The notes below the pieces were generated by a model that saw only the letters and a list, made by a program, of their open reading frames with translations, ran no database searches and was not told the DNA's origin. A DNA stretch of 64,000 bases, taken from positions 1-64,000 of the forward strand of contig DASWRM010000079.1 in assembly GCA_036403155.1 (NCBI GenBank), in the 5' to 3' direction. The stretch is from Gaiellales bacterium (GTDB lineage: Bacteria; Actinomycetota; Thermoleophilia; Gaiellales; JAICJC01). Positions 1 through 64,000 of the stretch are shown piece after piece. Numbering within the stretch: position 1 is the stretch's first letter; every line of letters begins with the position of its first letter. The translations under genes were made by a program, and so were the position numbers.

Positions 1-3
1 CCG

Positions 4-20
4 GCCACCTCGGGGGTGGC
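4..20 (-). terminator. Small hairpin downstream of the receiver gene
   Basis: A 6-bp inverted repeat, GCCACC (4-9) and GGTGGC (15-20), with a 5-nt loop, lies just past the stop codon of the minus-strand receiver gene. There is no T-tract, so termination is only a guess. It sits at the window edge and its continuation cannot be seen. Confidence 0.3.
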
Positions 21-33
21 GGGGGAGATCCTG

Positions 34-459
34 CTAGGCCGCCAGGCGCGAGCGCAGGCCGCCGCCGAACCAGACGCGGCGGGTGACGTGGAACGCCGCC
101 CTCACCCGATCCATCAGGGCGTCGGCGTTCAGCGGCTCGGAGGGGTCGACGGTGATCAGCGGGATCGCGTCCAGCCCGGCCGCCGCCAGCCCGCCGGCCA
201 ACGCATCGACGTCCTCCGCGTGGATCGACAGGTCGATCAGGATCACCGCGGGGCGGACGCCGTGGAGCACGGCGAGCGCCTCATGCGCGCCCCCTGCGAC
301 GGCGATGTCGCAGTGGGCCGCGAGCGGCTGGATCAGCGCGGACGTGGAGGGGTCGTGCTCGATCACCAGCACCGCGGCACGCGGGAACAGCTCGATCAGG
401 CGGCCGTCGGTGCGGGAGCTGGTGTCGGAGGTGCTGAGTCGATCGGCAAGGCCGTACAT
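34..459 (-). CDS. Atypical response-regulator receiver domain protein
   Basis: A stand-alone CheY-like receiver of about 141 residues with no output domain. The strand pattern is visible as VLVIEHDP (acidic pocket), ILIDLS (putative phospho-acceptor Asp) and [10 protein letters not shown]. The conserved Lys that normally precedes the cis-Pro in the last strand appears to be Glu, so phosphorylation chemistry may be altered (a pseudo-receiver). ATG at 465 is only 1 nt from the AGGA ribosome-binding site, whereas ATG at 459 has 7 nt, so 459 is preferred. No histidine kinase is nearby. It is transcribed away from the cobalamin adenosyltransferase gene. The receiver fold is well supported; partner and role are unknown. 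Confidence 0.75.
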
Positions 460-550
460 GGTCATGTCCTTTGGTGTGGAGGCCGCCGTCCGGCCGCCTC
501 CGGGGTCTGCCCAAGTGGTCGGTTTGTAAGGAATATGTGTTGAAACCCAT

Positions 551-604
551 ACGGGTGAATCGGTGCGTCACCCGTTTGCACGCGCATGCGCGGCGGGCGT
601 GCAA
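551..604. promoter_or_regulatory. Two abutting inverted repeats upstream of the cobalamin adenosyltransferase
   Basis: ACGGGTGA (551-558) pairs with TCACCCGT (568-575) across 9 nt. Immediately after it, TTGCACGC (576-583) pairs with GCGTGCAA (597-604) across 13 nt. Both are perfect 8-bp arms and end 1 nt before the -10 box TACGCT (606-611). The gene looks leaderless (ATG at 619), so these lie upstream of the transcription start and are more likely DNA operator sites than RNA hairpins. The regulator is unknown. Confidence 0.5.
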
Positions 605-618
605 GTACGCTGCCGCCC

Positions 619-1200
619 ATGGTGCGCCTCGACCGGATCTACACCCGCGGCGGCGACGCCGGCGAGACGTCGCTCGGGGACGGCGCGCGCGTCTCGAAGA
701 GCTCGCCCCGCATCTGGGCCTACGGCACCGTGGACGAGACCGGAGCGGCGATCGGCGTCGCGCTCGCGACGGGGCTGCGCGGCGACGCGGCGGCGCTGCT
801 GCAGCGCGTGCAGAACGACCTGTTCGACGTGGGAGCCGACCTGTCCGTGCCGCTCGACACGTCGCGCGGCAAGGGCAAGTCGCGGCTCCGCATCGGCGAG
901 GCCCACGTGACGGCGCTCGAGGAGGCGTGCGACCGGCACGGCGAGGCGCTCGCGCCGTTGACGAGCTTCGTGCTGTCCGGAGGCACGCCGCAGTCGGCCG
1001 CGCTGCACCTCGCCCGCACGGTGTGCCGCGGCGCCGAGCGGCACGCGGTCGCACTCGCGGCCGAGGAGCCGGTGAATCCGCACGCGCTTGCGTATCTGAA
1101 CCGCCTCAGCGACCTGCTGTTCATCCTCGCCCGGCAGCACAACGGCGAGGGCCGCGCGGACGTGCTCTGGCGACCGGGCGGCTCGCTCGCGGATGCCTGA
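619..1200 (+). CDS. Cob(I)alamin adenosyltransferase (PduO type)
   Basis: Transfers the adenosyl group of ATP to cob(I)alamin, making the coenzyme B12 used by the acyl-CoA mutase encoded next to it. At 193 residues it has normal PduO/MMAB length. The N-terminal ATP-binding motif [12 protein letters not shown] (about residues 8-19), the VDETGAAIG helix and the C-terminal [12 protein letters not shown] motif all match the family. ATG 619 is chosen because an upstream in-frame ATG (586) would add residues not seen in the family, and because -10 box TACGCT (606-611) ends 7 nt before 619, pointing to a leaderless mRNA. The mutase large-subunit gene follows after 29 bp with its own -10. Confidence 0.93.
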
Positions 1201-1229
1201 CCGCGAGCGCCGGGTGTACCCTGTCGCGC

Positions 1230-2849
1230 ATGGCGACCGCCGGTCGGCCTGACCCGATGCACGAGCCGCAGTCGGAGCACTCGACCATCTCGGGCATCCC
1301 GCTGGAGCCGCTCTACTCGCCCGAGACGACGCCGATCGACTACGCGCGGGATCTGGGCGACCCTGGGCGCTACCCGTTCACCCGCGGCGTCTACGAGACG
1401 ATGTACCGCGGCAGGCTCTGGACGATGCGGCAGTTCGCCGGATTCGGCACCGCCGACGAGACGAACAGGCGCTTCCGCTACCTGCTCGAGCACGGGCAGA
1501 CCGGGCTTTCGACGGCGTTCGACATGCCGACATTGATGGGCTACGACTCGGACCACGTGCGGTCGCTGGGCGAGGTCGGCCGGGAGGGCGTGGCGGTCGA
1601 CACGCTCGCGGATATGGAGGATCTGTTCCGTGGCATCCCCCTCGACCAGGTCACCACCTCGATGACGGTGAACGCGCCTGCCGCGATCGTGCTCGCTCAG
1701 TACGTGTGCGTGGCGGAGCGGCAGGGCGTCGCCCCCGACCGGCTGGGCGGGACGATCCAGGCCGACATCCTCAAGGAGTACATCGCCCAGAAGGAGTGGA
1801 TCTTCCCGCCGGAGCCGTCGATGCGGCTGATGATCGACATGATCGAGTGGTGCACGCGGGAGATGCCACGCTGGCACCCGGTGTCGATATCGGGGTACCA
1901 CATCCGCGAGGCCGGCGCGACCGCGGCGCAGGAGCTGGCGTTCACGCTCGCCGACGGGTTCGCGTACGTCGAGCGGTCGATCGAGCGCGGGCTCGACGTG
2001 GACGAGTTCGCGCCGAGGCTGTCGTTCTTCTTCAACGCGCACATCGACTTCTTCGAGGAGATCGCGAAGTACCGGGCGGCCCGGCGGATCTGGGCGCGCG
2101 AGCTGCGCGAGCGCTACGGCGCAAAGACGGAGCGGGCGCTGCTGATGCGCTTCCACACCCAGACGGCCGGGGTGTCGCTGACCGCCCAGCAGCCGCAGGT
2201 GAACATCGTGCGCACCGCGATCGAGGCGCTCGCCGCCGTGCTCGGCGGGACGCAGTCGCTGCACACGAACAGCTACGACGAGGCGCTGGCGCTGCCCACG
2301 GAGGACGCAGCGCGGCTTGCGCTGCGCACCCAGCAGGTGATCGCGCACGAGACCGGCGTGGTGCACGCGGCCGATCCGCTGGGCGGGTCGTGGCTGGTCG
2401 AGTCCCTGACCGACGAGCTCGAGCGGCAGGCGTACGAGTACTTCGGGCGGATCGACCGGCTCGGCGGCGTGGTGGCGGCGCTCAACGAGAACTTCTTCCA
2501 GCTCGAGATCGCCGAGGCGAGCTACCGGTTCCAGCAGGAGGTCGAGTCGGGGCAGCGGTCGATCGTCGGCGTCAATGCCCACACCGAGGGCGACGACGGT
2601 CAGCTCGACATCCTGCACATCCCGTTCGACGTCGAGCAGAAGCAGGTGGGGCGGCTGGCCGCGGTGCGCGGCGAGCGCAGCCAGGCGGAGGTCGACCGGA
2701 CGATCGCGGCCCTCCAGCGCGCAGCCGAGACCGACGAGAACGTCATGCCGCACCTCGTGGAGTGCGCCCGCGCATACGCCAGCGAGGGCGAGATCTGCGA
2801 CGCGCTGCGCGCGGTCTGGGGCGTGTACCGCGAGACGCCGGTGTTCTAG
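1230..2849 (+). CDS. icmA: B12-dependent acyl-CoA mutase large subunit, isobutyryl-CoA mutase type
   Basis: Catalytic (TIM-barrel) subunit of a two-subunit coenzyme B12-dependent mutase; 539 residues, no B12-binding domain of its own. Motifs shared with the methylmalonyl-CoA mutase (MCM) family include [35 protein letters not shown] and [21 protein letters not shown] needs Tyr89 (in RQYAGF) and Arg207 (in FMVRNT) to hold the substrate carboxylate. Here these positions are Phe69 (MRQFAGF) and Gln187 (EYIAQKEW), the pair known from isobutyryl-CoA mutase (IcmA). I therefore infer n-butyryl-CoA/isobutyryl-CoA interconversion; an automated pipeline would probably call it methylmalonyl-CoA mutase. 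ATG 1230 follows a TACCCT -10 box (1217-1222); ATG 1257 is an alternative. The B12-binding subunit is at 3503. Confidence 0.9.
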
Positions 2850-2890
2850 GCACACTCGGCGCCCGGCCTCGACCCGTCACAGCTCTGTGC

Positions 2891-2950
2891 CGAACCGCTC
2901 ACGGTAGCCGAGGCGGGCTCCGAACCGCTCACGGTAGCCGAGGCGGGCTC
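2891..2950. repeat. Perfect 30-bp tandem duplication
   Basis: The 30-bp unit starting CGAACCGCTCACGG and ending GGCGGGCTC occurs at 2891-2920 and again at 2921-2950 with no mismatch. The last six bases of the second unit (GGGCTC) are also the first six of the 141-bp repeat element that follows. It is intergenic, 42 bp after the mutase stop. Perfect identity suggests a recent duplication. Confidence 0.9.
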
Positions 2951-3085
2951 TGAGCCCTTTTCCGGCCGCTATCGGACTTCGAGGGCGCCCAACTGTCACG
3001 GCCAGCGCGCGACGTGCGCACCGACGTCACGAATGCGCGCCGCCGGCCGACACGGGCTCAGACCCCTTTTGCGGCCGATAGCGGA
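2945..3085 (+). repeat. Composite 141-bp dispersed repeat, copy A
   Basis: Two 32-bp modules in the same orientation, at 2945-2976 and 3054-3085, start 109 bp apart. Each reads GGGCTCnGAnCCC, then TTTT, then a CGGCCGnTATCGGA-like end, i.e. two short palindromes around a T-run. A second copy with the same 141-bp length and 109-bp module spacing, in opposite orientation, lies at 14212-14352. The spacers also share stretches such as CACGAATGCGCGC versus CACGATTCGCGCGC. It lies between the mutase and cupin genes. No coding potential is seen. Confidence 0.85.
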
Positions 3086-3124
3086 CGTGTGAGGCGGGGG
3101 CGGGGCTCTGTAGACTCGCGGCCC

Positions 3125-3448
3125 ATGGATGCCTTCGAGATCGGCGACGTCGAGGCGCAGCGCGTCGCTGCCGGCCGGCTGTACGAGGAGTTCCTCCGCG
3201 TCGACTCGATGAGCGCGGGCCTCTACGTGCTCGAGGCCGGAGCGACCGACCCGCAGTCGCCCCACGCCCAGGACGAGATCTACTACGTGATCTCCGGCCG
3301 CGGGCAGGTGCAGGTCGCCGGAGAGCACCGCGCGGTGCGCCCGGGGTCGGTGATCTTCGTCGGCAAGGGGGTCGACCACCGGTTCCACTCGATCGAGCAG
3401 CGCCTCGAGCTGCTCGTGCTGTTCGCGCCCGCCGAATCGGAATCCTGA
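3125..3448 (+). CDS. Small cupin-domain protein
   Basis: A 107-residue single-domain cupin. Cupin motif 1 (HAQDEIYYVISGRGQVQV) and motif 2 (PGSVIFVGKGVDHRF) give the metal-site pattern H...E and H. Such small cupins bind a metal and a small ligand or act as dioxygenases or isomerases; the substrate cannot be told. It sits between the two mutase subunit genes with its own -10 box TAGACT (3111-3116), 8 nt before ATG, indicating a leaderless mRNA. A link to acyl-CoA metabolism is by position only. Confidence 0.85.
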   Translation: MDAFEIGDVEAQRVAAGRLYEEFLRVDSMSAGLYVLEAGATDPQSPHAQDEIYYVISGRGQVQVAGEHRAVRPGSVIFVGKGVDHRFHSIEQRLELLVLFAPAESES

Positions 3449-3502
3449 GCCGCGCGCTGCTGCGCCCGGCGCCGGCCGCCGCTGGGTAGACTCGCGGTCG
3501 AT

Positions 3503-3901
3503 ATGAGCAGTCGCCGGATACGCGTCGTCGTCGCCAAGCCCGGCCTGGACGGGCACGATCGTGGCGCGAAGATCATCGCCCGGACGCTCCGCGACGCCGG
3601 CATGGAGGTGATCTACACCGGTCTGCACCAGACGCCGGAGCAGATCGTCGAGACGGCGATCCAGGAGGACGCCGATGCCGTCGGCATCTCGATCCTGTCC
3701 GGCGCCCACATGACGCTCGTGCCGCGCATCCTCGACCTGCTGAAGCAGCAGGGCGCCGACGACGTGCTGGTCGTGGTCGGCGGCACCATCCCGGCCGACG
3801 ACATCGAGGAGCTGAAGCGCCAGGGCGTCGCCGAGGTCTACACGCCTGGCGCCCCCACCGCCGACATCGTCGAGTTCCTGCAGTCGAGGCTCGCGTCCTG
3901 A
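3503..3901 (+). CDS. icmB: B12-binding small subunit of the acyl-CoA mutase
   Basis: A 132-residue cobalamin-binding domain that partners the catalytic subunit at 1230. It has the base-off/His-on signature DGHDRG (DxHxxG, about residues 13-18), in which the His coordinates cobalt, followed by SILSGAH and VVVGGTIP, which line the nucleotide tail. Length and stand-alone form match IcmB or the small subunits of split MCMs. ATG 3503 lies 10 nt after a TAGACT box (3487-3492). Its stop overlaps the start of the enoyl-CoA hydratase gene by one base (TGATG), so the two are likely co-translated. Confidence 0.93.
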
Positions 3902-4677
3902 TGCCCGGCCTTCGCATCACCGCGGAGGGTCGCGTGTCCGTCGTGACCGTCAACCGGCCCGAGGTGCTGAACGCGCTCAACACCGCGCTGCTCGAGGAGC
4001 TGCTGGCGACGCTCGAGGATCTCGGCCACGACCCCTCGGTCGGCGTCATCGTCGTCACCGGAGCGGGCGACCGCGCGTTCATCGCCGGTGCGGACATCAA
4101 GGAGATGGACGGCAAGACGCCGCTCGAGGCGCGCGCCTACTCCGAGCTCGGCCAGGAGATCGCCCACAAGCTGGAGACGATGCGCAAGCCGACCATCGCC
4201 GCCGTCAACGGCTACGCGCTCGGCGGCGGCTGTGAGATCGCGTTGGCCTGCGACGTCCGCCTGGCCAGCGAGAACGCCCGGTTCGGCCAGCCCGAGATCA
4301 ACCTCGGGATCATCCCCGGGTGGGGCGGCACCCAGCGGCTCGCCCGCGCGACCAACATCGGGTACGCGAAGGAGCTGATCCTCACCGGTCGCATGGTCGA
4401 CGCCCCCGAGGCGCTCGAGCGCGGGCTCGTCCAGCACGTCCACCCGATCGCCGAGCTGATGCCGCGGGCCATGGAGATGGCCCAGGAGATGGCGTCCAAG
4501 AGCCCGGTCGCCCTCTACTACGCCAAGGAGACCACCAACCGCTCGCTGCACGGCGACATCGGCGGCAACCTGGTGCACGAGGCCGACCTGTACTCGCTCA
4601 TGTTCTCCACCGACGACGCCCGCGAGGGCCTGCGCGCGTTCGTCGAGAAGCGCACCCCGACGTTCGTCGGGAAGTAA
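3901..4677 (+). CDS. Enoyl-CoA hydratase (crotonase family)
   Basis: Adds water across the 2,3-double bond of enoyl-CoA in beta-oxidation or branched-chain acyl-CoA breakdown. At 258 residues it is typical. AGADIKEMDG forms part of the oxyanion hole and CoA pocket, GGGCEIALACD the second glycine-rich loop, and PEINLGIIPGWGGTQRL carries the catalytic acidic position. ATG 3901 overlaps the TGA of the mutase small subunit. The genes around it (mutase, then EtfBA) suggest a pathway in which acyl-CoA is rearranged, dehydrogenated by an ETF-linked enzyme and hydrated; the dehydrogenase itself is not in the window. Confidence 0.95.
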   Translation: MPGLRITAEGRVSVVTVNRPEVLNALNTALLEELLATLEDLGHDPSVGVIVVTGAGDRAFIAGADIKEMDGKTPLEARAYSELGQEIAHKLETMRKPTIAAVNGYALGGGCEIALACDVRLASENARFGQPEINLGIIPGWGGTQRLARATNIGYAKELILTGRMVDAPEALERGLVQHVHPIAELMPRAMEMAQEMASKSPVALYYAKETTNRSLHGDIGGNLVHEADLYSLMFSTDDAREGLRAFVEKRTPTFVGK

Positions 4678-4710
4678 CCACCAGTACGTCACGAAAGCAG
4701 GGGGAAAGGG

Positions 4711-5496
4711 TTGAACATCGCAGTCTGCGTGAAGGAGGTGCCGAGCGCGGCCAGCGCGAAGCGGCTCGATCCGTCCACCAACCGGCTCGACCGGTCGGGC
4801 GACAGCGAGCTCAATCCGTTCGATGTGCACGGCCTCGAAGAGGCGATCAAGCTGCGGGAAGCCGGCCACGACATCGGCGAGATCGTCGCGGTCTGCATGG
4901 GCCGTGAGAACGCCCAGCGGCCGCTGCAGAAGGCGCTCGCGCTGGGTGCCGACCGGGCCGTGCTCCTGACCGATCCCGCGCTTGCGGGATCCGACATCAG
5001 CGGCACCGCCTACGCGCTCGCCGCCGTGCTCGAGCGGCAGAACGCCGACCTCGTGATCCTCGGCCAGCAGGCGGCCGACGCCGATTGCTACGTGATGGCG
5101 GCCGCCGTCGCCGACCACATGCGCCGGCCGCTCGTGACCCAGGTGGCCGAGCTGTCGCTGGACGGCTCCACCCTGCGCGCGAAGCGCCAGACCGAGCACG
5201 GCTACGACGTGATCGAGGCGCCGCTGCCCGCGGTGATCTCCGTCTCCGACGCCATCAACACGCCGCGGCTGCCCTCGATCAAGGCGATCATGGGCGCGAA
5301 GAAGAAACCGACCGACGTCGTGTCCGCCTCCGACGCGGGGCTCGACACCTCGCGCGTCGGCGCTGACGGCGCGCGCAGCGTCGTCGCCGCCGTCAGCCCA
5401 CCCCCCTCGAAGGAGTCCGGTCAGCGGATCGAGGACTCGGGCGGCGACTCGGCCGGGGCGATCGTGCAGTTCCTGAACGAGAGGGGCGTGATCTAG
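4711..5496 (+). CDS. etfB: Electron transfer flavoprotein beta subunit
   Basis: Beta subunit of the soluble ETF that collects electrons from acyl-CoA dehydrogenases; 261 residues. The N-terminus NIAVCVKEVP and the AMP-binding loop region (ILGQQAADAD, followed by VTQVAEL) fit the family. A TTG start (4711) is preceded by an AGGGGGAAAGGG Shine-Dalgarno run, one of the clear SD-led starts in this window. A low-complexity Ser/Gly/Asp stretch lies near residues 228-247. It abuts etfA with no gap. Confidence 0.96.
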   Translation: MNIAVCVKEVPSAASAKRLDPSTNRLDRSGDSELNPFDVHGLEEAIKLREAGHDIGEIVAVCMGRENAQRPLQKALALGADRAVLLTDPALAGSDISGTAYALAAVLERQNADLVILGQQAADADCYVMAAAVADHMRRPLVTQVAELSLDGSTLRAKRQTEHGYDVIEAPLPAVISVSDAINTPRLPSIKAIMGAKKKPTDVVSASDAGLDTSRVGADGARSVVAAVSPPPSKESGQRIEDSGGDSAGAIVQFLNERGVI

Positions 5497-6450
5497 ATGG
5501 CCGGCACGATCGTCTTCGTCGACCACTTCGAGGGCGCGTTCCACCCGAACAGCCTCGGCGTCCTGGTGAAGGCGGCGTCGCTCGGCGGCGAGGTGACGGC
5601 CTTCGTGGCCGGCACAGGCCTCGACGACGGCTGGGCCGCCGGCCTGGGCGCACACGGTGCGACCCGCGTGCTGGTTGCCGACGACGCCGCGTTCACCGGG
5701 CTGCCGCAGCCCGTCGTCGACGCGCTCGAGCCGCACGCCCGCGAGGCGACCGCGGTGCTGTTCGGCGCGGGCGTGGTGTCGGCCGACGTCGCGGCGGGGC
5801 TGGCGGCGCGGCTGGGCGCCGGGATCAACTGCGAGACGACCGACTTCTCGCTCGGCGAGGGCGGCGTCACGGCGGTTCGGCCGGCGCTCGGCGACACGGT
5901 GATGGTGGAATCGACGTTCGCATCGTCCCCGGCCGTGATCCTCGCGCGTGCGAACGCCTTCCCGGCCGACCCGGTCGGGTCCGGCACGGCGCAGGTCGAG
6001 CGGGTGCAGCCGGCGGTGCAGGAGTGGTCTTCGGCGGCCTCGCTGGTCGGGCGCGAGCAGGCATCCGCCGGAGGCGTCGACATCACCGAGGCCGACGTGC
6101 TGGTCGCCTTCGGCCGCGGCATCGGCGGCCCCGAGAACATCCCGGTGATCCAGGAGCTGGCGAAGGCGCTCGGCGGCGAGGTGGCCGCGACGCGCGCCGT
6201 GGTCGACGCCGGGTGGACGGACTACTCGATGCAGGTCGGCCAGACCGGCAAGACCGTGGCGCCGAAGCTGTACATCGCGTGCGGCATCTCCGGGGCGATC
6301 CAGCACAAGGTCGGCATGGCCAACGCCGGCGTGATCGTCGCCATCAACAAGGACGTCAACGCACCGATCTTCGAGTTCGCGGACCTGGGCGTGGTGGGCG
6401 ACGCGCTGACGGTGGTGCCCAAGCTGACGGAGGCGCTGACAGGCCGCTGA
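5497..6450 (+). CDS. etfA: Electron transfer flavoprotein alpha subunit
   Basis: FAD-carrying alpha subunit of ETF; 317 residues. The C-terminal FAD-binding domain is clear: [32 protein letters not shown] (FAD pocket) and the [20 protein letters not shown] tail motif. ATG directly follows the etfB stop (TAG ATG), so the subunits should be made together. Electrons would pass to the ETF-quinone oxidoreductase encoded on the opposite strand at 7033-8736. Confidence 0.97.
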
Positions 6451-6465
6451 GAGTAGCGTTCCCCC

Positions 6466-7023
6466 GTGCAGCTCGGGACGCTGGAGACCGACCGTCTGCG
6501 CGTCCGGCGGCTTGCGCCGTCCGACGCGGACGTGCTGCCGGCCGTCTCGGGCGGGGTGGCGGCGGGCTGGCTCGAGTGGACGGCCGCGACCTACGATCAG
6601 CTGGAGGCGCTGCACCAGCCGCCGTACGGCGAGCGGGGCATCGAGCTGCGGGCGACCGGCGAGCTGGTCGGACTGGTCGGGCTGGTGCCGTCCTTCGGGC
6701 CGTTCGACCAGCTGCCTGGATTCGGCATGGGCGCGAGCGGCCCGGCGCGGAACCGCCCCGAGATGGGCCTGTACTGGGCGCTCGCGCCGGCGCACCGCGG
6801 GAACGGCTACGCGACGGAGGCCGCGCGGGCGGTGGCGGAGTACGCCTTCTCGGAGCTCGGCCTGGCGCGTATCGTGGCGACGACCGAGCGGACGAACGCC
6901 CCGTCGCAGGCCGTGATGCGACGACTGGGGATGCGGGTCGAGGAGAACCCGCTGCCGGAGCCCGAGTGGTTTCAGGTGGTGGGCTGGCTGGATGCCAGGG
7001 GTCTGCCGCCGCACGCGGGCTGA
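6466..7023 (+). CDS. GNAT-family N-acetyltransferase (RimJ/RimL-like)
   Basis: A 185-residue acetyl-CoA-dependent acyltransferase. The opening [20 protein letters not shown] is typical of RimJ/RimL-type enzymes, and the acetyl-CoA P-loop region follows [15 protein letters not shown] (about residues 104-118). GTG 6466 lies 6 nt after a TAGCGT -10 box (6454-6459), so the mRNA is probably leaderless. It converges on the ETF-quinone oxidoreductase gene, stop-to-stop gap 9 bp. The substrate is not predictable. Confidence 0.9.
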
Positions 7024-7032
7024 CCCGGCGGG

Positions 7033-8736
7033 TCACATCTGCGAGTACTCGGGACCGCTGCCGCCCTCGGCCGGCGTCAGCCGCCCGCCCTTGGCGGTGA
7101 TGGCGCCGCACTGCACGCAGTTCGACGGCGCCAGCTTCAGCTGGACGGTCGGCCCGCCGTCGTCGCGGCCGATCTCGTAGACCGCCGCCGGGCACATCGC
7201 AATCCATGCCTGAGCCACCTCGCGCGGCACGTTCTCCTGCACGCGGATGTGGTTGGGCTGGTCGTCCCGCGTCCTGTTGCCAGACAGGAACACGCTCGAG
7301 AGCTTGTCGAACGTGAGCTTCCCGTCCGGCGCCGGATAGACCCGCTTCCCGGGATGCGGCTCGACGGTCGCGTCCGCGTCGCGGTGGAACGTCCAGTTGC
7401 CCGGGGGCAGCGCGCCCCGCGAGACGTCCATCAGCCCGCCGATCGGCCCGCCCAGGGCGAACCCCTTCGCCAGCGCCTGGCGCATGTTCCGCACCTTGCG
7501 CAGGTCGCTCCAGATGTGGCTCGCCTGCACGCTGCGGTCGTACCCGGCAAGCGCGTCCGGCGCCGACACGTCGCCGCCCGCCTTCAGCTGCTCGTAGATC
7601 GCCTCCGCGGCGAGCATCCCGGAGCGCATCGCGTAGTGGATGCCCTTCAGCTTCGGCACGTTCACGAAGCCGGCGCTGTCGCCGGTGAGCACCGCCCCCG
7701 GCATCGACAGGCTCGACGGAAATGCGAGGAAGCCCCCCTCGGGGATCGTCTTGGCGCCCCAGCCGATCCGCTCGCCGCCCTCGAGCATCGAGCGGATCAT
7801 CGGGTGCGTCTTGAACAGCTGCAGCGAGTCGTGCACCGACAGCGTCGAATCGCGGTAGTCGAGCCCGAGCACCAGCCCGATCGCGAGCATGTCGGGCCCC
7901 ATCGGATAGATGAAGCTGCCACCGATCTCCCGGTCCTTGCGGGTCGTGCGAAACGGCCAGCCGAGCGTGTGGATCACCCGGTCGAGCGGCTTTGCCACCC
8001 GCCACACCTCCTTGACGCCGAGGCTCCACGCCTGCGGGAAGCGACCGGACAGCCGGAAGTGCTGCATGGCGGCGCCCGCCAGATGCCCCTGCGTGCCCTC
8101 GGAGAGCACGGTCGCCTGCGCGTGCACCTCGACGCCGGGCTCGAATGACCCGGTCGGCTGCCCGTCGCGGTCGAGCCCCTTGTCGCCGGTCTTGACGCCG
8201 CGGACGGCCCCGCCGCCGATCAGCAGCCGCTGCGCATCGGTCTCGGGCAGCACCATGACGCCCAGCTCCTCGGCCTGCTCGGCCAGATGCCGGCCGAGCT
8301 GCGAGAGCGAGAAGACCAGGTTGCCCTTGTTGTGGAAGGGCGGCGGCGTGGGGATCCGGATCTCGAACTGCCGGGTCATCAGGAACACGGACTCCCTGGT
8401 GACCGGGCCGAAGCAGCCGGGCAGCGTGGCCGGATCCGTGCCGGGGAAGAGATCGCGCAGCGCGGTCGGGTTCACGACGGCGCCCGACAGCAGGTGCGCG
8501 CCGGCGACGCGGCCCTTCTCGAGCACCGCCACCGGCGTCTCGCCCAGCCGCTCCGCGGTGGCCGCGTCGTCGTTCAGCAGCTGCTGGAGACGGATGGCGC
8601 CCGCGAGCCCGGCCGGTCCGGCGCCGACGAAGACGACACCGACGTCGATCCGCTCGTCCTCCTCCGCCTCGGGCGCCTGGACGAACTCGCCCACCTTGAC
8701 CGGAGGCGGGTATGAGCTCGGGCGCCGGGCTGCCAT
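7033..8736 (-). CDS. Electron transfer flavoprotein-quinone oxidoreductase
   Basis: Membrane-associated FAD/Fe-S enzyme that passes electrons from ETF to the quinone pool; 567 residues. The Rossmann FAD motif [17 protein letters not shown] is near the N-terminus, with [12 protein letters not shown] and [22 protein letters not shown]-type FAD contacts downstream. The C-terminal ferredoxin-like domain has MCPAAVYE and NCVQCGAIT. Canonical enzymes have one Cys in CPAxVYE plus three in CVHCKTC; here the last is missing (CVQCGAI), leaving three possible cluster ligands. ATG 8736 is placed 7 nt after a minus-strand TAGCAT box (8744-8749). It is on the opposite strand to etfBA but functionally linked. 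Confidence 0.95.
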
Positions 8737-8789
8737 GCGGGCGATGCTACCCGAGCGCACGGGGCCGGCGCCGCGGCTACCCGCCCGCT

Positions 8790-8963
8790 CTACCGGCGGG
8801 TCGGGCGGCGCACCAGCTCGCCGCCGCAGTTGGGGCAGACGCCGTCCATTGCGGCGGCGCAGGCGGGACAGAAGGTGCACTCGAAGCTGCAGATGCGGGC
8901 ATCGTCCACGGCGTCCAGCGGCCGCTCGCAGCGCTCGCACGCGGTGCGCATCTCCAGGGCCAT
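8790..8963 (-). CDS. DUF1272 zinc-ribbon protein
   Basis: A 57-residue Cys-rich protein. It matches DUF1272: an [16 protein letters not shown] start, an [15 protein letters not shown] core and a [13 protein letters not shown] end. Eight cysteines, several in CxxC pairs, suggest two zinc sites. Function is unknown; members are found next to diverse genes. It starts 23 bp from the divergent threonine aldolase start and the two share a double -10 box at 8969-8978. Its own -10 (TATCGT on the minus strand, 8974-8969) is 5 nt before ATG. Confidence 0.88.
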
Positions 8964-8968
8964 GCGAC

Positions 8969-8978
8969 ACGATACCCT
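8969..8978. promoter_or_regulatory. Bidirectional promoter with overlapping -10 boxes
   Basis: On the minus strand TATCGT (complement of 8969-8974) serves DUF1272. On the plus strand TACCCT (8973-8978) serves ltaE. The boxes share the central TA at 8973-8974. The two start codons are only 23 bp apart, so both mRNAs must be leaderless or nearly so, and two polymerases could not open the site at once. The same geometry recurs at 36805-36814. Confidence 0.6.
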
Positions 8979-8986
8979 GCACCGCC

Positions 8987-10018
8987 ATGCGCCCCGTCGA
9001 CCTCCGCTCCGACACCGTCACGCGGCCCACGCCGGAGATGCGCCGCGCCATGGCGGACGCCGCGGTGGGCGACGACGTGTGGGGCGACGATCCGACGGTG
9101 ATCGAGCTCGAGCGGGAGGTCGCCCGCATGCTCGGGAAGGATGCGGCGCTCTACGTTCCGTCGGGCCACATGGGCAACCAGGTGGCAATCAGGTCGCAGA
9201 CGCGGGTGGGCGACGAGATCCTCGTCCACGAGCTGGCGCACGTGGTCGTCCACGAGCAGGGTGCCTGCGCGGTGTTGTCCGGTGTGCAGACGCGCATGGT
9301 CGCCGGGGAGCGGGGGATGCCGGATCCCGACACGCTTGCCGGCTGGCTTCGCGATCCGTCCGACGTGCACCATGCGCGCCAGAGCCTTGTCTGCCTTGAG
9401 AACACGGTCGGCGAGCAGGGTGGGCTGGTCTACCCGCAGGAGCGGATCGACGCCGTCGCCCGGTTCGCGCGCGAGAGGGGGATGGCCGTGCACATGGACG
9501 GCGCGCGCCTGTGGAATGCTGCGGTCGCCTCCGGGAGCGACCCCGCGCGCATCGTCCGGGACGTCGACAGCGTCTCCGTCTGCTTCTCCAAGGGGCTGGG
9601 CGCTCCGGTTGGCTCGGCGGTGGTCGGGAGCGCCGGGATGATCGACACCGCCCGGCGCAACCGCAAGCTGTTCGGCGGCGGCATGCGGCAGGCGGGGATC
9701 ATCGCCGCCGGTGCGCTGCACGCCCTGCGCCACCACGTCGAGCGCCTGGCCGAGGACCATCGGAATGCGCGCGCGCTGGCGGAAGGGCTCGCCGGTTCCC
9801 GGCGGCTGCATGTCGACCCCGACCGCGTCGAGACGAACATCGTCTTCGCGACCGTGCCGGAGGGCGAGGACGCCGGCGCGCTCGTCCGCGAGATGGCGGA
9901 TGCGGGTGTGCTGTGCGCCGATCTCAACCCCGCCACGATCCGCTTCGTGACCCACCTCGATGCGGGGGAACAGGCCGTTTCCGACGCCCTGGAGCGGTTG
10001 CGCCCGCTGCTACGATGA
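8987..10018 (+). CDS. ltaE: Low-specificity L-threonine aldolase
   Basis: PLP enzyme cleaving L-threonine/allo-threonine to glycine and acetaldehyde; 343 residues. Family start [16 protein letters not shown], the [11 protein letters not shown] substrate loop, and the PLP lysine in [14 protein letters not shown] (about residue 200) are all present, as is [11 protein letters not shown] with the PLP-ring Asp. ATG 8987 is 8 nt after TACCCT. The last codons overlap the -10 box (TACGAT, 10011-10016) of rpmE. Glycine metabolism is also represented by glyA at 14462. Confidence 0.95.
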
Positions 10019-10022
10019 GGTC

Positions 10023-10229
10023 ATGAAGACAGACATCCATCCCGACTACGTCGTCGCCCGGGTGCACTGCTCGTGCGGCAACGAGTTCCTGACACGCTCC
10101 ACCAAGCCCGAGCTCTCGGTCGAGATCTGCTCCGAGTGCCACCCGTTCTACACGGGCAAGCAGAAGCTGGTCGACACCGGCGGCCGCGTCGAGCGGTTCC
10201 GGCGGCGCCAGGCCCGCAGCGGCTCCTAG
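10023..10229 (+). CDS. rpmE: 50S ribosomal protein L31 (zinc-binding form)
   Basis: A 68-residue L31: MKTDIHPDY start, [11 protein letters not shown], then [25 protein letters not shown]. The CSCGN and CSECHP cysteine pairs indicate the C+ (zinc-binding) paralogue. The -10 box TACGAT ends 6 nt before ATG, so it is probably leaderless. Position ahead of prfA and prmC is the usual actinobacterial arrangement. Confidence 0.97.
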
Positions 10230-10291
10230 CGAGCCCTTGCCTTCCGGGTGCGCTCATCGTGGGCGTCCCGCATGCCGACAATGATTGCGAC

Positions 10292-11212
10292 ATGAGCGCG
10301 AACGTTGGTGGACAGGCCGTCCTCGAGGGCGTGATGATGCGCACCCCGTCCTCGTGGTCGGTCGCCGTGCGGCGGCCCGACGGCGGGGTGTCGTGCATCT
10401 CGAACCCGGTCAGCAGCCCGGCGTCCCGGCGCGGGTGGCTGCGGCTGCCGGTGATCCGGGGCATCGTCGCGCTGGTCGAGTCGCTCACGATCGGATTCCG
10501 CGCGCTCGCCATCTCCGCCAGCGTCGCTGCCCAGGAGGAGGGCGACGACGGCGAGGTGTCGGCCGAGCTGACGCGCGGGCAGCTGCTGTTCGCGTTCGCC
10601 ATGGCGATCGGGTTCACGGTGATCGTGTTCAAGGTCTCGCCGGCCGTCCTGACGGAGCTGCTGCCGATCCACTCGACCGGCCTGTTCGTCGTCGTCGAGG
10701 GGCTGATCCGCGTCACCCTGCTGATCGCCTACCTGGCGCTGATCTCGCTGATCCCCGACCTGCGCCGCGTCTTCCAGTACCACGCGGCCGAGCACAAGGC
10801 GATCAACGCCTACGAGGACGGGGCCGAGCTGACGCCCGAGCGCGTGCAGACGTACTCCAAGATCCACCTCCGCTGCGGCACGGCCTTCCTGCTCTGGGTG
10901 ATGGTGATCGCGGTGTTCGTGTTCGCACTGGTCGGCCGGCCGGCATGGCCCGTGCTGATCGCGTCGCGCGTGCTGCTGCTGCCGGTCATCGCCGGCCTCG
11001 CGTATGAGCTGATCCGGTTCGGCGGCAAGCATCCCAGGAACCGCATCGTCCGCACGCTGCTCGCTCCGGGGCTGTGGCTGCAGGGGCTGACGACGCGCGA
11101 GCCGACGCTCGACCAGGTCGAGGTCTCGATCAACGCCCTGCGCGACGTTCTGGCGGCCGAGGAGCGCTCGCGCGCCGAGCGCGGCGAGAGCCGAGTCGAG
11201 GTCATGGCCTAG
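10292..11212 (+). CDS. DUF1385 membrane protein
   Basis: A 306-residue conserved membrane protein (YqhQ-like). The N-terminal NVGGQAVLEGVMMRTP motif and the central RRVFQYHAAEHKAINAYE motif, with paired His/Glu, define DUF1385. About four to five hydrophobic segments are visible (near residues 105-125, 130-150, 215-235, 238-255). It commonly sits next to prfA and rpmE in Actinobacteria and Firmicutes, but no biochemical role is established. The conserved His/Glu suggests metal binding; this is inference. No strong promoter was seen; a weak GACAAT lies 9 nt upstream. Confidence 0.9.
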   Translation: MSANVGGQAVLEGVMMRTPSSWSVAVRRPDGGVSCISNPVSSPASRRGWLRLPVIRGIVALVESLTIGFRALAISASVAAQEEGDDGEVSAELTRGQLLFAFAMAIGFTVIVFKVSPAVLTELLPIHSTGLFVVVEGLIRVTLLIAYLALISLIPDLRRVFQYHAAEHKAINAYEDGAELTPERVQTYSKIHLRCGTAFLLWVMVIAVFVFALVGRPAWPVLIASRVLLLPVIAGLAYELIRFGGKHPRNRIVRTLLAPGLWLQGLTTREPTLDQVEVSINALRDVLAAEERSRAERGESRVEVMA

Positions 11213-11220
11213 CGAGCCGC

Positions 11221-11242
11221 GCGGCCGCCTGAGGGCGGCCGC
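11221..11242 (+). terminator. Hairpin after the DUF1385 gene
   Basis: GCGGCCGCC (11221-11229) and GGCGGCCGC (11234-11242) form a perfect 9-bp stem with a 4-nt TGAG loop, starting 8 bp after the stop codon. There is no U-tract, so termination efficiency is uncertain. prfA has its own -10 box downstream (11285-11290), which fits a transcription break here. Confidence 0.5.
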
Positions 11243-11297
11243 CAACGGGCAGGGCGGTGGCATGGGGCCTTCCGGGCTGTCCCGTATCCTGCACGGC

Positions 11298-12380
11298 ATG
11301 GAGCCTCTCGTCGCAGAGATCGAGCGCAGCTTCGCCGAGTTGGAGCGCCAGCTCGGCGACCCGTCGCTGATGGGCGACCAGAAGCGCTACGCGGAGGTGG
11401 CTCGGCGCCACAAGCAGCTGTCGCGTGCGCACGAGCTGGCTCAGCGCTGGCGCGCGCTCACGGCGCAGCAGGCGGAGGCGTCCGAGATGCTCGCCGACAG
11501 CGATGAGGAGATCCGCGCGCTCGCGCAGGAGCAGCTCTCCGAGGCGCGTGCCGACCTGCCCGGGCTGGAGGAGGAGCTGCGCACCGAGATGCTCGAGCGC
11601 GACCCGGCGGATGACAAGGATGTGATCGTCGAGATCCGCGCCGGCACCGGCGGCGACGAGGCCGCCCTGTTCGCCGGCGACCTGTACCAGATGCTCACCC
11701 GCTACGCCGAGCAGCGCGGCTTCAAGGCGGAGCTGATGACGGTGGCCGGCGGGGACGCCGGCGGGTACAAGGAGGTCGCGTTCGAGATCCGCGGCGACGG
11801 CGCGTACTCGGTGTTCAAGTACGAGAGCGGCGTCCATCGCGTGCAGCGGGTGCCCGCCACCGAGTCACAGGGGCGGATCCACACCTCCACCGCGACGGTC
11901 GCCGTGTTGCCGGAGGCGGAGGAGGTCGACGTCGACGTCAACCAGAACGATCTGCGCATCGACGTGTTCCGGTCGGGTGGGCACGGCGGGCAGTCCGTGA
12001 ACACGACCGACTCCGCCGTGCGGATCACGCACCTGCCGTCCGGCCTCGTCGTCACCTGCCAGGACGAGCGGTCGCAGCTCCAGAACAAGGAGCGGGCGAT
12101 GAAGATCCTGCGCGCCCGGCTGTTCGAGGCCGAGCGGGAGCGGGCCCAGCAGGAGGCGTCGGCGGCGCGGCTGTCCCAGATCGGAACGGGCGAGCGCAGC
12201 GAGAAGATCCGCACCTACAACTATCCGCAGAACCGGGCGACCGACCACCGCATCAACCTCGATCGCAGCCTCGAAACCGTCCTCACGGGGCACCTGCAGC
12301 CGTTCACCGACGCGCTTGCGGCCGAGGAGCGCCGGATGAAGCTCGTCGCGGCGGGCACGGCGGCGCCCAGTCCGGCGTGA
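11298..12380 (+). CDS. prfA: Peptide chain release factor 1
   Basis: Terminates translation at UAA/UAG; 360 residues. The GGQ catalytic motif is in [17 protein letters not shown]. The codon-recognition PxT motif region ([14 protein letters not shown]) is also present. ATG 11298 follows TATCCT (11285-11290) by 7 nt, favouring this start over an upstream in-frame one at 11262. The last 4 bases overlap prmC, whose product methylates the GGQ glutamine, so the substrate and its modifier are translationally coupled. Confidence 0.98.
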
Positions 12381-13219
12381 TCACGCTGGCGGAGGTGCTC
12401 CGCCGGTCGACCGCGTACCTCGAGTCGCACGGCAGCCCGACGGCCCGCCTGGACGCCGAGCTGCTGCTCTCGCACGGCCTCGGGCTGTCGCGGGTCGAGC
12501 TCTACACGCAGTTCGACCGGCCGCTGACCGAGGCGGAACTGGAGGCGTGCCGTGAGCTCGTCCGGCGCCGGGGCACCCGCGAGCCGGTCGCCTACGTGAT
12601 CGGCCGCTGGGGCTTCCGGCGGCTGGATCTCGAGGTCGACAGCCGTGTGCTGGTGCCGCGGCCCGAGACCGAGGCGGTCGTCGACCGCTGCCTGGGGGTG
12701 CTCGACGGACGCGACGCGCCGGAGGTGGTCGACGTCGGCACCGGCTCGGGGGCGATCGCGCTCGCGATCGCGGATGAGCGGCCGGATGCCGTCGTCACCG
12801 CCTGCGACATCTCGGCCGACGCGCTCGAGGTTGCCCGTGCGAACGCTGCCCGGCTGGGGCTGGACGTGACGTTCGTCCAGTCCGACCTGCTTGACGCGGT
12901 GCCGGGCGGCCCGTTCGACCTGGTCGTCTCGAACCCGCCATACGTGTCCGCCGCCGAGATCGACCGGCTCGAGCCGGAAGTGGCGGTGCATGAGCCGCGT
13001 TTGGCGACCGTGGCCGGCGCGGACGGTCTCGAGGTCTATTCGCGGCTGCTTCCGCATGCGGCCGGGCGGCTTCGCCCCGGCGGCGCGGTTGTCCTGGAGT
13101 GCGGCGCCGGGCAGGCTCAGCGGCTGGTCGCGGAGCTGCGCGGCCTTGGCTACGGTGACCCCGCCGTGGACACGGATCTGGCCGGCATCGAACGGGTCGT
13201 ATGGGCGACGTGGCCGTGA
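12377..13219 (+). CDS. prmC: Release factor glutamine methyltransferase
   Basis: SAM-dependent methyltransferase for the GGQ glutamine of RF1 and RF2; 280 residues. An N-terminal helical domain is followed by the Rossmann fold: [15 protein letters not shown] (SAM loop) and the diagnostic VVSNPPYVS (NPPY). GTG 12377 overlaps the prfA stop by 4 bp. The 3' end overlaps tsaC. Both release factor genes (prfA here, prfB at 51231) are in the window. Confidence 0.97.
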
Positions 13220-13815
13220 CCGTTCCCGGCGGCGCCGTGCGGCTGCTGCTGGACGGCGAGCTGGCGCTGCTTCCGACCGACACCGTCTACGGGATCGCGG
13301 CAGCTGCCGGGTGCGCCGCTGCGTGCGAGCGGCTGTACGCGCTGAAGAGCCGCCCGGCGTCACAGGCGACCGCGATCATGCTGGGGTCGGTGGACGGCCT
13401 GACCGCGGCACTGCCGGAGCTCGGCGGCCGTGCGCTGGCGGCGTGCCGCCGACTGCTGCCCGGCGCGGTGACCGTGATCGTCGAGAACCCGGCGCACCGC
13501 TTCGCGCACGCCTGCGGCGCGCGGACGGACCGGATCGGCGTGCGCGTTCCCCGGCTCGCGCCCGCGGTCGCGGGCCTGGCCGACGACGCCGGCGGGCTGG
13601 TGATCACCAGCGCGAACCTGCGCGGCGGACCCGACCCCGCCAGGCTGGCGGACGTGCCCGGCGCGTTGCGACGGGCCGCGGCGTTCGCCGTGGACGGCGG
13701 AGCGCTTCCGGGACTGCCGTCCTCGGTGATCGACGTCACCGGCGAGCGGCCGGTGGTGCTGCGGGAGGGGCCCGACTTGGGCGGCGTGCTCGCCGCGTTG
13801 GGAGGGGATGCATGA
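13201..13815 (+). CDS. tsaC: Threonylcarbamoyl-AMP synthase (Sua5/YciO/YrdC family)
   Basis: Makes threonylcarbamoyl-AMP from threonine, bicarbonate and ATP for t6A37 of ANN-decoding tRNAs. At 204 residues it is the short TsaC form without a Sua5 C-terminal domain. LLPTDTVYGIAA, LKSRPASQATAIML (basic K/R pocket) and LVITSANLRGG are the family motifs. Two starts are possible: ATG 13201 (19-bp overlap with prmC) or GTG 13216 (a 4-bp GTGA overlap, the style used by many pairs here); the longer is listed. It is followed by a rhodanese-like gene with a 4-bp overlap. Confidence 0.93.
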   Translation: MGDVAVTVPGGAVRLLLDGELALLPTDTVYGIAAAAGCAAACERLYALKSRPASQATAIMLGSVDGLTAALPELGGRALAACRRLLPGAVTVIVENPAHRFAHACGARTDRIGVRVPRLAPAVAGLADDAGGLVITSANLRGGPDPARLADVPGALRRAAAFAVDGGALPGLPSSVIDVTGERPVVLREGPDLGGVLAALGGDA

Positions 13816-14207
13816 GCGATCCCGGTGGCATCGACCGGCTGTTGGAGGAGGAGCGGCGCCTGCTCGACCGCCTGACGCCGGAGCAGGCGCGCGATGCGGC
13901 CGCTCGCGGAGGGCTGATCATCGACACCCGCAGCCACGAGCAGCGGCGGGCGGGAGGCACCGTGCCGGGCGCGGTGCGGATCCACCGAAACGTCCTCGAG
14001 TGGCGCGTCGACCCGCGGTCGGGGCATCAGGATCCGCGCATCGCTGCGGCAACGGGGCCGCTCGTGATCATGTGCGAGCAGGGCTACTCGTCGAGCCTCG
14101 CGGCGGCGACGCTGAAACGGCTCGGGATCGAGCAGGCGACGGACATGGCCGGCGGCTTCGAGGCATGGCTGGCGGCGGGACTGCCGGTCGAGCCGGTGAC
14201 CGACTGA
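13812..14207 (+). CDS. Rhodanese-like domain protein
   Basis: A single rhodanese domain of 131 residues. LIIDTRSHEQRRAGGTVPGA is the CH2A-like entry and VIMCEQGYSSSLAA contains the active-site Cys in a six-residue loop, so sulfur or persulfide transfer is possible. It overlaps the end of tsaC by 4 bp, so co-expression with the tRNA-modifying enzyme is likely; a functional tie to tRNA sulfur chemistry is only a guess. The stop is 4 bp before repeat element copy B. Confidence 0.9.
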   Translation: MSDPGGIDRLLEEERRLLDRLTPEQARDAAARGGLIIDTRSHEQRRAGGTVPGAVRIHRNVLEWRVDPRSGHQDPRIAAATGPLVIMCEQGYSSSLAAATLKRLGIEQATDMAGGFEAWLAAGLPVEPVTD

Positions 14208-14211
14208 AGCG

Positions 14212-14352
14212 TCCCATATCGGCCGGAAAAGGGGTCGGAGCCCGTCACGGCCCCCGCGCGCGAATCGTGGCTCCCCCGCGGGCCTCACGCAGAAGCTGTG
14301 ACCAGACCGCAGCCGCAGCGTCCGATAGCGGCCCGAAAAGGGCTCAGAGCCC
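14212..14352 (-). repeat. Composite 141-bp dispersed repeat, copy B
   Basis: Reverse-oriented second copy of the element at 2945-3085. Modules lie at 14212-14243 and 14321-14352, again 109 bp apart. Module sequences start TCCnATAnCGGCC, pass through AAAAGGG and end GAGCCC, differing from copy A modules at only a few positions each. The element fills most of the intergenic space between the rhodanese gene and glyA. An exact GGGCTCAGAGCCC palindrome occurs in module 14321-14352. Confidence 0.85.
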
Positions 14353-14461
14353 GATCCGGGTGGCGGCACAGGATCGTTAGGCACCCGTGACGTGTCGCCG
14401 CGTCGCTGTTGCGGGCTTCCGGTAGCATCGCCCGACCCGCAGGGATCGGACAGGGGAGGCG

Positions 14462-15754
14462 ATGGTGGCCACGGCCGAGCAGACGTTGAAGGCATTCCAG
14501 ACGGCCGGTTTGGCCGAGACCGACTCCACGATCGCTGCGCTCGTCGATCGCGAGCTCGGCCGGCAGCGCGATCAACTCGAGCTGATCGCCTCCGAGAACT
14601 TCACCTGGCCGGCCGTGCTCGAGGCCGTCGGCTCGGTGCTGACCAACAAGTACGCCGAGGGCTACCCCGGTCGCCGGTACTACGGCGGCTGCGAGTGGAT
14701 CGACGAGATCGAGCAGCTCGCCATCGACCGCGCAAGGGAGCTGTTCGGTGCCGACCACGCCAACGTCCAGCCGCACGCCGGCGCGCCCGCCAACATGGCC
14801 GCCTACTTCGCGCTGATCCAGCCCGGCGATGCGATCCTCGGGCTGCGGCTCGACCACGGCGGCCACCTCACGCACGGCCTCAAGGTCAACTTCTCCGGCC
14901 GGCTCTACGACGTCCACGCCTACGGCGTGCGGCGGGAGGACAGCCTGATCGACTTCGACGAGGTGCGCTCGCTCGCGCACGAGCACCGCCCGAAGCTGAT
15001 CGTGGCCGGTGCGTCGGCCTACCCGCGGATCATCGACGCGGCGCCGTTCCGCGAGATCGCCGACGAGGTGGGCGCCCGGCTGATGGTCGACATGGCGCAC
15101 TTCGCCGGCCTGGTGGCGGCCGGCCTGCACCCCAACCCGGTCGAGCACGCCGACGTCGTCACGTCCACCACGCACAAGACGCTCGCCGGCCCGCGCTCGG
15201 GCCTCGTTCTCTGCCGCGAGGAGCACGCCGCCGCCGTCGACAAGGCGGTCTTCCCGGGCCTCCAGGGCGGGCCGCTGTGCCACGTCGTCGCCGCCAAGGC
15301 CGTCTGCTTCAAGATCGCCCAGAGCGAGGGGTTCCGCGACTACCAGGCGCAGATCGTGGCGAACGCCAGGACGCTTGCCGACACCCTGATCGACGGCGGC
15401 CTCAAGCTGCTCACCGGCGGCACGGACAACCACTTGCTCCAGCTCGACCTGCGCGGCACCGAGCTGTCGGGCAAGGACGCGGAGGAGCGCCTCCACGAGG
15501 TGGCGATCACGGTCAACCGCAACACCGTTCCCTACGACGAGCGGCCGCCGGCGATCGCATCCGGGGTGCGCATCGGCACGCCGGCCGCCACGATGCGCGG
15601 CATGGTCGAGGAGGACATGCGCGAGATCGGCGCGATCATCCTGGAGACGCTCGACCCCGCCGCCGACCTCGCCGCCCTCCGCGAGCGCACGCGCGAGCTG
15701 CTCGCCGCACATCCGTTGTATCCCGCCTTCGGGCACGGCTTCACCGCCAGCTGA
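14462..15754 (+). CDS. glyA: Serine hydroxymethyltransferase
   Basis: PLP enzyme interconverting serine and glycine with tetrahydrofolate; 430 residues. [33 protein letters not shown], the [10 protein letters not shown] loop and the PLP lysine in [14 protein letters not shown] are diagnostic. The phosphate-binding loop usually read SGSQAN or SGAQAN is AGAPAN here (about residues 104-109), losing both serines. ATG 14462 is preceded by a GGGGAGG ribosome-binding site, and a TAGCAT -10 box lies at 14423-14428, so this gene has a normal leader unlike many neighbours. Confidence 0.97.
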
Positions 15755-15757
15755 CGC

Positions 15758-16384
15758 ATGCCGCTCACGGTCGTCGACCACCCGCTGGTGCAGCACAAGC
15801 TCGGCCTGCTGCGGGAGGCCTCGACGACGACCCGCGATTTCCGCGCGCTTGCGGGCGAGATCGCCGCCTTCCTCTGTTACGAGGCCACCCGCACGCTCGA
15901 GCTGGAGCCCGTCACGGTGACCACGCCGCTCGAGCAGACGACCGGGGCGCGGGTCTCCGGCAAGAAGCTCGGCGTGGTCGCGGTCCTCCGCGCAGGCGTC
16001 GGGATGCTGGACGCCGTGCTCGACCTCGTGCCGGTCGCGCGCGTGGGCTTCGTCGGCCTCTACCGGGACGAGCAGACGCTCGAGCCCGTGGAGTACTACT
16101 GCAAGCTCCCGGGCGACCTCGAGGCGCGTGACGTCTTCGTCCTCGACCCGATGCTGGCGACCGGCGGCTCGGCGTCCGCCGCGGTGGCGCTGTGCAAGGA
16201 GCGCGGCGCACGCCGTGTGGTGCTGCTCTCGCTCGTCGCAGCGCCCGAGGGCGTCGCGCGGATCGAGGCGGAGCATCCGGACGTCGAGGTGATCGTCGCC
16301 GCCCTCGACCGAGCCCTCGACGAGCGTGGCTACATCCGGCCGGGCCTCGGCGACGCCGGCGACCGGCTGTACGGCACTCGGTGA
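15758..16384 (+). CDS. upp: Uracil phosphoribosyltransferase
   Basis: Pyrimidine salvage: uracil + PRPP gives UMP; 208 residues. HPLVQHKLGLLREASTTTRDF is the family N-terminus. VVAVLRAGVGMLD and VFVLDPMLATGGSASAA (PRPP loop) form the active site, with the uracil-binding YIRPGLGDAGDRLYGT at the C-terminus. Only 3 bp separate it from glyA, so the two are an operon. Confidence 0.97.
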   Translation: MPLTVVDHPLVQHKLGLLREASTTTRDFRALAGEIAAFLCYEATRTLELEPVTVTTPLEQTTGARVSGKKLGVVAVLRAGVGMLDAVLDLVPVARVGFVGLYRDEQTLEPVEYYCKLPGDLEARDVFVLDPMLATGGSASAAVALCKERGARRVVLLSLVAAPEGVARIEAEHPDVEVIVAALDRALDERGYIRPGLGDAGDRLYGTR

Positions 16385-16454
16385 CCTGAACGGAAACGGC
16401 ATCCCAGCCGGTCTCCTCGCCGCTCACGACCACGGGTCGCTGTAGGCTCCGGAC

Positions 16455-17582
16455 ATGAACGGCGGGCTGATCGACTATCAGGCGGCCGTCGTGGGCTTCG
16501 CGGTGGCGTTCCTGCTGGCGGTGCTGCTCACGCCCGTCGTCAGCCAGGCGGCCTGGATGACGGGAGTGGTGGACGCCTCCAAGGACGAGCGGCGCCTGCA
16601 CGAACGCCCGACCCCGCTGCTCGGCGGCCTCGCCATCCTGGGCGCGATCATCATCCCGTCGGTCGCGCTCGGCCACAACCACGGGTTCTGGGGCATCGTC
16701 GCCGGTGCCACGCTGATGTGCGCGCTCGGGGCGCTCGACGACATCCGCCCGCTGCATCCCGGTGCCAAGTTGCTCGGGATAACCGCCATCGCGGTGATAC
16801 CGGCATCGCTCGACGTGACCATCGACCACGTCACCCTGCCGCTCGTCGGCGCCTTCGACCTCGGCATCTGGCAGTACCCGCTGACCGTGGTGTGGATCGT
16901 CGCCATCGCGAACATCGTCAACTTCATCGACGGATTGGACGGGCTGGCCGCGGGCTTCTGCGCGATCGCGTCGATCACCTTCGCGATCCTCTCCGCGTCG
17001 CTCGGCCGCGTGGACGCGGCGGCGATCAGCGCCATCGTCGCGGGAGCCGCGATCGGGTTCCTGATCTACAACTTCAACCCGGCGACCATCTTCATGGGCG
17101 ATTCCGGCTCGCTGATGCTCGGATACCTGCTGGCTGCGCTGTCGATCCAGGGCGTGCTGAAGACGGCAGCGGCCGTCTCGCTGGTGTTCCCGCTGGTCGT
17201 GCTCGCGCTGCCGATCCTCGACACCTCGTTCGTGATCCTGAAGCGCCTCAAGTACCGCCAGCCGATCTACCAGGCCGACCGCTGGCACTTCCACCATCGC
17301 TTCGCGAACATCGGGTTCTCGCAGCGCCGCACCGCGCTCTACCTCTATGCGTGGTGCAGCTCGCTGTCGGCGCTTGCGCTCGCGGTGCGGTTCGTGCCCA
17401 ACCACCGCCACGACTGGAGCCCGGTCGCCGTGGCCGTGCTCGGCGGTCTCGGCCTGCTCGCCATCGTCACGTCGCTGTACGTCATCTACCTGCTCGAGAT
17501 CATCAAGGCGCGCCACCTGCGGGCGATCCGGCTGCGCCGGCGGGCCGGCGACCGTGTGCCACAAAGCGAGCGGGCAGCCTGA
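16455..17582 (+). CDS. wecA: Polyprenyl-phosphate GlcNAc-1-phosphate transferase (WecA/TagO family)
   Basis: Integral membrane enzyme moving a GlcNAc-1-phosphate-type sugar from the UDP-sugar to undecaprenyl phosphate, the first lipid-linked step of surface polymer synthesis. 375 residues with about ten membrane segments. GALDDIRPLHPGAKL (Mg/substrate), NIVNFIDGLDGLAAG, FMGDSGSLMLG and WHFHHRF match the MraY/WecA family. ATG 16455 follows TAGGCT (16443-16448) by 6 nt, so it is probably leaderless. Its position just before the atp operon is the mycobacterial order (rfe-atp). Confidence 0.94.
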   Translation: MNGGLIDYQAAVVGFAVAFLLAVLLTPVVSQAAWMTGVVDASKDERRLHERPTPLLGGLAILGAIIIPSVALGHNHGFWGIVAGATLMCALGALDDIRPLHPGAKLLGITAIAVIPASLDVTIDHVTLPLVGAFDLGIWQYPLTVVWIVAIANIVNFIDGLDGLAAGFCAIASITFAILSASLGRVDAAAISAIVAGAAIGFLIYNFNPATIFMGDSGSLMLGYLLAALSIQGVLKTAAAVSLVFPLVVLALPILDTSFVILKRLKYRQPIYQADRWHFHHRFANIGFSQRRTALYLYAWCSSLSALALAVRFVPNHRHDWSPVAVAVLGGLGLLAIVTSLYVIYLLEIIKARHLRAIRLRRRAGDRVPQSERAA

Positions 17583-17646
17583 CCGCGAATTGGGACTGTT
17601 TTCGCTGAATAAGGGCGTTCCCGCCGGTTCGGGCGACCGCTCCGTG

Positions 17647-17676
17647 TTGTCACATAGTCCCGGTTTCTGGCATACT
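17647..17676 (+). promoter_or_regulatory. Promoter of the first ATP synthase block
   Basis: TTGTCA (17647-17652) and CATACT (17671-17676) are separated by 18 bp, a good sigma-70/SigA-type pair, 46 bp before atpZ. It is the clearest full -35/-10 pair in the window. Confidence 0.6.
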
Positions 17677-17722
17677 GCCCGCGCCCGCCGAGTGATGTCG
17701 GCGGCGAGTACCGGACCGAAGC

Positions 17723-17917
17723 ATGGGTGAGCAGCGACCGGCCGCCTCGGCGGCCACAGCGGGGATGTTCCTGCTTGCTGCCCTCCTCCTGTGCGTCGGC
17801 CTGGGCCTCGGCGCCGGCTGGCTGGTGGGCAGCATCGTGGGAGGAGCGGCGGCCGGGTTCGCGATCGGGATCCCGCTCAGCTTCTACCTCGTGTACCGGC
17901 AGTACCGAGACATTTGA
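17723..17917 (+). CDS. AtpZ-like small membrane protein
   Basis: A 64-residue protein with two hydrophobic hairpin segments (about residues 13-33 and 36-56) rich in Gly, ending YRQYRDI. This fits the AtpZ (putative F0F1-ATPase subunit) family encoded ahead of atpB, which with AtpI helps assemble the c-ring or transport Mg/Ca. Identity rests on position, size and topology. Its stop overlaps the next gene by 4 bp (TTGA). Confidence 0.75.
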   Translation: MGEQRPAASAATAGMFLLAALLLCVGLGLGAGWLVGSIVGGAAAGFAIGIPLSFYLVYRQYRDI

Positions 17918-18303
17918 CCAGTCGCCCGACAGCCGCCCAGCTCGCCGCCCACAACGTGGACGCCGTCCTCGCGATCCTTGCGCTGCCGCTGTTCCTGCTG
18001 ACCGGGCTGCCGGCGGCAGGCTGGTTCTGGGCGGTCGCGCTGTGGGCCGTCAACCGCTTCGTGCAGGCGCTGGTCGAGCGCCGAGCCGTGCAGATGGGCG
18101 CGCTGCGCGCCGTCGGCGTGATGGGCGCGAGCATGCTGCTGCGGCCGTGGATCGGGATGCTGATCCTGTTCTTGATCACGCGCCACGACGGCACGCTCGC
18201 CGTCTCGTCGGTGCTGCTCTTCCTGCTGCTGGTGACCGTGGACATCGCCACCCGGATCGCCACGCACCGCAACATCCGGCCGCGGATCGGCGGGATGGCG
18301 TGA
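17914..18303 (+). CDS. Putative ATP synthase subunit I-like membrane protein
   Basis: A 129-residue protein with about four membrane segments (near residues 15-35, 38-52, 65-85 and 90-110). No catalytic motif is seen. Its place between atpZ and atpB, and its topology, fit AtpI, the assembly chaperone of the c-ring, but the sequence is diverged. The start is TTG 17914, chosen for the 4-bp TTGA overlap with atpZ; there is no ATG. Its stop overlaps atpB (TGATG). Confidence 0.65.
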   Translation: MTSRPTAAQLAAHNVDAVLAILALPLFLLTGLPAAGWFWAVALWAVNRFVQALVERRAVQMGALRAVGVMGASMLLRPWIGMLILFLITRHDGTLAVSSVLLFLLLVTVDIATRIATHRNIRPRIGGMA

Positions 18304-19157
18304 TGGCGCTGCTCGCCTCGGACTTCAACCCGGTCTCGGAGTTCACGGACTTCGTCAACAACCCGTACGTCGACCTGCCGCTCGGGCTCGACATCAACAA
18401 GGCGGTCGTCTACATCTGGCTGTCGGGCGCCATCGCCATCCTGCTCACGCTGTGGCTCGTGCGCCGCGGGCTGAACGTGCGCCCCGACCGTCCGCAGACC
18501 GCCGTCGAGACGATCTACGACGTGGCCTACACGCAGATCGCGAAGGCGGGCCTGCCCGACGAGGGCATGCGGCTCTGGTTCCCGTACGTCGCCACGGCGT
18601 TCGTCTTCATCTGGGTGATGAACCTGATCGGCTTCATCCCCCTGCCGCTGGCCGAGGAGAAGGTCGACATCGGCGGCCTCGACCTCCCGAAGTTCCAGAT
18701 CTACGCCGCCACGGCGAACCTGTCGGTGACGCTCACGCTGACGCTGATCACGATCCTGGCCAGCCACGTGGAGGGCGTCCGCCACAACGGCCCCATCAAG
18801 TACCTGAAGAGCTGGATGCCGTCCGGCATGCCGGCGTTCGGCCTGAAGACGGCCCCGCTGATCATCCTGATCGCGTTCATCGAGGTGATCTCGCAGCTGG
18901 TGCGGATCGTCTCGCTCTCCTTCCGACTCTTTTTCAACATGCTCGCCGGGCACCTCGTGATCGCGGTGTTCCTGGGCATCGGCGCGCTGCTCGGCGGCGG
19001 GCAGCTCGTGTTCTGGCCCGTGCACCTGCTGATCGGCCTGCCCATGGGCTTCGCCATCTTCGCGCTGGAGGCGACGCTGATCGCGGCGCTGCAAGCCTTC
19101 ATCTTCGCGTCGCTGTCTGCCATCTACATCGGTGGAGCGATCCACCCCGACCACTAG
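18303..19157 (+). CDS. atpB: ATP synthase Fo subunit a
   Basis: Membrane stator subunit with the two proton half-channels; 284 residues. The essential Arg is in SLSFRLFFNMLAGH (about residues 203-216), followed by the conserved FALEATLIAALQAFIFASL helix. Five or more membrane segments are apparent. It starts at ATG 18303, overlapping the previous stop by one base, and is followed by atpE after 8 bp. Confidence 0.97.
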   Translation: MALLASDFNPVSEFTDFVNNPYVDLPLGLDINKAVVYIWLSGAIAILLTLWLVRRGLNVRPDRPQTAVETIYDVAYTQIAKAGLPDEGMRLWFPYVATAFVFIWVMNLIGFIPLPLAEEKVDIGGLDLPKFQIYAATANLSVTLTLTLITILASHVEGVRHNGPIKYLKSWMPSGMPAFGLKTAPLIILIAFIEVISQLVRIVSLSFRLFFNMLAGHLVIAVFLGIGALLGGGQLVFWPVHLLIGLPMGFAIFALEATLIAALQAFIFASLSAIYIGGAIHPDH

Positions 19158-19165
19158 GGAGAACC

Positions 19166-19411
19166 ATGGCTGTTGAGGGAAATGTCCACGATGCTGCAAA
19201 GGCGCTCGAGCTGGGGCTCGCCACCGGCTTCGGCGCGATCGGCCCCGGCGTGGGCGTCGGGTTCATCTTCGGCAAGACGATCGAGGCGGTCGGCCGCCAG
19301 CCCGAGCTGCGCGGTCAGCTGCAGGGCCTGATGTGGCTCGGCTTCGCGCTCACTGAGGCGATCGTGTTCTACGCGCTCGGCATGGCCTTCGTCGCCTACT
19401 CGATCGCCTAG
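19166..19411 (+). CDS. atpE: ATP synthase Fo subunit c
   Basis: The c-ring proteolipid, 81 residues, two transmembrane helices. Helix 1 contains the GPGVGVGFIFGK glycine-rich packing motif, the polar loop is GRQPE, and helix 2 carries the ion-binding Glu in WLGFALTEAIVFYAL (about residue 64). No Na+-type Gln/Ser-Thr set is obvious, so protons are the likely ion. ATG 19166 is preceded by AGGGAGAACC. Confidence 0.97.
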   Translation: MAVEGNVHDAAKALELGLATGFGAIGPGVGVGFIFGKTIEAVGRQPELRGQLQGLMWLGFALTEAIVFYALGMAFVAYSIA

Positions 19412-19425
19412 GAGCGGACCCCACG

Positions 19426-19986
19426 ATGCTGCTCCTCGAATCTGCCAAGCCCAGCCTGATCGACATCAACTTCGGGCTGATGTTCTGGACGCTCGTCACG
19501 TTCGTGATCGTGCTGGTCGTGCTGCGCAAGTACGCGTTCGGCCCGATCCAGGCGGCGCTGGACGCCCGGCGGGAGGCCATCCAGGCCGACCTCGACGCGG
19601 CCCAGTCCGCGCGCGAGGAGGCTCAGACCGCGCTGACCGAGTATCGCCAGGCGCTGGCCGACTCCCGCCGGGAGGCGACCAAGATCGTCGAGGACGCCCG
19701 CCGCGTGGCCGAGCAGCAGCGCGCGCGCGACATCGGTGAGCTGGAGGCCGAGAAGAACCGCCTGCTGCAACGGGCCAAGGACGAGATCGACGCCGAGACG
19801 CGCCATTCGCTGCAGGCGATCAAGGCGCAGCTGGCCGACCTCACCGTCGCGACGACGGAGAAGGTCGTGCGCAAGCGCCTGGACGAGGCCGAGCAGCGCC
19901 GCCTGATCGACGAGGCCATGGCGGACGTCGACTTCAGCCAGTTCGGGCAGGCGGAGAGCGCCGCGGCGGCAGAGGGTGGTGAGTAG
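19426..19986 (+). CDS. atpF: ATP synthase Fo subunit b
   Basis: Peripheral stalk subunit, 186 residues: one N-terminal membrane helix (about residues 14-34) with the [18 protein letters not shown] boundary motif, then a long charged, Ala-rich coiled coil that dimerises. Unlike mycobacteria, b and delta are separate genes here, with atpH following after 6 bp. Confidence 0.95.
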
Positions 19987-19992
19987 CACCCC

Positions 19993-20559
19993 TTGGCCGA
20001 CCTGATCGAAGCCGGTGGGCGTGTCTACGCGGAGGCGCTGTTCCGCGCCGCCGTCGAGTCGGGCCGCGTGAAGCAGGTGGACGGCGACCTGTCGGACTTC
20101 ATGGAGTCGCTCGCGAGCGATCGGGCCGCGCTCGGCTCGCTGCTCAACCCGCGGCTCCCGCAGGACGCGAAGAAGCGGATCGTCGCAGCCCTGCTCCGCG
20201 AGGCCGATCCACTCGTCCGCAACGCCATGCTCGTGCTCGTCGACAACGGCCGGCTCGGGCTGCTCCACGACATCTCCGTGGCGTTCGCCGAGCTCGCGGC
20301 CGAGCAGGAGCGGATCCTCGACATCGAGGTGACCACGGCCGTGCCGATGGACGCCTCCCAGACCGACCGGCTGGCGGAGCGCATCCAGGCGGCCACCGGG
20401 CTGCAGGCCCGGCTCGAGCCGAAGGTCGACCCGAACATCCTCGGCGGGCTCGTGCTGCGGGCCCGCGGCGTCCTGCTGGACGCCTCCGTGCGGCGCGAAC
20501 TGGACGAGATCCACCGCGCACTGATCACCACACCACTTTCAGTTGGGAGCGACGCGTGA
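19993..20559 (+). CDS. atpH: ATP synthase F1 subunit delta
   Basis: Connects the peripheral stalk to the top of F1; 188 residues, normal length. The N-terminal helical bundle starts [14 protein letters not shown]. The C-terminal [24 protein letters not shown] motif is the family signature. It uses a TTG start (19993) and overlaps atpA by 4 bp (GTGA). Confidence 0.95.
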
Positions 20560-22223
20560 AGCTACGTCCAGATGAGATCGCCTCGATCCTCAAGAGCGAG
20601 ATCGAGCGCTACGAGGTCGATGTCGACGTCGAAGAGGTCGGCACGGTCATCCAGATCGGCGACGGCATCGCCCGCATCTACGGGCTGATGGGCTGCGTCG
20701 CACTCGAGAAGCTCGAGCTGCCGCACGGCGTGACCGGCCTGGCGCTGAACCTCGAGGAGGACAACGTCGCCGCCGTGCTGTTCGGCGAGTGGGAGAAGAT
20801 CGCGGAGGGCGACACGGTCAAGCGCACGGGGCAGGTCATGTCCGTGCCGGTCGGCGATGCCCTGGTCGGCCGCGTCGTCGACCCGCTCGGCATCGCGCTG
20901 GACGGCGGCCCGCCGATCGAGACGACCGAGACGCGGCCGCTCGAGTTCAAGGCCCCCGGCGTGGTCGACCGCCAGCCGGTGAAGGAGCCGCTGCAGACGG
21001 GCATCAAGGCGATCGACGCCATGATCCCGATCGGCCGCGGGCAGCGCGAGCTGATCATCGGCGACCGCGGCACGGGCAAGACCGCCATCTGCGTCGACAC
21101 GATCCTGAACCAGAAGGGGCAGGACGTCATCTGCATCTACGTCGCCATCGGCCAGAAGGCCTCGACGGTGCGCCAGGTGGAGGAGACGCTGCGCAGCAAC
21201 GGCGCGATGGACTACACGATCATCGTGTCGGCGCCGGCATCGCAGGCCGCGCCGATCAAGTACATGGCCCCGTACGCGGGCTGCGCGATGGGGGAGTACT
21301 TCCTCTACAACGGCAAGCACGCCCTGCTGATGTACGACGACCTGTCCAAGCATGCCGACGCCTACCGGCAGATGTCCCTGCTGGTGCGGCGCCCGCCCGG
21401 CCGCGAGGCATACCCGGGCGACGTGTTCTACCTGCATTCGCGGCTGCTCGAGCGCGCCGTCAAGCTGTCGGACGAGCTGGGGGCGGGGTCGCTGACCGCG
21501 CTGCCGGTGATCGAGACGCAGGCCGGTGACGTCTCGGCATACATCCCGACCAACGTCATCTCGATCACGGACGGCCAGATCTTCCTGCAGTCCGACCTGT
21601 TCTACTCCGGCGTCCGGCCGGCGATCAACGCGGGCATCTCGGTGTCGCGCGTCGGCGGCAACGCCCAGCGCCGTGCGATGCGGAAGGTGGCCGGCCGCCT
21701 GCGCCTGGACCTGGCGTCCTACCGCGCGCTGGAGGCGTTCGCGCAGTTCGCGTCGGAGCTCGACGACGCGACGCAGCAGCAGCTGCGCCGCGGTCAGCGG
21801 CTGGTTGCAACGCTGAACCAGCCGCAGTACTCGCCGTGGCCGTTCGAGGAGCAGGTGGCCGTGATCTGGGCGGCGACCAACGGCTACACGGACACGATCG
21901 ACGTGCCCGACGTGCAGCGCTTCAACTCCGAGCTGATCGAGTACCTGCGGGCCGGCGGCCGCGTCCTCGAGGCGATGCGCGAGACCGGCGAGCTGTCCGA
22001 TGAGACCGAGGGCGAGCTGCGCTCGGCGGTGGAGTCGTTCAAGGAGAGCTTCCAGCCGACGGACCAGGACGGCGACGAGCCGGCCATCGGCGCGGGCACC
22101 CGTGCGGCCGGCGACTCCCGCACCGAGTCGAGCGCCTCCGACGGCGGCGCGCAGGCCGAGGCGACGCGCGACACGGGGGCCGACGCGGACGCGACCGACA
22201 CGGAGCCCACCACCGCCGGCTGA
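20556..22223 (+). CDS. atpA: ATP synthase F1 subunit alpha with C-terminal extension
   Basis: Non-catalytic nucleotide-binding subunit. P-loop [10 protein letters not shown] (about residues 169-178) and [12 protein letters not shown] are canonical. The protein is 555 residues, some 45-50 longer than most bacterial alpha subunits. The extra C-terminus, beginning after [10 protein letters not shown], is low complexity and rich in Asp, Glu, Gly, Ala and Thr. Mycobacterial alpha subunits have a C-terminal extension that restrains ATP hydrolysis; whether this one does the same is inference. GTG start overlaps atpH by 4 bp; stop overlaps atpG ATG. Confidence 0.97.
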
Positions 22224-23095
22224 TGGCGACCCAGCAGGACATCAAGCGGCGGATCGGCTCCGTCAACAACACCAAGAAGATCACCAAGGCGATGGAGCTG
22301 GTCGCCGGCTCGCGCCTGCGGCGCGCGCAGGCGAGGATCGAGGCCCTGCGGCCGTATGCCGACCGGATGCAGCAGCTGGTGGTGGACGTGGCCGGCAACG
22401 TCGGCCAGGTCAGCGACCAGCCCCTGCTGGCGCGTCGCGAGGTGAAGTCCGTGGCAGTGGTGGCCCTGACCGGCGATCGCGGGCTGGCCGGTGCCTTCAA
22501 TGCGAGCATCGTGCGGCGCGCGCTCGACATCGCGCGCGCCCAGCGGGCCGAGGGCAAGGACGTGGTCTGGCTGGTGATCGGCCGGCGCGGCGCCTCGACG
22601 CTGCGGTTTCGCCGCCAGACGCTCACCGCCGACTACACCGGCATCACCGACCGGCCCACGTATGCCGACGCCCAGGCGATCGCGCGCCGCGTCGCCGAGC
22701 TGTACGAGGGCAGTGAGGTCGACCGTGTCGTCATGGTCTACAACCACTTCCTCTCGGCGCTCTCCCAGCGCGTCGACGAGGTCGAGCTGCTGCCCGTCCC
22801 CGAGCAGGCGATGGCGGGCGAGGCCGTCAAGCTCGAGGGCTCGTTCATCTTCGAGCCGGACGAGCGGGACATCCTCCACGACCTGATCCCGACCTACCTC
22901 GAGATCACGATCTACCGCGCGCTGCTCGAGTCGACTGCGTCCGAGCACGGTGCCCGGATGACCGCCATGCGGAACGCGTCCGACAACGCCGGCACCCTGA
23001 TCGACGACCTCACGCTCGCGATGAACCGCGCCCGCCAGGCCGAGATCACGCAGGAGATCCTCGAGGTCGTCGCGGGCGCCGACGCCCTCACCTAA
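22223..23095 (+). CDS. atpG: ATP synthase F1 subunit gamma
   Basis: Central rotor shaft; 290 residues. N-terminal DIKRRIGSVNNTKKITKAME and C-terminal EHGARMTAMRNASDNAG and TLAMNRARQAEITQEILE coiled-coil motifs are canonical. In nearly all bacteria atpD follows directly. Here, 4 bp after the stop, a solute-binding lipoprotein gene begins, and atpD is 9.7 kb away. Confidence 0.97.
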   Translation: MATQQDIKRRIGSVNNTKKITKAMELVAGSRLRRAQARIEALRPYADRMQQLVVDVAGNVGQVSDQPLLARREVKSVAVVALTGDRGLAGAFNASIVRRALDIARAQRAEGKDVVWLVIGRRGASTLRFRRQTLTADYTGITDRPTYADAQAIARRVAELYEGSEVDRVVMVYNHFLSALSQRVDEVELLPVPEQAMAGEAVKLEGSFIFEPDERDILHDLIPTYLEITIYRALLESTASEHGARMTAMRNASDNAGTLIDDLTLAMNRARQAEITQEILEVVAGADALT

Positions 23096-23099
23096 TACA

Positions 23100-24593
23100 G
23101 TGGGTCGGCCCGTGCCGACCGTCCTGCGCCGATCGCTCGCCGTAACGCTCGTGCTGTTCGCCGCGGGCTGCGGTCGCGGCGGCGCGGTCGAGCCGAGCCC
23201 CGAGCCGCAGCCGGCGGCCGGCGGGACGCTGACGTATGCGCTCACCGGCGATCCCGTCTCCGTGACGCCGCTCTACGGGGGCGACCCGTCCGGGATCGTG
23301 GTGGAGCGCAACGTGTTCGCCGGGCTGGTGGATGCGGACCCGTCGTCGCTCCGGATCGTTCCCGCGATCGCACGCAGCTGGTCGTCGAGCGGCGACCGCA
23401 GGCGCTGGACGTTCCGTCTCCGCACGGGCGTGACGTTCCCGGCCGGAAACGGTGCCGTCACGGCTGCCACGTTCGTGCAGGACTGGTCGCTGCTCTGCAG
23501 TCCGGGGGTGCGGTCGCCGAATGCCGCCGTGCTGGCTCCGGTGGCCGGCTATGCCGCCTGCCGCCGCGGCGCGCGGACGCTCTCGGGCGCGCGGGCGGCC
23601 GGGCCGTCCACGCTGGTCGTCACGCTGTCGCGGCCGGTGCCCGACTTTCCGGCCTGGCTGGCAGACCCGGCGACCTGGGCCTTCCCGCCGCAGCTGGCGT
23701 CGACCCCGGCGGCGCGCGTGGCATTCGAACGGGCGCCTGTCGGCGCCGGGCCGTTCCGGGTCGTCCGGCTGGTCCACAGCGAGCACCCGCAGGGCAAGGC
23801 GCCGGTCGCCGGCGAGGTCGTCCTGCTGCGCAACCCCGGCTACGCCGGCCCGCGCCCGCGGCTCGCTCGCATCGACATGCCGGTGGTCACGCAGGCCGAC
23901 GCCGCACGGTCGATTGCGGCATACCGGGCGGGGCGCTATCAGGTGCTCGGCGTGCCGGCGGCCGCTGCCGACGTCGTCCGTGCCGACCCGCGGTTCGACC
24001 GTCAGCTGGTCGACGTGCCGCGGCTGAGCCTCGTCTTCCTGCGCGCGAGCCCCGGCGCGGTGCCGCTGGCTGGTGCCGTGGACGCGTCCGGCGTGGTCAC
24101 CCAGGCGCTCGGCAAGTCGGGGCAGCCCGCCGACGGGCTGCTGCCCGCCGGCATGCCGGGCTACGTGCCCGGCGCGGCGCACCCGGCCGCGCGAACGCTG
24201 GCCGGCGTGCGGGTAACGCTCACCCACGTCACCAGCCCGACGCTGGCCGCAATCACCGCGGCACTGGCCCAGTCGCTGCGCCGGCGCGGGGCTCAGGTGA
24301 GGGTCGTCGCCCGCGGGATGTGGACGGTCTCGGAGCTCGACCTGCAGTCCCCCGCTCCGGACGCGGCGCTGGCCGCGCTGGCGGGGCCGCTCCCGGGGCC
24401 GGTGATCGCGGCCGCGGGCGGCGACCGTGACGGCGCGCTGCTCGCCGCCCAGGAGGCGGTGCTCGCCCGCGGCGGGATCGTTCCGCTCGCATTCGGCACG
24501 TCCGAGCTGCTGGTCGCGCCGGGGGTGCATGGCCTCGCGCTGGGCGCGCTGGGCGCGCCGCGCCTGGCGTCGGCGTGGCGGGGAGGCGCCTGA
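23100..24593 (+). CDS. Diverged peptide-type solute-binding lipoprotein (SBP_bac_5 family)
   Basis: A 497-residue secreted lipoprotein: a hydrophobic signal is followed by lipobox LFAAGC (Cys24). GGTLTYALTGDPVSVTPLY and SWSSSGDRRRWTFRLRTGVTF are SBP_bac_5 (DppA/OppA-like) features. It is shorter than typical members (about 530-600), and Ala/Arg/Gly-rich, with weaker motif conservation than the binding protein at 26408; it may be a degenerate or specialised paralogue. GTG 23100 sits 4 bp after atpG; GTG 23112 is an alternative. It is the first gene of the block separating atpG from atpD. Confidence 0.8.
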   Translation: MGRPVPTVLRRSLAVTLVLFAAGCGRGGAVEPSPEPQPAAGGTLTYALTGDPVSVTPLYGGDPSGIVVERNVFAGLVDADPSSLRIVPAIARSWSSSGDRRRWTFRLRTGVTFPAGNGAVTAATFVQDWSLLCSPGVRSPNAAVLAPVAGYAACRRGARTLSGARAAGPSTLVVTLSRPVPDFPAWLADPATWAFPPQLASTPAARVAFERAPVGAGPFRVVRLVHSEHPQGKAPVAGEVVLLRNPGYAGPRPRLARIDMPVVTQADAARSIAAYRAGRYQVLGVPAAAADVVRADPRFDRQLVDVPRLSLVFLRASPGAVPLAGAVDASGVVTQALGKSGQPADGLLPAGMPGYVPGAAHPAARTLAGVRVTLTHVTSPTLAAITAALAQSLRRRGAQVRVVARGMWTVSELDLQSPAPDAALAALAGPLPGPVIAAAGGDRDGALLAAQEAVLARGGIVPLAFGTSELLVAPGVHGLALGALGAPRLASAWRGGA

Positions 24594-24615
24594 TCCGGCG
24601 CTAGACTTTTCGGTC

Positions 24616-25167
24616 GTGACCGAGAAGGTCTACCAGCTGTGGGATCAGCGGCGGGTGCGCCGCGTGGTGTGGGCGCTGGCCCTGACGCTGCTGGCCGTCG
24701 GGGTGATCGCGTTCGTGCGCTCACGCCAATCGCAGCCGGTCACCTACCACGGTGGCGCCCCGCGTCCCGTCTTCAAGGACGCCGGCGCGCGGTACGGGAA
24801 GCCGATCCGGTTCACGGGCGAGGTGCGCTCCGTGGCCAAGAGGTTCATCCGCGACGGCGTCCTGCGGAAGGATCCGCTCGCGGCCCGCGCGCTCGTCGGC
24901 GCGAAGCTGCGCACCGCGGTGTCGGACGCCGACTGGGCCGCCGGCACGCTCCCGATCCCGCAGTTCCCGCCGAAGTACTTTGCCGGCGCAGGCTATGACG
25001 TGCTTCGCGCGCGGCAGCGGCAGGTGCTGGTCGACGTCGGTATCGGGTCGACCGCGCCGAACACGGTCAAGGCGGTGACCCTGCTGGTCGAGCTACGGCC
25101 GGTCGGCGGCCACTGGCGCGTCGTCGCGGCGGCGCCGCGGAACTCGACTCCGATCCCCGCGGCCTAA
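24616..25167 (+). CDS. Membrane-anchored protein of unknown function
   Basis: A 183-residue protein: a short basic N-terminus, one membrane helix (about residues 18-35), then an extracytoplasmic domain of about 145 residues with an alternating hydrophobic beta-strand pattern near its end (KAVTLLVELRPVGGHWRVVAA). I do not recognise the family; the fold could be NTF2-like or another small beta domain. GTG 24616 lies 8 nt after -10 box TAGACT (24602-24607), so it has its own leaderless transcript. Confidence 0.75.
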   Translation: MTEKVYQLWDQRRVRRVVWALALTLLAVGVIAFVRSRQSQPVTYHGGAPRPVFKDAGARYGKPIRFTGEVRSVAKRFIRDGVLRKDPLAARALVGAKLRTAVSDADWAAGTLPIPQFPPKYFAGAGYDVLRARQRQVLVDVGIGSTAPNTVKAVTLLVELRPVGGHWRVVAAAPRNSTPIPAA

Positions 25168-25220
25168 CCAGACCGGGGGAGATGACGTCAAAGCTCCTGT
25201 GCGGAATCCTGATGCTGGAG

Positions 25221-25226
25221 TATGAT
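25221..25226 (+). promoter_or_regulatory. -10 box of the peptide transporter operon
   Basis: TATGAT, one mismatch from consensus TATAAT and among the best -10 boxes in the window. It ends 9 nt before the ATG of a 10-codon leader ORF (25236) and 41 nt before the permease start. No convincing -35 box was seen. Confidence 0.55.
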
Positions 25227-25235
25227 CGGATACGG

Positions 25236-25268
25236 ATGGCCACGTCTCCCGTGAAAGCACCCATCTGA
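25236..25268 (+). CDS. Possible 10-residue leader peptide coupled to the permease gene
   Basis: ATG 25236 opens a 10-codon ORF (MATSPVKAPI) whose TGA overlaps the permease ATG (TGATG). The ATG lies 9 nt after the TATGAT -10 box, the spacing typical of leaderless genes here. The permease has only a weak ribosome-binding site, so translation of this mini-ORF could deliver ribosomes to it. The idea rests on position alone. Confidence 0.4.
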   Translation: MATSPVKAPI

Positions 25269-26293
25269 TGGCGACCAGCGACCGGCCGATCGTCACCGGG
25301 CTCGCGCCAGGGGCGGCCGGCATCAGCACGTCGCCCGAGGAGCCGGCCGTTGTCGCGCGCGGCTACTGGGAGCAGGCGTGGCGCCGCTTCCGCCGCGACA
25401 AGGTCGCGATCGCCGGCGGCGTAGCGATCATCCTGCTGATCCTCACGGCGTTCGTCGGCCTGCCCGTCGCCGAGCACCTGCTCGGCCGGACGCAGTACAG
25501 CATCAACGTGAACGCTCAGGGCTTCGAGCCGCTCGCACCCTTCTCGCGGGCTCCCACGGTCGGCGGCCAGGGAACCACGCTCTACATTCTCGGCACCTCG
25601 GACACCGCGGGCCATGACGAGTTTCTGGGCATGCTCGGCGGGGCGCAGATCTCGCTCGAGGTCGCGATCTTCTCGACGTTCATCGGCCTCCTGATCGGGA
25701 TCACGCTTGGCATGATGGCCGGCTTCTTCGGCGGCATCATCGACGTGATCGTCTCGCGCGCGACCGAGATCGTGATGGCGCTTCCGCTGCTGCTGTTCGC
25801 GATCGCCTTCTCGTTCACGGTCGGCTCGCGGCTGAACGACTACACGCTGTTCGGGCTGTTCGACCCCGGCGTGATGACGCTCGTGATCGTGATCTCGGCC
25901 TTCTCGTGGTACTACCCGGCGCGGATCGTGCGCGCTCAGGTGCTGTCCCTGCGCGAGAAGGAGTTCGTGGAGGCGGCGCGGATGGTGGGGGCGAGCAACT
26001 TCCGGATCCTGCGGTCCCATCTGCTCCCGCACCTGACGGGGACGATCATCGTCTACGCGACGCTGACGGTGGCGACCAACATCCTGTTCGAGGCCGGTCT
26101 CTCGTTCCTCGGCGTCGGCATCCCGCAGGGCGAGCCGAGCTGGGGCAACCTGATCAACACGGCCGTCAACTACTACACGACCATCCCGTGGCTGATGGTG
26201 TGGCCGGGCGTCGGCATCCTGATCGCGACGCTCTCGTTCAACCTGCTCGGCGACGGCCTGCGCGACGCGCTCGACCCGCGCGGCACCCACTAG
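25268..26293 (+). CDS. Peptide/nickel-type ABC transporter permease, DppC/OppC-like
   Basis: Inner-membrane channel subunit; 341 residues. An N-terminal OppC-type cytoplasmic stretch is followed by TM1 (about residues 52-72), a long external loop, and five more helices. The EAA loop contacting the ATPases is ...EAARMVGASNFRILRSHLLP... (about residues 236-255). It contains a SFLGVGIPQGEPSWGNL motif common in DppC. Usually the B permease precedes C; here C comes first and B follows the binding-protein gene. Confidence 0.94.
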   Translation: MATSDRPIVTGLAPGAAGISTSPEEPAVVARGYWEQAWRRFRRDKVAIAGGVAIILLILTAFVGLPVAEHLLGRTQYSINVNAQGFEPLAPFSRAPTVGGQGTTLYILGTSDTAGHDEFLGMLGGAQISLEVAIFSTFIGLLIGITLGMMAGFFGGIIDVIVSRATEIVMALPLLLFAIAFSFTVGSRLNDYTLFGLFDPGVMTLVIVISAFSWYYPARIVRAQVLSLREKEFVEAARMVGASNFRILRSHLLPHLTGTIIVYATLTVATNILFEAGLSFLGVGIPQGEPSWGNLINTAVNYYTTIPWLMVWPGVGILIATLSFNLLGDGLRDALDPRGTH

Positions 26294-26330
26294 CCACCCG
26301 GATCTTCACCGTCCGCTAACTTCGCGGCAG

Positions 26331-26359
26331 CACCTGTCGTCTACGACCATGGACAGGTG
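26331..26359. promoter_or_regulatory. Perfect inverted repeat upstream of the peptide-binding protein gene
   Basis: CACCTGTC (26331-26338) and GACAGGTG (26352-26359) are perfect 8-bp arms around 13 nt, 49 bp before the start of the binding-protein gene. It could be an operator for a dimeric repressor, or an mRNA hairpin raising expression of the binding protein over the permeases. There is no U-tract. Confidence 0.45.
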
Positions 26360-26407
26360 GGGCCACCGGTCAGTGTCCGGCCCCGAAACGCAACGGGAGA
26401 GGAAGGT

Positions 26408-28108
26408 ATGAGACGACCTGGAATGTGGCTGGCGCTCAGCGTCATGACCGTCGGGGTGGTGTTGCTGGGTGCCGCGTGCGGCAGCAGCAGCAGCGGTGGG
26501 GGCTCGGGCGGCGTCAGCACCAGTGAAGCCGGCGGCAACAGCGTGCCGCACATCCAGGGCGGGACGATCAAGGCGGCGCTGCACGGCGGCATCGACTTCC
26601 TCGACCCGGCCCTTGCGTACTACCAGATTTCGTGGCAGATCGAGTACGCCACGTGCGTGAACCTGATCGGCTACCCGGACAAGCCGGCCCCGGAGGGCTA
26701 CCAGCTCGTCCCGGAGGCGGCCTCCAGCATGCCGACGGTGTCGTCGGACGGCAAGACCGTCACGTTCACCGTCCCGCCGGGCAAGTACAAGTTCAACACC
26801 GGTGAGCCGGTCACGGCCCAGACCTTCGCGGATGCGCTGCTGCGCGATCTGAACCCCAAGCAGGTCTCGCCGTTCGTCAGCTTCGTCGGCAGCTCCATCG
26901 AGGGCGCGACCGGCTGGGACGGAAAGGGCACGATCCCGGGCGTCGAGGTCCAGGGCGACAAGCTGATCCTGCACCTGACCCAGCCCAACGGCACCATCGT
27001 CGCCGAGATGGCGACCCCGTTCATGTGCGCGATCCCGCACAACCTGCCGATCAACTCGAAGGGCGTCACCGAGATCGCCGGAGCCGGCCCGTACTACGTG
27101 GCCAGCTACTCGCCGAACCAGTCCATCGTGCTCAAGCGGAACCCGAACTACACCGGCCCGCGCCCGCACAACGTGGACGAGATCGACTACACGCAGCTCG
27201 GCATCGACCAGAACCAGGGCATCCTGTCCACGAAGAACGGGTCGATCGACTACTGCCCGGACTGCCCGACCGCGGCGCAGTCGCTGTCGCTGTACCAGCA
27301 GTACGGACCGAGCAAGGGCACGCAGCAGTCGTTCTACATCTCGCCCGTGATCGAGGTCAACTACTACGCCATGAACACGGCGAACCCGGCGTTCTCCAAC
27401 GCGCTGGTGCGCCAGGCGGTCAACTACGCGATCGACCGCACGGCGCTGACGAAGCAGCGCGGGTACAAGGCCGGCCTGCCGACGGACAAGTACCTGCCAC
27501 CGCAGGTGCCCGGTGCGTCGGAAGAGCAGTCGATCTACCCGATGACTGCCGACCTCACCAAGGCCAAGGCGCTCATGGAGCAGGCCAAGTCCCAGGGCGT
27601 GAAGACGCCGATCACCGCGCTCGTCTACTCCACGCAGGGGTGCGAGTCGTGCACGAACCGCATGGCCATCCTCAAGGATGAGCTCGCGCCGCTTGGCATC
27701 AACATCAAGGTCAAGTACTACGAGCGCGCCGTGCAGTTCCAGGAAGAGGGTGTCAAGGGCACGCCCAATGACATCGCGGACGAGGGATGGCTCGCCGACT
27801 TCCCCGACCCGTACGACTTCCTGAACATCCTGCTCAGCGGTGACAGCATCCTGCCGAAGAACGGGGACAACTTCTCGTACTTCGACAATGCGGACTTCAA
27901 CAAGCGGATGAACGACGCCGCGAAGTTGACCGGAAGCGAGCGAGCCCAGACCTACGGGCAGATCGCGACCGACATGGCGAAGTCCCAGGCGCCATGGGCG
28001 GCCGAGTCGAACCAGACCAACTACGACTTCTTCAGCCCGCGCATCGGGTGCCAGCTGTGGGAGCCGAGCTACGGAATGGATCTGACGACGCTCTGCATCC
28101 GGAAGTAG
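26408..28108 (+). CDS. Peptide-type ABC transporter substrate-binding lipoprotein (SBP_bac_5)
   Basis: Extracytoplasmic substrate receptor of the adjacent transporter; 566 residues, full length. The signal ends in lipobox LLGAACG (Cys24), followed by a Ser/Gly linker. Motifs: GGTIKAALHGGIDFLDPAL, SSDGKTVTFTVPPGKYKF, GAGPYYVASYSPNQSIVLKR and LVRQAVNYAIDRTAL. Four extra cysteines in CPDC and CESC could form disulfides. ATG 26408 has a clear GGAAGG ribosome-binding site. A strong terminator-like hairpin follows the stop, which may keep this gene more highly expressed than the downstream subunits. Confidence 0.95.
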   Translation: MRRPGMWLALSVMTVGVVLLGAACGSSSSGGGSGGVSTSEAGGNSVPHIQGGTIKAALHGGIDFLDPALAYYQISWQIEYATCVNLIGYPDKPAPEGYQLVPEAASSMPTVSSDGKTVTFTVPPGKYKFNTGEPVTAQTFADALLRDLNPKQVSPFVSFVGSSIEGATGWDGKGTIPGVEVQGDKLILHLTQPNGTIVAEMATPFMCAIPHNLPINSKGVTEIAGAGPYYVASYSPNQSIVLKRNPNYTGPRPHNVDEIDYTQLGIDQNQGILSTKNGSIDYCPDCPTAAQSLSLYQQYGPSKGTQQSFYISPVIEVNYYAMNTANPAFSNALVRQAVNYAIDRTALTKQRGYKAGLPTDKYLPPQVPGASEEQSIYPMTADLTKAKALMEQAKSQGVKTPITALVYSTQGCESCTNRMAILKDELAPLGINIKVKYYERAVQFQEEGVKGTPNDIADEGWLADFPDPYDFLNILLSGDSILPKNGDNFSYFDNADFNKRMNDAAKLTGSERAQTYGQIATDMAKSQAPWAAESNQTNYDFFSPRIGCQLWEPSYGMDLTTLCIRK

Positions 28109-28116
28109 CGCGAATC

Positions 28117-28150
28117 ACCGGGCGGCGGTGCGACCGCACCGCCGCCCGGT
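28117..28150 (+). terminator. Strong hairpin after the binding-protein gene
   Basis: A perfect 16-bp inverted repeat (28117-28132 with 28135-28150), almost wholly G+C, followed by AGACTTTTCT. The stem and short T-run fit an intrinsic terminator, or a processing hairpin that stabilises the upstream message. The final T of the stem is also the first base of a TAGACT -10 box. Confidence 0.75.
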
Positions 28151-28155
28151 AGACT
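28150..28155 (+). promoter_or_regulatory. -10 box TAGACT embedded at the terminator end
   Basis: TAGACT begins on the last base of the hairpin and the following TTTT serves as the terminator's T-run. It would restart transcription for the permease B and ATPase genes. The permease start is 37 nt further on with a GGGAGGGCAGGG ribosome-binding region, so this mRNA has a leader. Confidence 0.5.
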
Positions 28156-28192
28156 TTTCTGCATACGCATTCCTTGAGGGAGGGCAGGGTCG

Positions 28193-29164
28193 ATGATCAG
28201 GTACGTGATACGCCGGCTGCTGTGGGCGGTCGTGCTGTTCCTCGCCATCACGGTGCTCACGTTCCTGATGTTCTACGTGATTCCGGTCAACCCGGCGGCC
28301 ATGGTCGCGGGCAAGGCGGCCACGCCGGAGGAGATCAAGCACGTCCAGCATCTCCTGTATCTCGACCAGCCGCTCTGGCGTCAGTACCTGCACTTCCTGG
28401 ACGAGCTGTTCCAGCACCGGAGCCTCGGGTACTCGTACGGGACGCGCCAGAGCGTCAACACGATCATCAGCGCCGCCGCGCCGGTCACCGCCAGCGTCGT
28501 CATCGGCGGCGCGATCTTCTGGATGCTCGTGGCCGTTCCGGTCGGCATCTACTCCGCGCTGCGGCCGCGGTCGAAGGGCGACCGGGTGGCGATGGTCTCG
28601 GTGCTCGCCGGCATCTCGGCGCATCCGGTCTGGGTGGGCTACATGCTCTCGCTGCTGGTCGGGTACGAGCTGAACCTGCTGCCGATCCAGGGGTACTGCA
28701 ACCTGCGCGGGGCAAGTCCGGGTCAGACGTGCGGTGGGCCGATCGACTGGTTCACGCACATGCTGCTCCCGTGGATCACCTTCGCCATCCTCTACTCGGC
28801 GTTCTACGTGCGCATGATCCGCTCGAGCGTGATGGAGACGCTCAACGAGGATTACGTGCGCACGGCGCGGGCGAAGGGCGCAAGCGAGCGCCGTGTCATC
28901 ACGCGCCATGTGCTCCGCAATGCCATGTTGCCGGTGGTGACAATGCTCGGGATGGACATTGCCGTCGCTCTGGGCGGCGCCGTGTTCGTCGAGATCGTCT
29001 TCGGCTTCCCGGGGCTGGGCGGGAGAGCGGTGCAGGCGGTCGGCCAGTTCGACCTGCCGACGATCTCGGGCACCGTGATCTTCGCCTCGATCATGGTGAT
29101 CGCGTTCAACCTGCTGGTCGATCTGCTCTACGCCTGGATCGACCCGCGGATCCGGCTGAGCTGA
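28193..29164 (+). CDS. Peptide/nickel-type ABC transporter permease, DppB/OppB-like
   Basis: Second channel subunit; 323 residues. The N-terminus MIRYVIRRLLWAVVLF is the DppB hallmark, with six membrane helices. The EAA loop is EDYVRTARAKGASERRVITRH (about residues 222-242). It has an ATG start with a strong GGGAGGG ribosome-binding site. It pairs with the C-type permease at 25268 and the two ATPases that follow. Confidence 0.95.
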   Translation: MIRYVIRRLLWAVVLFLAITVLTFLMFYVIPVNPAAMVAGKAATPEEIKHVQHLLYLDQPLWRQYLHFLDELFQHRSLGYSYGTRQSVNTIISAAAPVTASVVIGGAIFWMLVAVPVGIYSALRPRSKGDRVAMVSVLAGISAHPVWVGYMLSLLVGYELNLLPIQGYCNLRGASPGQTCGGPIDWFTHMLLPWITFAILYSAFYVRMIRSSVMETLNEDYVRTARAKGASERRVITRHVLRNAMLPVVTMLGMDIAVALGGAVFVEIVFGFPGLGGRAVQAVGQFDLPTISGTVIFASIMVIAFNLLVDLLYAWIDPRIRLS

Positions 29165-29207
29165 GCCGGCGACCCCGGCTGGCAGCGACCAGATAGCATT
29201 CCCTGAC

Positions 29208-30229
<1,022 letters not shown>

Positions 30230-30233
<4 letters not shown>

Positions 30234-31270
30234 CCAACGGCGAGCCCCTGCTCCAGGTCGACGACCTGGAGAAGCACTTCCCGATCACCCGCGGCGTCAT
30301 CTTCCAGAAGGAGATCGGCCGCGTGCGCGCCGTGGACGGCGTGTCGCTCTCGGTCAACAGGGGCGAGACGCTGGGCGTCGTGGGCGAGTCCGGGTGCGGG
30401 AAGTCGACGATGGCCCGCTGCATCATGCGGCTCCTGACGCCGACCGGCGGGCGGATCACGTTCGACGGCCACGACATTACGACGATCAAGGGCGACGCAC
30501 TGTTCAAGGTGCGCCGCGACATGATGATGGTGTTCCAGGATCCCTACGCGTCGCTCAACCCGCGCAAGCGCGTGGGGTCGATCGTCGGCGAGGCGCTCGA
30601 GATCCACAAGATGGGCACGGACGCCGAGATCAGGCGCAAGGTGCAGGAGCTGCTGGACGTCGTCGGCCTGAACCCCGAGCACTACAACCGGTTCCCGCAC
30701 GAGTTCTCGGGTGGCCAGCGGCAGCGGATCGGCGTCGCGAGGGCACTCGCCGTCCGGCCGAAGCTGATCGTCTGCGACGAGCCCGTCTCGGCACTCGACG
30801 TGTCGGTGCAGGCGCAGATCCTGAACCTGCTCAAGCGACTCCAGCGCGAGTTCGACCTCACCTATGTGTTCATCGCGCACGATCTCGACGTCGTCCGCCA
30901 CATCTCCGACCGCGTCGCGGTCATGTACCTCGGCAAGATCGTCGAGCTCGGCGACGGGCAGCAGCTCTACAACCGGCCGCTCCACCCGTACTCCGGCGCA
31001 CTGCTGTCGGCCGTGCCGATTCCGAACCCGAACGTGGCCCGGGCGCGGAAGCCGATCGTGCTCGAGGGCGACGTGCCGAGCCCGATCAACCCTCCGCAGG
31101 CGTGCCGCTTCCACCCGCGCTGCCCGCGGTTCCAGCAGGGGACGTGCGACGTGGAGGAGCCGCTGCTCGCGGAGCATGACCGCGGCCATCAGGTGGCCTG
31201 CCACTTCCCGCTCGAGACCTGGCCGATGTCGGACCTGCGCCTCGAGCGGGGAAGCGTCGCCACCCCGTAG
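30230..31270 (+). CDS. Peptide ABC transporter ATPase, DppF/OppF-like
   Basis: Second ATPase of the heterodimer; 346 residues. Walker A GESGCGKSTMAR, signature FSGGQRQRIGVAR, Walker B LIVCDEPVSALD and H-loop FIAHDLDVV are intact. The C-terminal domain has CRFHPRCPRFQQGTCD. The start is TTG 30230, overlapping the DppD-like gene by 4 bp. With the binding protein and two permeases this completes a peptide-type importer; its substrate cannot be told from sequence alone. Confidence 0.95.
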
Positions 31271-31285
31271 GGTGGGGCGGCCGCG

Positions 31286-31657
31286 GTGCTGCTCGCCGGA
31301 CTTCGCCGGTTCGCCGTGATCCTGCTGGTGCTGGCGGGGCTGGGCGTCCTGGCCGGGCTGCTTGGCGGACTGCTGCTGCACACGGGGGCGCGGCGGTCGG
31401 TCTCGGTGGCGCTCTACGGCCTGGGCGGCTTCCTGCTGCTCTCGGGGTTCTTCCATGGCATCAGGCCGCCGCTTCGGATCGACGAGGAGCAGGGCGTGCC
31501 GGGCATGTTCGGCATCCTGCTCACGCATGGGAAGCTGCGCACAGCGTCGCTGGACGAACGGCAGGAGGCGCTGTCATCGTCCGCGCTGTTCGTCGTGCTC
31601 GGGCTGATCCTGATCGTCCTCGGCGGCACGTTCGACCCGGTGCACGGGCTGTTCTGA
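31286..31657 (+). CDS. Small membrane protein of unknown function
   Basis: A 123-residue protein with three to four hydrophobic segments (about residues 9-31, 40-58, 98-116). Between them a charged loop (IDEEQGVPGMFGILLTHGKLRTASLDERQEAL) is probably cytoplasmic. No family is recognised. GTG 31286 is 12 nt after a TAGGGT box (31268-31273) and 15 bp after the DppF-like stop. It is the last gene of the transporter cluster. Confidence 0.65.
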   Translation: MLLAGLRRFAVILLVLAGLGVLAGLLGGLLLHTGARRSVSVALYGLGGFLLLSGFFHGIRPPLRIDEEQGVPGMFGILLTHGKLRTASLDERQEALSSSALFVVLGLILIVLGGTFDPVHGLF

Positions 31658-32213
31658 CGACGCGGGCCGCCGAGGAGCGCGCGATCCCCGCTGTCAATAC
31701 CGCAGATCGGTGACCCAATTATTGGAGCCCGACTCCCGTCGTGTGGCCGTAACGGATCGCCACACATTCGTGACGACTCGGCGGCCTGGTTGACCCGTCG
31801 CCGGCACCACCCCAATTGTTGGAGACCAACCCCTGCCGGTGGGGTGAGCGGTGGTCGTGGCGATCCTGTGACGGATTGGCACGGCGTCGTGACGCGGCGG
31901 GCCGGCCTTCCCGCGGCCCCGGCGGCACAGGCGTGACGCAGCCGCCGTACGGATCATCAACCGCGCCGGTACCATGCGGCCATGGCATTCATCAACGCCG
32001 CATCCTCAGCCGCCTGACACATCGACCACGCCGCCCGGGTGGCGGCCGCGCTCGAGCAGCACCGGATTCGCCGGGAGCTGGCCCCACGGCCGTCGCGGCC
32101 GGCTCGACTGCTGGCCCGCCTTGGAATGCTCCAGCGCCGAAGGTGTGGTGCCGATGAGGGGGGCGGGCACGCGCCAACCTTCCGGCCAGGCGCCTCGTCT
32201 ACGGTAGAGAACG
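31658..32213 (+). other. 556-bp intergenic region with degenerate repeats
   Basis: No convincing long gene. Two diverged repeats are visible: CCCAATTATTGGAGCCC near 31714 and CCCAATTGTTGGAGACC near 31811, each followed downstream by GTNACGGATYGSCAC and TCGTGACG (31749-31783 and 31868-31902). CCAATTNTTGG is near-palindromic. A possible 11-codon leaderless ORF lies at 31982, and the frame beyond its TGA stays open for about 90 codons with coding-like GC3, so a broken small gene is possible. A -10 box TACGGT (32200-32205) serves the next gene. Confidence 0.5.
31982..32017 (+). pseudogene. Possible short or interrupted leaderless ORF
   Basis: ATG 31982 lies 6 nt after TACCAT (31970-31975) and opens MAFINAASSAA, ending at TGA 32015. 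The same frame continues past the TGA as a basic, helical-looking sequence (AAALEQHRIRRELAPRPSRP from 32042), as if a small protein had acquired a stop. It may equally be noise. Confidence 0.3.
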
Positions 32214-34248
<2,035 letters not shown>

Positions 34249-34249
<1 letters not shown>

Positions 34250-34659
34250 TGGCCGACCACGACGCCCAGCGCGTCGAGGTGATCACGCCGGACGGGCCCG
34301 CGTACGAGGGGGAGGCCGAGATCGTCGTCGTCCCCGGCAGCGCCGGGCAGCTCGGCATCATGGCCCACCACGCGCCGCTCGTATCGAGCCTCAAGCCGGG
34401 CGAGCTGCACGTCACGGACATGGAGGGGCATCGCCACCAGTTCGCGACCGACGGCGGCTTCGTCGAGGTGCGCCGCAACGAGACGCTCGTCCTCGTCGGT
34501 GAGGCGGTGCCGGCCGAGCGGGTCGACGGGGCCGAGGCGCGTGCGCGGCTCGAGCGGGCGCAGGCGGATCTCGACCGCGCCCGGGAGGGCGACGGCGACA
34601 TCTATCGCGCCGAGCGCGAGGCGGCGTTCGCCGAGGTGCTCGTCCGCATCTCGTCCTAG
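34249..34659 (+). CDS. atpC: ATP synthase F1 subunit epsilon
   Basis: Rotor subunit at the base of gamma and intrinsic inhibitor of hydrolysis; 136 residues. N-terminal beta-sandwich motifs VEVITPDGPAYEG and GSAGQLGIMAHHAPLVSSLKPG are canonical. A C-terminal helical hairpin rich in Arg/Glu/Ala (about residues 88-130) is present, so this is the full-length form. Overlaps atpD by one base. Confidence 0.97.
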
Positions 34660-34664
34660 GGACG

Positions 34665-35441
34665 ATGCCCGGCGAGCCGGCCGTCCCCCCGCGGTTCTGC
34701 ACGAGGTGCGGAAGCGAGCGGCCGGCGGGCGCGCGGTTCTGCGCGCGCTGCGGCGCGCCGTTCGATGCGGCTGCCGGGGCGGCGGCGGCCCCCGAGGCTC
34801 GCACCGCGCCACCGGTGCCCCCGGTCGTGGACGACCTCCCGGCGCGCCCATACCCCATCGCCGTGGCGCTCCCGTACGAGCCGGAGCCGTCGCGGCCGCA
34901 CACCGCGGCGCGGTGGGTGCTCGCGCTGCCGACGATCCTCCTGTGGCTGGCGCTGCTGGCCGCCTGCGTGGTGACCGGGCCGCTTGGCTGGCTGGCGGCG
35001 CTCGTCACCGGCCGGCTCCCCGATCCGCTGCGGCGATTCCACACCGCCGTGCTCGTCTACGTCACCCGGGCCGGCGCGTACGTCGCCATGGCCACGGACG
35101 TTGCGCCGCCGATGCCCTGGCGCAACGGTGAGCGGCATCCCGTGCAGGTGCGCGTGGATCCCCCGGCGGGGCTGCCGCGTCTGTGGATGCTGCTGATCGC
35201 ACCGCTGTCGCTGCCGGCCGTGATCACGGCATTCCTGTTCGGGATCGTCACGTGGATGCTGTCCATCGGCGCGTGGGTCACGGTGGTCGGTACCGGCCGC
35301 CTGCCGCGGACGATCCACGACATGCAGGCGCTGGCCATCGGCTTTCAGTGCCGGGCGCTCGCGTTCGTGCCGCTGCTGCTCACGGCGGACTACCCCTGGT
35401 ACGAGCGCGGGCCGCTCCTGCTGCCGTCGCGCCGGAGCTGA
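34665..35441 (+). CDS. Zinc-ribbon and DUF4389-type membrane protein
   Basis: A 258-residue protein. An N-terminal double-CxxC zinc ribbon, FCTRCGSERPAGARFCARCG, is followed by a Pro/Ala linker. The membrane part has two segments near residues 85-112 and two near 174-205, with the DUF4389-like stretch LPDPLRRFHTAVLVYVTRAGAY and HPVQVRVDPP. Function is unknown. It lies 5 bp after atpC and ends at a strong two-way terminator, so it may be the third gene of the atpDC transcript. Confidence 0.85.
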   Translation: MPGEPAVPPRFCTRCGSERPAGARFCARCGAPFDAAAGAAAAPEARTAPPVPPVVDDLPARPYPIAVALPYEPEPSRPHTAARWVLALPTILLWLALLAACVVTGPLGWLAALVTGRLPDPLRRFHTAVLVYVTRAGAYVAMATDVAPPMPWRNGERHPVQVRVDPPAGLPRLWMLLIAPLSLPAVITAFLFGIVTWMLSIGAWVTVVGTGRLPRTIHDMQALAIGFQCRALAFVPLLLTADYPWYERGPLLLPSRRS

Positions 35442-35452
35442 GGAAGGGCGTC

Positions 35453-35490
35453 CGAAGCGGGCCTCCCCCCGACGGAGGGCCCGCTTCGGG
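35453..35490. terminator. Bidirectional terminator between convergent genes
   Basis: CCGAAGCGGGCCTCC (35453-35467) pairs with GGAGGGCCCGCTTCGG (35475-35490), a 15-bp stem with one bulged G. It lies between the ends of the DUF4389 gene (plus) and the FAD oxidase gene (minus) and could stop both. Confidence 0.7.
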
Positions 35491-35534
35491 CGATCCTCAT
35501 GCACATGACGACCCGGCCCGGCCGAATCTTCCGG

Positions 35535-36794
35535 TCACACCTCGATGGCGAGCCGGCGAGCGACCTCACGGCTGCGCTCCTTCTCGAGCGGCTGCTCCGG
35601 CGAGCCGCCGTCGAAGCGCCGGGGATCGTGCAGGTCGGCGAGAGGGTGCGCTCCTGTCGCGATCAGGTCCGCGATCAGCCTGCCGCACAGGTGCCCGAGC
35701 ACGTTGCCGACGCCGCTGTAGCCGCCGGCGACGTACAGGCCGTCGTCGCCGGGCAGCTCGCCGGCCAGCGGCAGCAGATCCGCCGAGAATCCCATGATGC
35801 CCGCCCAGCGGTGCGTCACCGGCGCATCGCGCAGGCCGAGCTGGCCGGTGAGGAACCGGTCGAGCTCGGCCTGCACGGGGGCGGTGGTCCGCTCGTCGTC
35901 GGTGTACTCGTCCTCGAGGTGCTCGAGCCGGCCGCCGCCCACCACCACACGCCCGTCGGGCGTCGGCCGGTAGTACATGAAGCCGTGCTGGGAGTGGGTC
36001 GGCATTGCGAGCGGTTGCACCGGCAGCGGCGCCGTCGCGGCAACCTGGCCCCGCACGGGGTAGACGAGTCCCTCCAGCTGGGGCAGCAGCCGCGGGATCA
36101 GTCCGTCGCAGGCGACCACGACTGCGCCGGCCGCGACGCACCCCGCAGCGGTTCCCACATGCCAGCCGTCGCCGTGGCGGTCGATCGACGTGACCGGCGA
36201 GCGCTCGAACATCCGCGCCCCGCGGTCGACCGCACCGGCCGCGAGGGTGCGCACCCAGGCGGCCGGCAGCAGCGAGGCGTCGTCGGGGACGTGCAGGGCC
36301 GCCGTATGGGCCGCGCGCATCGGCTCGGGGATCAGCTCGGGCGCTGCAGTGCAGCGGATGCCGGCCGCCCGCAGCGCGGACGCGGTGGCCGCCATCTCGG
36401 CCGCCTCGTCGCCGGTACCGACCCAGAGGCTGCCGGTTCGGCTGACGGCCTGGGGGATGCCGAGCTCCACCGCGAGGCCGACCATGCGGTCGAGCTCATC
36501 CCGGATCGCCCCGAGCAGCTCGGCCGCCCGCCGCTCGCCGACCCGGCGCGCGAGCTCGACCGGCTCCAGCGAGGCCTCGGCGACGGCGAAGCCGGCGTTG
36601 CGCCCACTGGCCGACGCGGCGGCACTGCGGCCGTCGAGGAGCACCGTGCCGAGGCCGTGCTCGAGCAGCCGCCAGGCGCACGCGGTTCCGGTGACGCCCG
36701 CTCCGACGATGCAGACGTCGGCGGTGGCCGTTTCGTCGAGCGTCGGACACGCCCGTCCCGTGTGCTGCTCCTGCCAGAGGGATGGGGTGCCCAA
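35535..36794 (-). CDS. FAD-dependent oxidoreductase (DAO family)
   Basis: A DadA/glycine-oxidase-type flavoenzyme of 419 residues. The Rossmann motif DVCIVGAGVTGTACAWRL (about residues 25-42) binds FAD, RNAGFAV follows as the DAO second motif, and LYVAGGYSGVGNVLGHL is the C-terminal FAD contact. The substrate is probably an amine or amino acid. The start is set at TTG 36794 because the minus-strand box TAGGCT (complement of 36805-36810) lies 10 nt upstream and the in-frame extension beyond it runs into the divergent peptidase gene. The two genes share one 10-bp double -10 element. Confidence 0.9.
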   Translation of the reverse strand: MGTPSLWQEQHTGRACPTLDETATADVCIVGAGVTGTACAWRLLEHGLGTVLLDGRSAAASASGRNAGFAVAEASLEPVELARRVGERRAAELLGAIRDELDRMVGLAVELGIPQAVSRTGSLWVGTGDEAAEMAATASALRAAGIRCTAAPELIPEPMRAAHTAALHVPDDASLLPAAWVRTLAAGAVDRGARMFERSPVTSIDRHGDGWHVGTAAGCVAAGAVVVACDGLIPRLLPQLEGLVYPVRGQVAATAPLPVQPLAMPTHSQHGFMYYRPTPDGRVVVGGGRLEHLEDEYTDDERTTAPVQAELDRFLTGQLGLRDAPVTHRWAGIMGFSADLLPLAGELPGDDGLYVAGGYSGVGNVLGHLCGRLIADLIATGAHPLADLHDPRRFDGGSPEQPLEKERSREVARRLAIEV

Positions 36795-36804
36795 CGCGAG
36801 CGGG

Positions 36805-36814
36805 AGCCTACAAT
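36805..36814. promoter_or_regulatory. Second bidirectional promoter with overlapping -10 boxes
   Basis: Minus-strand TAGGCT (complement of 36805-36810) serves the FAD oxidoreductase, and plus-strand TACAAT (36809-36814) serves the peptidase. The boxes share TA at 36809-36810, exactly as at 8969-8978. Start codons are 28 bp apart. Confidence 0.6.
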
Positions 36815-36822
36815 CAGCGGCC

Positions 36823-37929
36823 GTGCCCGGTGCCGACGAACTCGCGCTCGCAGAGCGGCTGATCTCGTACGACAGCTCCCAGCCTGAGGGAGTGATGGCC
36901 GCCATGGGATTCCTCAAGGGATGGCTCGAGGGACAGGGCATCGACCACCGCACCTACGAGGTGAACGGGCTGCCGTCGATCGTGGCGGCCGTTGGCGAGG
37001 GCCCGACGACGCTGGTGTGGAACGCGCACGTGGACGTGGTTCCGGCCCGCCGCGAGCAGTTCTCGCCGTGGCAGGTCGACGGCCGGCTCTACGGTCGCGG
37101 CGCATACGACATGAAGGGCGCGCTCGCCGGGATGCTGGCGGCGCTGGCCGACCTCTCCCTCGCCCGCGACACCATCGCGGGCGTCAAGGTGAAGCTGCTG
37201 ATCGTGCCGGACGAGGAGTCCGAGGAGGACTCGTCGCAGCAGAAGTCCTCGGAGTTCCTCGCGGCGGAGGGGCACACCGGGCAGTTCGTGGTCTGCGGCG
37301 AGCCGACGAACCTCGAGATCGGCGTGCAGGCGAAGGGCGTGCTGGTCGTGCGCGTCGACGTGGCCGGCAGGGCGGCGCACGGCTCCACGCCCTGGCTCGG
37401 GGACAACGCCGTGCTGAAGGCGATCGACGTGTACAACCGCATCCTCGCGCTGCCCTTCGCCTCGGGCAGGTCCGACCTCTACGACCGGCCGTCCATCAAC
37501 ATCGGCCGCATCCGCGGCGGCGAGGTGGTCAACATCGTGCCGGACCACTGCCGGATGGACGTCGACATCCGCTACCTGCCGAACCAGGATCCCGCCGAGG
37601 TGCTGCGCCAGCTGCGCTCGCTGGGCGCCGACGTGACGCCGATCTACGAGCTGCCGCCGGCGACGCTCGACCCGGGCGAGGCGCATGTGCAGATGCTGCG
37701 TGAGTCGGTGCGGTCGCTCGAGGGCGGCGAGGCCCCCGCCGTCGGGCGCGACGGCGCCTCCGATGCGGTGTTCTTCCTCCGGCGGGGGATTCCCGCGATC
37801 GAGTTCGGCCCTGCCGGCGCGGGCCACCACGGGCCGGACGAGTTCGTCGACATCGCGTCGCTCCGGCGGTACCGGCGGATCCTCGTGGAGTTCGCCCGGC
37901 GGCTCTCACGAGGCGCCAATCCGGCGTAG
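36823..37929 (+). CDS. M20-family metallopeptidase (ArgE/DapE-like)
   Basis: Zinc amidohydrolase/peptidase; 368 residues. Metal-ligand motifs: VWNAHVDVVP (first His/Asp), GRGAYDMKGALAGM (bridging Asp), PDEESEED (general base Glu and ligand), and the C-terminal GHHGPDE His. A dimerisation domain sits in the middle (AHGSTPWLGDNA). This fits succinyl-diaminopimelate desuccinylase, acetylornithine deacetylase or a dipeptidase; the exact substrate is open. GTG 36823 is 8 nt after TACAAT. Transcribed divergently from the FAD oxidase. Confidence 0.92.
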   Translation: MPGADELALAERLISYDSSQPEGVMAAMGFLKGWLEGQGIDHRTYEVNGLPSIVAAVGEGPTTLVWNAHVDVVPARREQFSPWQVDGRLYGRGAYDMKGALAGMLAALADLSLARDTIAGVKVKLLIVPDEESEEDSSQQKSSEFLAAEGHTGQFVVCGEPTNLEIGVQAKGVLVVRVDVAGRAAHGSTPWLGDNAVLKAIDVYNRILALPFASGRSDLYDRPSINIGRIRGGEVVNIVPDHCRMDVDIRYLPNQDPAEVLRQLRSLGADVTPIYELPPATLDPGEAHVQMLRESVRSLEGGEAPAVGRDGASDAVFFLRRGIPAIEFGPAGAGHHGPDEFVDIASLRRYRRILVEFARRLSRGANPA

Positions 37930-37960
37930 GAACCGGCGGCCGATCGCCGAAAGGCGGGTT

Positions 37961-37966
37961 TATACT
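37961..37966 (+). promoter_or_regulatory. -10 box of the envelope operon
   Basis: TATACT, one mismatch from TATAAT, 43 nt before the TTG start of the LytR-CpsA-Psr gene. The leader contains a small CCCGCG/GCGGGC hairpin and an AGGAC ribosome-binding site. No clear -35 was seen. Confidence 0.5.
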
Positions 37967-38009
37967 GCCCCCTGCCCGCGACCAGCGGGCGCTGTTCGTC
38001 AGGACCGCT

Positions 38010-39968
38010 TTGGCCACAGAGACTCCGTCACAACCAGCCTCAACCAGCAGCGGCTCCAACGGCGGGCCCCCTCGGCGCCCTCCCATCACGGTCTACGACA
38101 CGCGGAACGCGAAGCGCCGCCGCCCGCGCTGGGCCCGCGTCATGCTCTGGACAGCCGGCTCGCTGCTGGCGGTCGTGCTCGTGATCGCCGCGGTGGTCGG
38201 CTGGTGGGTGCACGGCCTGGTCGACCGGGTCGGGCACATCAGCGACGCGGTGCGCGGCGCTCAGTCGTCGCTGCAGACCCTGCCGACCTCCGACCAACCC
38301 GTGACGGCGCTCGTGATCGGGTCGGATTTCCGCGCGAGCGACGGTGCGGCGGCCAAGAACGACTCCCGCTCGGACACGCTGATGCTGGTGCGGCTCGACG
38401 CGCAGACGAAGTACATCTCGCTGCTGTCGCTCCCGCGTGACCTGCACGTGACGATCCCCGCGCACAACGGGGTGCCCGCCACGACCGACAAGATCAACGC
38501 CGCCTACTCCGACGGCGGCTACAAGCTCGCCCTCAAGACGGTCGAGCTCGCGACCGGCGTCAAGCCGAACTACCTGGTGACGGTCGACTTCAAGGGCTTC
38601 AGGGAGCTGGTCAACGAGTTCCACGGCGTGTACGTCCCCGTCGACGAGCGCTACTACCACGTCAACCAGCCCGGCTACGAGCAGTACTCGCAGATCAACA
38701 TCCTGCCCGGCTACCAGCTGCTGAACGGCCCGGACAGCCTTGCGTTCTCACGGTACCGGCACACGGACTCGGACTTCTATCGCAACGCCCGCCAGCAGAT
38801 CTTCCTGCACGCCTTCTCGCAGCGCGCCTCCGCGAAGCTGCATGGCATCGGTCTCGACCAGCTTTCCACGTTCAGGGACGTCGCCAACACCGTGGCCGAC
38901 AGCGTCCAGGTGACAGGCCCGAACGGCCCGCCCGGGGTTCAGACGATGATCCGGCTGGCGACGACCGCCTACGAGATCCGAAACCGCGTCGTCACGTCGC
39001 GCCTGAACGCGATCGTCGCGGGGGATGCCACCGACTCCTATGTCCTGCCGGCGACAGCGGCGGCGATGCGGCAGGCGGTGTTCCTGTTCAAGCATCCGGA
39101 GAGCACGGGCTCGCCCTCCAAGCAGCTGCCGTCGTCGGGCGGCGGCCCCCAGCAGCCGAAGTTCACGCCCAAGGTGACGCCCGCGAACGTGCCGATGGCG
39201 GTGGTCAACGGCAGCGGCGTGACCGGTGCGGCGGCCGGCGGAGGCAGGCTGCTGCAGGCGTGGGGGTACCCCGTGACCGTGTCGCCGCGGCCGGCGCCGA
39301 CGTTCGACTTCAACCAGAGCGCGGTCTACTACCGCAAGGCCGACAAGCAGGCGGCGCAGGACGTCGCGGAGATCCTGGGGAACGCCCAGGCGCTCCCGAT
39401 CACGAGCGTGTACACGAGCTACGCGAGCCGGGGGCTGGTCGTGGTGCTGGGCAAGCACTTCGACGGGCAGCTGGCGCACGCGGCCCCGCACTCGGGCACG
39501 CCCGGCGGCCTCCCCTCCGACATGACGCGTGACCCGGCCGCGCTGCGCGGGTACTTCCAGCAGGCGAACAGGCCGGCGAGCTTCCGCGTGCTGTATCCGA
39601 CGGCGACGCAGAACCGGTCGGTGTTCCAGACCGCGTGGAACCCGAGCCAGCCTGTCCGCGTCTACACGCTCAAGGACGCCGGTGGGCACAACAACTCGCT
39701 CTACGCCTACTGGCAGTACGACGGGATCGCGGGCAGCTACTGGGGCATCGAGGAGACGCGGTTCACGGACGCGCCGATCCTGCAGAGCCCCGACCAGCGG
39801 CGGCACCTGGACGGGCGCACGTACCAGTTCTACTTCAACGGCGACCACATCCACATGGTCGCGTTCATCCAGAACGGCGTGGCGTACTGGGTGCAGAACA
39901 CGCTGCGTGACGACATGTCGAACGCCGACATGATCGCCATCGCGCGGTCGCTGAAGCCGCTCCGTTGA
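38010..39968 (+). CDS. LytR-CpsA-Psr family cell-wall polymer ligase with LytR_C domain
   Basis: Membrane enzyme that attaches lipid-linked glycopolymers to peptidoglycan; 652 residues. A Pro/Ser-rich cytoplasmic N-terminus, one membrane helix (about residues 47-70), then the LCP catalytic domain: VIGSDFRASDGAAAKNDSRS, TLMLVRLD, LSLPRDLHVTIP (pyrophosphate-binding Arg) and GPDSLAFSRYRHTDSD. A LytR_C domain follows (VVNGSGVTGAAAGGG..., about residues 395-480), then a further ~160-residue extracytoplasmic domain I do not recognise. The start is TTG 38010. It overlaps ugd by 4 bp, linking polymer attachment to UDP-sugar supply. Confidence 0.92.
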   Translation: MATETPSQPASTSSGSNGGPPRRPPITVYDTRNAKRRRPRWARVMLWTAGSLLAVVLVIAAVVGWWVHGLVDRVGHISDAVRGAQSSLQTLPTSDQPVTALVIGSDFRASDGAAAKNDSRSDTLMLVRLDAQTKYISLLSLPRDLHVTIPAHNGVPATTDKINAAYSDGGYKLALKTVELATGVKPNYLVTVDFKGFRELVNEFHGVYVPVDERYYHVNQPGYEQYSQINILPGYQLLNGPDSLAFSRYRHTDSDFYRNARQQIFLHAFSQRASAKLHGIGLDQLSTFRDVANTVADSVQVTGPNGPPGVQTMIRLATTAYEIRNRVVTSRLNAIVAGDATDSYVLPATAAAMRQAVFLFKHPESTGSPSKQLPSSGGGPQQPKFTPKVTPANVPMAVVNGSGVTGAAAGGGRLLQAWGYPVTVSPRPAPTFDFNQSAVYYRKADKQAAQDVAEILGNAQALPITSVYTSYASRGLVVVLGKHFDGQLAHAAPHSGTPGGLPSDMTRDPAALRGYFQQANRPASFRVLYPTATQNRSVFQTAWNPSQPVRVYTLKDAGGHNNSLYAYWQYDGIAGSYWGIEETRFTDAPILQSPDQRRHLDGRTYQFYFNGDHIHMVAFIQNGVAYWVQNTLRDDMSNADMIAIARSLKPLR

Positions 39969-41815
39969 CGGCTGTGGCAGACAGCGCGGTCGGCGTGATC
40001 GGCGTCGGCTACGTGGGCCTGGTCACGGCCACCTGCTTCGCCGATCTCGGCCACACCGTCGTCTGCCGCGACATCAACCCGCAGCGCGTCGCGGACCTGC
40101 GGGCGGGGAGGGTGCCGATCTACGAGCCCGGGGTCGACCGCCTGCTCGACCGCAATCGCGACCGGCTGACGTTCACCGAGGACATGGCGGAGCTGTTCGA
40201 GCGGTGCCGTACCGTCTTCGTGTGCGTCGACACGCCGCCGATGCACTCGGGAGACGCCGACCTGTCGCGGGTGAGCCGGGTGATCGACGAGCTTCCGGCC
40301 GGCGGCGACCGGTTCGTGCTGGTCATGAAGAGCACCGTGCCGGTCGGCACCGCCGACAAGGTTCGCGCAGAGCTGGACGCGCGCGGTCTCGGCCACATCG
40401 GCTACGTCTCGAATCCCGAGTTCCTTCGCGAGGGCCGGGCGATCGGCGACTTCATGGAGCCCGACCGGATCGTGATCGGCGCCTTCGCCGACGCCGACGC
40501 CGACGCCGTCGAAGCGCTGTACGCGGACCTCGACGCCGCCATCGTGCGCACGGACCCTGCCAGCGCCGAGATGATCAAGTACGCGTCCAACGCCTTCCTC
40601 GCGACGAAGATCTCGTTCATCAACGAGATCGCGAACGTGTGCGAGGAGGTCGGGGCCGACGTCTCGGTGGTCGCGCACGCCATGGGGCTGGACGAGCGCA
40701 TCGGCGCGCACTTCCTGCGCCCGGGGATCGGGTACGGTGGCAGCTGTCTGGCCGGCGCCGAGCTGGTCACCGTGCGGCATCCCGGCGCGGTCGAGGACGT
40801 CTCGCTCGCCGACCTGCACCGCCGTCTGGGCGGTGGCGCGTTGATCCACCCGACGGACCTCGAGGTGCTGTCGTGGCGTGTCGGCGAGGAAGCGCCCGAG
40901 TTCCTTCCCGTCGCAGCGATGACCGCGCGGACGTACGAGGGCGATGCCGTGCGAGTCCACCTGGCAGACGGCGCGGCGGTCACGGCGACCGCCGACCACC
41001 CGTTCGTCGTGCTCGACGGCCGGCCGGTGGTGGTCGCGGCCGAGGAGCTGGCCGCAGGACGGCTGCTGCCGCGGGTCGTCACGGCCGGCATGCCGCCGAT
41101 CAACCCGCTCCCCGGGATCACCGGCGGCCGTGTGGTCGCGCCCGAGCCGCTCGTGCAGCGCGTGACCTGGGTGCCTGCGATGAAGGTCGACCGCCGCGCG
41201 TTTGCCGGAATGGTGTACTCGCTCGAGGTGCCCGACTCGGGGACGTTCGTGACGACCGGCGGCACCGTGGTGCACAACTGCTTCCCCAAGGACGTCCAGG
41301 CGCTCAAGCAGCTGGCCGGGAACTCCGGATACCACTTCCAGCTGTTGACCTCGGTGATCGAGGTCAACGAGCTGCAGAAGCGGCGGCTCGTGGGCAAGCT
41401 CGAGCGGCACCTCGGCCCGCTGCGCGGCCGGCGCATCGCGATGCTCGGCCTCGCGTTCAAGGCGAACACCGACGACATGCGGGAGGCATCGAGCCTCGTG
41501 CTCTCGGCGCGGCTGCTCGCCGAGGGCGCGCGGGTGATCGCGTATGACCCGGTGGCCATGCAGGCGGCCGGAGACCTGCTGGGCGAGAACGTCGAGCTGG
41601 CGGACTCGATGATCGCGGCGGTGAAGGGCGCCGACGCCGCGGTGATCGTGACGGAGTGGGGCGAGTTCCGGTCGCTCGCCTCGCCGGCGGTGCGCGAGGC
41701 GATGGCGACGCCGCTGATCGTGGACGGGCGCAACCTGCTCGATCCCGACCAGGCGCGTGCCGCCGGGTTCCTCTACGAGTCCGTCGGGCGGCCGAGCGTG
41801 GAGCCCCTGGGGTGA
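39965..41815 (+). CDS. ugd: UDP-glucose 6-dehydrogenase precursor containing an intein
   Basis: Oxidises UDP-glucose twice to UDP-glucuronate using NAD+. The 616-residue precursor contains a 178-residue intein (residues 261-438); removing it leaves 438 residues, the normal family length, and restores the catalytic motif GGS-C-FPKD. N-extein: NAD motif VGVIGVGYVGLVTA, VDTPP, STVPVGT, PEFLREG and KYASNAFLATKISFINE. C-extein: the nucleophile Cys439, FPKDVQALKQ, and the C-terminal UDP-binding domain with LAFKANTDDMREA. The start is TTG 39965 (4-bp overlap with the LCP gene); the end overlaps the next gene by 4 bp (GTGA). The enzyme should be inactive until splicing. Confidence 0.96.
   Translation: MTAVADSAVGVIGVGYVGLVTATCFADLGHTVVCRDINPQRVADLRAGRVPIYEPGVDRLLDRNRDRLTFTEDMAELFERCRTVFVCVDTPPMHSGDADLSRVSRVIDELPAGGDRFVLVMKSTVPVGTADKVRAELDARGLGHIGYVSNPEFLREGRAIGDFMEPDRIVIGAFADADADAVEALYADLDAAIVRTDPASAEMIKYASNAFLATKISFINEIANVCEEVGADVSVVAHAMGLDERIGAHFLRPGIGYGGSCLAGAELVTVRHPGAVEDVSLADLHRRLGGGALIHPTDLEVLSWRVGEEAPEFLPVAAMTARTYEGDAVRVHLADGAAVTATADHPFVVLDGRPVVVAAEELAAGRLLPRVVTAGMPPINPLPGITGGRVVAPEPLVQRVTWVPAMKVDRRAFAGMVYSLEVPDSGTFVTTGGTVVHNCFPKDVQALKQLAGNSGYHFQLLTSVIEVNELQKRRLVGKLERHLGPLRGRRIAMLGLAFKANTDDMREASSLVLSARLLAEGARVIAYDPVAMQAAGDLLGENVELADSMIAAVKGADAAVIVTEWGEFRSLASPAVREAMATPLIVDGRNLLDPDQARAAGFLYESVGRPSVEPLG
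40745..41278 (+). other. Mini-intein inserted before the catalytic Cys of UDP-glucose dehydrogenase
   Basis: A 178-residue Hint-type splicing element. Block A starts at Cys1 (CLAGAELVTV). Block B contains TxxH as TADHPFVV (Thr82, His85). Block F is MVYSLEVPDSGTFVTTGG, and block G is TVVHN followed by Cys+1 (precursor residue 439). All four splicing nucleophiles/assisting residues (Cys1, His85, His177-Asn178, Cys+1) are present. Blocks A and B are about 70 residues apart and no LAGLIDADG or HNH endonuclease is present, so it cannot home by itself. Block F lacks the usual Asp and His (Ser159 and Gly166 instead). Base composition matches the host, suggesting long residence. Confidence 0.95.
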
Positions 41816-42681
41816 TCGCGGTGCTGCTCGTCGGCGGGGCGGGCACGCGCCTGCGCCCGCTCACCGAGTGGCTGCCCAAGCCGATGCTGCCGATCGCGAA
41901 CCGGCCGTTTCTCGAGCACCAGATCGAGCATCTCCGAGAGCACGGCATCGAGGACGTGGTCCTGTCGTGCGGGTACCTGCCCGACCCCATCCGCGATCAC
42001 TTCGGCGACCGCCTGCGGTACGCGATCGAGCCTGAGCCCCTGGGCACCGGCGGTGCCATCCGGTTCTCGGCGGAGGGCATCGGTGAGACGTTCCTGGTCT
42101 GCAATGGCGACGTGCTGACCGACCTGGACGTGGGCGCGCTGATCGCACAGCACCGGGCGCGGGGCGCAGCGGCGACGATCGCGCTGCACCGCGTCGCCGA
42201 TCCCAGCGCGTACGGCCTGGTTCGAACCGAGGGGGACGGGCGGGTGACCGCGTTCGTCGAGAAGCCGGCGCCGGGCGAGGCCGACACCGACACGATCAAC
42301 GCCGGCACCTACGTGTTCGAGCCGGCGGTGCTCGACCTGATCGAGCCGGGCCGCGCGGTGTCGGTCGAGCGCGAGGTGTTCCCGCGCCTGATCGGGCGCG
42401 GTCTGTACGCGCGGGCGGACGTCGGGCGGTGGCGCGACATCGGCACGCCGGAGAGCTACCTGGCCGCGAACCTCGAGCGGATGCCCGAGGGGGGGCTGAT
42501 CGATCCGGCCGCTTCCGTCGATCCGGCGGCGAACGTGGCAGAATCGGTGGTGGGGGCGGCGGCGCGCATCGGCGCCGGCGCGCGGATCCACCGGTCGGTG
42601 GTGCTGCCCGGCGCGCGCGTCCCGGATGGTGCGGAGTTCGAGCACGCGGTGGTCGGCCGGGACGGGAGGGCGGTGTGGTAG
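41812..42681 (+). CDS. Sugar nucleotidyltransferase (mannose-1-P guanylyltransferase-like)
   Basis: A 289-residue NDP-sugar pyrophosphorylase. N-terminal LLVGGAGTRLRPLTEWLPKPMLPI is the nucleotide-binding signature and Lys (LPKPM) contacts phosphate. VCNGDVLTDLD carries the metal Asp, FVEKPAP the second Lys, and NAGTYVFEP completes the fold. A short left-handed beta-helix tail follows (DPAASVDPAANVAESVV...). GDP-mannose or dTDP/UDP-glucose synthesis are both possible. GTG 41812 overlaps ugd by 4 bp, so it belongs to the envelope operon. Confidence 0.9.
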   Translation: MIAVLLVGGAGTRLRPLTEWLPKPMLPIANRPFLEHQIEHLREHGIEDVVLSCGYLPDPIRDHFGDRLRYAIEPEPLGTGGAIRFSAEGIGETFLVCNGDVLTDLDVGALIAQHRARGAAATIALHRVADPSAYGLVRTEGDGRVTAFVEKPAPGEADTDTINAGTYVFEPAVLDLIEPGRAVSVEREVFPRLIGRGLYARADVGRWRDIGTPESYLAANLERMPEGGLIDPAASVDPAANVAESVVGAAARIGAGARIHRSVVLPGARVPDGAEFEHAVVGRDGRAVW

Positions 42682-43652
42682 ACGGCGAGGGGATGCTGGA
42701 GGCGATCGACGGCATGGCCGACCATCTGGTGGTCGGCGAGCAGATCGGCCTCGAGGCGGGCGCGCGCGTCCCGCAGCCGACCGCGGTGGTGATCGCGGGC
42801 ATGGGCGGCTCGGCCATGAGCGGCGAGCTGCTGCGGGCGCTGGTGGTGGGCGACGCCCCGGTGCCGGTCACCCGCGTGCGCGGCTTCGCGATCCCCAAGT
42901 GGGCCGGCCGGGGCACCCTCGTGGTGTGCTCGAGCTACTCCGGTGACACGGTCGAGACGCTCGCGTGCGCCGAGCAGGCGTGGCGCCAGGGCGCCACCCT
43001 CTTGTGCGTCGGGATGGGCGGGGAACTGGGCGAGCGCGCGGCGGCGTGGGGCGTCCCGTTCGCACAGGTTCCGGGCGGGCTGTATCCGCGGGCCGCGCTC
43101 GGGTACCTGTTCGGCGCGATGGCGGGCGCGTTCGAGGCGTGCGGCCTGGCGCGCCGCGGCGTCGCACGCGAGTGCGCGGCGGGGGTGGCTGCCGTCGACC
43201 GTGAGGCCGCGGCCGATCTGGGCCGGCGCCTGGTCGGCACGGTGCCGCTGATCTACGGCGCGGGGCCGCTGGCGGCGGTGGCGTACCGGTGGAAGACCCA
43301 GCTCAACGAGAACGCCAAGATGCACGCGTTCAGCCACGCCTTCCCCGAGCTCGACCACAACGAGATCGAGGGCTGGGACGGCGCGCGCGACGGGCGGTTC
43401 TCCGCGGTGCTGCTGCGCGACAGCAGCGAGGGGGCGGCCGTCGCGCGGCTGATCGACGTCACCGGCGACCTGATCGAGCCGGACGCGGAGCTGGTCGAGC
43501 ACGTCCACGGACGCGGCGAGACGACCGCGGCGCGGGCGTTCTCGATGGTGGCCCAGGGCGATTGGGTGAGCTACCACGCCGCCGTGGAGCGGGGGGTCGA
43601 CCCGTCGCCCGTGACGCGGATCCTGGCGCTGAAGCAGCGCCTCGACGGCTGA
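42675..43652 (+). CDS. SIS-domain phosphoglucose/phosphomannose isomerase
   Basis: Isomerises glucose-6-P or mannose-6-P with fructose-6-P; 325 residues, the bifunctional PGI/PMI type found in archaea and actinobacteria. VIAGMGGSAMSGEL and VCSSYSGDTVET are SIS sugar-phosphate sites, and NENAKMHAFSHAFPELDHNE carries the catalytic Glu/His. GTG 42675 gives a 7-bp overlap with the preceding gene; ATG 42693 is an alternative. With the nucleotidyltransferase it could supply a mannose nucleotide for surface glycans. Confidence 0.9.
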   Translation: MVDGEGMLEAIDGMADHLVVGEQIGLEAGARVPQPTAVVIAGMGGSAMSGELLRALVVGDAPVPVTRVRGFAIPKWAGRGTLVVCSSYSGDTVETLACAEQAWRQGATLLCVGMGGELGERAAAWGVPFAQVPGGLYPRAALGYLFGAMAGAFEACGLARRGVARECAAGVAAVDREAAADLGRRLVGTVPLIYGAGPLAAVAYRWKTQLNENAKMHAFSHAFPELDHNEIEGWDGARDGRFSAVLLRDSSEGAAVARLIDVTGDLIEPDAELVEHVHGRGETTAARAFSMVAQGDWVSYHAAVERGVDPSPVTRILALKQRLDG

Positions 43653-43665
43653 CCGCGAGCCGTGA

Positions 43666-45051
<1,386 letters not shown>

Positions 45052-45094
45052 CAGCCCGGTCTCGGCGCAGCCCGCTGCCGACGGTGGCTCGCGG

Positions 45095-46069
45095 CTGGCG
45101 CCCGACGCGATCGCGCGCCTCGAGGGCGGTGAGCTCGTGCTGCTCGACCAGACGCAGCTTCCGTCCCGCCGGGTCGAGCGGCGCTATGCGGACTGGCGCG
45201 ACGTGGTCGAGGCCATCCGCGCGATGGTCGTTCGCGGCGCGCCGGCGATCGGTGTCGCCGCCGCCTACAGCGCGGCCGTCGCGGCGCGCAGAGGGCGGAC
45301 GGAGTTCGACGAGGCGCTCGACGGGCTTGCGGCCGCGCGCCCCACGGCCGTGAACCTCGCCTGGGCGCTCGCCCGCATGCGGGACGCCGCCGCGGGCGTG
45401 CCCGACGAGCAGCTCGCGACCGTGGCCGAGGATGCCGCCCGCCGGCTGCACGCGGACGAGGTGGAGCGCTGCCGAGCGATCGGCGAGCACGGCGCAGGGC
45501 TGATCCCGCGGGCGGCCCGCGTGCTGACCCACTGCAACGCCGGCGCTCTCGCGACCGGGGGCTATGGCACGGCGCTCGGCGTGATCCGCAGCGCCCACCG
45601 TCGCGATCCCGGCGTCAGCGTCTGGGTCGACGAGACCCGCCCGCTGCTCCAGGGCGCCCGCCTGACCGCCTGGGAGCTCGCGCAGGACGGCATCCCCGCG
45701 ACCCTCCTGACCGACTCGATGGCCGGGTGGCTGATGGCGCAGGGACAGGTCGACGCGGTCGTCGTCGGAGCCGACCGGATCGCGGCGAATGGCGACGCCG
45801 CCAACAAGATCGGCACCTATACGCTCGCCGTCCTGGCCCGGGCGCACGGCGTGCCGTTCGTCGTCGCCGCGCCCACATCGACGATCGACCCGGCCGCCGC
45901 GACGGGCGCCGACATCCCGATCGAGCAGCGCGACCCGGCCGAGGTGATCGGCGAGGCCGGAGCGGGTATCGGTGCGTACAACCCCGCGTTCGACGTGACG
46001 CCCGCCGATCACATCACGGCGATCGTCACCGAGCAGGGCGTACACCGCCCGCCCTTCCGGTTTGGCTGA
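45095..46069 (+). CDS. mtnA: S-methyl-5-thioribose-1-phosphate isomerase
   Basis: Methionine salvage: converts MTR-1-P to MTRu-1-P. LLDQTQLPSRRVERRYADW, MVVRGAPAIGVAAAY, LTHCNAGALATGGYGTALG (active-site Cys), VDETRPLLQGARLTAWEL and VVVGADRIAANGDAANKIGTY (catalytic Asp) are all present. The start is unclear: the family needs about 10-18 residues before LLDQ, yet no ATG, GTG or TTG lies in frame between the ahcY stop and GTG 45137. CTG 45095 gives the expected length (324 residues) and is listed; GTG 45137 would begin inside the conserved strand. The next gene overlaps its end. Confidence 0.9.
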   Translation: MAPDAIARLEGGELVLLDQTQLPSRRVERRYADWRDVVEAIRAMVVRGAPAIGVAAAYSAAVAARRGRTEFDEALDGLAAARPTAVNLAWALARMRDAAAGVPDEQLATVAEDAARRLHADEVERCRAIGEHGAGLIPRAARVLTHCNAGALATGGYGTALGVIRSAHRRDPGVSVWVDETRPLLQGARLTAWELAQDGIPATLLTDSMAGWLMAQGQVDAVVVGADRIAANGDAANKIGTYTLAVLARAHGVPFVVAAPTSTIDPAAATGADIPIEQRDPAEVIGEAGAGIGAYNPAFDVTPADHITAIVTEQGVHRPPFRFG

Positions 46070-47207
46070 GACGACTCTCGACGACGACCTCGCACGGCTC
46101 GACCCCGCCCTCCGTGACCGGCTGCGGTCGCAGGGCGTGGACGAGGCTCGGCTGAAGAGCTGGGCCGAGCGGCTGCTCGACGCGGGGCCGGCCGCGAACC
46201 ACGTCACGGGCACCGTCACCGGGCCCGAGCCGGGCGACATCGGCCGGCTGCCGGCGACAGGATCCGACGAGCATGCCCGCCTCGAGCGGCTCGGGCTCGA
46301 CGCGCTCGCACGCGGCGAGCTGGCGATGGTCGTGCTGGCGGGCGGAATGGCGACGCGGATGGGCGGCGTCGTCAAGGCGCTGGTCGAGGCGCTCCCGGGC
46401 GTCACGTTCCTCGACGCCCGTCTCGCCGAGCGTGAGCACTGGCAGACGCTCTCGGGGGCACCGCTTCCCATGTGGCTGATGACCAGCGATGCCACGGACG
46501 AGCCGATCCGCGAGGCGCTGGGAGACCGGCTGGACGGCGAGCTGCTCGCCACCTTCCGGCAGGGTGCCTCGCTGCGGCTCACCCCCGAGGGAGGCCTGTT
46601 GATCGGGGACGACGGCGTGCCCAGCGTGCACGCGACGGGGCACGGCGACCTTCCCGACGCGCTCCGCGCGAGCGGCCTGCTCGACCGGTTCATCGAGCGC
46701 GGCGGCCGCCACCTCTGGATCATGAACCTCGACAACCTCGGCGCCGCCGTCGATCCCGTGCTGCTCGGCTGGCACATCGACCACGGGGCGCCGCTCACGG
46801 GCGAGGTGGTCGAGAAGGCGGGCGATGTCGGCGGCATCCCGGCGCGGCTCGACGGACGCCCCGTGGTGCTCGAGGGGTTCCGGCTGCCGGACGGGTTCGA
46901 CGAGGACGCCGTTCCGTACTTCAACACGAACACGTTCATCGTCGATGCGGCGGCGCTGCCCGCGCTCGACGCCCCATGGTCGTGGTTCCGGGTCGAGAAG
47001 ACGGTCGACGGCAGGCCGGCGATCCAGTTCGAGCGGCTGGTCGGCGAGCTGACGTCGTTGCTGGACAGCCGGTTCGTGCTCGTGCCCCGCGAGGGGGCCG
47101 CCTCCCGGTTCCTGCCGGCGAAGAGCTGGGACGAGCTCGAGCGCAGCCGCGGCCAGATCGCCGCGCGGCTGGAGCCGTTTCTGGCACAGGACCGCGGCGG
47201 GCCGTGA
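46062..47207 (+). CDS. UTP-glucose-1-phosphate uridylyltransferase, eukaryote-like UDPGP family
   Basis: A 381-residue nucleotidyltransferase of the UDPGP fold (the UGP2/UAP family, not GalU). The nucleotide loop is VVLAGGMATRMGGVVKAL (about residues 89-106), with the variant GGMATRMGG where UAPs have GGxGTRLG. LWIMNLDNLGAAVDPV contains the metal site, and PYFNTNTFIVDA with FRVEKTVDG complete the fold. UDP-glucose made here would be the substrate of the intein-containing dehydrogenase 4 kb upstream; this link is inference. TTG 46062 overlaps the mtnA stop by 8 bp. Confidence 0.82.
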   Translation: MAETTLDDDLARLDPALRDRLRSQGVDEARLKSWAERLLDAGPAANHVTGTVTGPEPGDIGRLPATGSDEHARLERLGLDALARGELAMVVLAGGMATRMGGVVKALVEALPGVTFLDARLAEREHWQTLSGAPLPMWLMTSDATDEPIREALGDRLDGELLATFRQGASLRLTPEGGLLIGDDGVPSVHATGHGDLPDALRASGLLDRFIERGGRHLWIMNLDNLGAAVDPVLLGWHIDHGAPLTGEVVEKAGDVGGIPARLDGRPVVLEGFRLPDGFDEDAVPYFNTNTFIVDAAALPALDAPWSWFRVEKTVDGRPAIQFERLVGELTSLLDSRFVLVPREGAASRFLPAKSWDELERSRGQIAARLEPFLAQDRGGP

Positions 47208-47242
47208 CCCGCCCGCGCGCCGCCCGCCCGTAGGGTCGGCCG

Positions 47243-47911
47243 GTGCGCCCGCTCCTCGACCTCCTGACGCCCCCGCGATGCGCGATCTGCCGTGACTCCG
47301 GCCCGTTGCTGTGCCTCGGGTGCCTCGCGTCGCTCCCGCTCCTGGACGGCCCCGTCTGCGCCCGCTGCGGCGCGCCGGCAACGCGTCCGGTCGACGACTG
47401 CGCGGCCTGCCGCGGACGCCGGCTGGGCTTCGAGTCGGCGGCCGCAGCCGTGCACTACGACGGGCCGGGCCGGGCGCTCGTGCACGCCCTGAAGGACGGC
47501 GGCCTGCGCGCGCTGGCCGAGCCGGCCGCGGGGCTGATCGCCCTCGTGATTCCGCCTCCGCATGCCGACGTCGTCACGTGGGTGCCGGCGGACCCGGTGC
47601 GCCAGGCGCTGCGCGGATACCACCCGCCGCAGCTCGTGGCCGAGCAGCTCGCGGGGCGGTGGGCCATCCCCGCGCGTCCGCTGCTTTGCGGCCCGCTGTG
47701 GCGCCGCCCACAGCGTGGGCTGACCAGGCGGCGGCGCAGGTCGAATGTCCGCACGGCCTTCACCGGCAGCCCCGGGAGGCACGGCACGGTGCTCCTGGTC
47801 GACGACGTGCACACCACCGGCGCGACGCTCTCGGCGGCCTCCCGGGCGCTGCGGCGGGCGGGCGCCGAGCGCGTCGTCGCCGTCACCCTCGCCCGCGCCG
47901 ACGATGTGTAG
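47243..47911 (+). CDS. ComF family phosphoribosyltransferase-like protein
   Basis: A 222-residue ComF homologue: an N-terminal zinc ribbon with CAICRDSGPLLCLGC and CARCGAPATRPVDDCAACRG (four CxxC-type pairs), then a type I PRTase domain with the PRPP loop VLLVDDVHTTGATLSA (about residues 183-198). In naturally competent bacteria ComF helps DNA uptake; other roles are undefined. GTG 47243 is 6 nt after TAGGGT (47231-47236), so probably leaderless. Location before hpf and secA is common in Actinobacteria. Confidence 0.92.
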   Translation: MRPLLDLLTPPRCAICRDSGPLLCLGCLASLPLLDGPVCARCGAPATRPVDDCAACRGRRLGFESAAAAVHYDGPGRALVHALKDGGLRALAEPAAGLIALVIPPPHADVVTWVPADPVRQALRGYHPPQLVAEQLAGRWAIPARPLLCGPLWRRPQRGLTRRRRRSNVRTAFTGSPGRHGTVLLVDDVHTTGATLSAASRALRRAGAERVVAVTLARADDV

Positions 47912-47982
47912 ACCGGGTGGGTCCACGGCGGCCCCGTGGCGGGTAGGCTGTCTCCCAGACCACGAGCGGGAGGAGCCACGCC

Positions 47983-48546
47983 ATGCGGCTGCAGGTCAAA
48001 GGCCGGCACATCGATGTCACGGACTCCCTGTTTCAGTACGCCGAGCGCAAGCTCGGGAAGATGGCCCGCCATCTGTCCGACGAGAGCCGGTGCGAGCTCG
48101 AGCTGATCGTCGAGCACAACCCGAGCATCAGCGAGAACCAGGTGGCCGAGGCGACCGTGTGGACGAAAGGCCCCGTGATGCGGGCGCGGGAGTCGTCCAC
48201 GGACATGTACGCCTCGATCGACCTGGTCGCGGAGAAGCTGGAGCGGCAGGTGAAGCGCTACCGCGAGAAGCGGACGCGCCGTCAGGCCGAGCACATCGCG
48301 CAGCACCACAACCACAGCCCTGGCGAGCCGACGCCGGTCGCCACGCTGCCCGAGGAGGACGAAGCGATGATCGTCAAGACGAAGCAGTTCAACATGAAGC
48401 CGATGAGCGAGGAGGAGGCGCTCCTCCAGCTGGAGCTGATCGGCCACGACTTCTTCGTCTTCGTCAACGCGGATTCGGACGAGGTGAACGTGATCTACAA
48501 GCGGCGGGACGGCAACTACGGGCTGATCGAGCCGACGCGGCAGTAG
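47983..48546 (+). CDS. hpf: Ribosome hibernation promoting factor, long form
   Basis: Binds the 30S decoding region and, through its C-terminal domain, dimerises 70S ribosomes into 100S particles in stationary phase. 187 residues: N-terminal RLQVKGRHIDVTDSLFQYAERKL (S30AE domain), a flexible linker, then the long-form domain with KTKQFNMKPMSEEEALLQLE and FFVFVNADSDEVNVIYKRRDG. A TAGGCT box and a GGGAGGAGCC ribosome-binding site precede ATG 47983. A terminator-like hairpin follows before secA. Confidence 0.96.
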   Translation: MRLQVKGRHIDVTDSLFQYAERKLGKMARHLSDESRCELELIVEHNPSISENQVAEATVWTKGPVMRARESSTDMYASIDLVAEKLERQVKRYREKRTRRQAEHIAQHHNHSPGEPTPVATLPEEDEAMIVKTKQFNMKPMSEEEALLQLELIGHDFFVFVNADSDEVNVIYKRRDGNYGLIEPTRQ

Positions 48547-48557
48547 GGGTGGACAGC

Positions 48558-48579
48558 GGGCCAGGCCTGCGGCCGGCCC
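48558..48579 (+). terminator. Hairpin between hpf and secA
   Basis: GGGCCAGGCC (48558-48567) pairs with GGCCGGCCC (48571-48579) with one bulged base and a 3-nt loop, 11 bp after the hpf stop. There is no U-tract. secA has its own -10 box at 48617-48622, consistent with separate transcripts. Confidence 0.45.
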
Positions 48580-48631
48580 TGCTCGAGGCGTTACGGGGAC
48601 GTCAATGCCCGGTTGGTACCATCCACCGAGC

Positions 48632-51241
48632 ATGAGCGTCTTCCAGAAGATCCTGCGCGCGGGCGAGGGCCGCACCCTCAAGCGCATGGAGCAGCGCGTC
48701 CGCGAGATCAACGACCTCGAGCCCGAGTTCGAGGCGCTCAGCGACGAGCAGCTGGCAGCAAAGACGATCGAGTTCCGCGAGCGTTTCGACGCCGGCGAGG
48801 ATCTCGACGACCTGCTCCCCGAGGCGTTCGCCGCCGTCCGTGAGGCGGCCAGGCGCACGGTCGGGATGCGCCCCTTCGACGTCCAGCTGATCGGCGGCAT
48901 GGTGCTGCACGAGGGCAAGATCGCCGAGATGAAGACCGGCGAGGGCAAGACCCTGGTGGCCACGCTGCCGCTGTACCTGAACGCCCTGGCCGGCGTCAAC
49001 GTGCACCTGGTCACGGTGAACGACTACCTGGCCCGTCGCGACGCCGGCTGGATGGGGCCGATCTACCAGGCCCTCGGCGTCTCGGTCGGCGTGCTCCAGA
49101 ACATGATGCCCGACGACGAGCGCCGCGCTGCGTACGAGTCCGACATCACGTATGGCACGAACTCCGAGTTCGGCTTCGATTACCTCCGCGACAACATGGC
49201 CCCCGCCCGCGACTACACCGTGCAGCGGGGCCACTGGTTCGCGATCGTGGACGAGGTCGACTCCATCCTGATCGACGAGGCGCGAACGCCGCTGATCATC
49301 TCCGGCGAGCCCGAGCAGGCTGCCGAGACCTACTACCAGTTCGCGCGGGCAGTCCGCGATCTGGAGCCGGGCGAGGACTACGAGGTGGACGAGAAGTTCC
49401 ACACGGCGGCGCCGACGGAGTCAGGCGTGGACAAGGTCGAGCGCGCGCTAAACGTCGACAATCTCTACGCGCCCGAGAACGGACAGCTCGTCAACCACCT
49501 GATCCAGGCGATCAAGGCGAAGGAGCTCTACAAGCGCGACGACGAGTACGTGATCGTCGACGGCGAGGTCAAGATCGTCGACGAGTTCACCGGCCGCATC
49601 ATGGAGGGTCGCCGCTGGTCGGAGGGCCTGCACCAGGCCGTGGAGGCCAAGGAGGGCGTGCGGATCCAGGAGGAGAACGTCACCGTCGCGACGATCACCA
49701 TCCAGAACTACTTCCGCATGTACGAGAAGCTGGCCGGCATGACCGGCACGGCGGCGACGGAGGCGGCGGAGTTCCACGAGATCTACGCGCTCGAGGTCGT
49801 GCCCATCCCGACCAACGTCGCGGTGGCGCGCAGGGACGAGAACGACCTCATCTTCAAGACCTCCGAGGAGAAGTTCGACGCGGTCGCCGACGACATCGAG
49901 GAGCGCCACCAGCTGGGCCAGCCGGTGCTGGTCGGCACGATCTCGGTCGAGGTGTCCGAGTACCTCTCGAAGCTGCTCACCCGCCGCGGGATCCCGCACG
50001 AGGTGCTGAACGCCAAGAACCACGAGCGCGAGGCGACGATCATCGAGCAGGCCGGGCAGATGGGCGCCGTCACCATCGCGACCAACATGGCCGGCCGCGG
50101 CGTCGACATCAAGCTCGGCGACGGTGTTCGCGAGCTCGGCGGCCTCTACGTGCTCGGCACGGAGCGCCACGAGTCGCGCCGGATCGACAACCAGCTGCGC
50201 GGCCGCTCAGGCCGGCAGGGCGACCCGGGCGAGACCCGGTTCTACCTGTCCGCGCAGGACGAGGTGATCCGCCTGTTCGCCGGCGACCGCATCTTCACCA
50301 TCCTGGACAAGCTGGGCCCCTCCGACGGCTCGCCGATCGAGCACGGGATGCTGACCAAGCGGATCGAGGGCGCGCAGAAGAAGGTGGAGGAGTTCCACTT
50401 CGTCAACCGCAAGAACGTCGTCAAGTACGACGACGTGCTGAACGAGCAGCGCAAGCAGGTGTACAGCCGCCGGCAGGAGATCCTCGAGGGCGCCGACATC
50501 CGCGACAACGTGCTCGAGTGGACGTGGGACGTGATCGAGGCGGCGGTGAAGGCCCACGCCGGCGGCTACGCCGAGGAGTGGGACTGGACCGGGATGTGGG
50601 TGGCGCTCAGCTCGCTCTACCCGATCCGGATCCCGCAGGCCGAGTACGAGGGGTCGAGCACGCCGCTCGAGGAGCTGGTCGAGGTCGTCTACAACGACGC
50701 CGTCGAGCACTACGAGGAGCGCGAGCGCGAGTGGGCCTCCGCCGACCCCGAGCTGCCCCGCAACCTCGAGCGCTGGGTCACGCTGCAGGTGACCGACACG
50801 CGCTGGCGCGAGCACCTCGACAACATGGATTACATGCGCCAGGGCATCGGCCTGCGCGGCTATGCGCAGAAGGACCCGCTGGTCGAGTACCGCGCCGAGG
50901 GCCAGGTGATGTTCGACGAGATGAGCTTCCTGATCAAGCAGGAGGTGGTCCGGGTCGTGATGCACGCCGAGGTCGAGGTCGACCATGCGCCCGGTGGAGA
51001 GGGCGGCAACGTCGGCATCCTCCCGCCGCCCTCCGGGCAGCACGGCGACTACACCTACCAGCACGCCGACGCCGCCACGCTGGAGGCGCTCGCGGCCGGA
51101 GCCGGGACGATGGAGGAGCCGGAGGAGCTGTCGATGCCGGTGGTCGAGCAGCGGCACGTCGATCCGGAGAAGAACGTCGGGCGCAACGACCCCTGCTGGT
51201 GCGGCAGCGGCAAGAAGTACAAGCGGTGCCATGGCGTCTAG
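48632..51241 (+). CDS. secA: Protein translocase ATPase SecA
   Basis: Motor of the Sec protein-export pathway; 869 residues. MKTGEGKTLVA (Walker A), VDEVDSILIDEARTPLI (Walker B), VTIATNMAGRGVDI and QLRGRSGRQGDPG (helicase motifs V/VI) are intact. The C-terminal zinc/SecB-binding tail is NDPCWCGSGKKYKRCHG. ATG 48632 is preferred over the in-frame ATG 48605 because TACCAT (48617-48622) ends 9 nt before it, and MSVFQKILRAGEG is the usual N-terminus. The 3' end overlaps prfB by 11 bp. Confidence 0.98.
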   Translation: MSVFQKILRAGEGRTLKRMEQRVREINDLEPEFEALSDEQLAAKTIEFRERFDAGEDLDDLLPEAFAAVREAARRTVGMRPFDVQLIGGMVLHEGKIAEMKTGEGKTLVATLPLYLNALAGVNVHLVTVNDYLARRDAGWMGPIYQALGVSVGVLQNMMPDDERRAAYESDITYGTNSEFGFDYLRDNMAPARDYTVQRGHWFAIVDEVDSILIDEARTPLIISGEPEQAAETYYQFARAVRDLEPGEDYEVDEKFHTAAPTESGVDKVERALNVDNLYAPENGQLVNHLIQAIKAKELYKRDDEYVIVDGEVKIVDEFTGRIMEGRRWSEGLHQAVEAKEGVRIQEENVTVATITIQNYFRMYEKLAGMTGTAATEAAEFHEIYALEVVPIPTNVAVARRDENDLIFKTSEEKFDAVADDIEERHQLGQPVLVGTISVEVSEYLSKLLTRRGIPHEVLNAKNHEREATIIEQAGQMGAVTIATNMAGRGVDIKLGDGVRELGGLYVLGTERHESRRIDNQLRGRSGRQGDPGETRFYLSAQDEVIRLFAGDRIFTILDKLGPSDGSPIEHGMLTKRIEGAQKKVEEFHFVNRKNVVKYDDVLNEQRKQVYSRRQEILEGADIRDNVLEWTWDVIEAAVKAHAGGYAEEWDWTGMWVALSSLYPIRIPQAEYEGSSTPLEELVEVVYNDAVEHYEEREREWASADPELPRNLERWVTLQVTDTRWREHLDNMDYMRQGIGLRGYAQKDPLVEYRAEGQVMFDEMSFLIKQEVVRVVMHAEVEVDHAPGGEGGNVGILPPPSGQHGDYTYQHADAATLEALAAGAGTMEEPEELSMPVVEQRHVDPEKNVGRNDPCWCGSGKKYKRCHGV

Positions 51242-52362
51242 CGAGACAACGGCCGGCGAGCCGCGCTCGCTGGACGACCTTAGGGGCGCCGTCGAGGAGA
51301 TCAGAGCCCAGCTGCACTGGGTTCGTGATTACCTTTGACCCGGATGCGCTGAGGGCGCAGCTGGGGACGCTCGATGCGGCGATGGAGGCCCCCGGATTCT
51401 GGGACGACCAGCGGGCGGCAGCCAAGGTCGCCGCGGACCGCGCCCGCGTGCAGCGCAAGCTGGAGACGTTCGAGCGGCTCGAGGCAGACGCCGGCGAGCT
51501 CGACACGATGCTCGAGATGGCCGTTGAAGAGGCCGAATGGCGGGACGAGCTCGAGGTGACGCTCGCGCGGCTCGGCCGCGAGATCGCCCTGCTCCAGGAG
51601 CAGGCGCTGTTCACCGGGGAGTACGACTCCGGGCCGGCCGTCGTGGGCGTGCATGCCGGCGCCGGGGGCACCGACAGCCAGGACTGGGCGCAGATCCTGC
51701 TGCGCATGTACGAGCGCTGGGCGGACACGCGCGGGTTCAGGGTGGAGCTGCTCGAGCAGACACCGGGCGAGGAGGCGGGGCTGAAGAGCGCCACCTTCAC
51801 GCTCACGGGCGAGAACGCCTACGGGATCATGCAGGCCGAGAAGGGCGTGCACCGGCTCGTGCGGCTGTCGCCGTTCGACTCCGCGCACCGGCGGCACACG
51901 AGCTTTGCGCAGGTCGAGATCTCGCCGCTGGTCGAGGACGACGTCGATCTCGAGATCGACGAGAGCGACCTGCGCATCGACACGTACCGCTCGCAGGGTG
52001 CCGGGGGGCAGCACGTCAACAAGACCGATTCCGCCGTGCGGCTCACGCACCTGCCGACGGGCATCGTCGTGCAGTGCCAGAACGAGCGCTCCCAGCTGCA
52101 GAACAAGGCGCAGGCGATGCGGATCCTGAAGAGCCGCCTGATCGAGCGGGAAGAGGAGCTACGCCGCCAAGCGCTGGCGAAGGAGCGCGGCGAGGCGCAG
52201 GACATCTCGTTCGGAAGTCAAATCCGTTCCTACGTGCTGCATCCCTACACGATGGTCAACGACCACCGGACGAACGTCAAGATCGGAAACGCCCAGGCCG
52301 TGCTGGACGGCGATCTGGACGGGCTGATCCACGCCTACCTGCTGCATCGAGCGACCGGCTGA
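51231..52362 (+). CDS. prfB: Peptide chain release factor 2, with programmed +1 frameshift
   Basis: Terminates at UGA/UAA. Frame 1 (ATG 51231) encodes 35 residues ending HWVRDYL and stops at TGA (51336-51338). A +1 shift at CTT-TGA-C continues as DPDALRAQLGTL to 52362; the product is about 376 residues, joined 51231-51335 and 51337-52362. The junction YL/DPDA matches E. coli RF2 YL/DYDA. The GGQ motif is in RSQGAGGQHVNKTDSAVR and the tripeptide anticodon region is SPFDSAHRRHTSF (SPF). Low RF2 slows termination at the early UGA and favours frameshifting, giving autoregulation. Without the shift only a 35-residue peptide is made. Confidence 0.95.
51333..51339 (+). promoter_or_regulatory. RF2 programmed frameshift site CTTTGAC
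   Basis: CTT (P site, 51333-51335), TGA (51336-51338) and C (51339) reproduce the classic prfB slippery stop. The usual internal Shine-Dalgarno (AGGGGG 3 nt before CTT in E. coli) is not seen; the preceding bases are GTGATTAC. CTT is also a rare Leu codon in this GC-rich sequence. Confidence 0.9.
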
Positions 52363-52384
52363 AAGCGGTCGATTTCCCGCTTTC
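52361..52384 (+). terminator. Hairpin overlapping the prfB stop codon
   Basis: GAAAGCGG (52361-52368) pairs perfectly with CCGCTTTC (52377-52384) around 8 nt, starting inside the TGA. It may end the secA-prfB transcript; a TACCCT -10 box for ftsE follows at 52423-52428. Confidence 0.5.
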
Positions 52385-52470
52385 CATGCCGCTTCCGGAT
52401 TGCGCCGTCCGGCTCTGGAGAGTACCCTGACAGTTCGTCCGCACGCGCCCGAGGGCGCCCCCTGACCGCG

Positions 52471-53286
52471 ATGTCCGACCAGCCTCACCTCCCCGACGAA
52501 CCCGCCATGTCGCCCGGCGCGCCGCTTGCGGTGTCCGATCCGCCCGCCGGCGACCTCGAGCCGTCCGTGAACGGCGACGGCGCCGTCCGCTCGCCCAGCA
52601 CGGCGATGATCCTGTTCGATCAGGTGACGAAGATGTACGAGCCGAACATCGCCGGCCTGCGCGACGTCTCGCTGCAGATCGACAAGGGCGAGTTCGTGTT
52701 CCTCGTGGGGCCTTCCGGGTCGGGGAAGTCGACGTTCATCAAGCTGTTGCTGAAGGAGCTCGACGTCACATCGGGCAACCTGATCGTCGGCGGCCGCTCG
52801 CTCCCCAAGCTGAAGCGGTCGAAGATCCCCATCCTGCGCCGCAACATCGGCTGCGTGTTCCAGGACTTCAAGCTGCTGCCGAACCGCACGGTGTACCAGA
52901 ACGTCGCGTACGCCCTGCAGGTCCAGGGCAAGTCGCGGGCGGAGATCCGCAAGAAGGTGCCGGACATCATCGGGCTGGTGGGCCTCGCCGACAAGAGCGA
53001 CCGCTACCCGCACGAGCTGTCCGGCGGCGAGCAGCAGCGCGTCTCGGTCGCGCGAGCGTTCGTCAACCACCCGCCGCTCCTGATCGCCGACGAGCCGACC
53101 GGGAACCTCGATCCCGACACGTCCGTGGGGATCATGCAGCTGCTCTACCGGATCAACCGGGCCGGCACGACGGTCGTCATGGCGACCCATGACCGTGAGA
53201 TGGTGGACAAGATGCGTCGTCGCGTGATCCAGCTCGACAACGCGCGCGTCGTCCGCGACGACAGACGCGGAGGGTACGAGCGGTGA
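52471..53286 (+). CDS. ftsE: Cell division ATP-binding protein FtsE
   Basis: ABC-type ATPase that with FtsX controls peptidoglycan hydrolases at the septum; 271 residues. Walker A GPSGSGKST, signature LSGGEQQRVSVARAF and Walker [13 protein letters not shown] are intact. The usual start is ILFDQVTKMYEPN at about residue 47; 45 extra Pro/Asp/Ser-rich residues precede it if ATG 52471 is right. Their third-base GC looks coding, so the long form is listed; ATG 52606 is the alternative. The stop overlaps ftsX by 4 bp. Confidence 0.95.
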   Translation: MSDQPHLPDEPAMSPGAPLAVSDPPAGDLEPSVNGDGAVRSPSTAMILFDQVTKMYEPNIAGLRDVSLQIDKGEFVFLVGPSGSGKSTFIKLLLKELDVTSGNLIVGGRSLPKLKRSKIPILRRNIGCVFQDFKLLPNRTVYQNVAYALQVQGKSRAEIRKKVPDIIGLVGLADKSDRYPHELSGGEQQRVSVARAFVNHPPLLIADEPTGNLDPDTSVGIMQLLYRINRAGTTVVMATHDREMVDKMRRRVIQLDNARVVRDDRRGGYER

Positions 53287-54167
53287 GGTGGCGGTTCTTC
53301 GTCTCCGAGGCGATGAACTCGATCCGGGGCAACGTGGCGACCACGGTCGCCGCCAGCCTCACGGTGCTGATCGTGACGTTCCTGCTCGCGGTGTTCGCCT
53401 CGCTCGGGCTGTTTCTCTATGACAAGACGGTGGGGGTTCGAAACGGCGTCACGGTGAAGACGTACATGCTGCGGGGCACGGAGAACGACACGGCCACCCT
53501 CAACAAGGTGCACAACCAGCTGGCCGCGCTGCCGTACGTGCAGAAGATCACCTACGTCTCGCCGCAGCAGGCGCTTAAGTCCCTTCCCACCAGCGATCAG
53601 AAGGACGCGACGTTCCTCGAGAACAATCCGCTGCCTCCCGCCTTCTACCTGAAGCTCACGGATCCCGAGAAGGCGTCCCAGGTGTCCGCCGGTGCCAGCC
53701 GGATCCCCGAGATCAGGGACTGCGGCTCCGCCCCGTGCGTCACCTACGGAAAGGAGATCACCGACAAGGTGCTGCGCGTCACCAAGTGGGTGCTCGGTGT
53801 GCTGGGGTCGCTGATGGCCCTGCTCGGGATCGCGGCAGTCGTGCTGATCGCAAATACGATCCGCCTCTCCATCTTCTCCCGCCGCCGTGAGATCGAGGTC
53901 ATGAAGCTGGTCGGCGCGACGAACTGGTTCGTGCGAGTGCCGTTCGTGCTCGAGGGCATGCTGACCGGGTTCGCCGGCGCCGCGGGGGGCGTCGTCTTGC
54001 TGCTGCTGGTGTACGCCGGGCTCTCGAACCTCAACAGCGGCCTGACGGATCCGACCAACAGCTTCCCGGGCGGTGTGGGCGGCCTCGGGCTTGCGCTGGT
54101 CCTGTTCGGCATGCTGCTCGGCGCCTTCGGCTCCGGCCTCACGCTTCGCAAGTTCCTGCGGATCTGA
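53283..54167 (+). CDS. ftsX: Cell division protein FtsX
   Basis: Membrane partner of FtsE; 294 residues. Four membrane helices (about residues 20-42, 172-195, 222-250, 260-285) and an extracellular domain of about 125 residues between helices 1 and 2, which in the family contacts a hydrolase or adaptor. RWRFFVSEAMNSIRGNVATT and SRRREIEVMKLVGATNWFVR are family motifs. GTG 53283 forms the 4-bp GTGA overlap with ftsE. Confidence 0.95.
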   Translation: MRWRFFVSEAMNSIRGNVATTVAASLTVLIVTFLLAVFASLGLFLYDKTVGVRNGVTVKTYMLRGTENDTATLNKVHNQLAALPYVQKITYVSPQQALKSLPTSDQKDATFLENNPLPPAFYLKLTDPEKASQVSAGASRIPEIRDCGSAPCVTYGKEITDKVLRVTKWVLGVLGSLMALLGIAAVVLIANTIRLSIFSRRREIEVMKLVGATNWFVRVPFVLEGMLTGFAGAAGGVVLLLLVYAGLSNLNSGLTDPTNSFPGGVGGLGLALVLFGMLLGAFGSGLTLRKFLRI

Positions 54168-54209
54168 GCCCCGTGACCGTCGCCTTCCGAGGGTAGAATG
54201 CGGGTACGC

Positions 54210-55370
54210 ATGGGGCGACGCGCTCTGATCTGGCTGGTGGCCGCCGTGTCGCTGGTGACCGCGTTCCTGGGCGGGTTCGAGCTGCACTCGAGGACCGTGT
54301 CGCGGATGGAGGGCGCGGGCACAGCCCAGGCGGCGACGATACGAGACGAGGTGCTCCAGGAGCTCCGGCAGTCCTACTACCGGCCGCTCACCCCGGCAGC
54401 CCTGCGCGCGGGGAACGTGCGCGGGCTGATCCGCGCGCTGCACGACCCCTACACGCGCTACCTCTCGCCGCACGCATACCAGCTGGTCGTCACGTCCGAG
54501 CAGTCGAGCTACGTCGGGGTCGGGCTTGCGCTCACTCGCGCCCGCGGCGGTCTGCTGGTCACCGGCGCCCTGCCCGGCCTGCCGGCCGCGCAGAGCGGCA
54601 TCCGCGCCGGGGACGTTATCCGCCAGGTCGAGAGCCGGTCGCTGGCCCACCTGCGGTACCGCCGCGCCGTCCAGCTGCTCCAGGGCCCCGTCGGCCGGCC
54701 GCTCGCGCTCGTCATCCGCCGTCGCGGCGCCCCCCGTCCGGTGCACGTCACGCTCCTGCGCGAGGCGGTCGACCTGCCGATCGCCTTCAGCCGCTCCATC
54801 GCGTTCCACGGCCGCCGGTACGAGTACGTGAACCTCCCGGGCTTCGTGCACGGAGCGGGCGCGCGGGTGCGCGAGATCGCGGAGCACGCAACCAGGATGC
54901 GGCGCGCGGGCCTGATCCTCGACCTGCGGGGGAACGTCGGCGGGCTGCTCGACGAGGCCGTGGCGGTCGCCGACGTGTTCCAGCCGACCGGCGTCGTCGT
55001 GGCCATTCACGGACTGCACGAGCCGTCGCATGTCTACGAGGCCGACAACACAGCCGTCGGCGACCTGCCGGTGGTCGTGCTCGTGGACCGATCCACCGCG
55101 AGCGCTGCCGAGGTGGTCGCCGGGTCGCTGCAGCGCGCCCGTCGGGCCGTTGTGGTCGGCTCGCGCAGCTTCGGCAAGGGCACCGTGCAGGCGCTGCATC
55201 CGCTTGCCGGCGGCGGGGCGCTCAAGCTCACTGTCGCGGTGTTCCAGCTGGCCGGCGGCGAGCAGGTGAACCGCCGCGGCATCCGTCCGGACGTGCCCGT
55301 GCGCGAAGACCCCACCTCCCAGCCGGACGACGTTCTCGCCGCGGCGCTGCGCGTCCTCGCGCGTTCGTGA
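54210..55370 (+). CDS. S41-family C-terminal processing protease (CtpA-like)
   Basis: Secreted or membrane-anchored serine protease; 386 residues with an N-terminal signal/anchor (about residues 5-25), a PDZ domain (GVGLALTRARGGLLVTGALP...GIRAGDVI, about residues 100-175) and the catalytic domain. The Ser is in VDRSTASAAEVVAG and the Lys in RSFGKGTVQ. ATG 54210 is chosen over ATG 54198 because TAGAAT (54194-54199) overlaps the earlier codon and ends 10 nt before 54210. Its place after ftsX is conserved and hints at cell-envelope turnover. Confidence 0.94.
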   Translation: MGRRALIWLVAAVSLVTAFLGGFELHSRTVSRMEGAGTAQAATIRDEVLQELRQSYYRPLTPAALRAGNVRGLIRALHDPYTRYLSPHAYQLVVTSEQSSYVGVGLALTRARGGLLVTGALPGLPAAQSGIRAGDVIRQVESRSLAHLRYRRAVQLLQGPVGRPLALVIRRRGAPRPVHVTLLREAVDLPIAFSRSIAFHGRRYEYVNLPGFVHGAGARVREIAEHATRMRRAGLILDLRGNVGGLLDEAVAVADVFQPTGVVVAIHGLHEPSHVYEADNTAVGDLPVVVLVDRSTASAAEVVAGSLQRARRAVVVGSRSFGKGTVQALHPLAGGGALKLTVAVFQLAGGEQVNRRGIRPDVPVREDPTSQPDDVLAAALRVLARS

Positions 55371-57088
55371 CGGTCGCGGGGCCGCCCGCACTGAAGGTCT
55401 GCGAGGTCGCGAGGCGCGGCAAGCTGCTGGTCGGCGAGCCGTTCTTCGAGCCGGGGCTTCCGGTCACCCTCGGCCGGCGGGGGAGCGTGCCGGCCGGTGA
55501 GGGCGACCTCGTGTCCGTGGAAATGCATGGGGGCCGGGGGCGCGTGGCGGATGTGCTCGGCCGGCCCAATCGCATCGGCGACGTCCTGCACGCGGTGCTC
55601 GTGGACGAGGGGGTCGCCGTGCCGTGGCCCGGGGAGGTGGAGGCGGAGGTTGCCGCGCTGCCCCGGGATCCGCTGCCGCCCGACCCGTCGCGCGCCGACC
55701 TTCGCGACCGCCTGACCTTCACCATCGACCCACCCGACGCGCGGGACTTCGACGATGCCGTCACGGTCGAGCGCGAGGACGGCGGCCTCCGGGTGCTCGT
55801 CCACATCGCCGACGTGTCGGCGTTCGTCACGGCCGGTGGGCCGCTCGACCGCGAGGCGTCGCTCCGCGGTTGCTCGGTCTATCTGCCGGGCCGCGTGGAG
55901 CCGATGCTGCCGCATGCCCTGTCGAGCGGCGTCTGCAGCCTGCAGCCGGATGTCGACCGCTACGCCGTGACCATCGACGTGGCGCCGGACGGGGCGATGA
56001 CGGCCTACCGGAGCGTCATCCGCAGCGACCACCGTCTCAGCTATCCGCAGGTCGAGCGGATCTTCGCGGGCGACGAGCAGCCGCCGGCCCCGCTTGCTGC
56101 GGCGCTCGCGGACGCCCGTGGGCTCGCGGCCCGACTGCGCGCGGAGCGCTACCGGCGGGGCGCGGCGCGCATCGAGTCGCGCGAGGTCGAGTTCGCGTTC
56201 GCCGACGGGCGTGTCCGCGAGGCGACGGCGGCGGCCGAGCACGAGGCGCACGCGCTGGTCGAGGAGCTCATGCTGATGGCGAACGAGCGGGTCGCGGACC
56301 TGCTTGCGAGCGCCCGGGCGCCCGCGCTCTACCGCGTCCACCTGCCGCCGGACCCGGACGCCGTGCGTCTGCTGCTCGCGCGGCTTGCGGCACTGGATGT
56401 GCCGACGCCGCCGGAGCCGGAGCTGCACAGCGGCCGCGACGCGGCGCGGTTTGCGGCGGCGATCAGCGAGCGGGTGTCGCAGTACGTCACGACGTCGGCA
56501 CGCGGGCGCGTGGCGTTCCCGACGCTCGTGCTGCGAGCGCTGGAGCGGGCGCGGTACGCCCCCCAGAACCTCGGCCATTCGGGGCTGGCCAGCCCGGCGT
56601 ACTGCCACTTCACCTCGCCGATCCGCCGGTACCCCGATCTGGTCGTGCACCGGGCGCTGCTGGCGCGGATCGGCGCGGCAGACGCTGCGCCGGACGATCC
56701 CGAGCGGCTGCACCGCGATGCCGTGCACTGCAGCGAGGCCGAGCGCATCGCCGCGCGGATCGAACGACGCGGCGACGACGTGTGCCTCGCCTTCCTGCTC
56801 GAGCAGGTGCTGTTCGAGCGCGGGTGGGAGGAGCCCTTCGAGGGCGAGATCGTGGGGCTGATCGAGGGCGCGGTGTTCGTCCGGTTCGGCGACGTGTTCG
56901 AGGGTCTGCTGCCCGTGCGCCGGCTCGGCCGGGAACGGTTCGAGATCGACCGGCTGGGGATTGCCATGGTCGGAACCACGAGTGGCCGGCGCCACCGGCT
57001 CGGCGATGCGGTGGACGTGCGCGTGCAGTCGATCGAGCGGGCGCGGGGGCGGGTGCTGCTGGATCGCGCCGGTCGGCCCGGCCGCTGA
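55367..57088 (+). CDS. RNase II/R-family exoribonuclease
   Basis: A 3'-5' exoribonuclease; 573 residues, shorter than RNase R (about 700-800). A small N-terminal domain precedes the RNB domain. Catalytic acids are in TIDPPDARDFDDAV (about residues 119-132), with HIADVSAFV, YLPGRVEPMLP, FTSPIRRYPDLVVHR and a C-terminal S1 domain (EGEIVGLIEGAVFVRFGD). The N-terminal cold-shock domains look reduced. GTG 55367 overlaps the protease gene by 4 bp. RNase R partners SmpB/tmRNA in some bacteria, and smpB is 4 kb downstream. Confidence 0.92.
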   Translation: MTVAGPPALKVCEVARRGKLLVGEPFFEPGLPVTLGRRGSVPAGEGDLVSVEMHGGRGRVADVLGRPNRIGDVLHAVLVDEGVAVPWPGEVEAEVAALPRDPLPPDPSRADLRDRLTFTIDPPDARDFDDAVTVEREDGGLRVLVHIADVSAFVTAGGPLDREASLRGCSVYLPGRVEPMLPHALSSGVCSLQPDVDRYAVTIDVAPDGAMTAYRSVIRSDHRLSYPQVERIFAGDEQPPAPLAAALADARGLAARLRAERYRRGAARIESREVEFAFADGRVREATAAAEHEAHALVEELMLMANERVADLLASARAPALYRVHLPPDPDAVRLLLARLAALDVPTPPEPELHSGRDAARFAAAISERVSQYVTTSARGRVAFPTLVLRALERARYAPQNLGHSGLASPAYCHFTSPIRRYPDLVVHRALLARIGAADAAPDDPERLHRDAVHCSEAERIAARIERRGDDVCLAFLLEQVLFERGWEEPFEGEIVGLIEGAVFVRFGDVFEGLLPVRRLGRERFEIDRLGIAMVGTTSGRRHRLGDAVDVRVQSIERARGRVLLDRAGRPGR

Positions 57089-57102
57089 GGCACACTACGC
57101 CG

Positions 57103-58830
57103 ATGGTCGGCGCCCGCAGCACGGAGCACGGGCCGCGGCGCCGGCTGCGGCGCCTGCTCGTCGTGGGAGCCGCGGTCCTTGCCACCGGGGCGGCCGCGGT
57201 GGCCGGGTACGTCGCCCTCCGGGGCGCTCCCGTGTCGATCGGGTCCAGCGGTCCCGACCCGAGGTCGCCCGTGCGGCTCTTCACGTCGGCCTGGGTGGCG
57301 GGGGACTTCCGCACGATGTACTCCCAGCTCACGCCGGCAGCGCGGGCAGCCACGACGTACCGGCGGTTCGTGCACACCTACAGGCAGGCGGCCGCCACGG
57401 GCTCGCTGACGGCCGTGACGGTGGAGCAGGGAACCCGCGTTGCGAACGGGGCCGGCACGGTGCCGGTGGTGCTTCGCAGCTCGCTGTTCGGAGCGCTGAG
57501 CGAACGCCTGGTGCTGCCGCTCGTGCAGGTCAGGAACGCGTACCGGATCGCCTGGGAGCCGCAGCTCGCGTGGCCGGGCCTGGCGCGCGGCGAGCGCCTG
57601 GAGCGCGTGTCGCGTGTCCCCGACCGCCGCGGGCGCATCCTCTCAAACGACCGCCAGGCACTGGCCCACGGGCCGGCGAACAGCCGCGAGTACCCGCAGG
57701 GCGCACCGTTCTACACGATCACCGGGTTCGTCCGCGCCCCGCAGACCCGTGCCGCGCGCCGGGCCCGCGTCGCGGCCGGCTGGCCCGCCGGCGCGAAGTA
57801 CGGCCAGGGCGGCCTGGAGGGGTCGCTCGACCGCGTGCTCGGCGGTGCGCCACGCATCGACCTCGTCGGCGAGGGAGTGTCCGGGACGCGGCTGCTGGCA
57901 CGCCACCATGGCAGGCGGCCGCGCGACGTCGTGACGACGCTCGACCCGACGCTGCAGGCGGACGCGACGGCCGCGCTGGCCGGCCGCTACGGCGGCATCA
58001 CGATCCTCGACGCGCGCAACGGCGCCGTCCGCGCGGCGGCCGGCATCGCGATGGACGCGACGCAGCCGCCCGGATCCACGTTCAAGATCGTGACCGCATC
58101 GGCGGCGCTGACGGCCGGCGCGGCCGATCTCGACAGCTATTACGCGCCCGCCCGGTACGCGGACGTCGGCGGCTTCAAGCTGAACAACTTCCACCACGAG
58201 GTGTGCGGCGGCACGCTGCTCACGTCCTTCGCGAACAGCTGCAACTCGGTGTTCGGCCCCGTCGCCGTTGCCACGGGGGGCAAGGAGCTGTACAGAACGG
58301 CGGTGAAGTTCGGGTTCAACACGCGGCCGCACATCGCCTATCCGGTGGACGAGAGCGTGATGCCGAGCCGCACCGCGCTGCGCAACTCCGTCATCCTCGG
58401 GGTCGCCGGCATCGGCCAGGCCGGAGTGGCCGCGACGCCGCTCGAGATGGCCTCCGTCGGGCAGGTGATCGCCGGCAACGGCCTGATGCACCCGCCGTGG
58501 ATCGCGCGATTTCCGAGGCGCTTCAGCGACCACCGGCGAAGCCGGCGGGTGATCTCGCGGCGCGTCGCCGGCAAGGTGGCCGAGATGATGCGCGCCGTCG
58601 TCAGCTACGGGACGGGGACGTCAGCGTCGAGCTCGCTGGCGACCGTCAACGGCAAGACGGGAACCGCGGAGGTCGGGCCGGACATCAAGACGGACGCCTG
58701 GTTCGTCGGATACGCGCCGGCCGAGGCGCCGAAGGTGGTGGTCTCGGTGCTAATCGTGCATGGCGGTGTCGGCGGCGAGGTGGCCGCCCCGATCGCGCGC
58801 ACGATGATCGAGGATGCGCTCCAGCGGTGA
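57103..58830 (+). CDS. Penicillin-binding protein, transpeptidase
   Basis: Peptidoglycan cross-linking enzyme; 575 residues. An N-terminal membrane anchor (about residues 18-40), an NTF2-like/MecA_N domain (SPVRLFTSAWVAGDFRTMYSQL), a linker, and the transpeptidase domain. Active-site motifs: SxxK in PPGSTFKIVTA, SxN as SCN in FANSCNSVFGP, and KTGT in NGKTGTAEVG. The MecA_N region groups it with low-affinity-type class B PBPs. ATG 57103 is 14 bp after the RNase gene. It overlaps the HAD gene by 4 bp. Confidence 0.93.
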   Translation: MVGARSTEHGPRRRLRRLLVVGAAVLATGAAAVAGYVALRGAPVSIGSSGPDPRSPVRLFTSAWVAGDFRTMYSQLTPAARAATTYRRFVHTYRQAAATGSLTAVTVEQGTRVANGAGTVPVVLRSSLFGALSERLVLPLVQVRNAYRIAWEPQLAWPGLARGERLERVSRVPDRRGRILSNDRQALAHGPANSREYPQGAPFYTITGFVRAPQTRAARRARVAAGWPAGAKYGQGGLEGSLDRVLGGAPRIDLVGEGVSGTRLLARHHGRRPRDVVTTLDPTLQADATAALAGRYGGITILDARNGAVRAAAGIAMDATQPPGSTFKIVTASAALTAGAADLDSYYAPARYADVGGFKLNNFHHEVCGGTLLTSFANSCNSVFGPVAVATGGKELYRTAVKFGFNTRPHIAYPVDESVMPSRTALRNSVILGVAGIGQAGVAATPLEMASVGQVIAGNGLMHPPWIARFPRRFSDHRRSRRVISRRVAGKVAEMMRAVVSYGTGTSASSSLATVNGKTGTAEVGPDIKTDAWFVGYAPAEAPKVVVSVLIVHGGVGGEVAAPIARTMIEDALQR

Positions 58831-59615
58831 CCGCTGTTCGCGGGATCGTGCTCGACATGGAGGGCGTGCTCCACGTCGACTGGCAGCCGATCCGCGGGTC
58901 CGCGGAGGCGGTGCGGCGGCTGGCGGGCGCCGGCCTGGCCCTGGCCGTGCTCACGAACACGACCGGCCGCACGCGTGCGGCCATCGCCGAGCGGCTGGAT
59001 GGCATGGGGTTCGCGCTCCCGGCGGGGCGGATCATCACGGCAGCGTCAGCGGCGGCCGATCACGTGCGCGCAGAGCATCCGGGGGCACGGGTCTGCGCGC
59101 TGGTGGAGCCGGGCGTGGCCCCGGATCTCGAGGGCATCGACATCGTGGCCGACCCGGGCGATGCCGACGTCGTCCTGCTCGGCGGGCCGGACGGCAGCTG
59201 GACGTACGAGCGGCTGAACCGTGTCTTCCGGGTGATCCGCGAGGGGGTCCCGCTCATCGCGATGCAGCGGAACCGTTGGTGGCCGACGGTGGACGGGCCG
59301 TCGCTCGACGCGGGGATGTTCGTCGCCGGGCTCGAGTATGCCGCCTCGACGACGGCGACGGTGATCGGCAAGCCTTCGCCCGAGATCTACCGGACGGCAT
59401 GCGAGCTGCTCGGGGTGCCGCCGGCCGCCGCGATGATGGTCGGAGACGATCCCGAGTCCGACCTGGCGCCGGCCGCGGCGATCGGCATGCGAACCTGCCT
59501 GGTGCGGACGGGCAAAGGGGCGGCGTTCGGCGAGGCCGCCGTCGACCTCGACCTGCCGGACCTGGCCGCACTGCCCGAGGCGCTGGTGCAGAAGGGCCTG
59601 ACCGGCCGGGCCTGA
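58827..59615 (+). CDS. HAD-superfamily hydrolase, subclass IIA
   Basis: A 262-residue NagD/LHPP-like phosphatase. Motif I is GIVLDMEGVLH, in which Glu stands where the second Asp of DxD is usual; the nucleophile Asp is kept. Motif II is VLTNTTGRTR (Thr), motif III Lys is in VIGKPSPEIY, and motif IV is MMVGDDPESDLAPA. The C2-type cap lies between II and III. The motif I change could alter phosphatase versus binding activity. GTG 58827 overlaps the PBP stop by 4 bp. Confidence 0.9.
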   Translation: MTAVRGIVLDMEGVLHVDWQPIRGSAEAVRRLAGAGLALAVLTNTTGRTRAAIAERLDGMGFALPAGRIITAASAAADHVRAEHPGARVCALVEPGVAPDLEGIDIVADPGDADVVLLGGPDGSWTYERLNRVFRVIREGVPLIAMQRNRWWPTVDGPSLDAGMFVAGLEYAASTTATVIGKPSPEIYRTACELLGVPPAAAMMVGDDPESDLAPAAAIGMRTCLVRTGKGAAFGEAAVDLDLPDLAALPEALVQKGLTGRA

Positions 59616-59668
59616 CCCCGCCCGTTTTCGTTGTCCGTCGGCGGCCGTCGCTGGTATTCTCTGCCGCG

Positions 59669-59752
59669 ATGCACCACCGCAGCCCTGATCTGCTCTTCAC
59701 CACGTCGGTGACCCGCCGGCTGCGCTTCAGCATCTCGCGCGTTTCACACTGA
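59669..59752 (+). CDS. Possible 27-residue leaderless peptide upstream of the MFS gene
   Basis: ATG 59669 lies 8 nt after TATTCT (59655-59660), the spacing seen for the leaderless genes here. The ORF encodes a basic peptide starting MHHRSPDLLF and ending RFSISRVSH. The stop is 88 bp before the transporter ATG. It could be a regulatory leader peptide. It has no recognised homologue and support is positional only. Confidence 0.45.
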   Translation: MHHRSPDLLFTTSVTRRLRFSISRVSH

Positions 59753-59840
59753 CGGGGCGGGGCCCAGGGACTGGTGCGCCCAAAGGGCCGCACCTCCCAC
59801 TCATCCGACCCGTCCCGCCCACCGATTGTTCGAGGGTTCC

Positions 59841-61031
59841 ATGAACGCGCGCACGCTCACGATCTTCCGTCTGTACCAGCTCTTCAACGGCATCGCCTTC
59901 ACCGGCCCGGTGTGGGCCGTCTTCCTGCTGTCCCGCGGCCTCTCCCTGACCCAGTTCGGGCTCGTCGAGGCGGCGCTCCACGTCGGCATGCTGGCCGCGC
60001 AGGTTCCGACCGGGGTCCTTGCCGATGCCCTCGGCAGGCGCCGCCTGCTCGTCGCGGCCGGGTTCTTCACCGCGGTTGCCGAGCTCGGCTACGTCTACGC
60101 GCCCGGCTTCTGGCTGATCTGCGTCGCCGGAGCGATCCACGGCGTCTCGTTCGCCCTCCGCACGGGCGCCGACGAGGCGTACCTGTTCGACGCGCTGGCG
60201 CACGATGACGCCCACGCGCAGTTCCCGCGGATGCTCGGGGGCCTCTGGGCGGTGTTCCAGTTCGCCGGTGCCCTCTCGTTCCTGGCCGGCGGGCTGATCG
60301 CCACGTGGTCGCGCCCGGCCGCCTTCTGGCTGACCGCCGTATGCGCGCTCGCGGCAAGCGCGGTCGCCGCCCGTCTCCCCGACGACGCGCGAGGCGGCGC
60401 GCGCGAGAGTTTGGCGGTGGCCCGAGGCGGGCTCGGCGCGCTGCGCCGGTCTCCGCGGCTCGCGATGCTGACCATCGCGTGGAGCATCTACTGGGCGGCT
60501 TTCACCAGCGCCTGGTTCTACGGCGCGCCGCTGTTCGCGGAGCGCGGGGCATCCGACGCGATGCTCGGCTTCGCGCTCGGCGGGGGCATGCTGGTCGGGG
60601 CGGCATTCAGCTGGGTCGGCGGCCACCTGCCCGACCGCGTGTCGCTGACCGCAAGCGTCGGCGTGACGTCGATCGCGGCGGCCGTGGCGCTCGTTGCCGG
60701 GCCGGCGCTGCCCGGTCTGGCGCTGCCCGTGATCGTGCTGCTCGTCGTCGCGGGGGCGCCCGAGCTCGTGTACGTCACGCTCTCGACCTACCTCCAGCAC
60801 AACACCAGATCCGAGTTCCGGGCGACCTCCATGTCGATCGCCGAGGGGTTCTTCTCGATCCAGATGCTGTGGCTCTTCCCGCTCGTCGGCTACCTGGATG
60901 CCCACAACGGCTTCACGACCGGGTACACGGTCTGTGCGGCGCTGGCGCTCGTCGCCGGGGCGCTGTTCATCGCCTCCCAGCGGCTTGCGGGGCTCGATCA
61001 GGCGGCCGAGGTGACGGCTGCCGCGGCATAG
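59841..61031 (+). CDS. Major facilitator superfamily transporter
   Basis: A 396-residue membrane carrier with about 12 helices. MARGINAL MFS features: GVLADALGRRRLLVAAG (loop 2-3 motif A), GADEAYLFDALAHDD in the middle and GGHLPDRVSLTASVG between helices 8 and 9. The acidic DEAYLFDAL pattern is seen in drug-efflux-like subgroups, but the substrate is unknown. ATG 59841 has GAGG 5 nt upstream; an upstream TTG (59826) is rejected. smpB follows after 9 bp with its own -10 overlapping this stop. Confidence 0.9.
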   Translation: MNARTLTIFRLYQLFNGIAFTGPVWAVFLLSRGLSLTQFGLVEAALHVGMLAAQVPTGVLADALGRRRLLVAAGFFTAVAELGYVYAPGFWLICVAGAIHGVSFALRTGADEAYLFDALAHDDAHAQFPRMLGGLWAVFQFAGALSFLAGGLIATWSRPAAFWLTAVCALAASAVAARLPDDARGGARESLAVARGGLGALRRSPRLAMLTIAWSIYWAAFTSAWFYGAPLFAERGASDAMLGFALGGGMLVGAAFSWVGGHLPDRVSLTASVGVTSIAAAVALVAGPALPGLALPVIVLLVVAGAPELVYVTLSTYLQHNTRSEFRATSMSIAEGFFSIQMLWLFPLVGYLDAHNGFTTGYTVCAALALVAGALFIASQRLAGLDQAAEVTAAAA

Positions 61032-61040
61032 GATTCGCCG

Positions 61041-61514
61041 GTGAGCGCGAACGCACGAAAGCTGATCGCCGAGAACCGCAAGGCGCGGCACGACTTCCAC
61101 ATCCTCGAGCGGGTGGAGGCGGGGATCGTGCTGACCGGGACCGAGGTGAAGTCGCTGCGCGACGGCGGCGGCAACATCCGCGAGAGCTACGCCCAGCTGC
61201 GGGACGGCGAGCTGTACCTGGTGGGCGCCAACATCGCGCCCTACCGGCAGGGCACGAGCGCGAACCACGAGCCGGTCCGCGACCGCAAGCTTCTGCTGCA
61301 CCGGCGCGAGATAGAGCAGCTCGGCGTGCAGGTCGCGCAGCGCGGGATGACGCTCGTGCCGCTGGCGCTGTACCTCACCAACGGCAAGGTCAAGCTCGAG
61401 ATCGGCCTTGCCCGCGGCAAGGAGGGCGTCGACAAGCGGCAGTCGATTGCGGAGCGCGATGCCCGCCGCCAGATGGAGCGGGCCGTCAAGGAGGGCTACC
61501 GCCGCACGAGATGA
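61041..61514 (+). CDS. smpB: SsrA-binding protein SmpB
   Basis: Binds tmRNA and brings it to stalled ribosomes; 157 residues. AENRKARHDFHILERVEAGI, VLTGTEVKSLRDG, ESYAQLRDGELYLV and the C-terminal GKEGVDKRQSIAERDARR helix are canonical. GTG 61041 is 6 nt after TAGGAT (61029-61034), which overlaps the MFS stop. No tmRNA gene (ssrA) was recognised downstream. Confidence 0.97.
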   Translation: MSANARKLIAENRKARHDFHILERVEAGIVLTGTEVKSLRDGGGNIRESYAQLRDGELYLVGANIAPYRQGTSANHEPVRDRKLLLHRREIEQLGVQVAQRGMTLVPLALYLTNGKVKLEIGLARGKEGVDKRQSIAERDARRQMERAVKEGYRRTR

Positions 61515-61750
61515 GGCGAGCGCGGACGGACCGTCCTGTGCGGCCTCGTACGTGCGGTGCGGTCGATCCGGTCCGGCCCCCCGCGCGGCCCCGGTGGCGC
61601 CGGGCGCCAGCACCAGCCGCCGCCGCCCCCTCCGCCGGACGGGTCGTCGCCGGACCGCAGCCGGCCCAGCAGCTCCACGACCCATCCGATCGCTGCTGCC
61701 ACCAGCCCGGCGACGCCGAGGTCGAGGGTAAAGACGACAAGGCCTCTCAT
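61496..61750 (-). CDS. Putative small membrane protein
   Basis: An 84-residue minus-strand ORF. MRGLVVFTLDLGVAGLVAAA forms a membrane helix (about residues 3-28), then a run of seven Gly and a Pro/Arg-rich tail. The N-terminal half looks like a genuine helix; the tail is low complexity. It overlaps the 3' end of smpB by 19 bp and diverges from the 2-hydroxy-acid oxidase gene. Coding status is uncertain. Confidence 0.45.
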   Translation of the reverse strand: MRGLVVFTLDLGVAGLVAAAIGWVVELLGRLRSGDDPSGGGGGGGWCWRPAPPGPRGGPDRIDRTARTRPHRTVRPRSPHLVRR

Positions 61751-61809
61751 TGCGTCCCGTGTACCACCCGGGCCTGAGGAGCAAACAGCAATGGCGGTAG
61801 CATCGTGCG

Positions 61810-62919
61810 ATGCACAGCGTGGGGCACCAGCCGGCCCCGGCCGGTCGCGTGAACCTGCACGAATACGAGCAGGCGGCCGCCGAGATCCTGACGCCCGCCG
61901 CGGCGGCGTACTACCGCAGCGGTGCGGGCGACGAGCACAGCATCGCCGAGAACCTCGCGGCATGGACGCGCCACCGGCTGCTGCCCCGCATGCTGACCGG
62001 CTCCGCGCGTCCCAGTACGGCGACGACGGTGCTCGGCGCAGCGATCAGCTCGCCCGTCGTGATCGCGCCGACCGCCATGCAGCGGCTCGCGCATCCCGAC
62101 GGCGAGCTGGCGACCGCCCGCGCCGCGGCCGCCGCGGGCACGGTGATGACGCTCAGCACGGTCGCGACGGCGAGCATCGAGGCGGTGGCGGATGCCCGCC
62201 GCGAGGTCGACGCCGATGCCCCCGCGTGGTTCCAGCTGTACCCGCAGCGCGATCGCGGGCTGACACGGGCGCTCGTCGAGCGCGCCCGGGCGGCCGGGTA
62301 CGGCGCGATCGTGGTCACGGTGGACTCGCCCGTGTTCGGGTATCGCGAATCGGACGCGCGGGATCCGCTGCACCTTCCGGAGGGGCTGTCCCTCGAGAAC
62401 TTCCGGGGGCTGCCGGGGTACGAGGAGCAGGCCGACATCGGCATCCTGCAGCGCTTCGTCGCCAACCAGGACGCCGGATACGGATGGGACGACGTCGCGG
62501 AGCTGTGCGGTCAGTCCCCGCTGCCCGTGGTGCTGAAGGGGATCCTTCGCGGGGACGACGCCGGACGCGCCGCGGAGGTGGGGGCCCGCGGCGTCGTGGT
62601 CTCGAACCACGGCGGCCGCCAGCTCGATCGCACGGTCGCGCCGGTCGACGCGCTGCGTGATGTGGTGGACGCGGTCGGTGGGCGGGTCGAGGTGCTGGTC
62701 GACGGCGGCGTCCGCCGTGGTATCGACGTGCTGATTGCGCTGGCGCTCGGGGCGAGGGCGGTGATGGTCGGGCGGCCCATCCTCTGGGGGCTCGCCGTCG
62801 ACGGCGAGGCCGGAGTGCGGGCAGTGCTGGAGCTGCTCACGCAGGAGCTCGAGCGAGCGATGACGCTCGCGGGGTGCCGGACGGTCGACGAGATCACGGC
62901 CGACCTGCTGGCGATCTAG
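61810..62919 (+). CDS. FMN-dependent 2-hydroxy-acid oxidase/L-lactate dehydrogenase family
   Basis: A 369-residue FMN TIM-barrel enzyme oxidising an L-2-hydroxy acid such as lactate or glycolate to the keto acid. YYRSGAGDEHSIAENLAAW, VIAPTAMQRLAHPDGE (FMN), WFQLYPQRDR, VVTVDSPVFGYRE, and the catalytic His/Arg in VVSNHGGRQLD are present, with LVDGGVRRGIDV for the phosphate. Whether the acceptor is O2, quinone or cytochrome cannot be told. ATG 61810 is 6 nt after TAGCAT (61798-61803). Its stop overlaps the convergent gene at the palindrome CTAG. Confidence 0.93.
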   Translation: MHSVGHQPAPAGRVNLHEYEQAAAEILTPAAAAYYRSGAGDEHSIAENLAAWTRHRLLPRMLTGSARPSTATTVLGAAISSPVVIAPTAMQRLAHPDGELATARAAAAAGTVMTLSTVATASIEAVADARREVDADAPAWFQLYPQRDRGLTRALVERARAAGYGAIVVTVDSPVFGYRESDARDPLHLPEGLSLENFRGLPGYEEQADIGILQRFVANQDAGYGWDDVAELCGQSPLPVVLKGILRGDDAGRAAEVGARGVVVSNHGGRQLDRTVAPVDALRDVVDAVGGRVEVLVDGGVRRGIDVLIALALGARAVMVGRPILWGLAVDGEAGVRAVLELLTQELERAMTLAGCRTVDEITADLLAI

Positions 62920-63290
62920 GAGTACCAGGCCGGCGGGTCGCTTCCCGGGGCGGGCGGGTCGGCGCTCTGGCCTCCGCCGTACTCGGGGCGGCCGGTGGTG
63001 CGGCACCACACGGTTGCCCCCTCGAACCGCTCGGCCAGCAGGCGCGCGGTCACGTCCTGCATGGCGGCGTCGGTGGCCGAGGCCAGGCCGTCGGTCTCGA
63101 TCACGAGCAGGCCCTCGTCGCCGTCGGGGAAGTACGTCGCGCGCACGCCTGTGCCGGACAGGGGCTGCTTGCGCCAGTGGAAGCCGATGCCATCCAGCTC
63201 CGGGCCCCATTCGAAGCGGTAGCCGAGCGGCTCGAGGAAGGCCCGCATGGCCTCGACCGGCACGGCCCTGAACCGGGCGTCGAGCTGCAT
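62916..63290 (-). CDS. Conserved-looking hypothetical protein
   Basis: A 124-residue soluble protein of unknown family. Features: LDARFRAVPVEAMRAFLEPL helix, YRFEWGPELDGIGFHWRKQP, an alternating pattern (VRATYFPDGDEGLLVIETDG) suggesting a beta-sheet, and a Pro/Gly-rich tail. Good codon third-position GC and a minus-strand TAGACT box (complement of 63297-63302) 6 nt before ATG support it as a real, leaderless gene. It ends by overlapping the oxidase stop by 4 bp (CTAG carries both TAG codons). Confidence 0.7.
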   Translation of the reverse strand: MQLDARFRAVPVEAMRAFLEPLGYRFEWGPELDGIGFHWRKQPLSGTGVRATYFPDGDEGLLVIETDGLASATDAAMQDVTARLLAERFEGATVWCRTTGRPEYGGGQSADPPAPGSDPPAWYS

Positions 63291-63334
63291 CGCCGCAGTC
63301 TAGGAGGAGCGGGGCGAGACGCGATGTGCAGTCC

Positions 63335-63533
63335 CGCATCACAGCGCCGTCACGACCGGCAACGAGTCTGCAGCGATCGCATGCGTGAAAAAAACGTGCC
63401 CGGCACCTTTTTTTCACCGACCGCGGACGTCACGTCTGGTCGCGCATTACAGCGGCGGTACGACCCGCAACGATCCTGCAACGATCACATGCGTGAAAAA
63501 AACGTGCCCGGCACCTTTTTTTCACCGGCCGTG
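63335..63533. repeat. 108-bp imperfect tandem repeat with A/T-tract palindromes
   Basis: Two units start 108 bp apart (CGCATCACAGCG at 63335, CGCATTACAGCG at 63443). Each contains a nearly perfect 33-bp palindrome, identical in both: GTGAAAAAAA, GTGCCCGGCAC core, TTTTTTTCAC (63385-63417 and 63493-63525). The palindromes are identical while the rest of the unit has diverged, implying selection or gene conversion on the hairpin. A-tract and T-tract arms would make it an intrinsic terminator in both directions. It lies between two gene starts that point away from each other. Confidence 0.88.
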
Positions 63534-63578
63534 GTTTCGCGGCATGGCGCGCTTCCGCCGCTCGCTATGCTCGCCGAG

Positions 63579-64000
63579 ATGCACGCTGCCCGCACGATCA
63601 CCGTTGTCGGCTGCCATGCGGGCGGCGAGATCGGCAACGTCGTGGTGGGCGGCGTGCTGCCGCCGCCGGGCGCCACGGTGTTCGAGCAGATGGAGCACCT
63701 CCGCGACCACGGCGACGGCCTTCGCAAGCTGCTGCTTCAGGAGCCGCGTGGCAGCGTGGCCTGCCACGCCAACCTGATCGTGCCGCCGACGCGGGAGGAC
63801 TGCGACGCCGGCTTCATCATCATGGAGCCGACCGAGTACCCGCCCATGTCAGGGTCGAACACGATCTGCACGGCCACGGTCCTGCTCGAAACCGGCATGG
63901 TGCCGATGCGAGAGCCCGAGACGGTGCTGCGGCTCGAGGCCCCGGGCGGTGTGGTGGAGGTGCGGGCCGCCTGCCGCGACGGCCGCTGTGAGTCCGTCGA
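63579..64000 (+). CDS. Proline racemase family protein (partial, runs off the window)
   Basis: First 140 codons of a proline racemase/4-hydroxyproline epimerase/trans-3-hydroxyproline dehydratase family enzyme. VGCHAGGEIGNVVVGGVLP and RGSVACHANLIVPP are family N-terminal motifs. The first catalytic position, Cys in MCGHG of proline racemase, is Ser here (PPMSGSNTICTATVLLETG). Ser at this site occurs in epimerase/dehydratase-type members. The second catalytic Cys lies beyond the window. ATG 63579 is 7 nt after TATGCT (63566-63571), consistent with a leaderless mRNA. Confidence 0.85.
   Translation, partial: MHAARTITVVGCHAGGEIGNVVVGGVLPPPGATVFEQMEHLRDHGDGLRKLLLQEPRGSVACHANLIVPPTREDCDAGFIIMEPTEYPPMSGSNTICTATVLLETGMVPMREPETVLRLEAPGGVVEVRAACRDGRCESV

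Follow-up and report, generated by a model that had tools for sequence, protein, structure and literature searches.

Two repeat doublets in the window

The window, a 64,000-nucleotide stretch of DNA, represents contig C79 of a 3.2-Mb genome of 79 contigs, whose nearest named relative is a Thermoleophilia MAG. It carries two intergenic copies of a repeat, each with two 32-bp modules (Table 1). Copy A is neighbored by a methylmalonyl-CoA mutase-type gene and a small cupin-like ORF, and copy B by a rhodanese-like ORF and glyA; the names cupin-like and rhodanese-like come from reading the sequence, and neither ORF was matched in NCBIfam. The positions of all four modules in an initial annotation of this DNA were borne out by consensus matching, as were the 141-bp length, the 109-bp spacing and the opposite orientation of the two copies. 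In the window, the proposed 32-bp consensus has exactly four matches, with 0-3 mismatches, where none is expected (100 dinucleotide shuffles).

The module palindromes are CCGNTANCGG and GGGSTCNGAGCCC, the latter with a G-G mismatch in some copies, and the foot of the hairpin is formed by AAAA ahead of GGGCTC. The module hairpins are short, with a 5-bp stem and a folding energy of about -6.6 kcal/mol as DNA (z -1.7). The modules had been taken as the ends of a 141-bp element. That figure correctly describes the span of the modules, but similarity between copies begins at about -6 and ends at about +180, counted from module 1, which gives a unit of ~185 bp that extends beyond module 2 on the 3' side. 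In copy A, a perfect tandem duplication of 30 bp (2890-2949) starts within module 2 and extends into the tail.

Table 1. Repeat features in the window (positions in the window; strand as in element orientation)
Feature	Position	Strand	Remarks
Copy A, module 1 (5' module in element orientation)	3054..3085	-	consensus match; minus-strand reading TCCGCTATCGGCCGCAAAAGGGGTCTGAGCCC
Copy A, spacer (77 nt)	2977..3053	-	length fixed, sequence diverged; contains TTCGTGAC and CCGTGAC motifs
Copy A, module 2	2945..2976	-	exact consensus match
Copy A, 3' tail	2909..2944	-	boundary approximate; overlapped by 30-bp tandem duplication 2890-2949
Copy B, conserved 5' edge	14206..14211	+	AAGCG preceding module 1; from comparison between copies
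Copy B, module 1	14212..14243	+	consensus match
Copy B, spacer (77 nt)	14244..14320	+	between modules 1 and 2
Copy B, module 2	14321..14352	+	consensus match
Copy B, 3' tail	14353..14390	+	approximate; orthologous slot in sister species 192 bp shorter
97-bp-family element	31693..31836	+	modules CCAATTATTGGAGCCCGA at 31715 and CCAATTGTTGGAGACCAA at 31812

A dispersed family with a fixed period

The genome was surveyed by pattern searches only, with modules counted at up to three mismatches. As the initial annotation had proposed, the family is dispersed and multi-copy: the search found 21 modules in the genome, against 0 for the reversed control, and copies A and B are two of about ten dispersed 109-bp doublets. 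In each of ten pairs (eight from the search at up to three mismatches and two, on C65 and C73, with a degenerate first module) the period is exactly 109 bp and the two modules have the same orientation. At one further locus, two modules stand 257 bp apart inside a longer tandem unit, and C3 has a lone module. The genes around the elements are arranged in tandem, convergently or divergently; overlaps with called genes at C21 and C65 appear on inspection to be miscalls of the gene caller. Among 150 related genomes, the module family was absent from every other genome, with one lone GGGGTCAGACCCC match in G098. We also considered a CRISPR array, and rejected it because each locus has two modules and its spacer is homologous to those of other loci.

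Across the ten copies, the two modules are 81% and 91% identical, whereas the spacers are about 49% identical with zero indels. The patchy spacer similarity described initially is real: compared without gaps, the mid-spacers are 46-47% identical in register; a shift of 1-5 nt lowers this to 21-33%, and shuffling gives 27.5%. The conserved spacer positions form short motifs (TTCGTGAC, CTGTGAC, GCGC) rather than one block, and GTGAC motifs recur at set positions. The closest spacers are 60% identical, and we know of no recent copy.

A second module family, of the CCAATTATTGGAGACCAA type, has ten pairs at exactly 97 bp and two at 98 bp, counting those linked to RAYT genes (see below). All are direct in orientation, with modules 90% and 92% identical and a spacer 49% identical. 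Four loci form a heterodimer subfamily in which both modules occur in a fixed order. The sequence shared by these loci begins 22 nt before module 1 and stops shortly past module 2; beyond these limits identity falls to background. Since the four heterodimers share order, spacer and 5' edge, with background identity outside, we conclude that copying took in the whole doublet as one unit. The window element at 31693-31836, with CCAATTATTGGAG modules, is of this heterodimer type, which is common to three other loci in the genome. At L068 (C37:181398-181875), four modules of the 97-bp family are arrayed in tandem, in units of 153-154 bp; the spacers there are in part nearly identical, which points to recent local amplification.

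Linkage to RAYT genes

The genome contains five Y1_Tnp genes. One, a RAYT (REP-associated tyrosine transposase) between rpoC and rpsL at C30:2282-2881(-), has an intact ORF of 199 aa with HWH and Tyr motifs; it scores above the cut-off for PF01797 (Y1_Tnp) and matches NF047646 at E=6e-18, below the cut-off of that model. The RAYT profile had no match among PDB sequences. A 109-bp pair lies directly 5' of this gene on the same strand, with modules seen on the 5' side only. Thus, this genome does encode the RAYT-type transposase that the initial annotation had suggested looking for, and the 109-bp pair immediately precedes it; a Y1 HUH/Tyr transposase gene with a neighboring copy of the dispersed repeat, the mark of a REPtron, is found at this locus.

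Upstream of each of two paralogous RAYTs (63 and 67% identical) lies a 97-bp pair made up of CCAATTATTGGAGACCAA-type modules. The fourth RAYT has a 76-bp pair of AAAAAGGTGCCAGGCTCCTTTTT, and other pairs of the AAAAAGGTGCCAGGCTCCTTTTT family occur at 101, 108 and 114 bp. No module pair was seen at the fifth Y1_Tnp gene. When ~27 other RAYT relatives, nearly all of the same class, were scanned for direct doublets upstream, the best scores stayed at shuffle level except in the HWH clade; the direct-doublet arrangement is therefore not general. The RAYT on C49 (L050) has the C-terminus ...GEKKVPGTFFSPTD, which resembles an in-frame translation of its own hairpin repeat.

A sister species with its own version of the repeat

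An orthologous RAYT occupies the same rpoC site in the sister species G001, which appears to be the same genome as that of locus L112 (Thermoleophilia bacterium LS_ISSM_2_bin.20), the region upstream of the RAYT being identical. The orthologs share 68% amino acid identity over 165 residues, with a dN/dS of about 0.34. Upstream of the G001 gene lies a doublet with a period of 110 bp and changed hairpin arms (GGGCTCAGAGCCC here, GACCTCAGAGGCC and ACCCTCAGAGGTCC in G001). Its position is kept: relative to the RAYT start codon, the CTCAGAG cores stand at -203/-94 here and at -204/-94 in G001, with an intervening sequence that is 38% identical. Scored alone, the RAYT-linked doublet of G001 reaches 14/18, equal to the shuffle maximum; we accept it because of the conserved position and the dispersed 110-bp copies.

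These dispersed copies carry G001's own module version. An open search in G001 for pairs 90-120 bp apart found three, all at exactly 110 bp, including the RAYT-linked one; all are direct, and their spacers, again including the RAYT-linked one, are 51-53% mutually identical. In each species, the repeat version tracks its own RAYT, so that RAYT and module have diverged together: in G001, the RAYT and the dispersed copies share the changed module and the 110-bp period. Within the source genome, the spacers (about 49% identical) have diverged like the RAYT-upstream region between species (38-58%), and we therefore regard the copies as old.

Two G001 loci (L144, L155) hold hybrid doublets, with a CTCAGAGGCC module followed by AATTATTGGAGTCAAACACCG, in which the modules of two families are combined. 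One orthologous intergenic slot is occupied in both genomes, by a 110-bp doublet in G001 (L154, C48:34291-34419) and by a 97-family module with a degenerate partner here (L084, C48:21957).

Comparison of element-bearing slots

A search of G001 for the flanks of 16 elements recovered 12, and seven slots were comparable on both sides. Each of these seven slots is short in G001, at 5-77 bp versus 233-628 bp here, with insertion ends that are approximate rather than resolved to the single base. At copy B the size difference is 192 bp, near the 185-bp unit. At copy A (window 2850-3476), 32 bp separate the flanking genes in G001 as compared with 628 here, and G001 lacks the adjacent cupin-like ORF together with the repeat. 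The short slots may be empty sites, and loss in G001 would give the same picture.

A probable RAYT-coupled mobile doublet

On this evidence, A and B are likely to be copies of a dispersed non-autonomous element of ~185 bp, built as direct (head-tail) REP doublets that are coupled to a RAYT, which would copy or move the doublet in trans. The family as such is probably one of small mobile elements. A non-autonomous mobile or REP-like element with recognition hairpins, as initially suggested, is still the best reading given the dispersed copies, the RAYT linkage and the candidate empty sites; strict BIME/REPIN membership does not hold, as the modules are direct, lack the GTAG foot and do not form the 3' terminus.

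The coupled enzyme would be the rpoC-rpsL RAYT, a predicted HUH/Y1 single-strand endonuclease of the TnpA_REP type. Each element would offer it two hairpin modules on one strand and in one orientation, 109 bp apart (97 in the sister family, 110 in the sister species). We infer that the RAYT takes both hairpins jointly on single-stranded DNA, like TnpA of IS200/IS605, cleaves there, and copies or moves the doublet in trans to intergenic sites. Such joint recognition would explain selection on the distance. Because the modules are direct, they cannot form a single long REPIN hairpin between the two; the arrangement suggests that the system can do without long-stem pairing of two modules, and that selection may act on joint recognition by the enzyme.

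The ends of IS200/IS605 elements carry both hairpins on one strand and in one orientation, where they are recognized by the Y1 transposase, and non-autonomous derivatives exist. Modules of the same orientation are likewise found in every pair here, as in IS200/IS605 ends and PATEs. Unlike IS200/IS605, however, the distance here is fixed at 97-110 bp and the 3' tail is ~36 nt, and the RAYT has the class 2 motif Y-xx-NP instead of the YxxxQ of TnpA_IS200.

The elements resemble REPINs and BIMEs (PMC3116915) in their short palindromic modules, fixed-distance doublets, less conserved spacer and intergenic location, in the link to a single-copy RAYT whose version the module follows and, judging from the 97-family heterodimers, in having the doublet as the copied unit. 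REP doublets in P. fluorescens SBW25 show distance peaks at 71 and 110 bp, and 93% are inverted (Bertels and Rainey 2011, PMC3116915). Such inverted doublets fold into one hairpin, whereas all 109-, 110- and 97-bp pairs here are direct, and direct (HT) REP dimers are absent or under-represented in the published surveys (PMC3733652; PMC6006769). With TnpA_REP REPtrons (Di Nocera 2013, PMC3733652; Quentin 2018, PMC6006769) they share hairpin repeats by an HUH/Tyr Y1 gene, dispersal, and one family per RAYT. They depart from canonical REPs and REPtrons in that the GT[AG]G foot is absent (no GTAG/GTGG), modules are seen only 5' of the gene, and HUH reads HWH.

The tyrosine motif of the RAYT, Y-[LI]-P-LNP, resembles that of subclass 2.1, in which TIRYT proteins have Y-x-x-LNP (PMC3733652, PMC6006769); TIRYTs differ in their terminal inverted repeats, the repeats here being direct and upstream only. 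The Y1 survey located by an open-literature search (PMC6006769) reports no REP-like sequences near subclasses 2.1 and 2.3, and its main text makes no mention of actinobacteria. The present family would extend RAYT/REP systems to an actinobacterial class outside the coverage of the cited surveys. More tentatively, the Thermoleophilia HWH RAYT clade might use direct, distance-locked doublets as a left-end/right-end pair, intermediate between IS200/IS605 and inverted REPINs, in which the distance itself (97, 109 or 110 bp) is recognized while the spacer sequence turns over. Models of how RAYTs copy REP sequences, a problem still without a solution, have been built on inverted doublets; direct doublets of locked distance, whose position relative to the RAYT start is kept across species while the arms change, provide a natural experiment.

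Alternative explanations

Both module and distance look constrained, since the spacers are about 49% identical without indels and the modules 81-92%. Conserved modules with diverged spacers are unlike a dead transposon relic, so that in-place use or homogenization must be added to the mobile-element reading; the modules are either still used in place or homogenized. The same pattern, seen in the 109- and 97-bp families alike, would be expected if the doublets were fixed host regulatory or chromosome-structuring sites, bound in place by a domesticated RAYT or another dimeric protein, with the distance set by a looped or phased complex, and had spread long ago to become immobile. Purifying selection on the RAYT and the GTGAC motifs at set spacer positions would also fit such sites. 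We nevertheless consider this unlikely, because at seven comparable slots the positions are unshared with the sister species and the gene contexts are mixed.

It is very improbable that the elements are structured non-coding RNAs or intrinsic terminators. On the strand opposite the module, GGGCTCTGAGCCCTTTT does read as a terminator-like hairpin with a T run (T4), and copy A is correctly oriented downstream of the mutase gene, but copy B points the wrong way relative to the genes beside it, contexts elsewhere are mixed, and a terminator has no need of a second copy at exactly 109 bp. A terminator role was rejected on orientation relative to the flanking genes. An Rfam search gave no match, and spacer covariation did not clearly exceed that of shuffled columns: the top stems scored 0.68 and 0.96, against 0.58 and 0.92 for the best of 20 column shuffles, and were not taken as structure. 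Least plausible is a MITE of an ordinary DDE transposon or mere local tandem duplication: the repeats are small, dispersed and intergenic, and local tandem arrays do exist in the genome (e.g. the 153-154-bp period at C37:181398), but the element edges lack terminal inverted repeats, the modules are direct, the linked gene is a RAYT rather than a DDE transposase, and spacers are homologous in register from one locus to another, which separate local duplications would not produce.

Other repeats

Elsewhere in the window, at 63300-63540, two GTGAAAAAAACGTGCCCGGCACCTTTTTTTCAC palindromes form a direct repeat 108 bp apart. C45 and C50 carry related pairs at varying distances, and the C49 RAYT has a similar palindrome on its 5' side.

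What the first reader, a model, noticed from the sequence alone, without database searches (positions are those of the whole stretch)
8969..8978. Divergent leaderless genes sharing a 10-bp double -10 box (ltaE / DUF1272)
Two opposite -10 hexamers overlap by the TA dinucleotide; start codons are 23 bp apart. Symmetric -10 elements are known to give divergent transcription in bacteria. Here both products are real genes with essentially no intergenic DNA, so one melted region serves two genes and the two directions should compete.
Basis: partly seen in the sequence, partly recalled or inferred. Interest (0 to 1): 0.55.

Follow-up and report, generated by a model that had tools for sequence, protein, structure and literature searches.

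The report
Shared two-way promoter between leaderless genes
Two back-to-back bacterial genes lie so close together that one ten-base promoter core probably starts both of them, in opposite directions and right at their start codons; it is one of a conserved set of such spots, a compact version of a promoter type already known.

Summary
In detail: ACGATACCCT (8969-8978) holds two opposite TANNNT hexamers sharing one TA, 8 and 5 nt from the ATGs of a GntG/threonine-aldolase-family gene (+) and a DUF1272 gene (-), 23 bp apart. One locus alone is weak evidence, because one extra A completes the second hexamer. Wider evidence supports it. In sampled parts of the genome 165 of 686 called genes carry TANNNT 5-10 nt before the start, the leaderless signature. 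In the five held genomes of its family (class Thermoleophilia) the box is kept (A[CG]GATAC[CGT]CT), 8 nt from the aldolase ATG. In one of them DUF1272 is not found and the reverse hexamer stands 7 nt before the GTG of ETF-QO instead. In 725 kb such boxes sit between divergent coding starts far more often than other-letter boxes (5/50 against 4/2074), and 11 orthologous pairs carry a box in two or more species. Two registers stand out, matching the 18- and 23-bp spacings of known bidirectional promoters. I conclude it is a leaderless bidirectional promoter: known mechanism, new compact variant. Competition between directions is not shown, and E. coli data argue against it at basal activity. No RNA was measured.

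The parts
8969..8978 (.). 10-bp double -10 box ACGATACCCT (ANNNTANNNT)
   Evidence: kept in 5 of 5 held family genomes
8973..8978 (+). -10-like hexamer TACCCT for the aldolase gene, 8 nt before its ATG
   Evidence: the 8-nt distance is the same in 5 of 5 held family genomes
8969..8974 (-). -10-like hexamer TATCGT for the DUF1272 gene, 5 nt before its ATG (6 nt in three relatives; in G213 7 nt before the ETF-QO GTG)
8987..10018 (+).
8790..8963 (-). DUF1272 gene, 57 aa, cysteine-rich, predicted leaderless; N-terminus MALEMR identical in 4 of 4 family copies
7033..8736 (-). ETF-QO-family gene downstream of DUF1272; in G213 its orthologue is itself the divergent partner of the box

Best explanation
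A leaderless bidirectional promoter. RNA polymerase holoenzyme recognises the AT core ANNNTANNNT in either orientation; the shared TA gives the first two bases of both -10 hexamers. Bound one way, it melts the core and starts RNA at or within a base of the aldolase ATG; bound the other way, at or within a base of the DUF1272 ATG, about 24 bp away on the other strand. Both mRNAs would begin at their start codon and be translated without a Shine-Dalgarno sequence, so the whole non-coding control region is 23 bp. Shown: the sequence anatomy, its conservation, a different reverse partner in one genome, and the excess of such boxes between divergent coding starts. Inferred: the transcription starts themselves, the use of both directions, and the sigma factor. 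That two polymerases cannot use one core at once follows from geometry; that this changes expression at basal activity is not claimed.
For: Leaderless background: TANNNT ending 5-10 nt before the start in 165 of 686 called genes of G000, 88 of 395 in G009, 61 of 346 in G193; in G000 the peak is at 6-9 nt against about 2 hexamers per position further upstream. Locus conservation: box and 8-nt aldolase spacing in 5 of 5 held family genomes; 8 of 10 box bases invariant against 32 of 123 fourfold sites of the aldolase gene; all 5 A/T bases of the box invariant against 1 of 10 fourfold sites that are A/T in G000. Different partner: G213 has no DUF1272 match, and its ETF-QO gene, 71% identical to the window's, begins with GTG 7 nt from TATCCT. 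Class: 12 of 16 examined own-genome hits (of 17) have coding ORFs on both sides; 5 of 50 boxes against 4 of 2074 other-letter boxes; over three genomes 7 of 81 against 5 of 263 boxes with one hexamer intact. Partner base is A at 7 of 17 in-register sites against 23 of 391 elsewhere. Registers: of 53 divergent hexamer pairs, 7 share TA and 7 are TANNNTA; no other register exceeds 4. 11 orthologous pairs carry a box in two or more species.
Against: No RNA data. The DUF1272 gap of 5 nt is short. At a single site the second hexamer costs one base. An AGGG ends 11 nt before the DUF1272 ATG, so a weak, distant Shine-Dalgarno there is not excluded. The gene caller is home-made and its start choice noisy: the pair at C3:7156-7184 appeared and was lost on retraining, though a start-independent scan finds it. 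G213 is 81% complete, so DUF1272 may lie elsewhere in it, but the place beside the aldolase is taken by ETF-QO. The search tool's own control (pattern read backwards) gave 17 real against 16 in G000 and 19 against 18 in G213, though 25:13, 27:14 and 32:14 in the other three. Class-wide ATG-only counts are not enriched in f6 (20:22) and f7 (85:94), are reversed in f9 (165:235), and are flat in f4 (6:5), f5 (72:61) and f12 (6:8). The swapped-box control in that scan lacks any leaderless hexamer, so part of its excess could come from one-way leaderless promoters.
Confidence: 0.8

Rival explanations
1. One-way promoter: the box is the leaderless promoter of the aldolase gene only; the reverse hexamer is a one-base coincidence and DUF1272 is read from a start inside the aldolase gene or hardly at all.
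For: Only one extra A is needed; its background frequency is about 6%. The reverse gap of 5 nt is unusual. On the aldolase side the gap is 8 nt in 5 of 5 genomes, while the reverse side varies 5-7 nt.
Against: A at box position 1 is kept in 5 of 5 held family genomes, and in G213 a different gene starts 7 nt from the reverse hexamer. In three sampled genomes the partner base is A at 7 of 17 in-register sites.
Confidence: 0.13
2. Two ordinary promoters with leaders: each gene is read from a promoter inside the opposite coding region, and the box is not a core promoter.
For: Divergent promoters lying inside neighbouring genes occur in bacteria (general knowledge). An AGGG ends 11 nt before the DUF1272 ATG (by reading).
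Against: No sigma-70-type site (-35 plus -10) was found in 8600-10300. No Shine-Dalgarno-like stretch is seen before the aldolase ATG (by reading). The box is more conserved than fourfold sites.
Confidence: 0.05
3. Chance: the 23-bp gap is simple gene packing and carries no promoter.
For: Close divergent called starts without a box also occur (for example gaps of 17, 18 and 29 bp in the list).
Against: Conservation of the box's A/T bases in genomes of about 70% G+C and the excess of boxes between divergent coding starts.
Confidence: 0.02

Closest known systems
Bidirectional promoters with symmetric -10 elements (Warman, Grainger and colleagues; their Nat Microbiol 2021 paper is not held here; content taken from PMC10268837, passages, and PMC12825309, abstract and sections 4, 14, 22)
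   Same: Shared -10 bases on opposite strands; the predicted start distance of 24 bp lies within their 7-25 bp definition and next to the 23-bp class; boxes of the 18-bp kind are also found in the sampled genomes.
   Different: There, starts were mapped and five promoters were tested in vitro in E. coli, with -35 elements. Here both predicted starts are the start codons, so no 5' leader and no separate intergenic region exist, and no -35 signal was seen in a logo of 165 genes.
Leaderless genes of Actinobacteria with TANNNT -10 (PMC3160421, PMC3898074, PMC3890552; passages read)
   Same: TANNNT at a like distance from the start codon; no conserved -35 in M. tuberculosis; about 20% of genes in most genomes of one group in PMC3160421 and 33% of mRNAs in C. 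glutamicum.
   Different: The passages I saw treat genes singly. PMC3898074 reports divergent leaderless genes Rv1129c/Rv1130, but their listed starts (1254510 and 1254630) are 120 bp apart, so they do not share a box. It also notes that closely juxtaposed divergent promoters are common in M. tuberculosis.
Overlapping divergent promoters of lysG/lysE in M. tuberculosis (PMC5648196, passages read)
   Same: Divergent genes with overlapping promoter elements; one lysE transcript is leaderless.
   Different: 108 bp intergenic region with a regulator's inverted repeat; the leaderless start is at a second promoter, not the overlapping one.
Archaeal BRE-TATA-BRE bidirectional promoters (PMC6640164, passages read)
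   Same: One AT core used in both directions.
   Different: Different factors (TBP/TFB), starts about 50 bp apart, and the reverse RNA is taken to be non-functional antisense RNA.

Membership tests
Bacterial bidirectional promoter (shared -10) | Opposite -10 elements sharing bases in a known register | tested here: met
   ANNNTANNNT at 8969-8978; this register stands out among registers
Bacterial bidirectional promoter (shared -10) | Divergent transcription starts 7-25 bp apart | not testable with these tools
   24 bp if both RNAs start at the start codon; no 5'-end data
Bacterial bidirectional promoter (shared -10) | RNA made in both directions from the core | not testable with these tools
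   Indirect only: conservation and a different partner in G213
Leaderless gene (actinobacterial type) | TANNNT about 5-10 nt before the start codon | tested here: met
   8 nt and 5 nt; the sampled genome has a peak at 6-9 nt
Leaderless gene (actinobacterial type) | No Shine-Dalgarno element | tested here: inconclusive
   By reading: none before the aldolase ATG; before the DUF1272 ATG an AGGG ends 11 nt upstream, at the far edge of the 5-13 nt range quoted in PMC3160421 (passage)
Leaderless gene (actinobacterial type) | mRNA 5' end at the start codon | not testable with these tools
   No RNA data
E. coli-type sigma-70 promoter with -35 | TTGACA-like -35 at 16-18 nt | tested here: not met
   0 found in 8600-10300; no -35 signal in the 165-gene logo

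The most novel reading that the evidence does not exclude
In leaderless-rich lineages the -10 symmetry of RNA polymerase sets gene spacing itself: divergent genes settle at start-to-start distances fixed by the 18- and 23-bp bidirectional registers, the box persists as a conserved unit while the genes beside it can be exchanged (DUF1272 against ETF-QO here), and two-way promoters can therefore be read from sequence alone, even in uncultured bacteria.
Probability: 0.45. Interest if true: 0.65.

Novelty: new variant of a known kind. Interest (0 to 1): 0.5.

Why it matters
Bidirectional promoters are normally found by mapping RNA ends. Where genes are leaderless, the start codons mark the RNA ends, so shared cores could be recognised and their evolution followed from genome sequence alone, in many uncultured species. 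That makes a testable set: which gene pairs stay locked to one core, and whether being locked couples or opposes their expression.

Tried and rejected
Tried and not used as support: (1) Called-start gaps alone: the divergent-distance list is too noisy because start choice shifts; replaced by scans that do not depend on the called start. (2) The search tool's own control (pattern read backwards) for the CAY/RTG pattern gave 17 real against 16 in G000 and 25:13, 27:14, 32:14, 19:18 in G215, G193, G283 and G213. I think it a poor control because it contains AT, far commoner than TA in this genome (boxes with central AT 185-254 per letter set, with central TA 50-69), and drops the start codons; taken at face value the G000 and G213 figures speak against the finding. 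For the ATG-only version it was 3 against 0 and 1. (3) An extended -10 G in both directions: present in G000 by reading, not kept on the DUF1272 side in the relatives. (4) Scan of named genomes with the aldolase alignment: of the 80 loci kept one is a near relative (Thermoleophilia MAG GZL_FP_2_bin.148, contig of the same length as G283's); the rest were not examined further. (5) Upstream stretches of 30 aldolase genes (one is our own): many outside the family look Shine-Dalgarno-led by reading, L091 and L095 look leaderless; not counted formally. (6) Alignment used wrongly oriented stretches for three loci and was discarded. (7) In one search one Fisher test used a miscounted total (2124); corrected to 2074. 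(8) Fisher and binomial values count each two-way site twice; per-site values are. (9) My note gives the ETF-QO hexamer one base off; the right place is 8744-8749.

Literature: nine searches were run. In the rows listed (at most 20 per search, of up to 465 papers) and in the passages I opened, I saw no paper joining leaderless genes with a shared -10 bidirectional promoter of two genes. The library lacks most subscription papers, so this is not proof that none exists. DUF1272 appears in one held paper (listing only).

Full report
What is there. At 8964-8986, 23 bp separate the ATG of a PLP-dependent aldolase gene (+, 8987-10018) from the ATG of a DUF1272 gene (-, 8963-8790). The middle is ACGATACCCT (8969-8978). 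Read on the + strand it gives TACCCT with 8 nt to the ATG; on the - strand TATCGT with 5 nt to the ATG; T8973-A8974 belong to both. The gene called ltaE fits the NCBIfam GntG family of PLP-dependent aldolases best (395 bits, cut-off 230); the L-threonine aldolase equivalog stays below its cut-off. The genome is a 3.2 Mb, 79-contig assembly. Its family is placed in class Thermoleophilia from L232, a record titled Thermoleophilia bacterium whose contig has the same length (11,931) as contig C116 of G283, a genome of the same family.

Are the genes leaderless? With a simple codon-usage gene caller that does not look at promoters, I called 694 genes in 725 kb of this genome, 686 of them with at least 60 nt upstream. 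TANNNT hexamers pile up 6, 7, 8 and 9 nt before the start (56, 41, 31, 20) against about 2 per position further up; 165 of 686 genes have one at 5-10 nt. The same holds in G009 (88 of 395) and G193 (61 of 346), and in G017 (0.181 hexamers per gene, 381 genes). In G080 and G018, one genome each from two other families of the class, the figure is about 0.06 (183 and 187 genes), at background in G018 and somewhat above it in G080. PMC3160421 (passages) detects leaderless genes at around 20% in 86 of 89 genomes of a group it links to Streptomyces and Corynebacterium, with a TAnnnT signal in high-GC groups; PMC3898074 (passages) reports TANNNT without a conserved -35 in M. tuberculosis. I saw no -35 signal in a logo of 165 genes and no sigma-70-type site at the locus. 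In the window, rpmE (TACGAT, 6 nt) and the ETF-QO gene (TAGCAT, 7 nt) each have such a hexamer too (by reading). Against it: an AGGG ends 11 nt before the DUF1272 ATG, so a weak leader signal on that side is not ruled out.

Is the start of DUF1272 right? The family profile begins at residue 2, and MALEMR is identical in the 4 family copies. Similar starts with ATG, GTG or TTG are readable in several loci of other families.

Conservation. DUF1272 is found in 30 of 299 genomes of the class and 4 of 5 of the family. Of 32 DUF1272 matches, 30 had loci; of these 30, only the 4 family ones have this aldolase within the roughly 1.5 kb of flank held. The aldolase is in all 5 held family genomes. The boxes are ACGATACCCT, AGGATACGCT, ACGATACGCT, ACGATACGCT and AGGATACTCT, always 8 nt from the aldolase ATG. 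They were found through the genes, not by searching for the box. Eight of ten box bases are invariant against 32 of 123 fourfold sites of the aldolase gene (Fisher p about 0.001); all five A/T bases are invariant, against 1 of 10 fourfold sites that are A/T in G000 (p about 0.002). In G213 DUF1272 is not found and the reverse hexamer TATCCT stands 7 nt before a GTG that opens a protein 71% identical to the window's ETF-QO. Loss of DUF1272 there or gain elsewhere both fit; either way the box has two different reverse partners.

A genome-wide class. CAY-N4-9-ANNNTANNNT-N4-9-RTG occurs at 17 places in the genome; I examined 16 (one had no locus) and 12 have coding ORFs on both sides. In the 725 kb sample 5 of 50 ANNNTANNNT boxes lie between two divergent coding starts, against 4 of 2074 boxes in which the four fixed letters are other A/T combinations; over three genomes (G000, G009, G193) 7 of 81 against 11 of 3519. 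In three further genomes: G017 1 of 6 against 1 of 132, G080 0 of 79 against 4 of 1597, G018 0 of 197 against 3 of 4864. Boxes with only one hexamer intact give 5 of 263 over the first three genomes (p 0.009). The cleanest test: where one TANNNT-type start has a divergent coding start in register, the single base completing the other hexamer is A at 7 of 17 sites, against 23 of 391 starts without such a neighbour (binomial p about 3e-5); T is not raised (2 of 17 against 78 of 391). The sister register TANNNTA (18-bp class) behaves alike: 8 of 47 boxes against 6 of 3757, and partner base A at 7 of 19 against 13 of 389. Among 53 divergent hexamer pairs, overlaps 2 and 7 occur 7 times each and no other register more than 4; one gene pair can enter that count more than once. 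Part of this preference is economy: these registers share bases, so the second hexamer needs one more A only.

Relatives. In G193 24 of 27 hits were examined and 17 are coding on both sides; in G283 25 of 32 (14); in G215 5 of 25 (2); in G213 5 of 19 (4). The score cut-off misses true cases: two of the DUF1272 pairs themselves (L187, L190) fail it. Eleven pairs have both flanking proteins matched between species and a box in each; five of these span the two genera of the family. Orthologous pairs without a box were not searched, so this is not a rate of retention.

Across the class. ATG-only pattern counts in 249 genomes, box against swapped box TNNNTANNNA: f1 13:2, f2 144:55, f3 32:8, f8 50:14, f10 168:55, f11 10:4 (not significant); no excess in f4 6:5, f5 72:61, f6 20:22, f7 85:94, f12 6:8; fewer in f9 165:235; total 771:563. 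The excess is present in the families of sampled genomes with a leaderless peak (f1, f2, f10) and absent in those of sampled genomes with little or none (f7, f9). The swapped control carries no leaderless hexamer, so this scan alone does not prove two-way use.

How it works and what is open. The best reading is a bidirectional promoter whose two RNAs begin at the start codons. Bidirectional promoters with starts 18, 10 and 23 bp apart are established in E. coli (PMC12825309, abstract and sections 4, 14 and 22 read; PMC10268837, passages), and the predicted 24 bp here fits next to the 23-bp class, for which small shifts are allowed. The claim that the directions compete is not supported by that work at basal activity. 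Nothing here measures RNA.

Noticed in passing
10011-10025: rpmE (L31) has its own TANNNT hexamer (TACGAT, 10011-10016) 6 nt before its ATG at 10023, overlapping the TGA stop of the aldolase gene, so it may be transcribed separately as a leaderless mRNA.
   Followed up: partly
8734-8749: The ETF-QO gene has TAGCAT on the - strand (8749-8744), 7 nt before its ATG at 8736; DUF1272 may therefore be a one-gene leaderless mRNA.
   Followed up: partly
L057, L331, L348, L354: One divergent pair family (names not tested; one side a short lipoprotein-like protein by reading) keeps the box AGCGTATCCT in three species, with two copies in G283.
   Followed up: partly
L054, L318, L365: The box is AGTGTAGCAT in L318 and L365 and its reverse complement in L054, beside matching proteins on one side; on the other side L318 and L365 have only a 10-codon ORF under my start choice, so the partner there is unclear.
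   Followed up: no
7910-10018 (+) and 7033-9129 (-): The frames of the aldolase and of ETF-QO stay open far upstream of the likely starts (list), so start calling by longest ORF would misplace both start codons.
   Followed up: no
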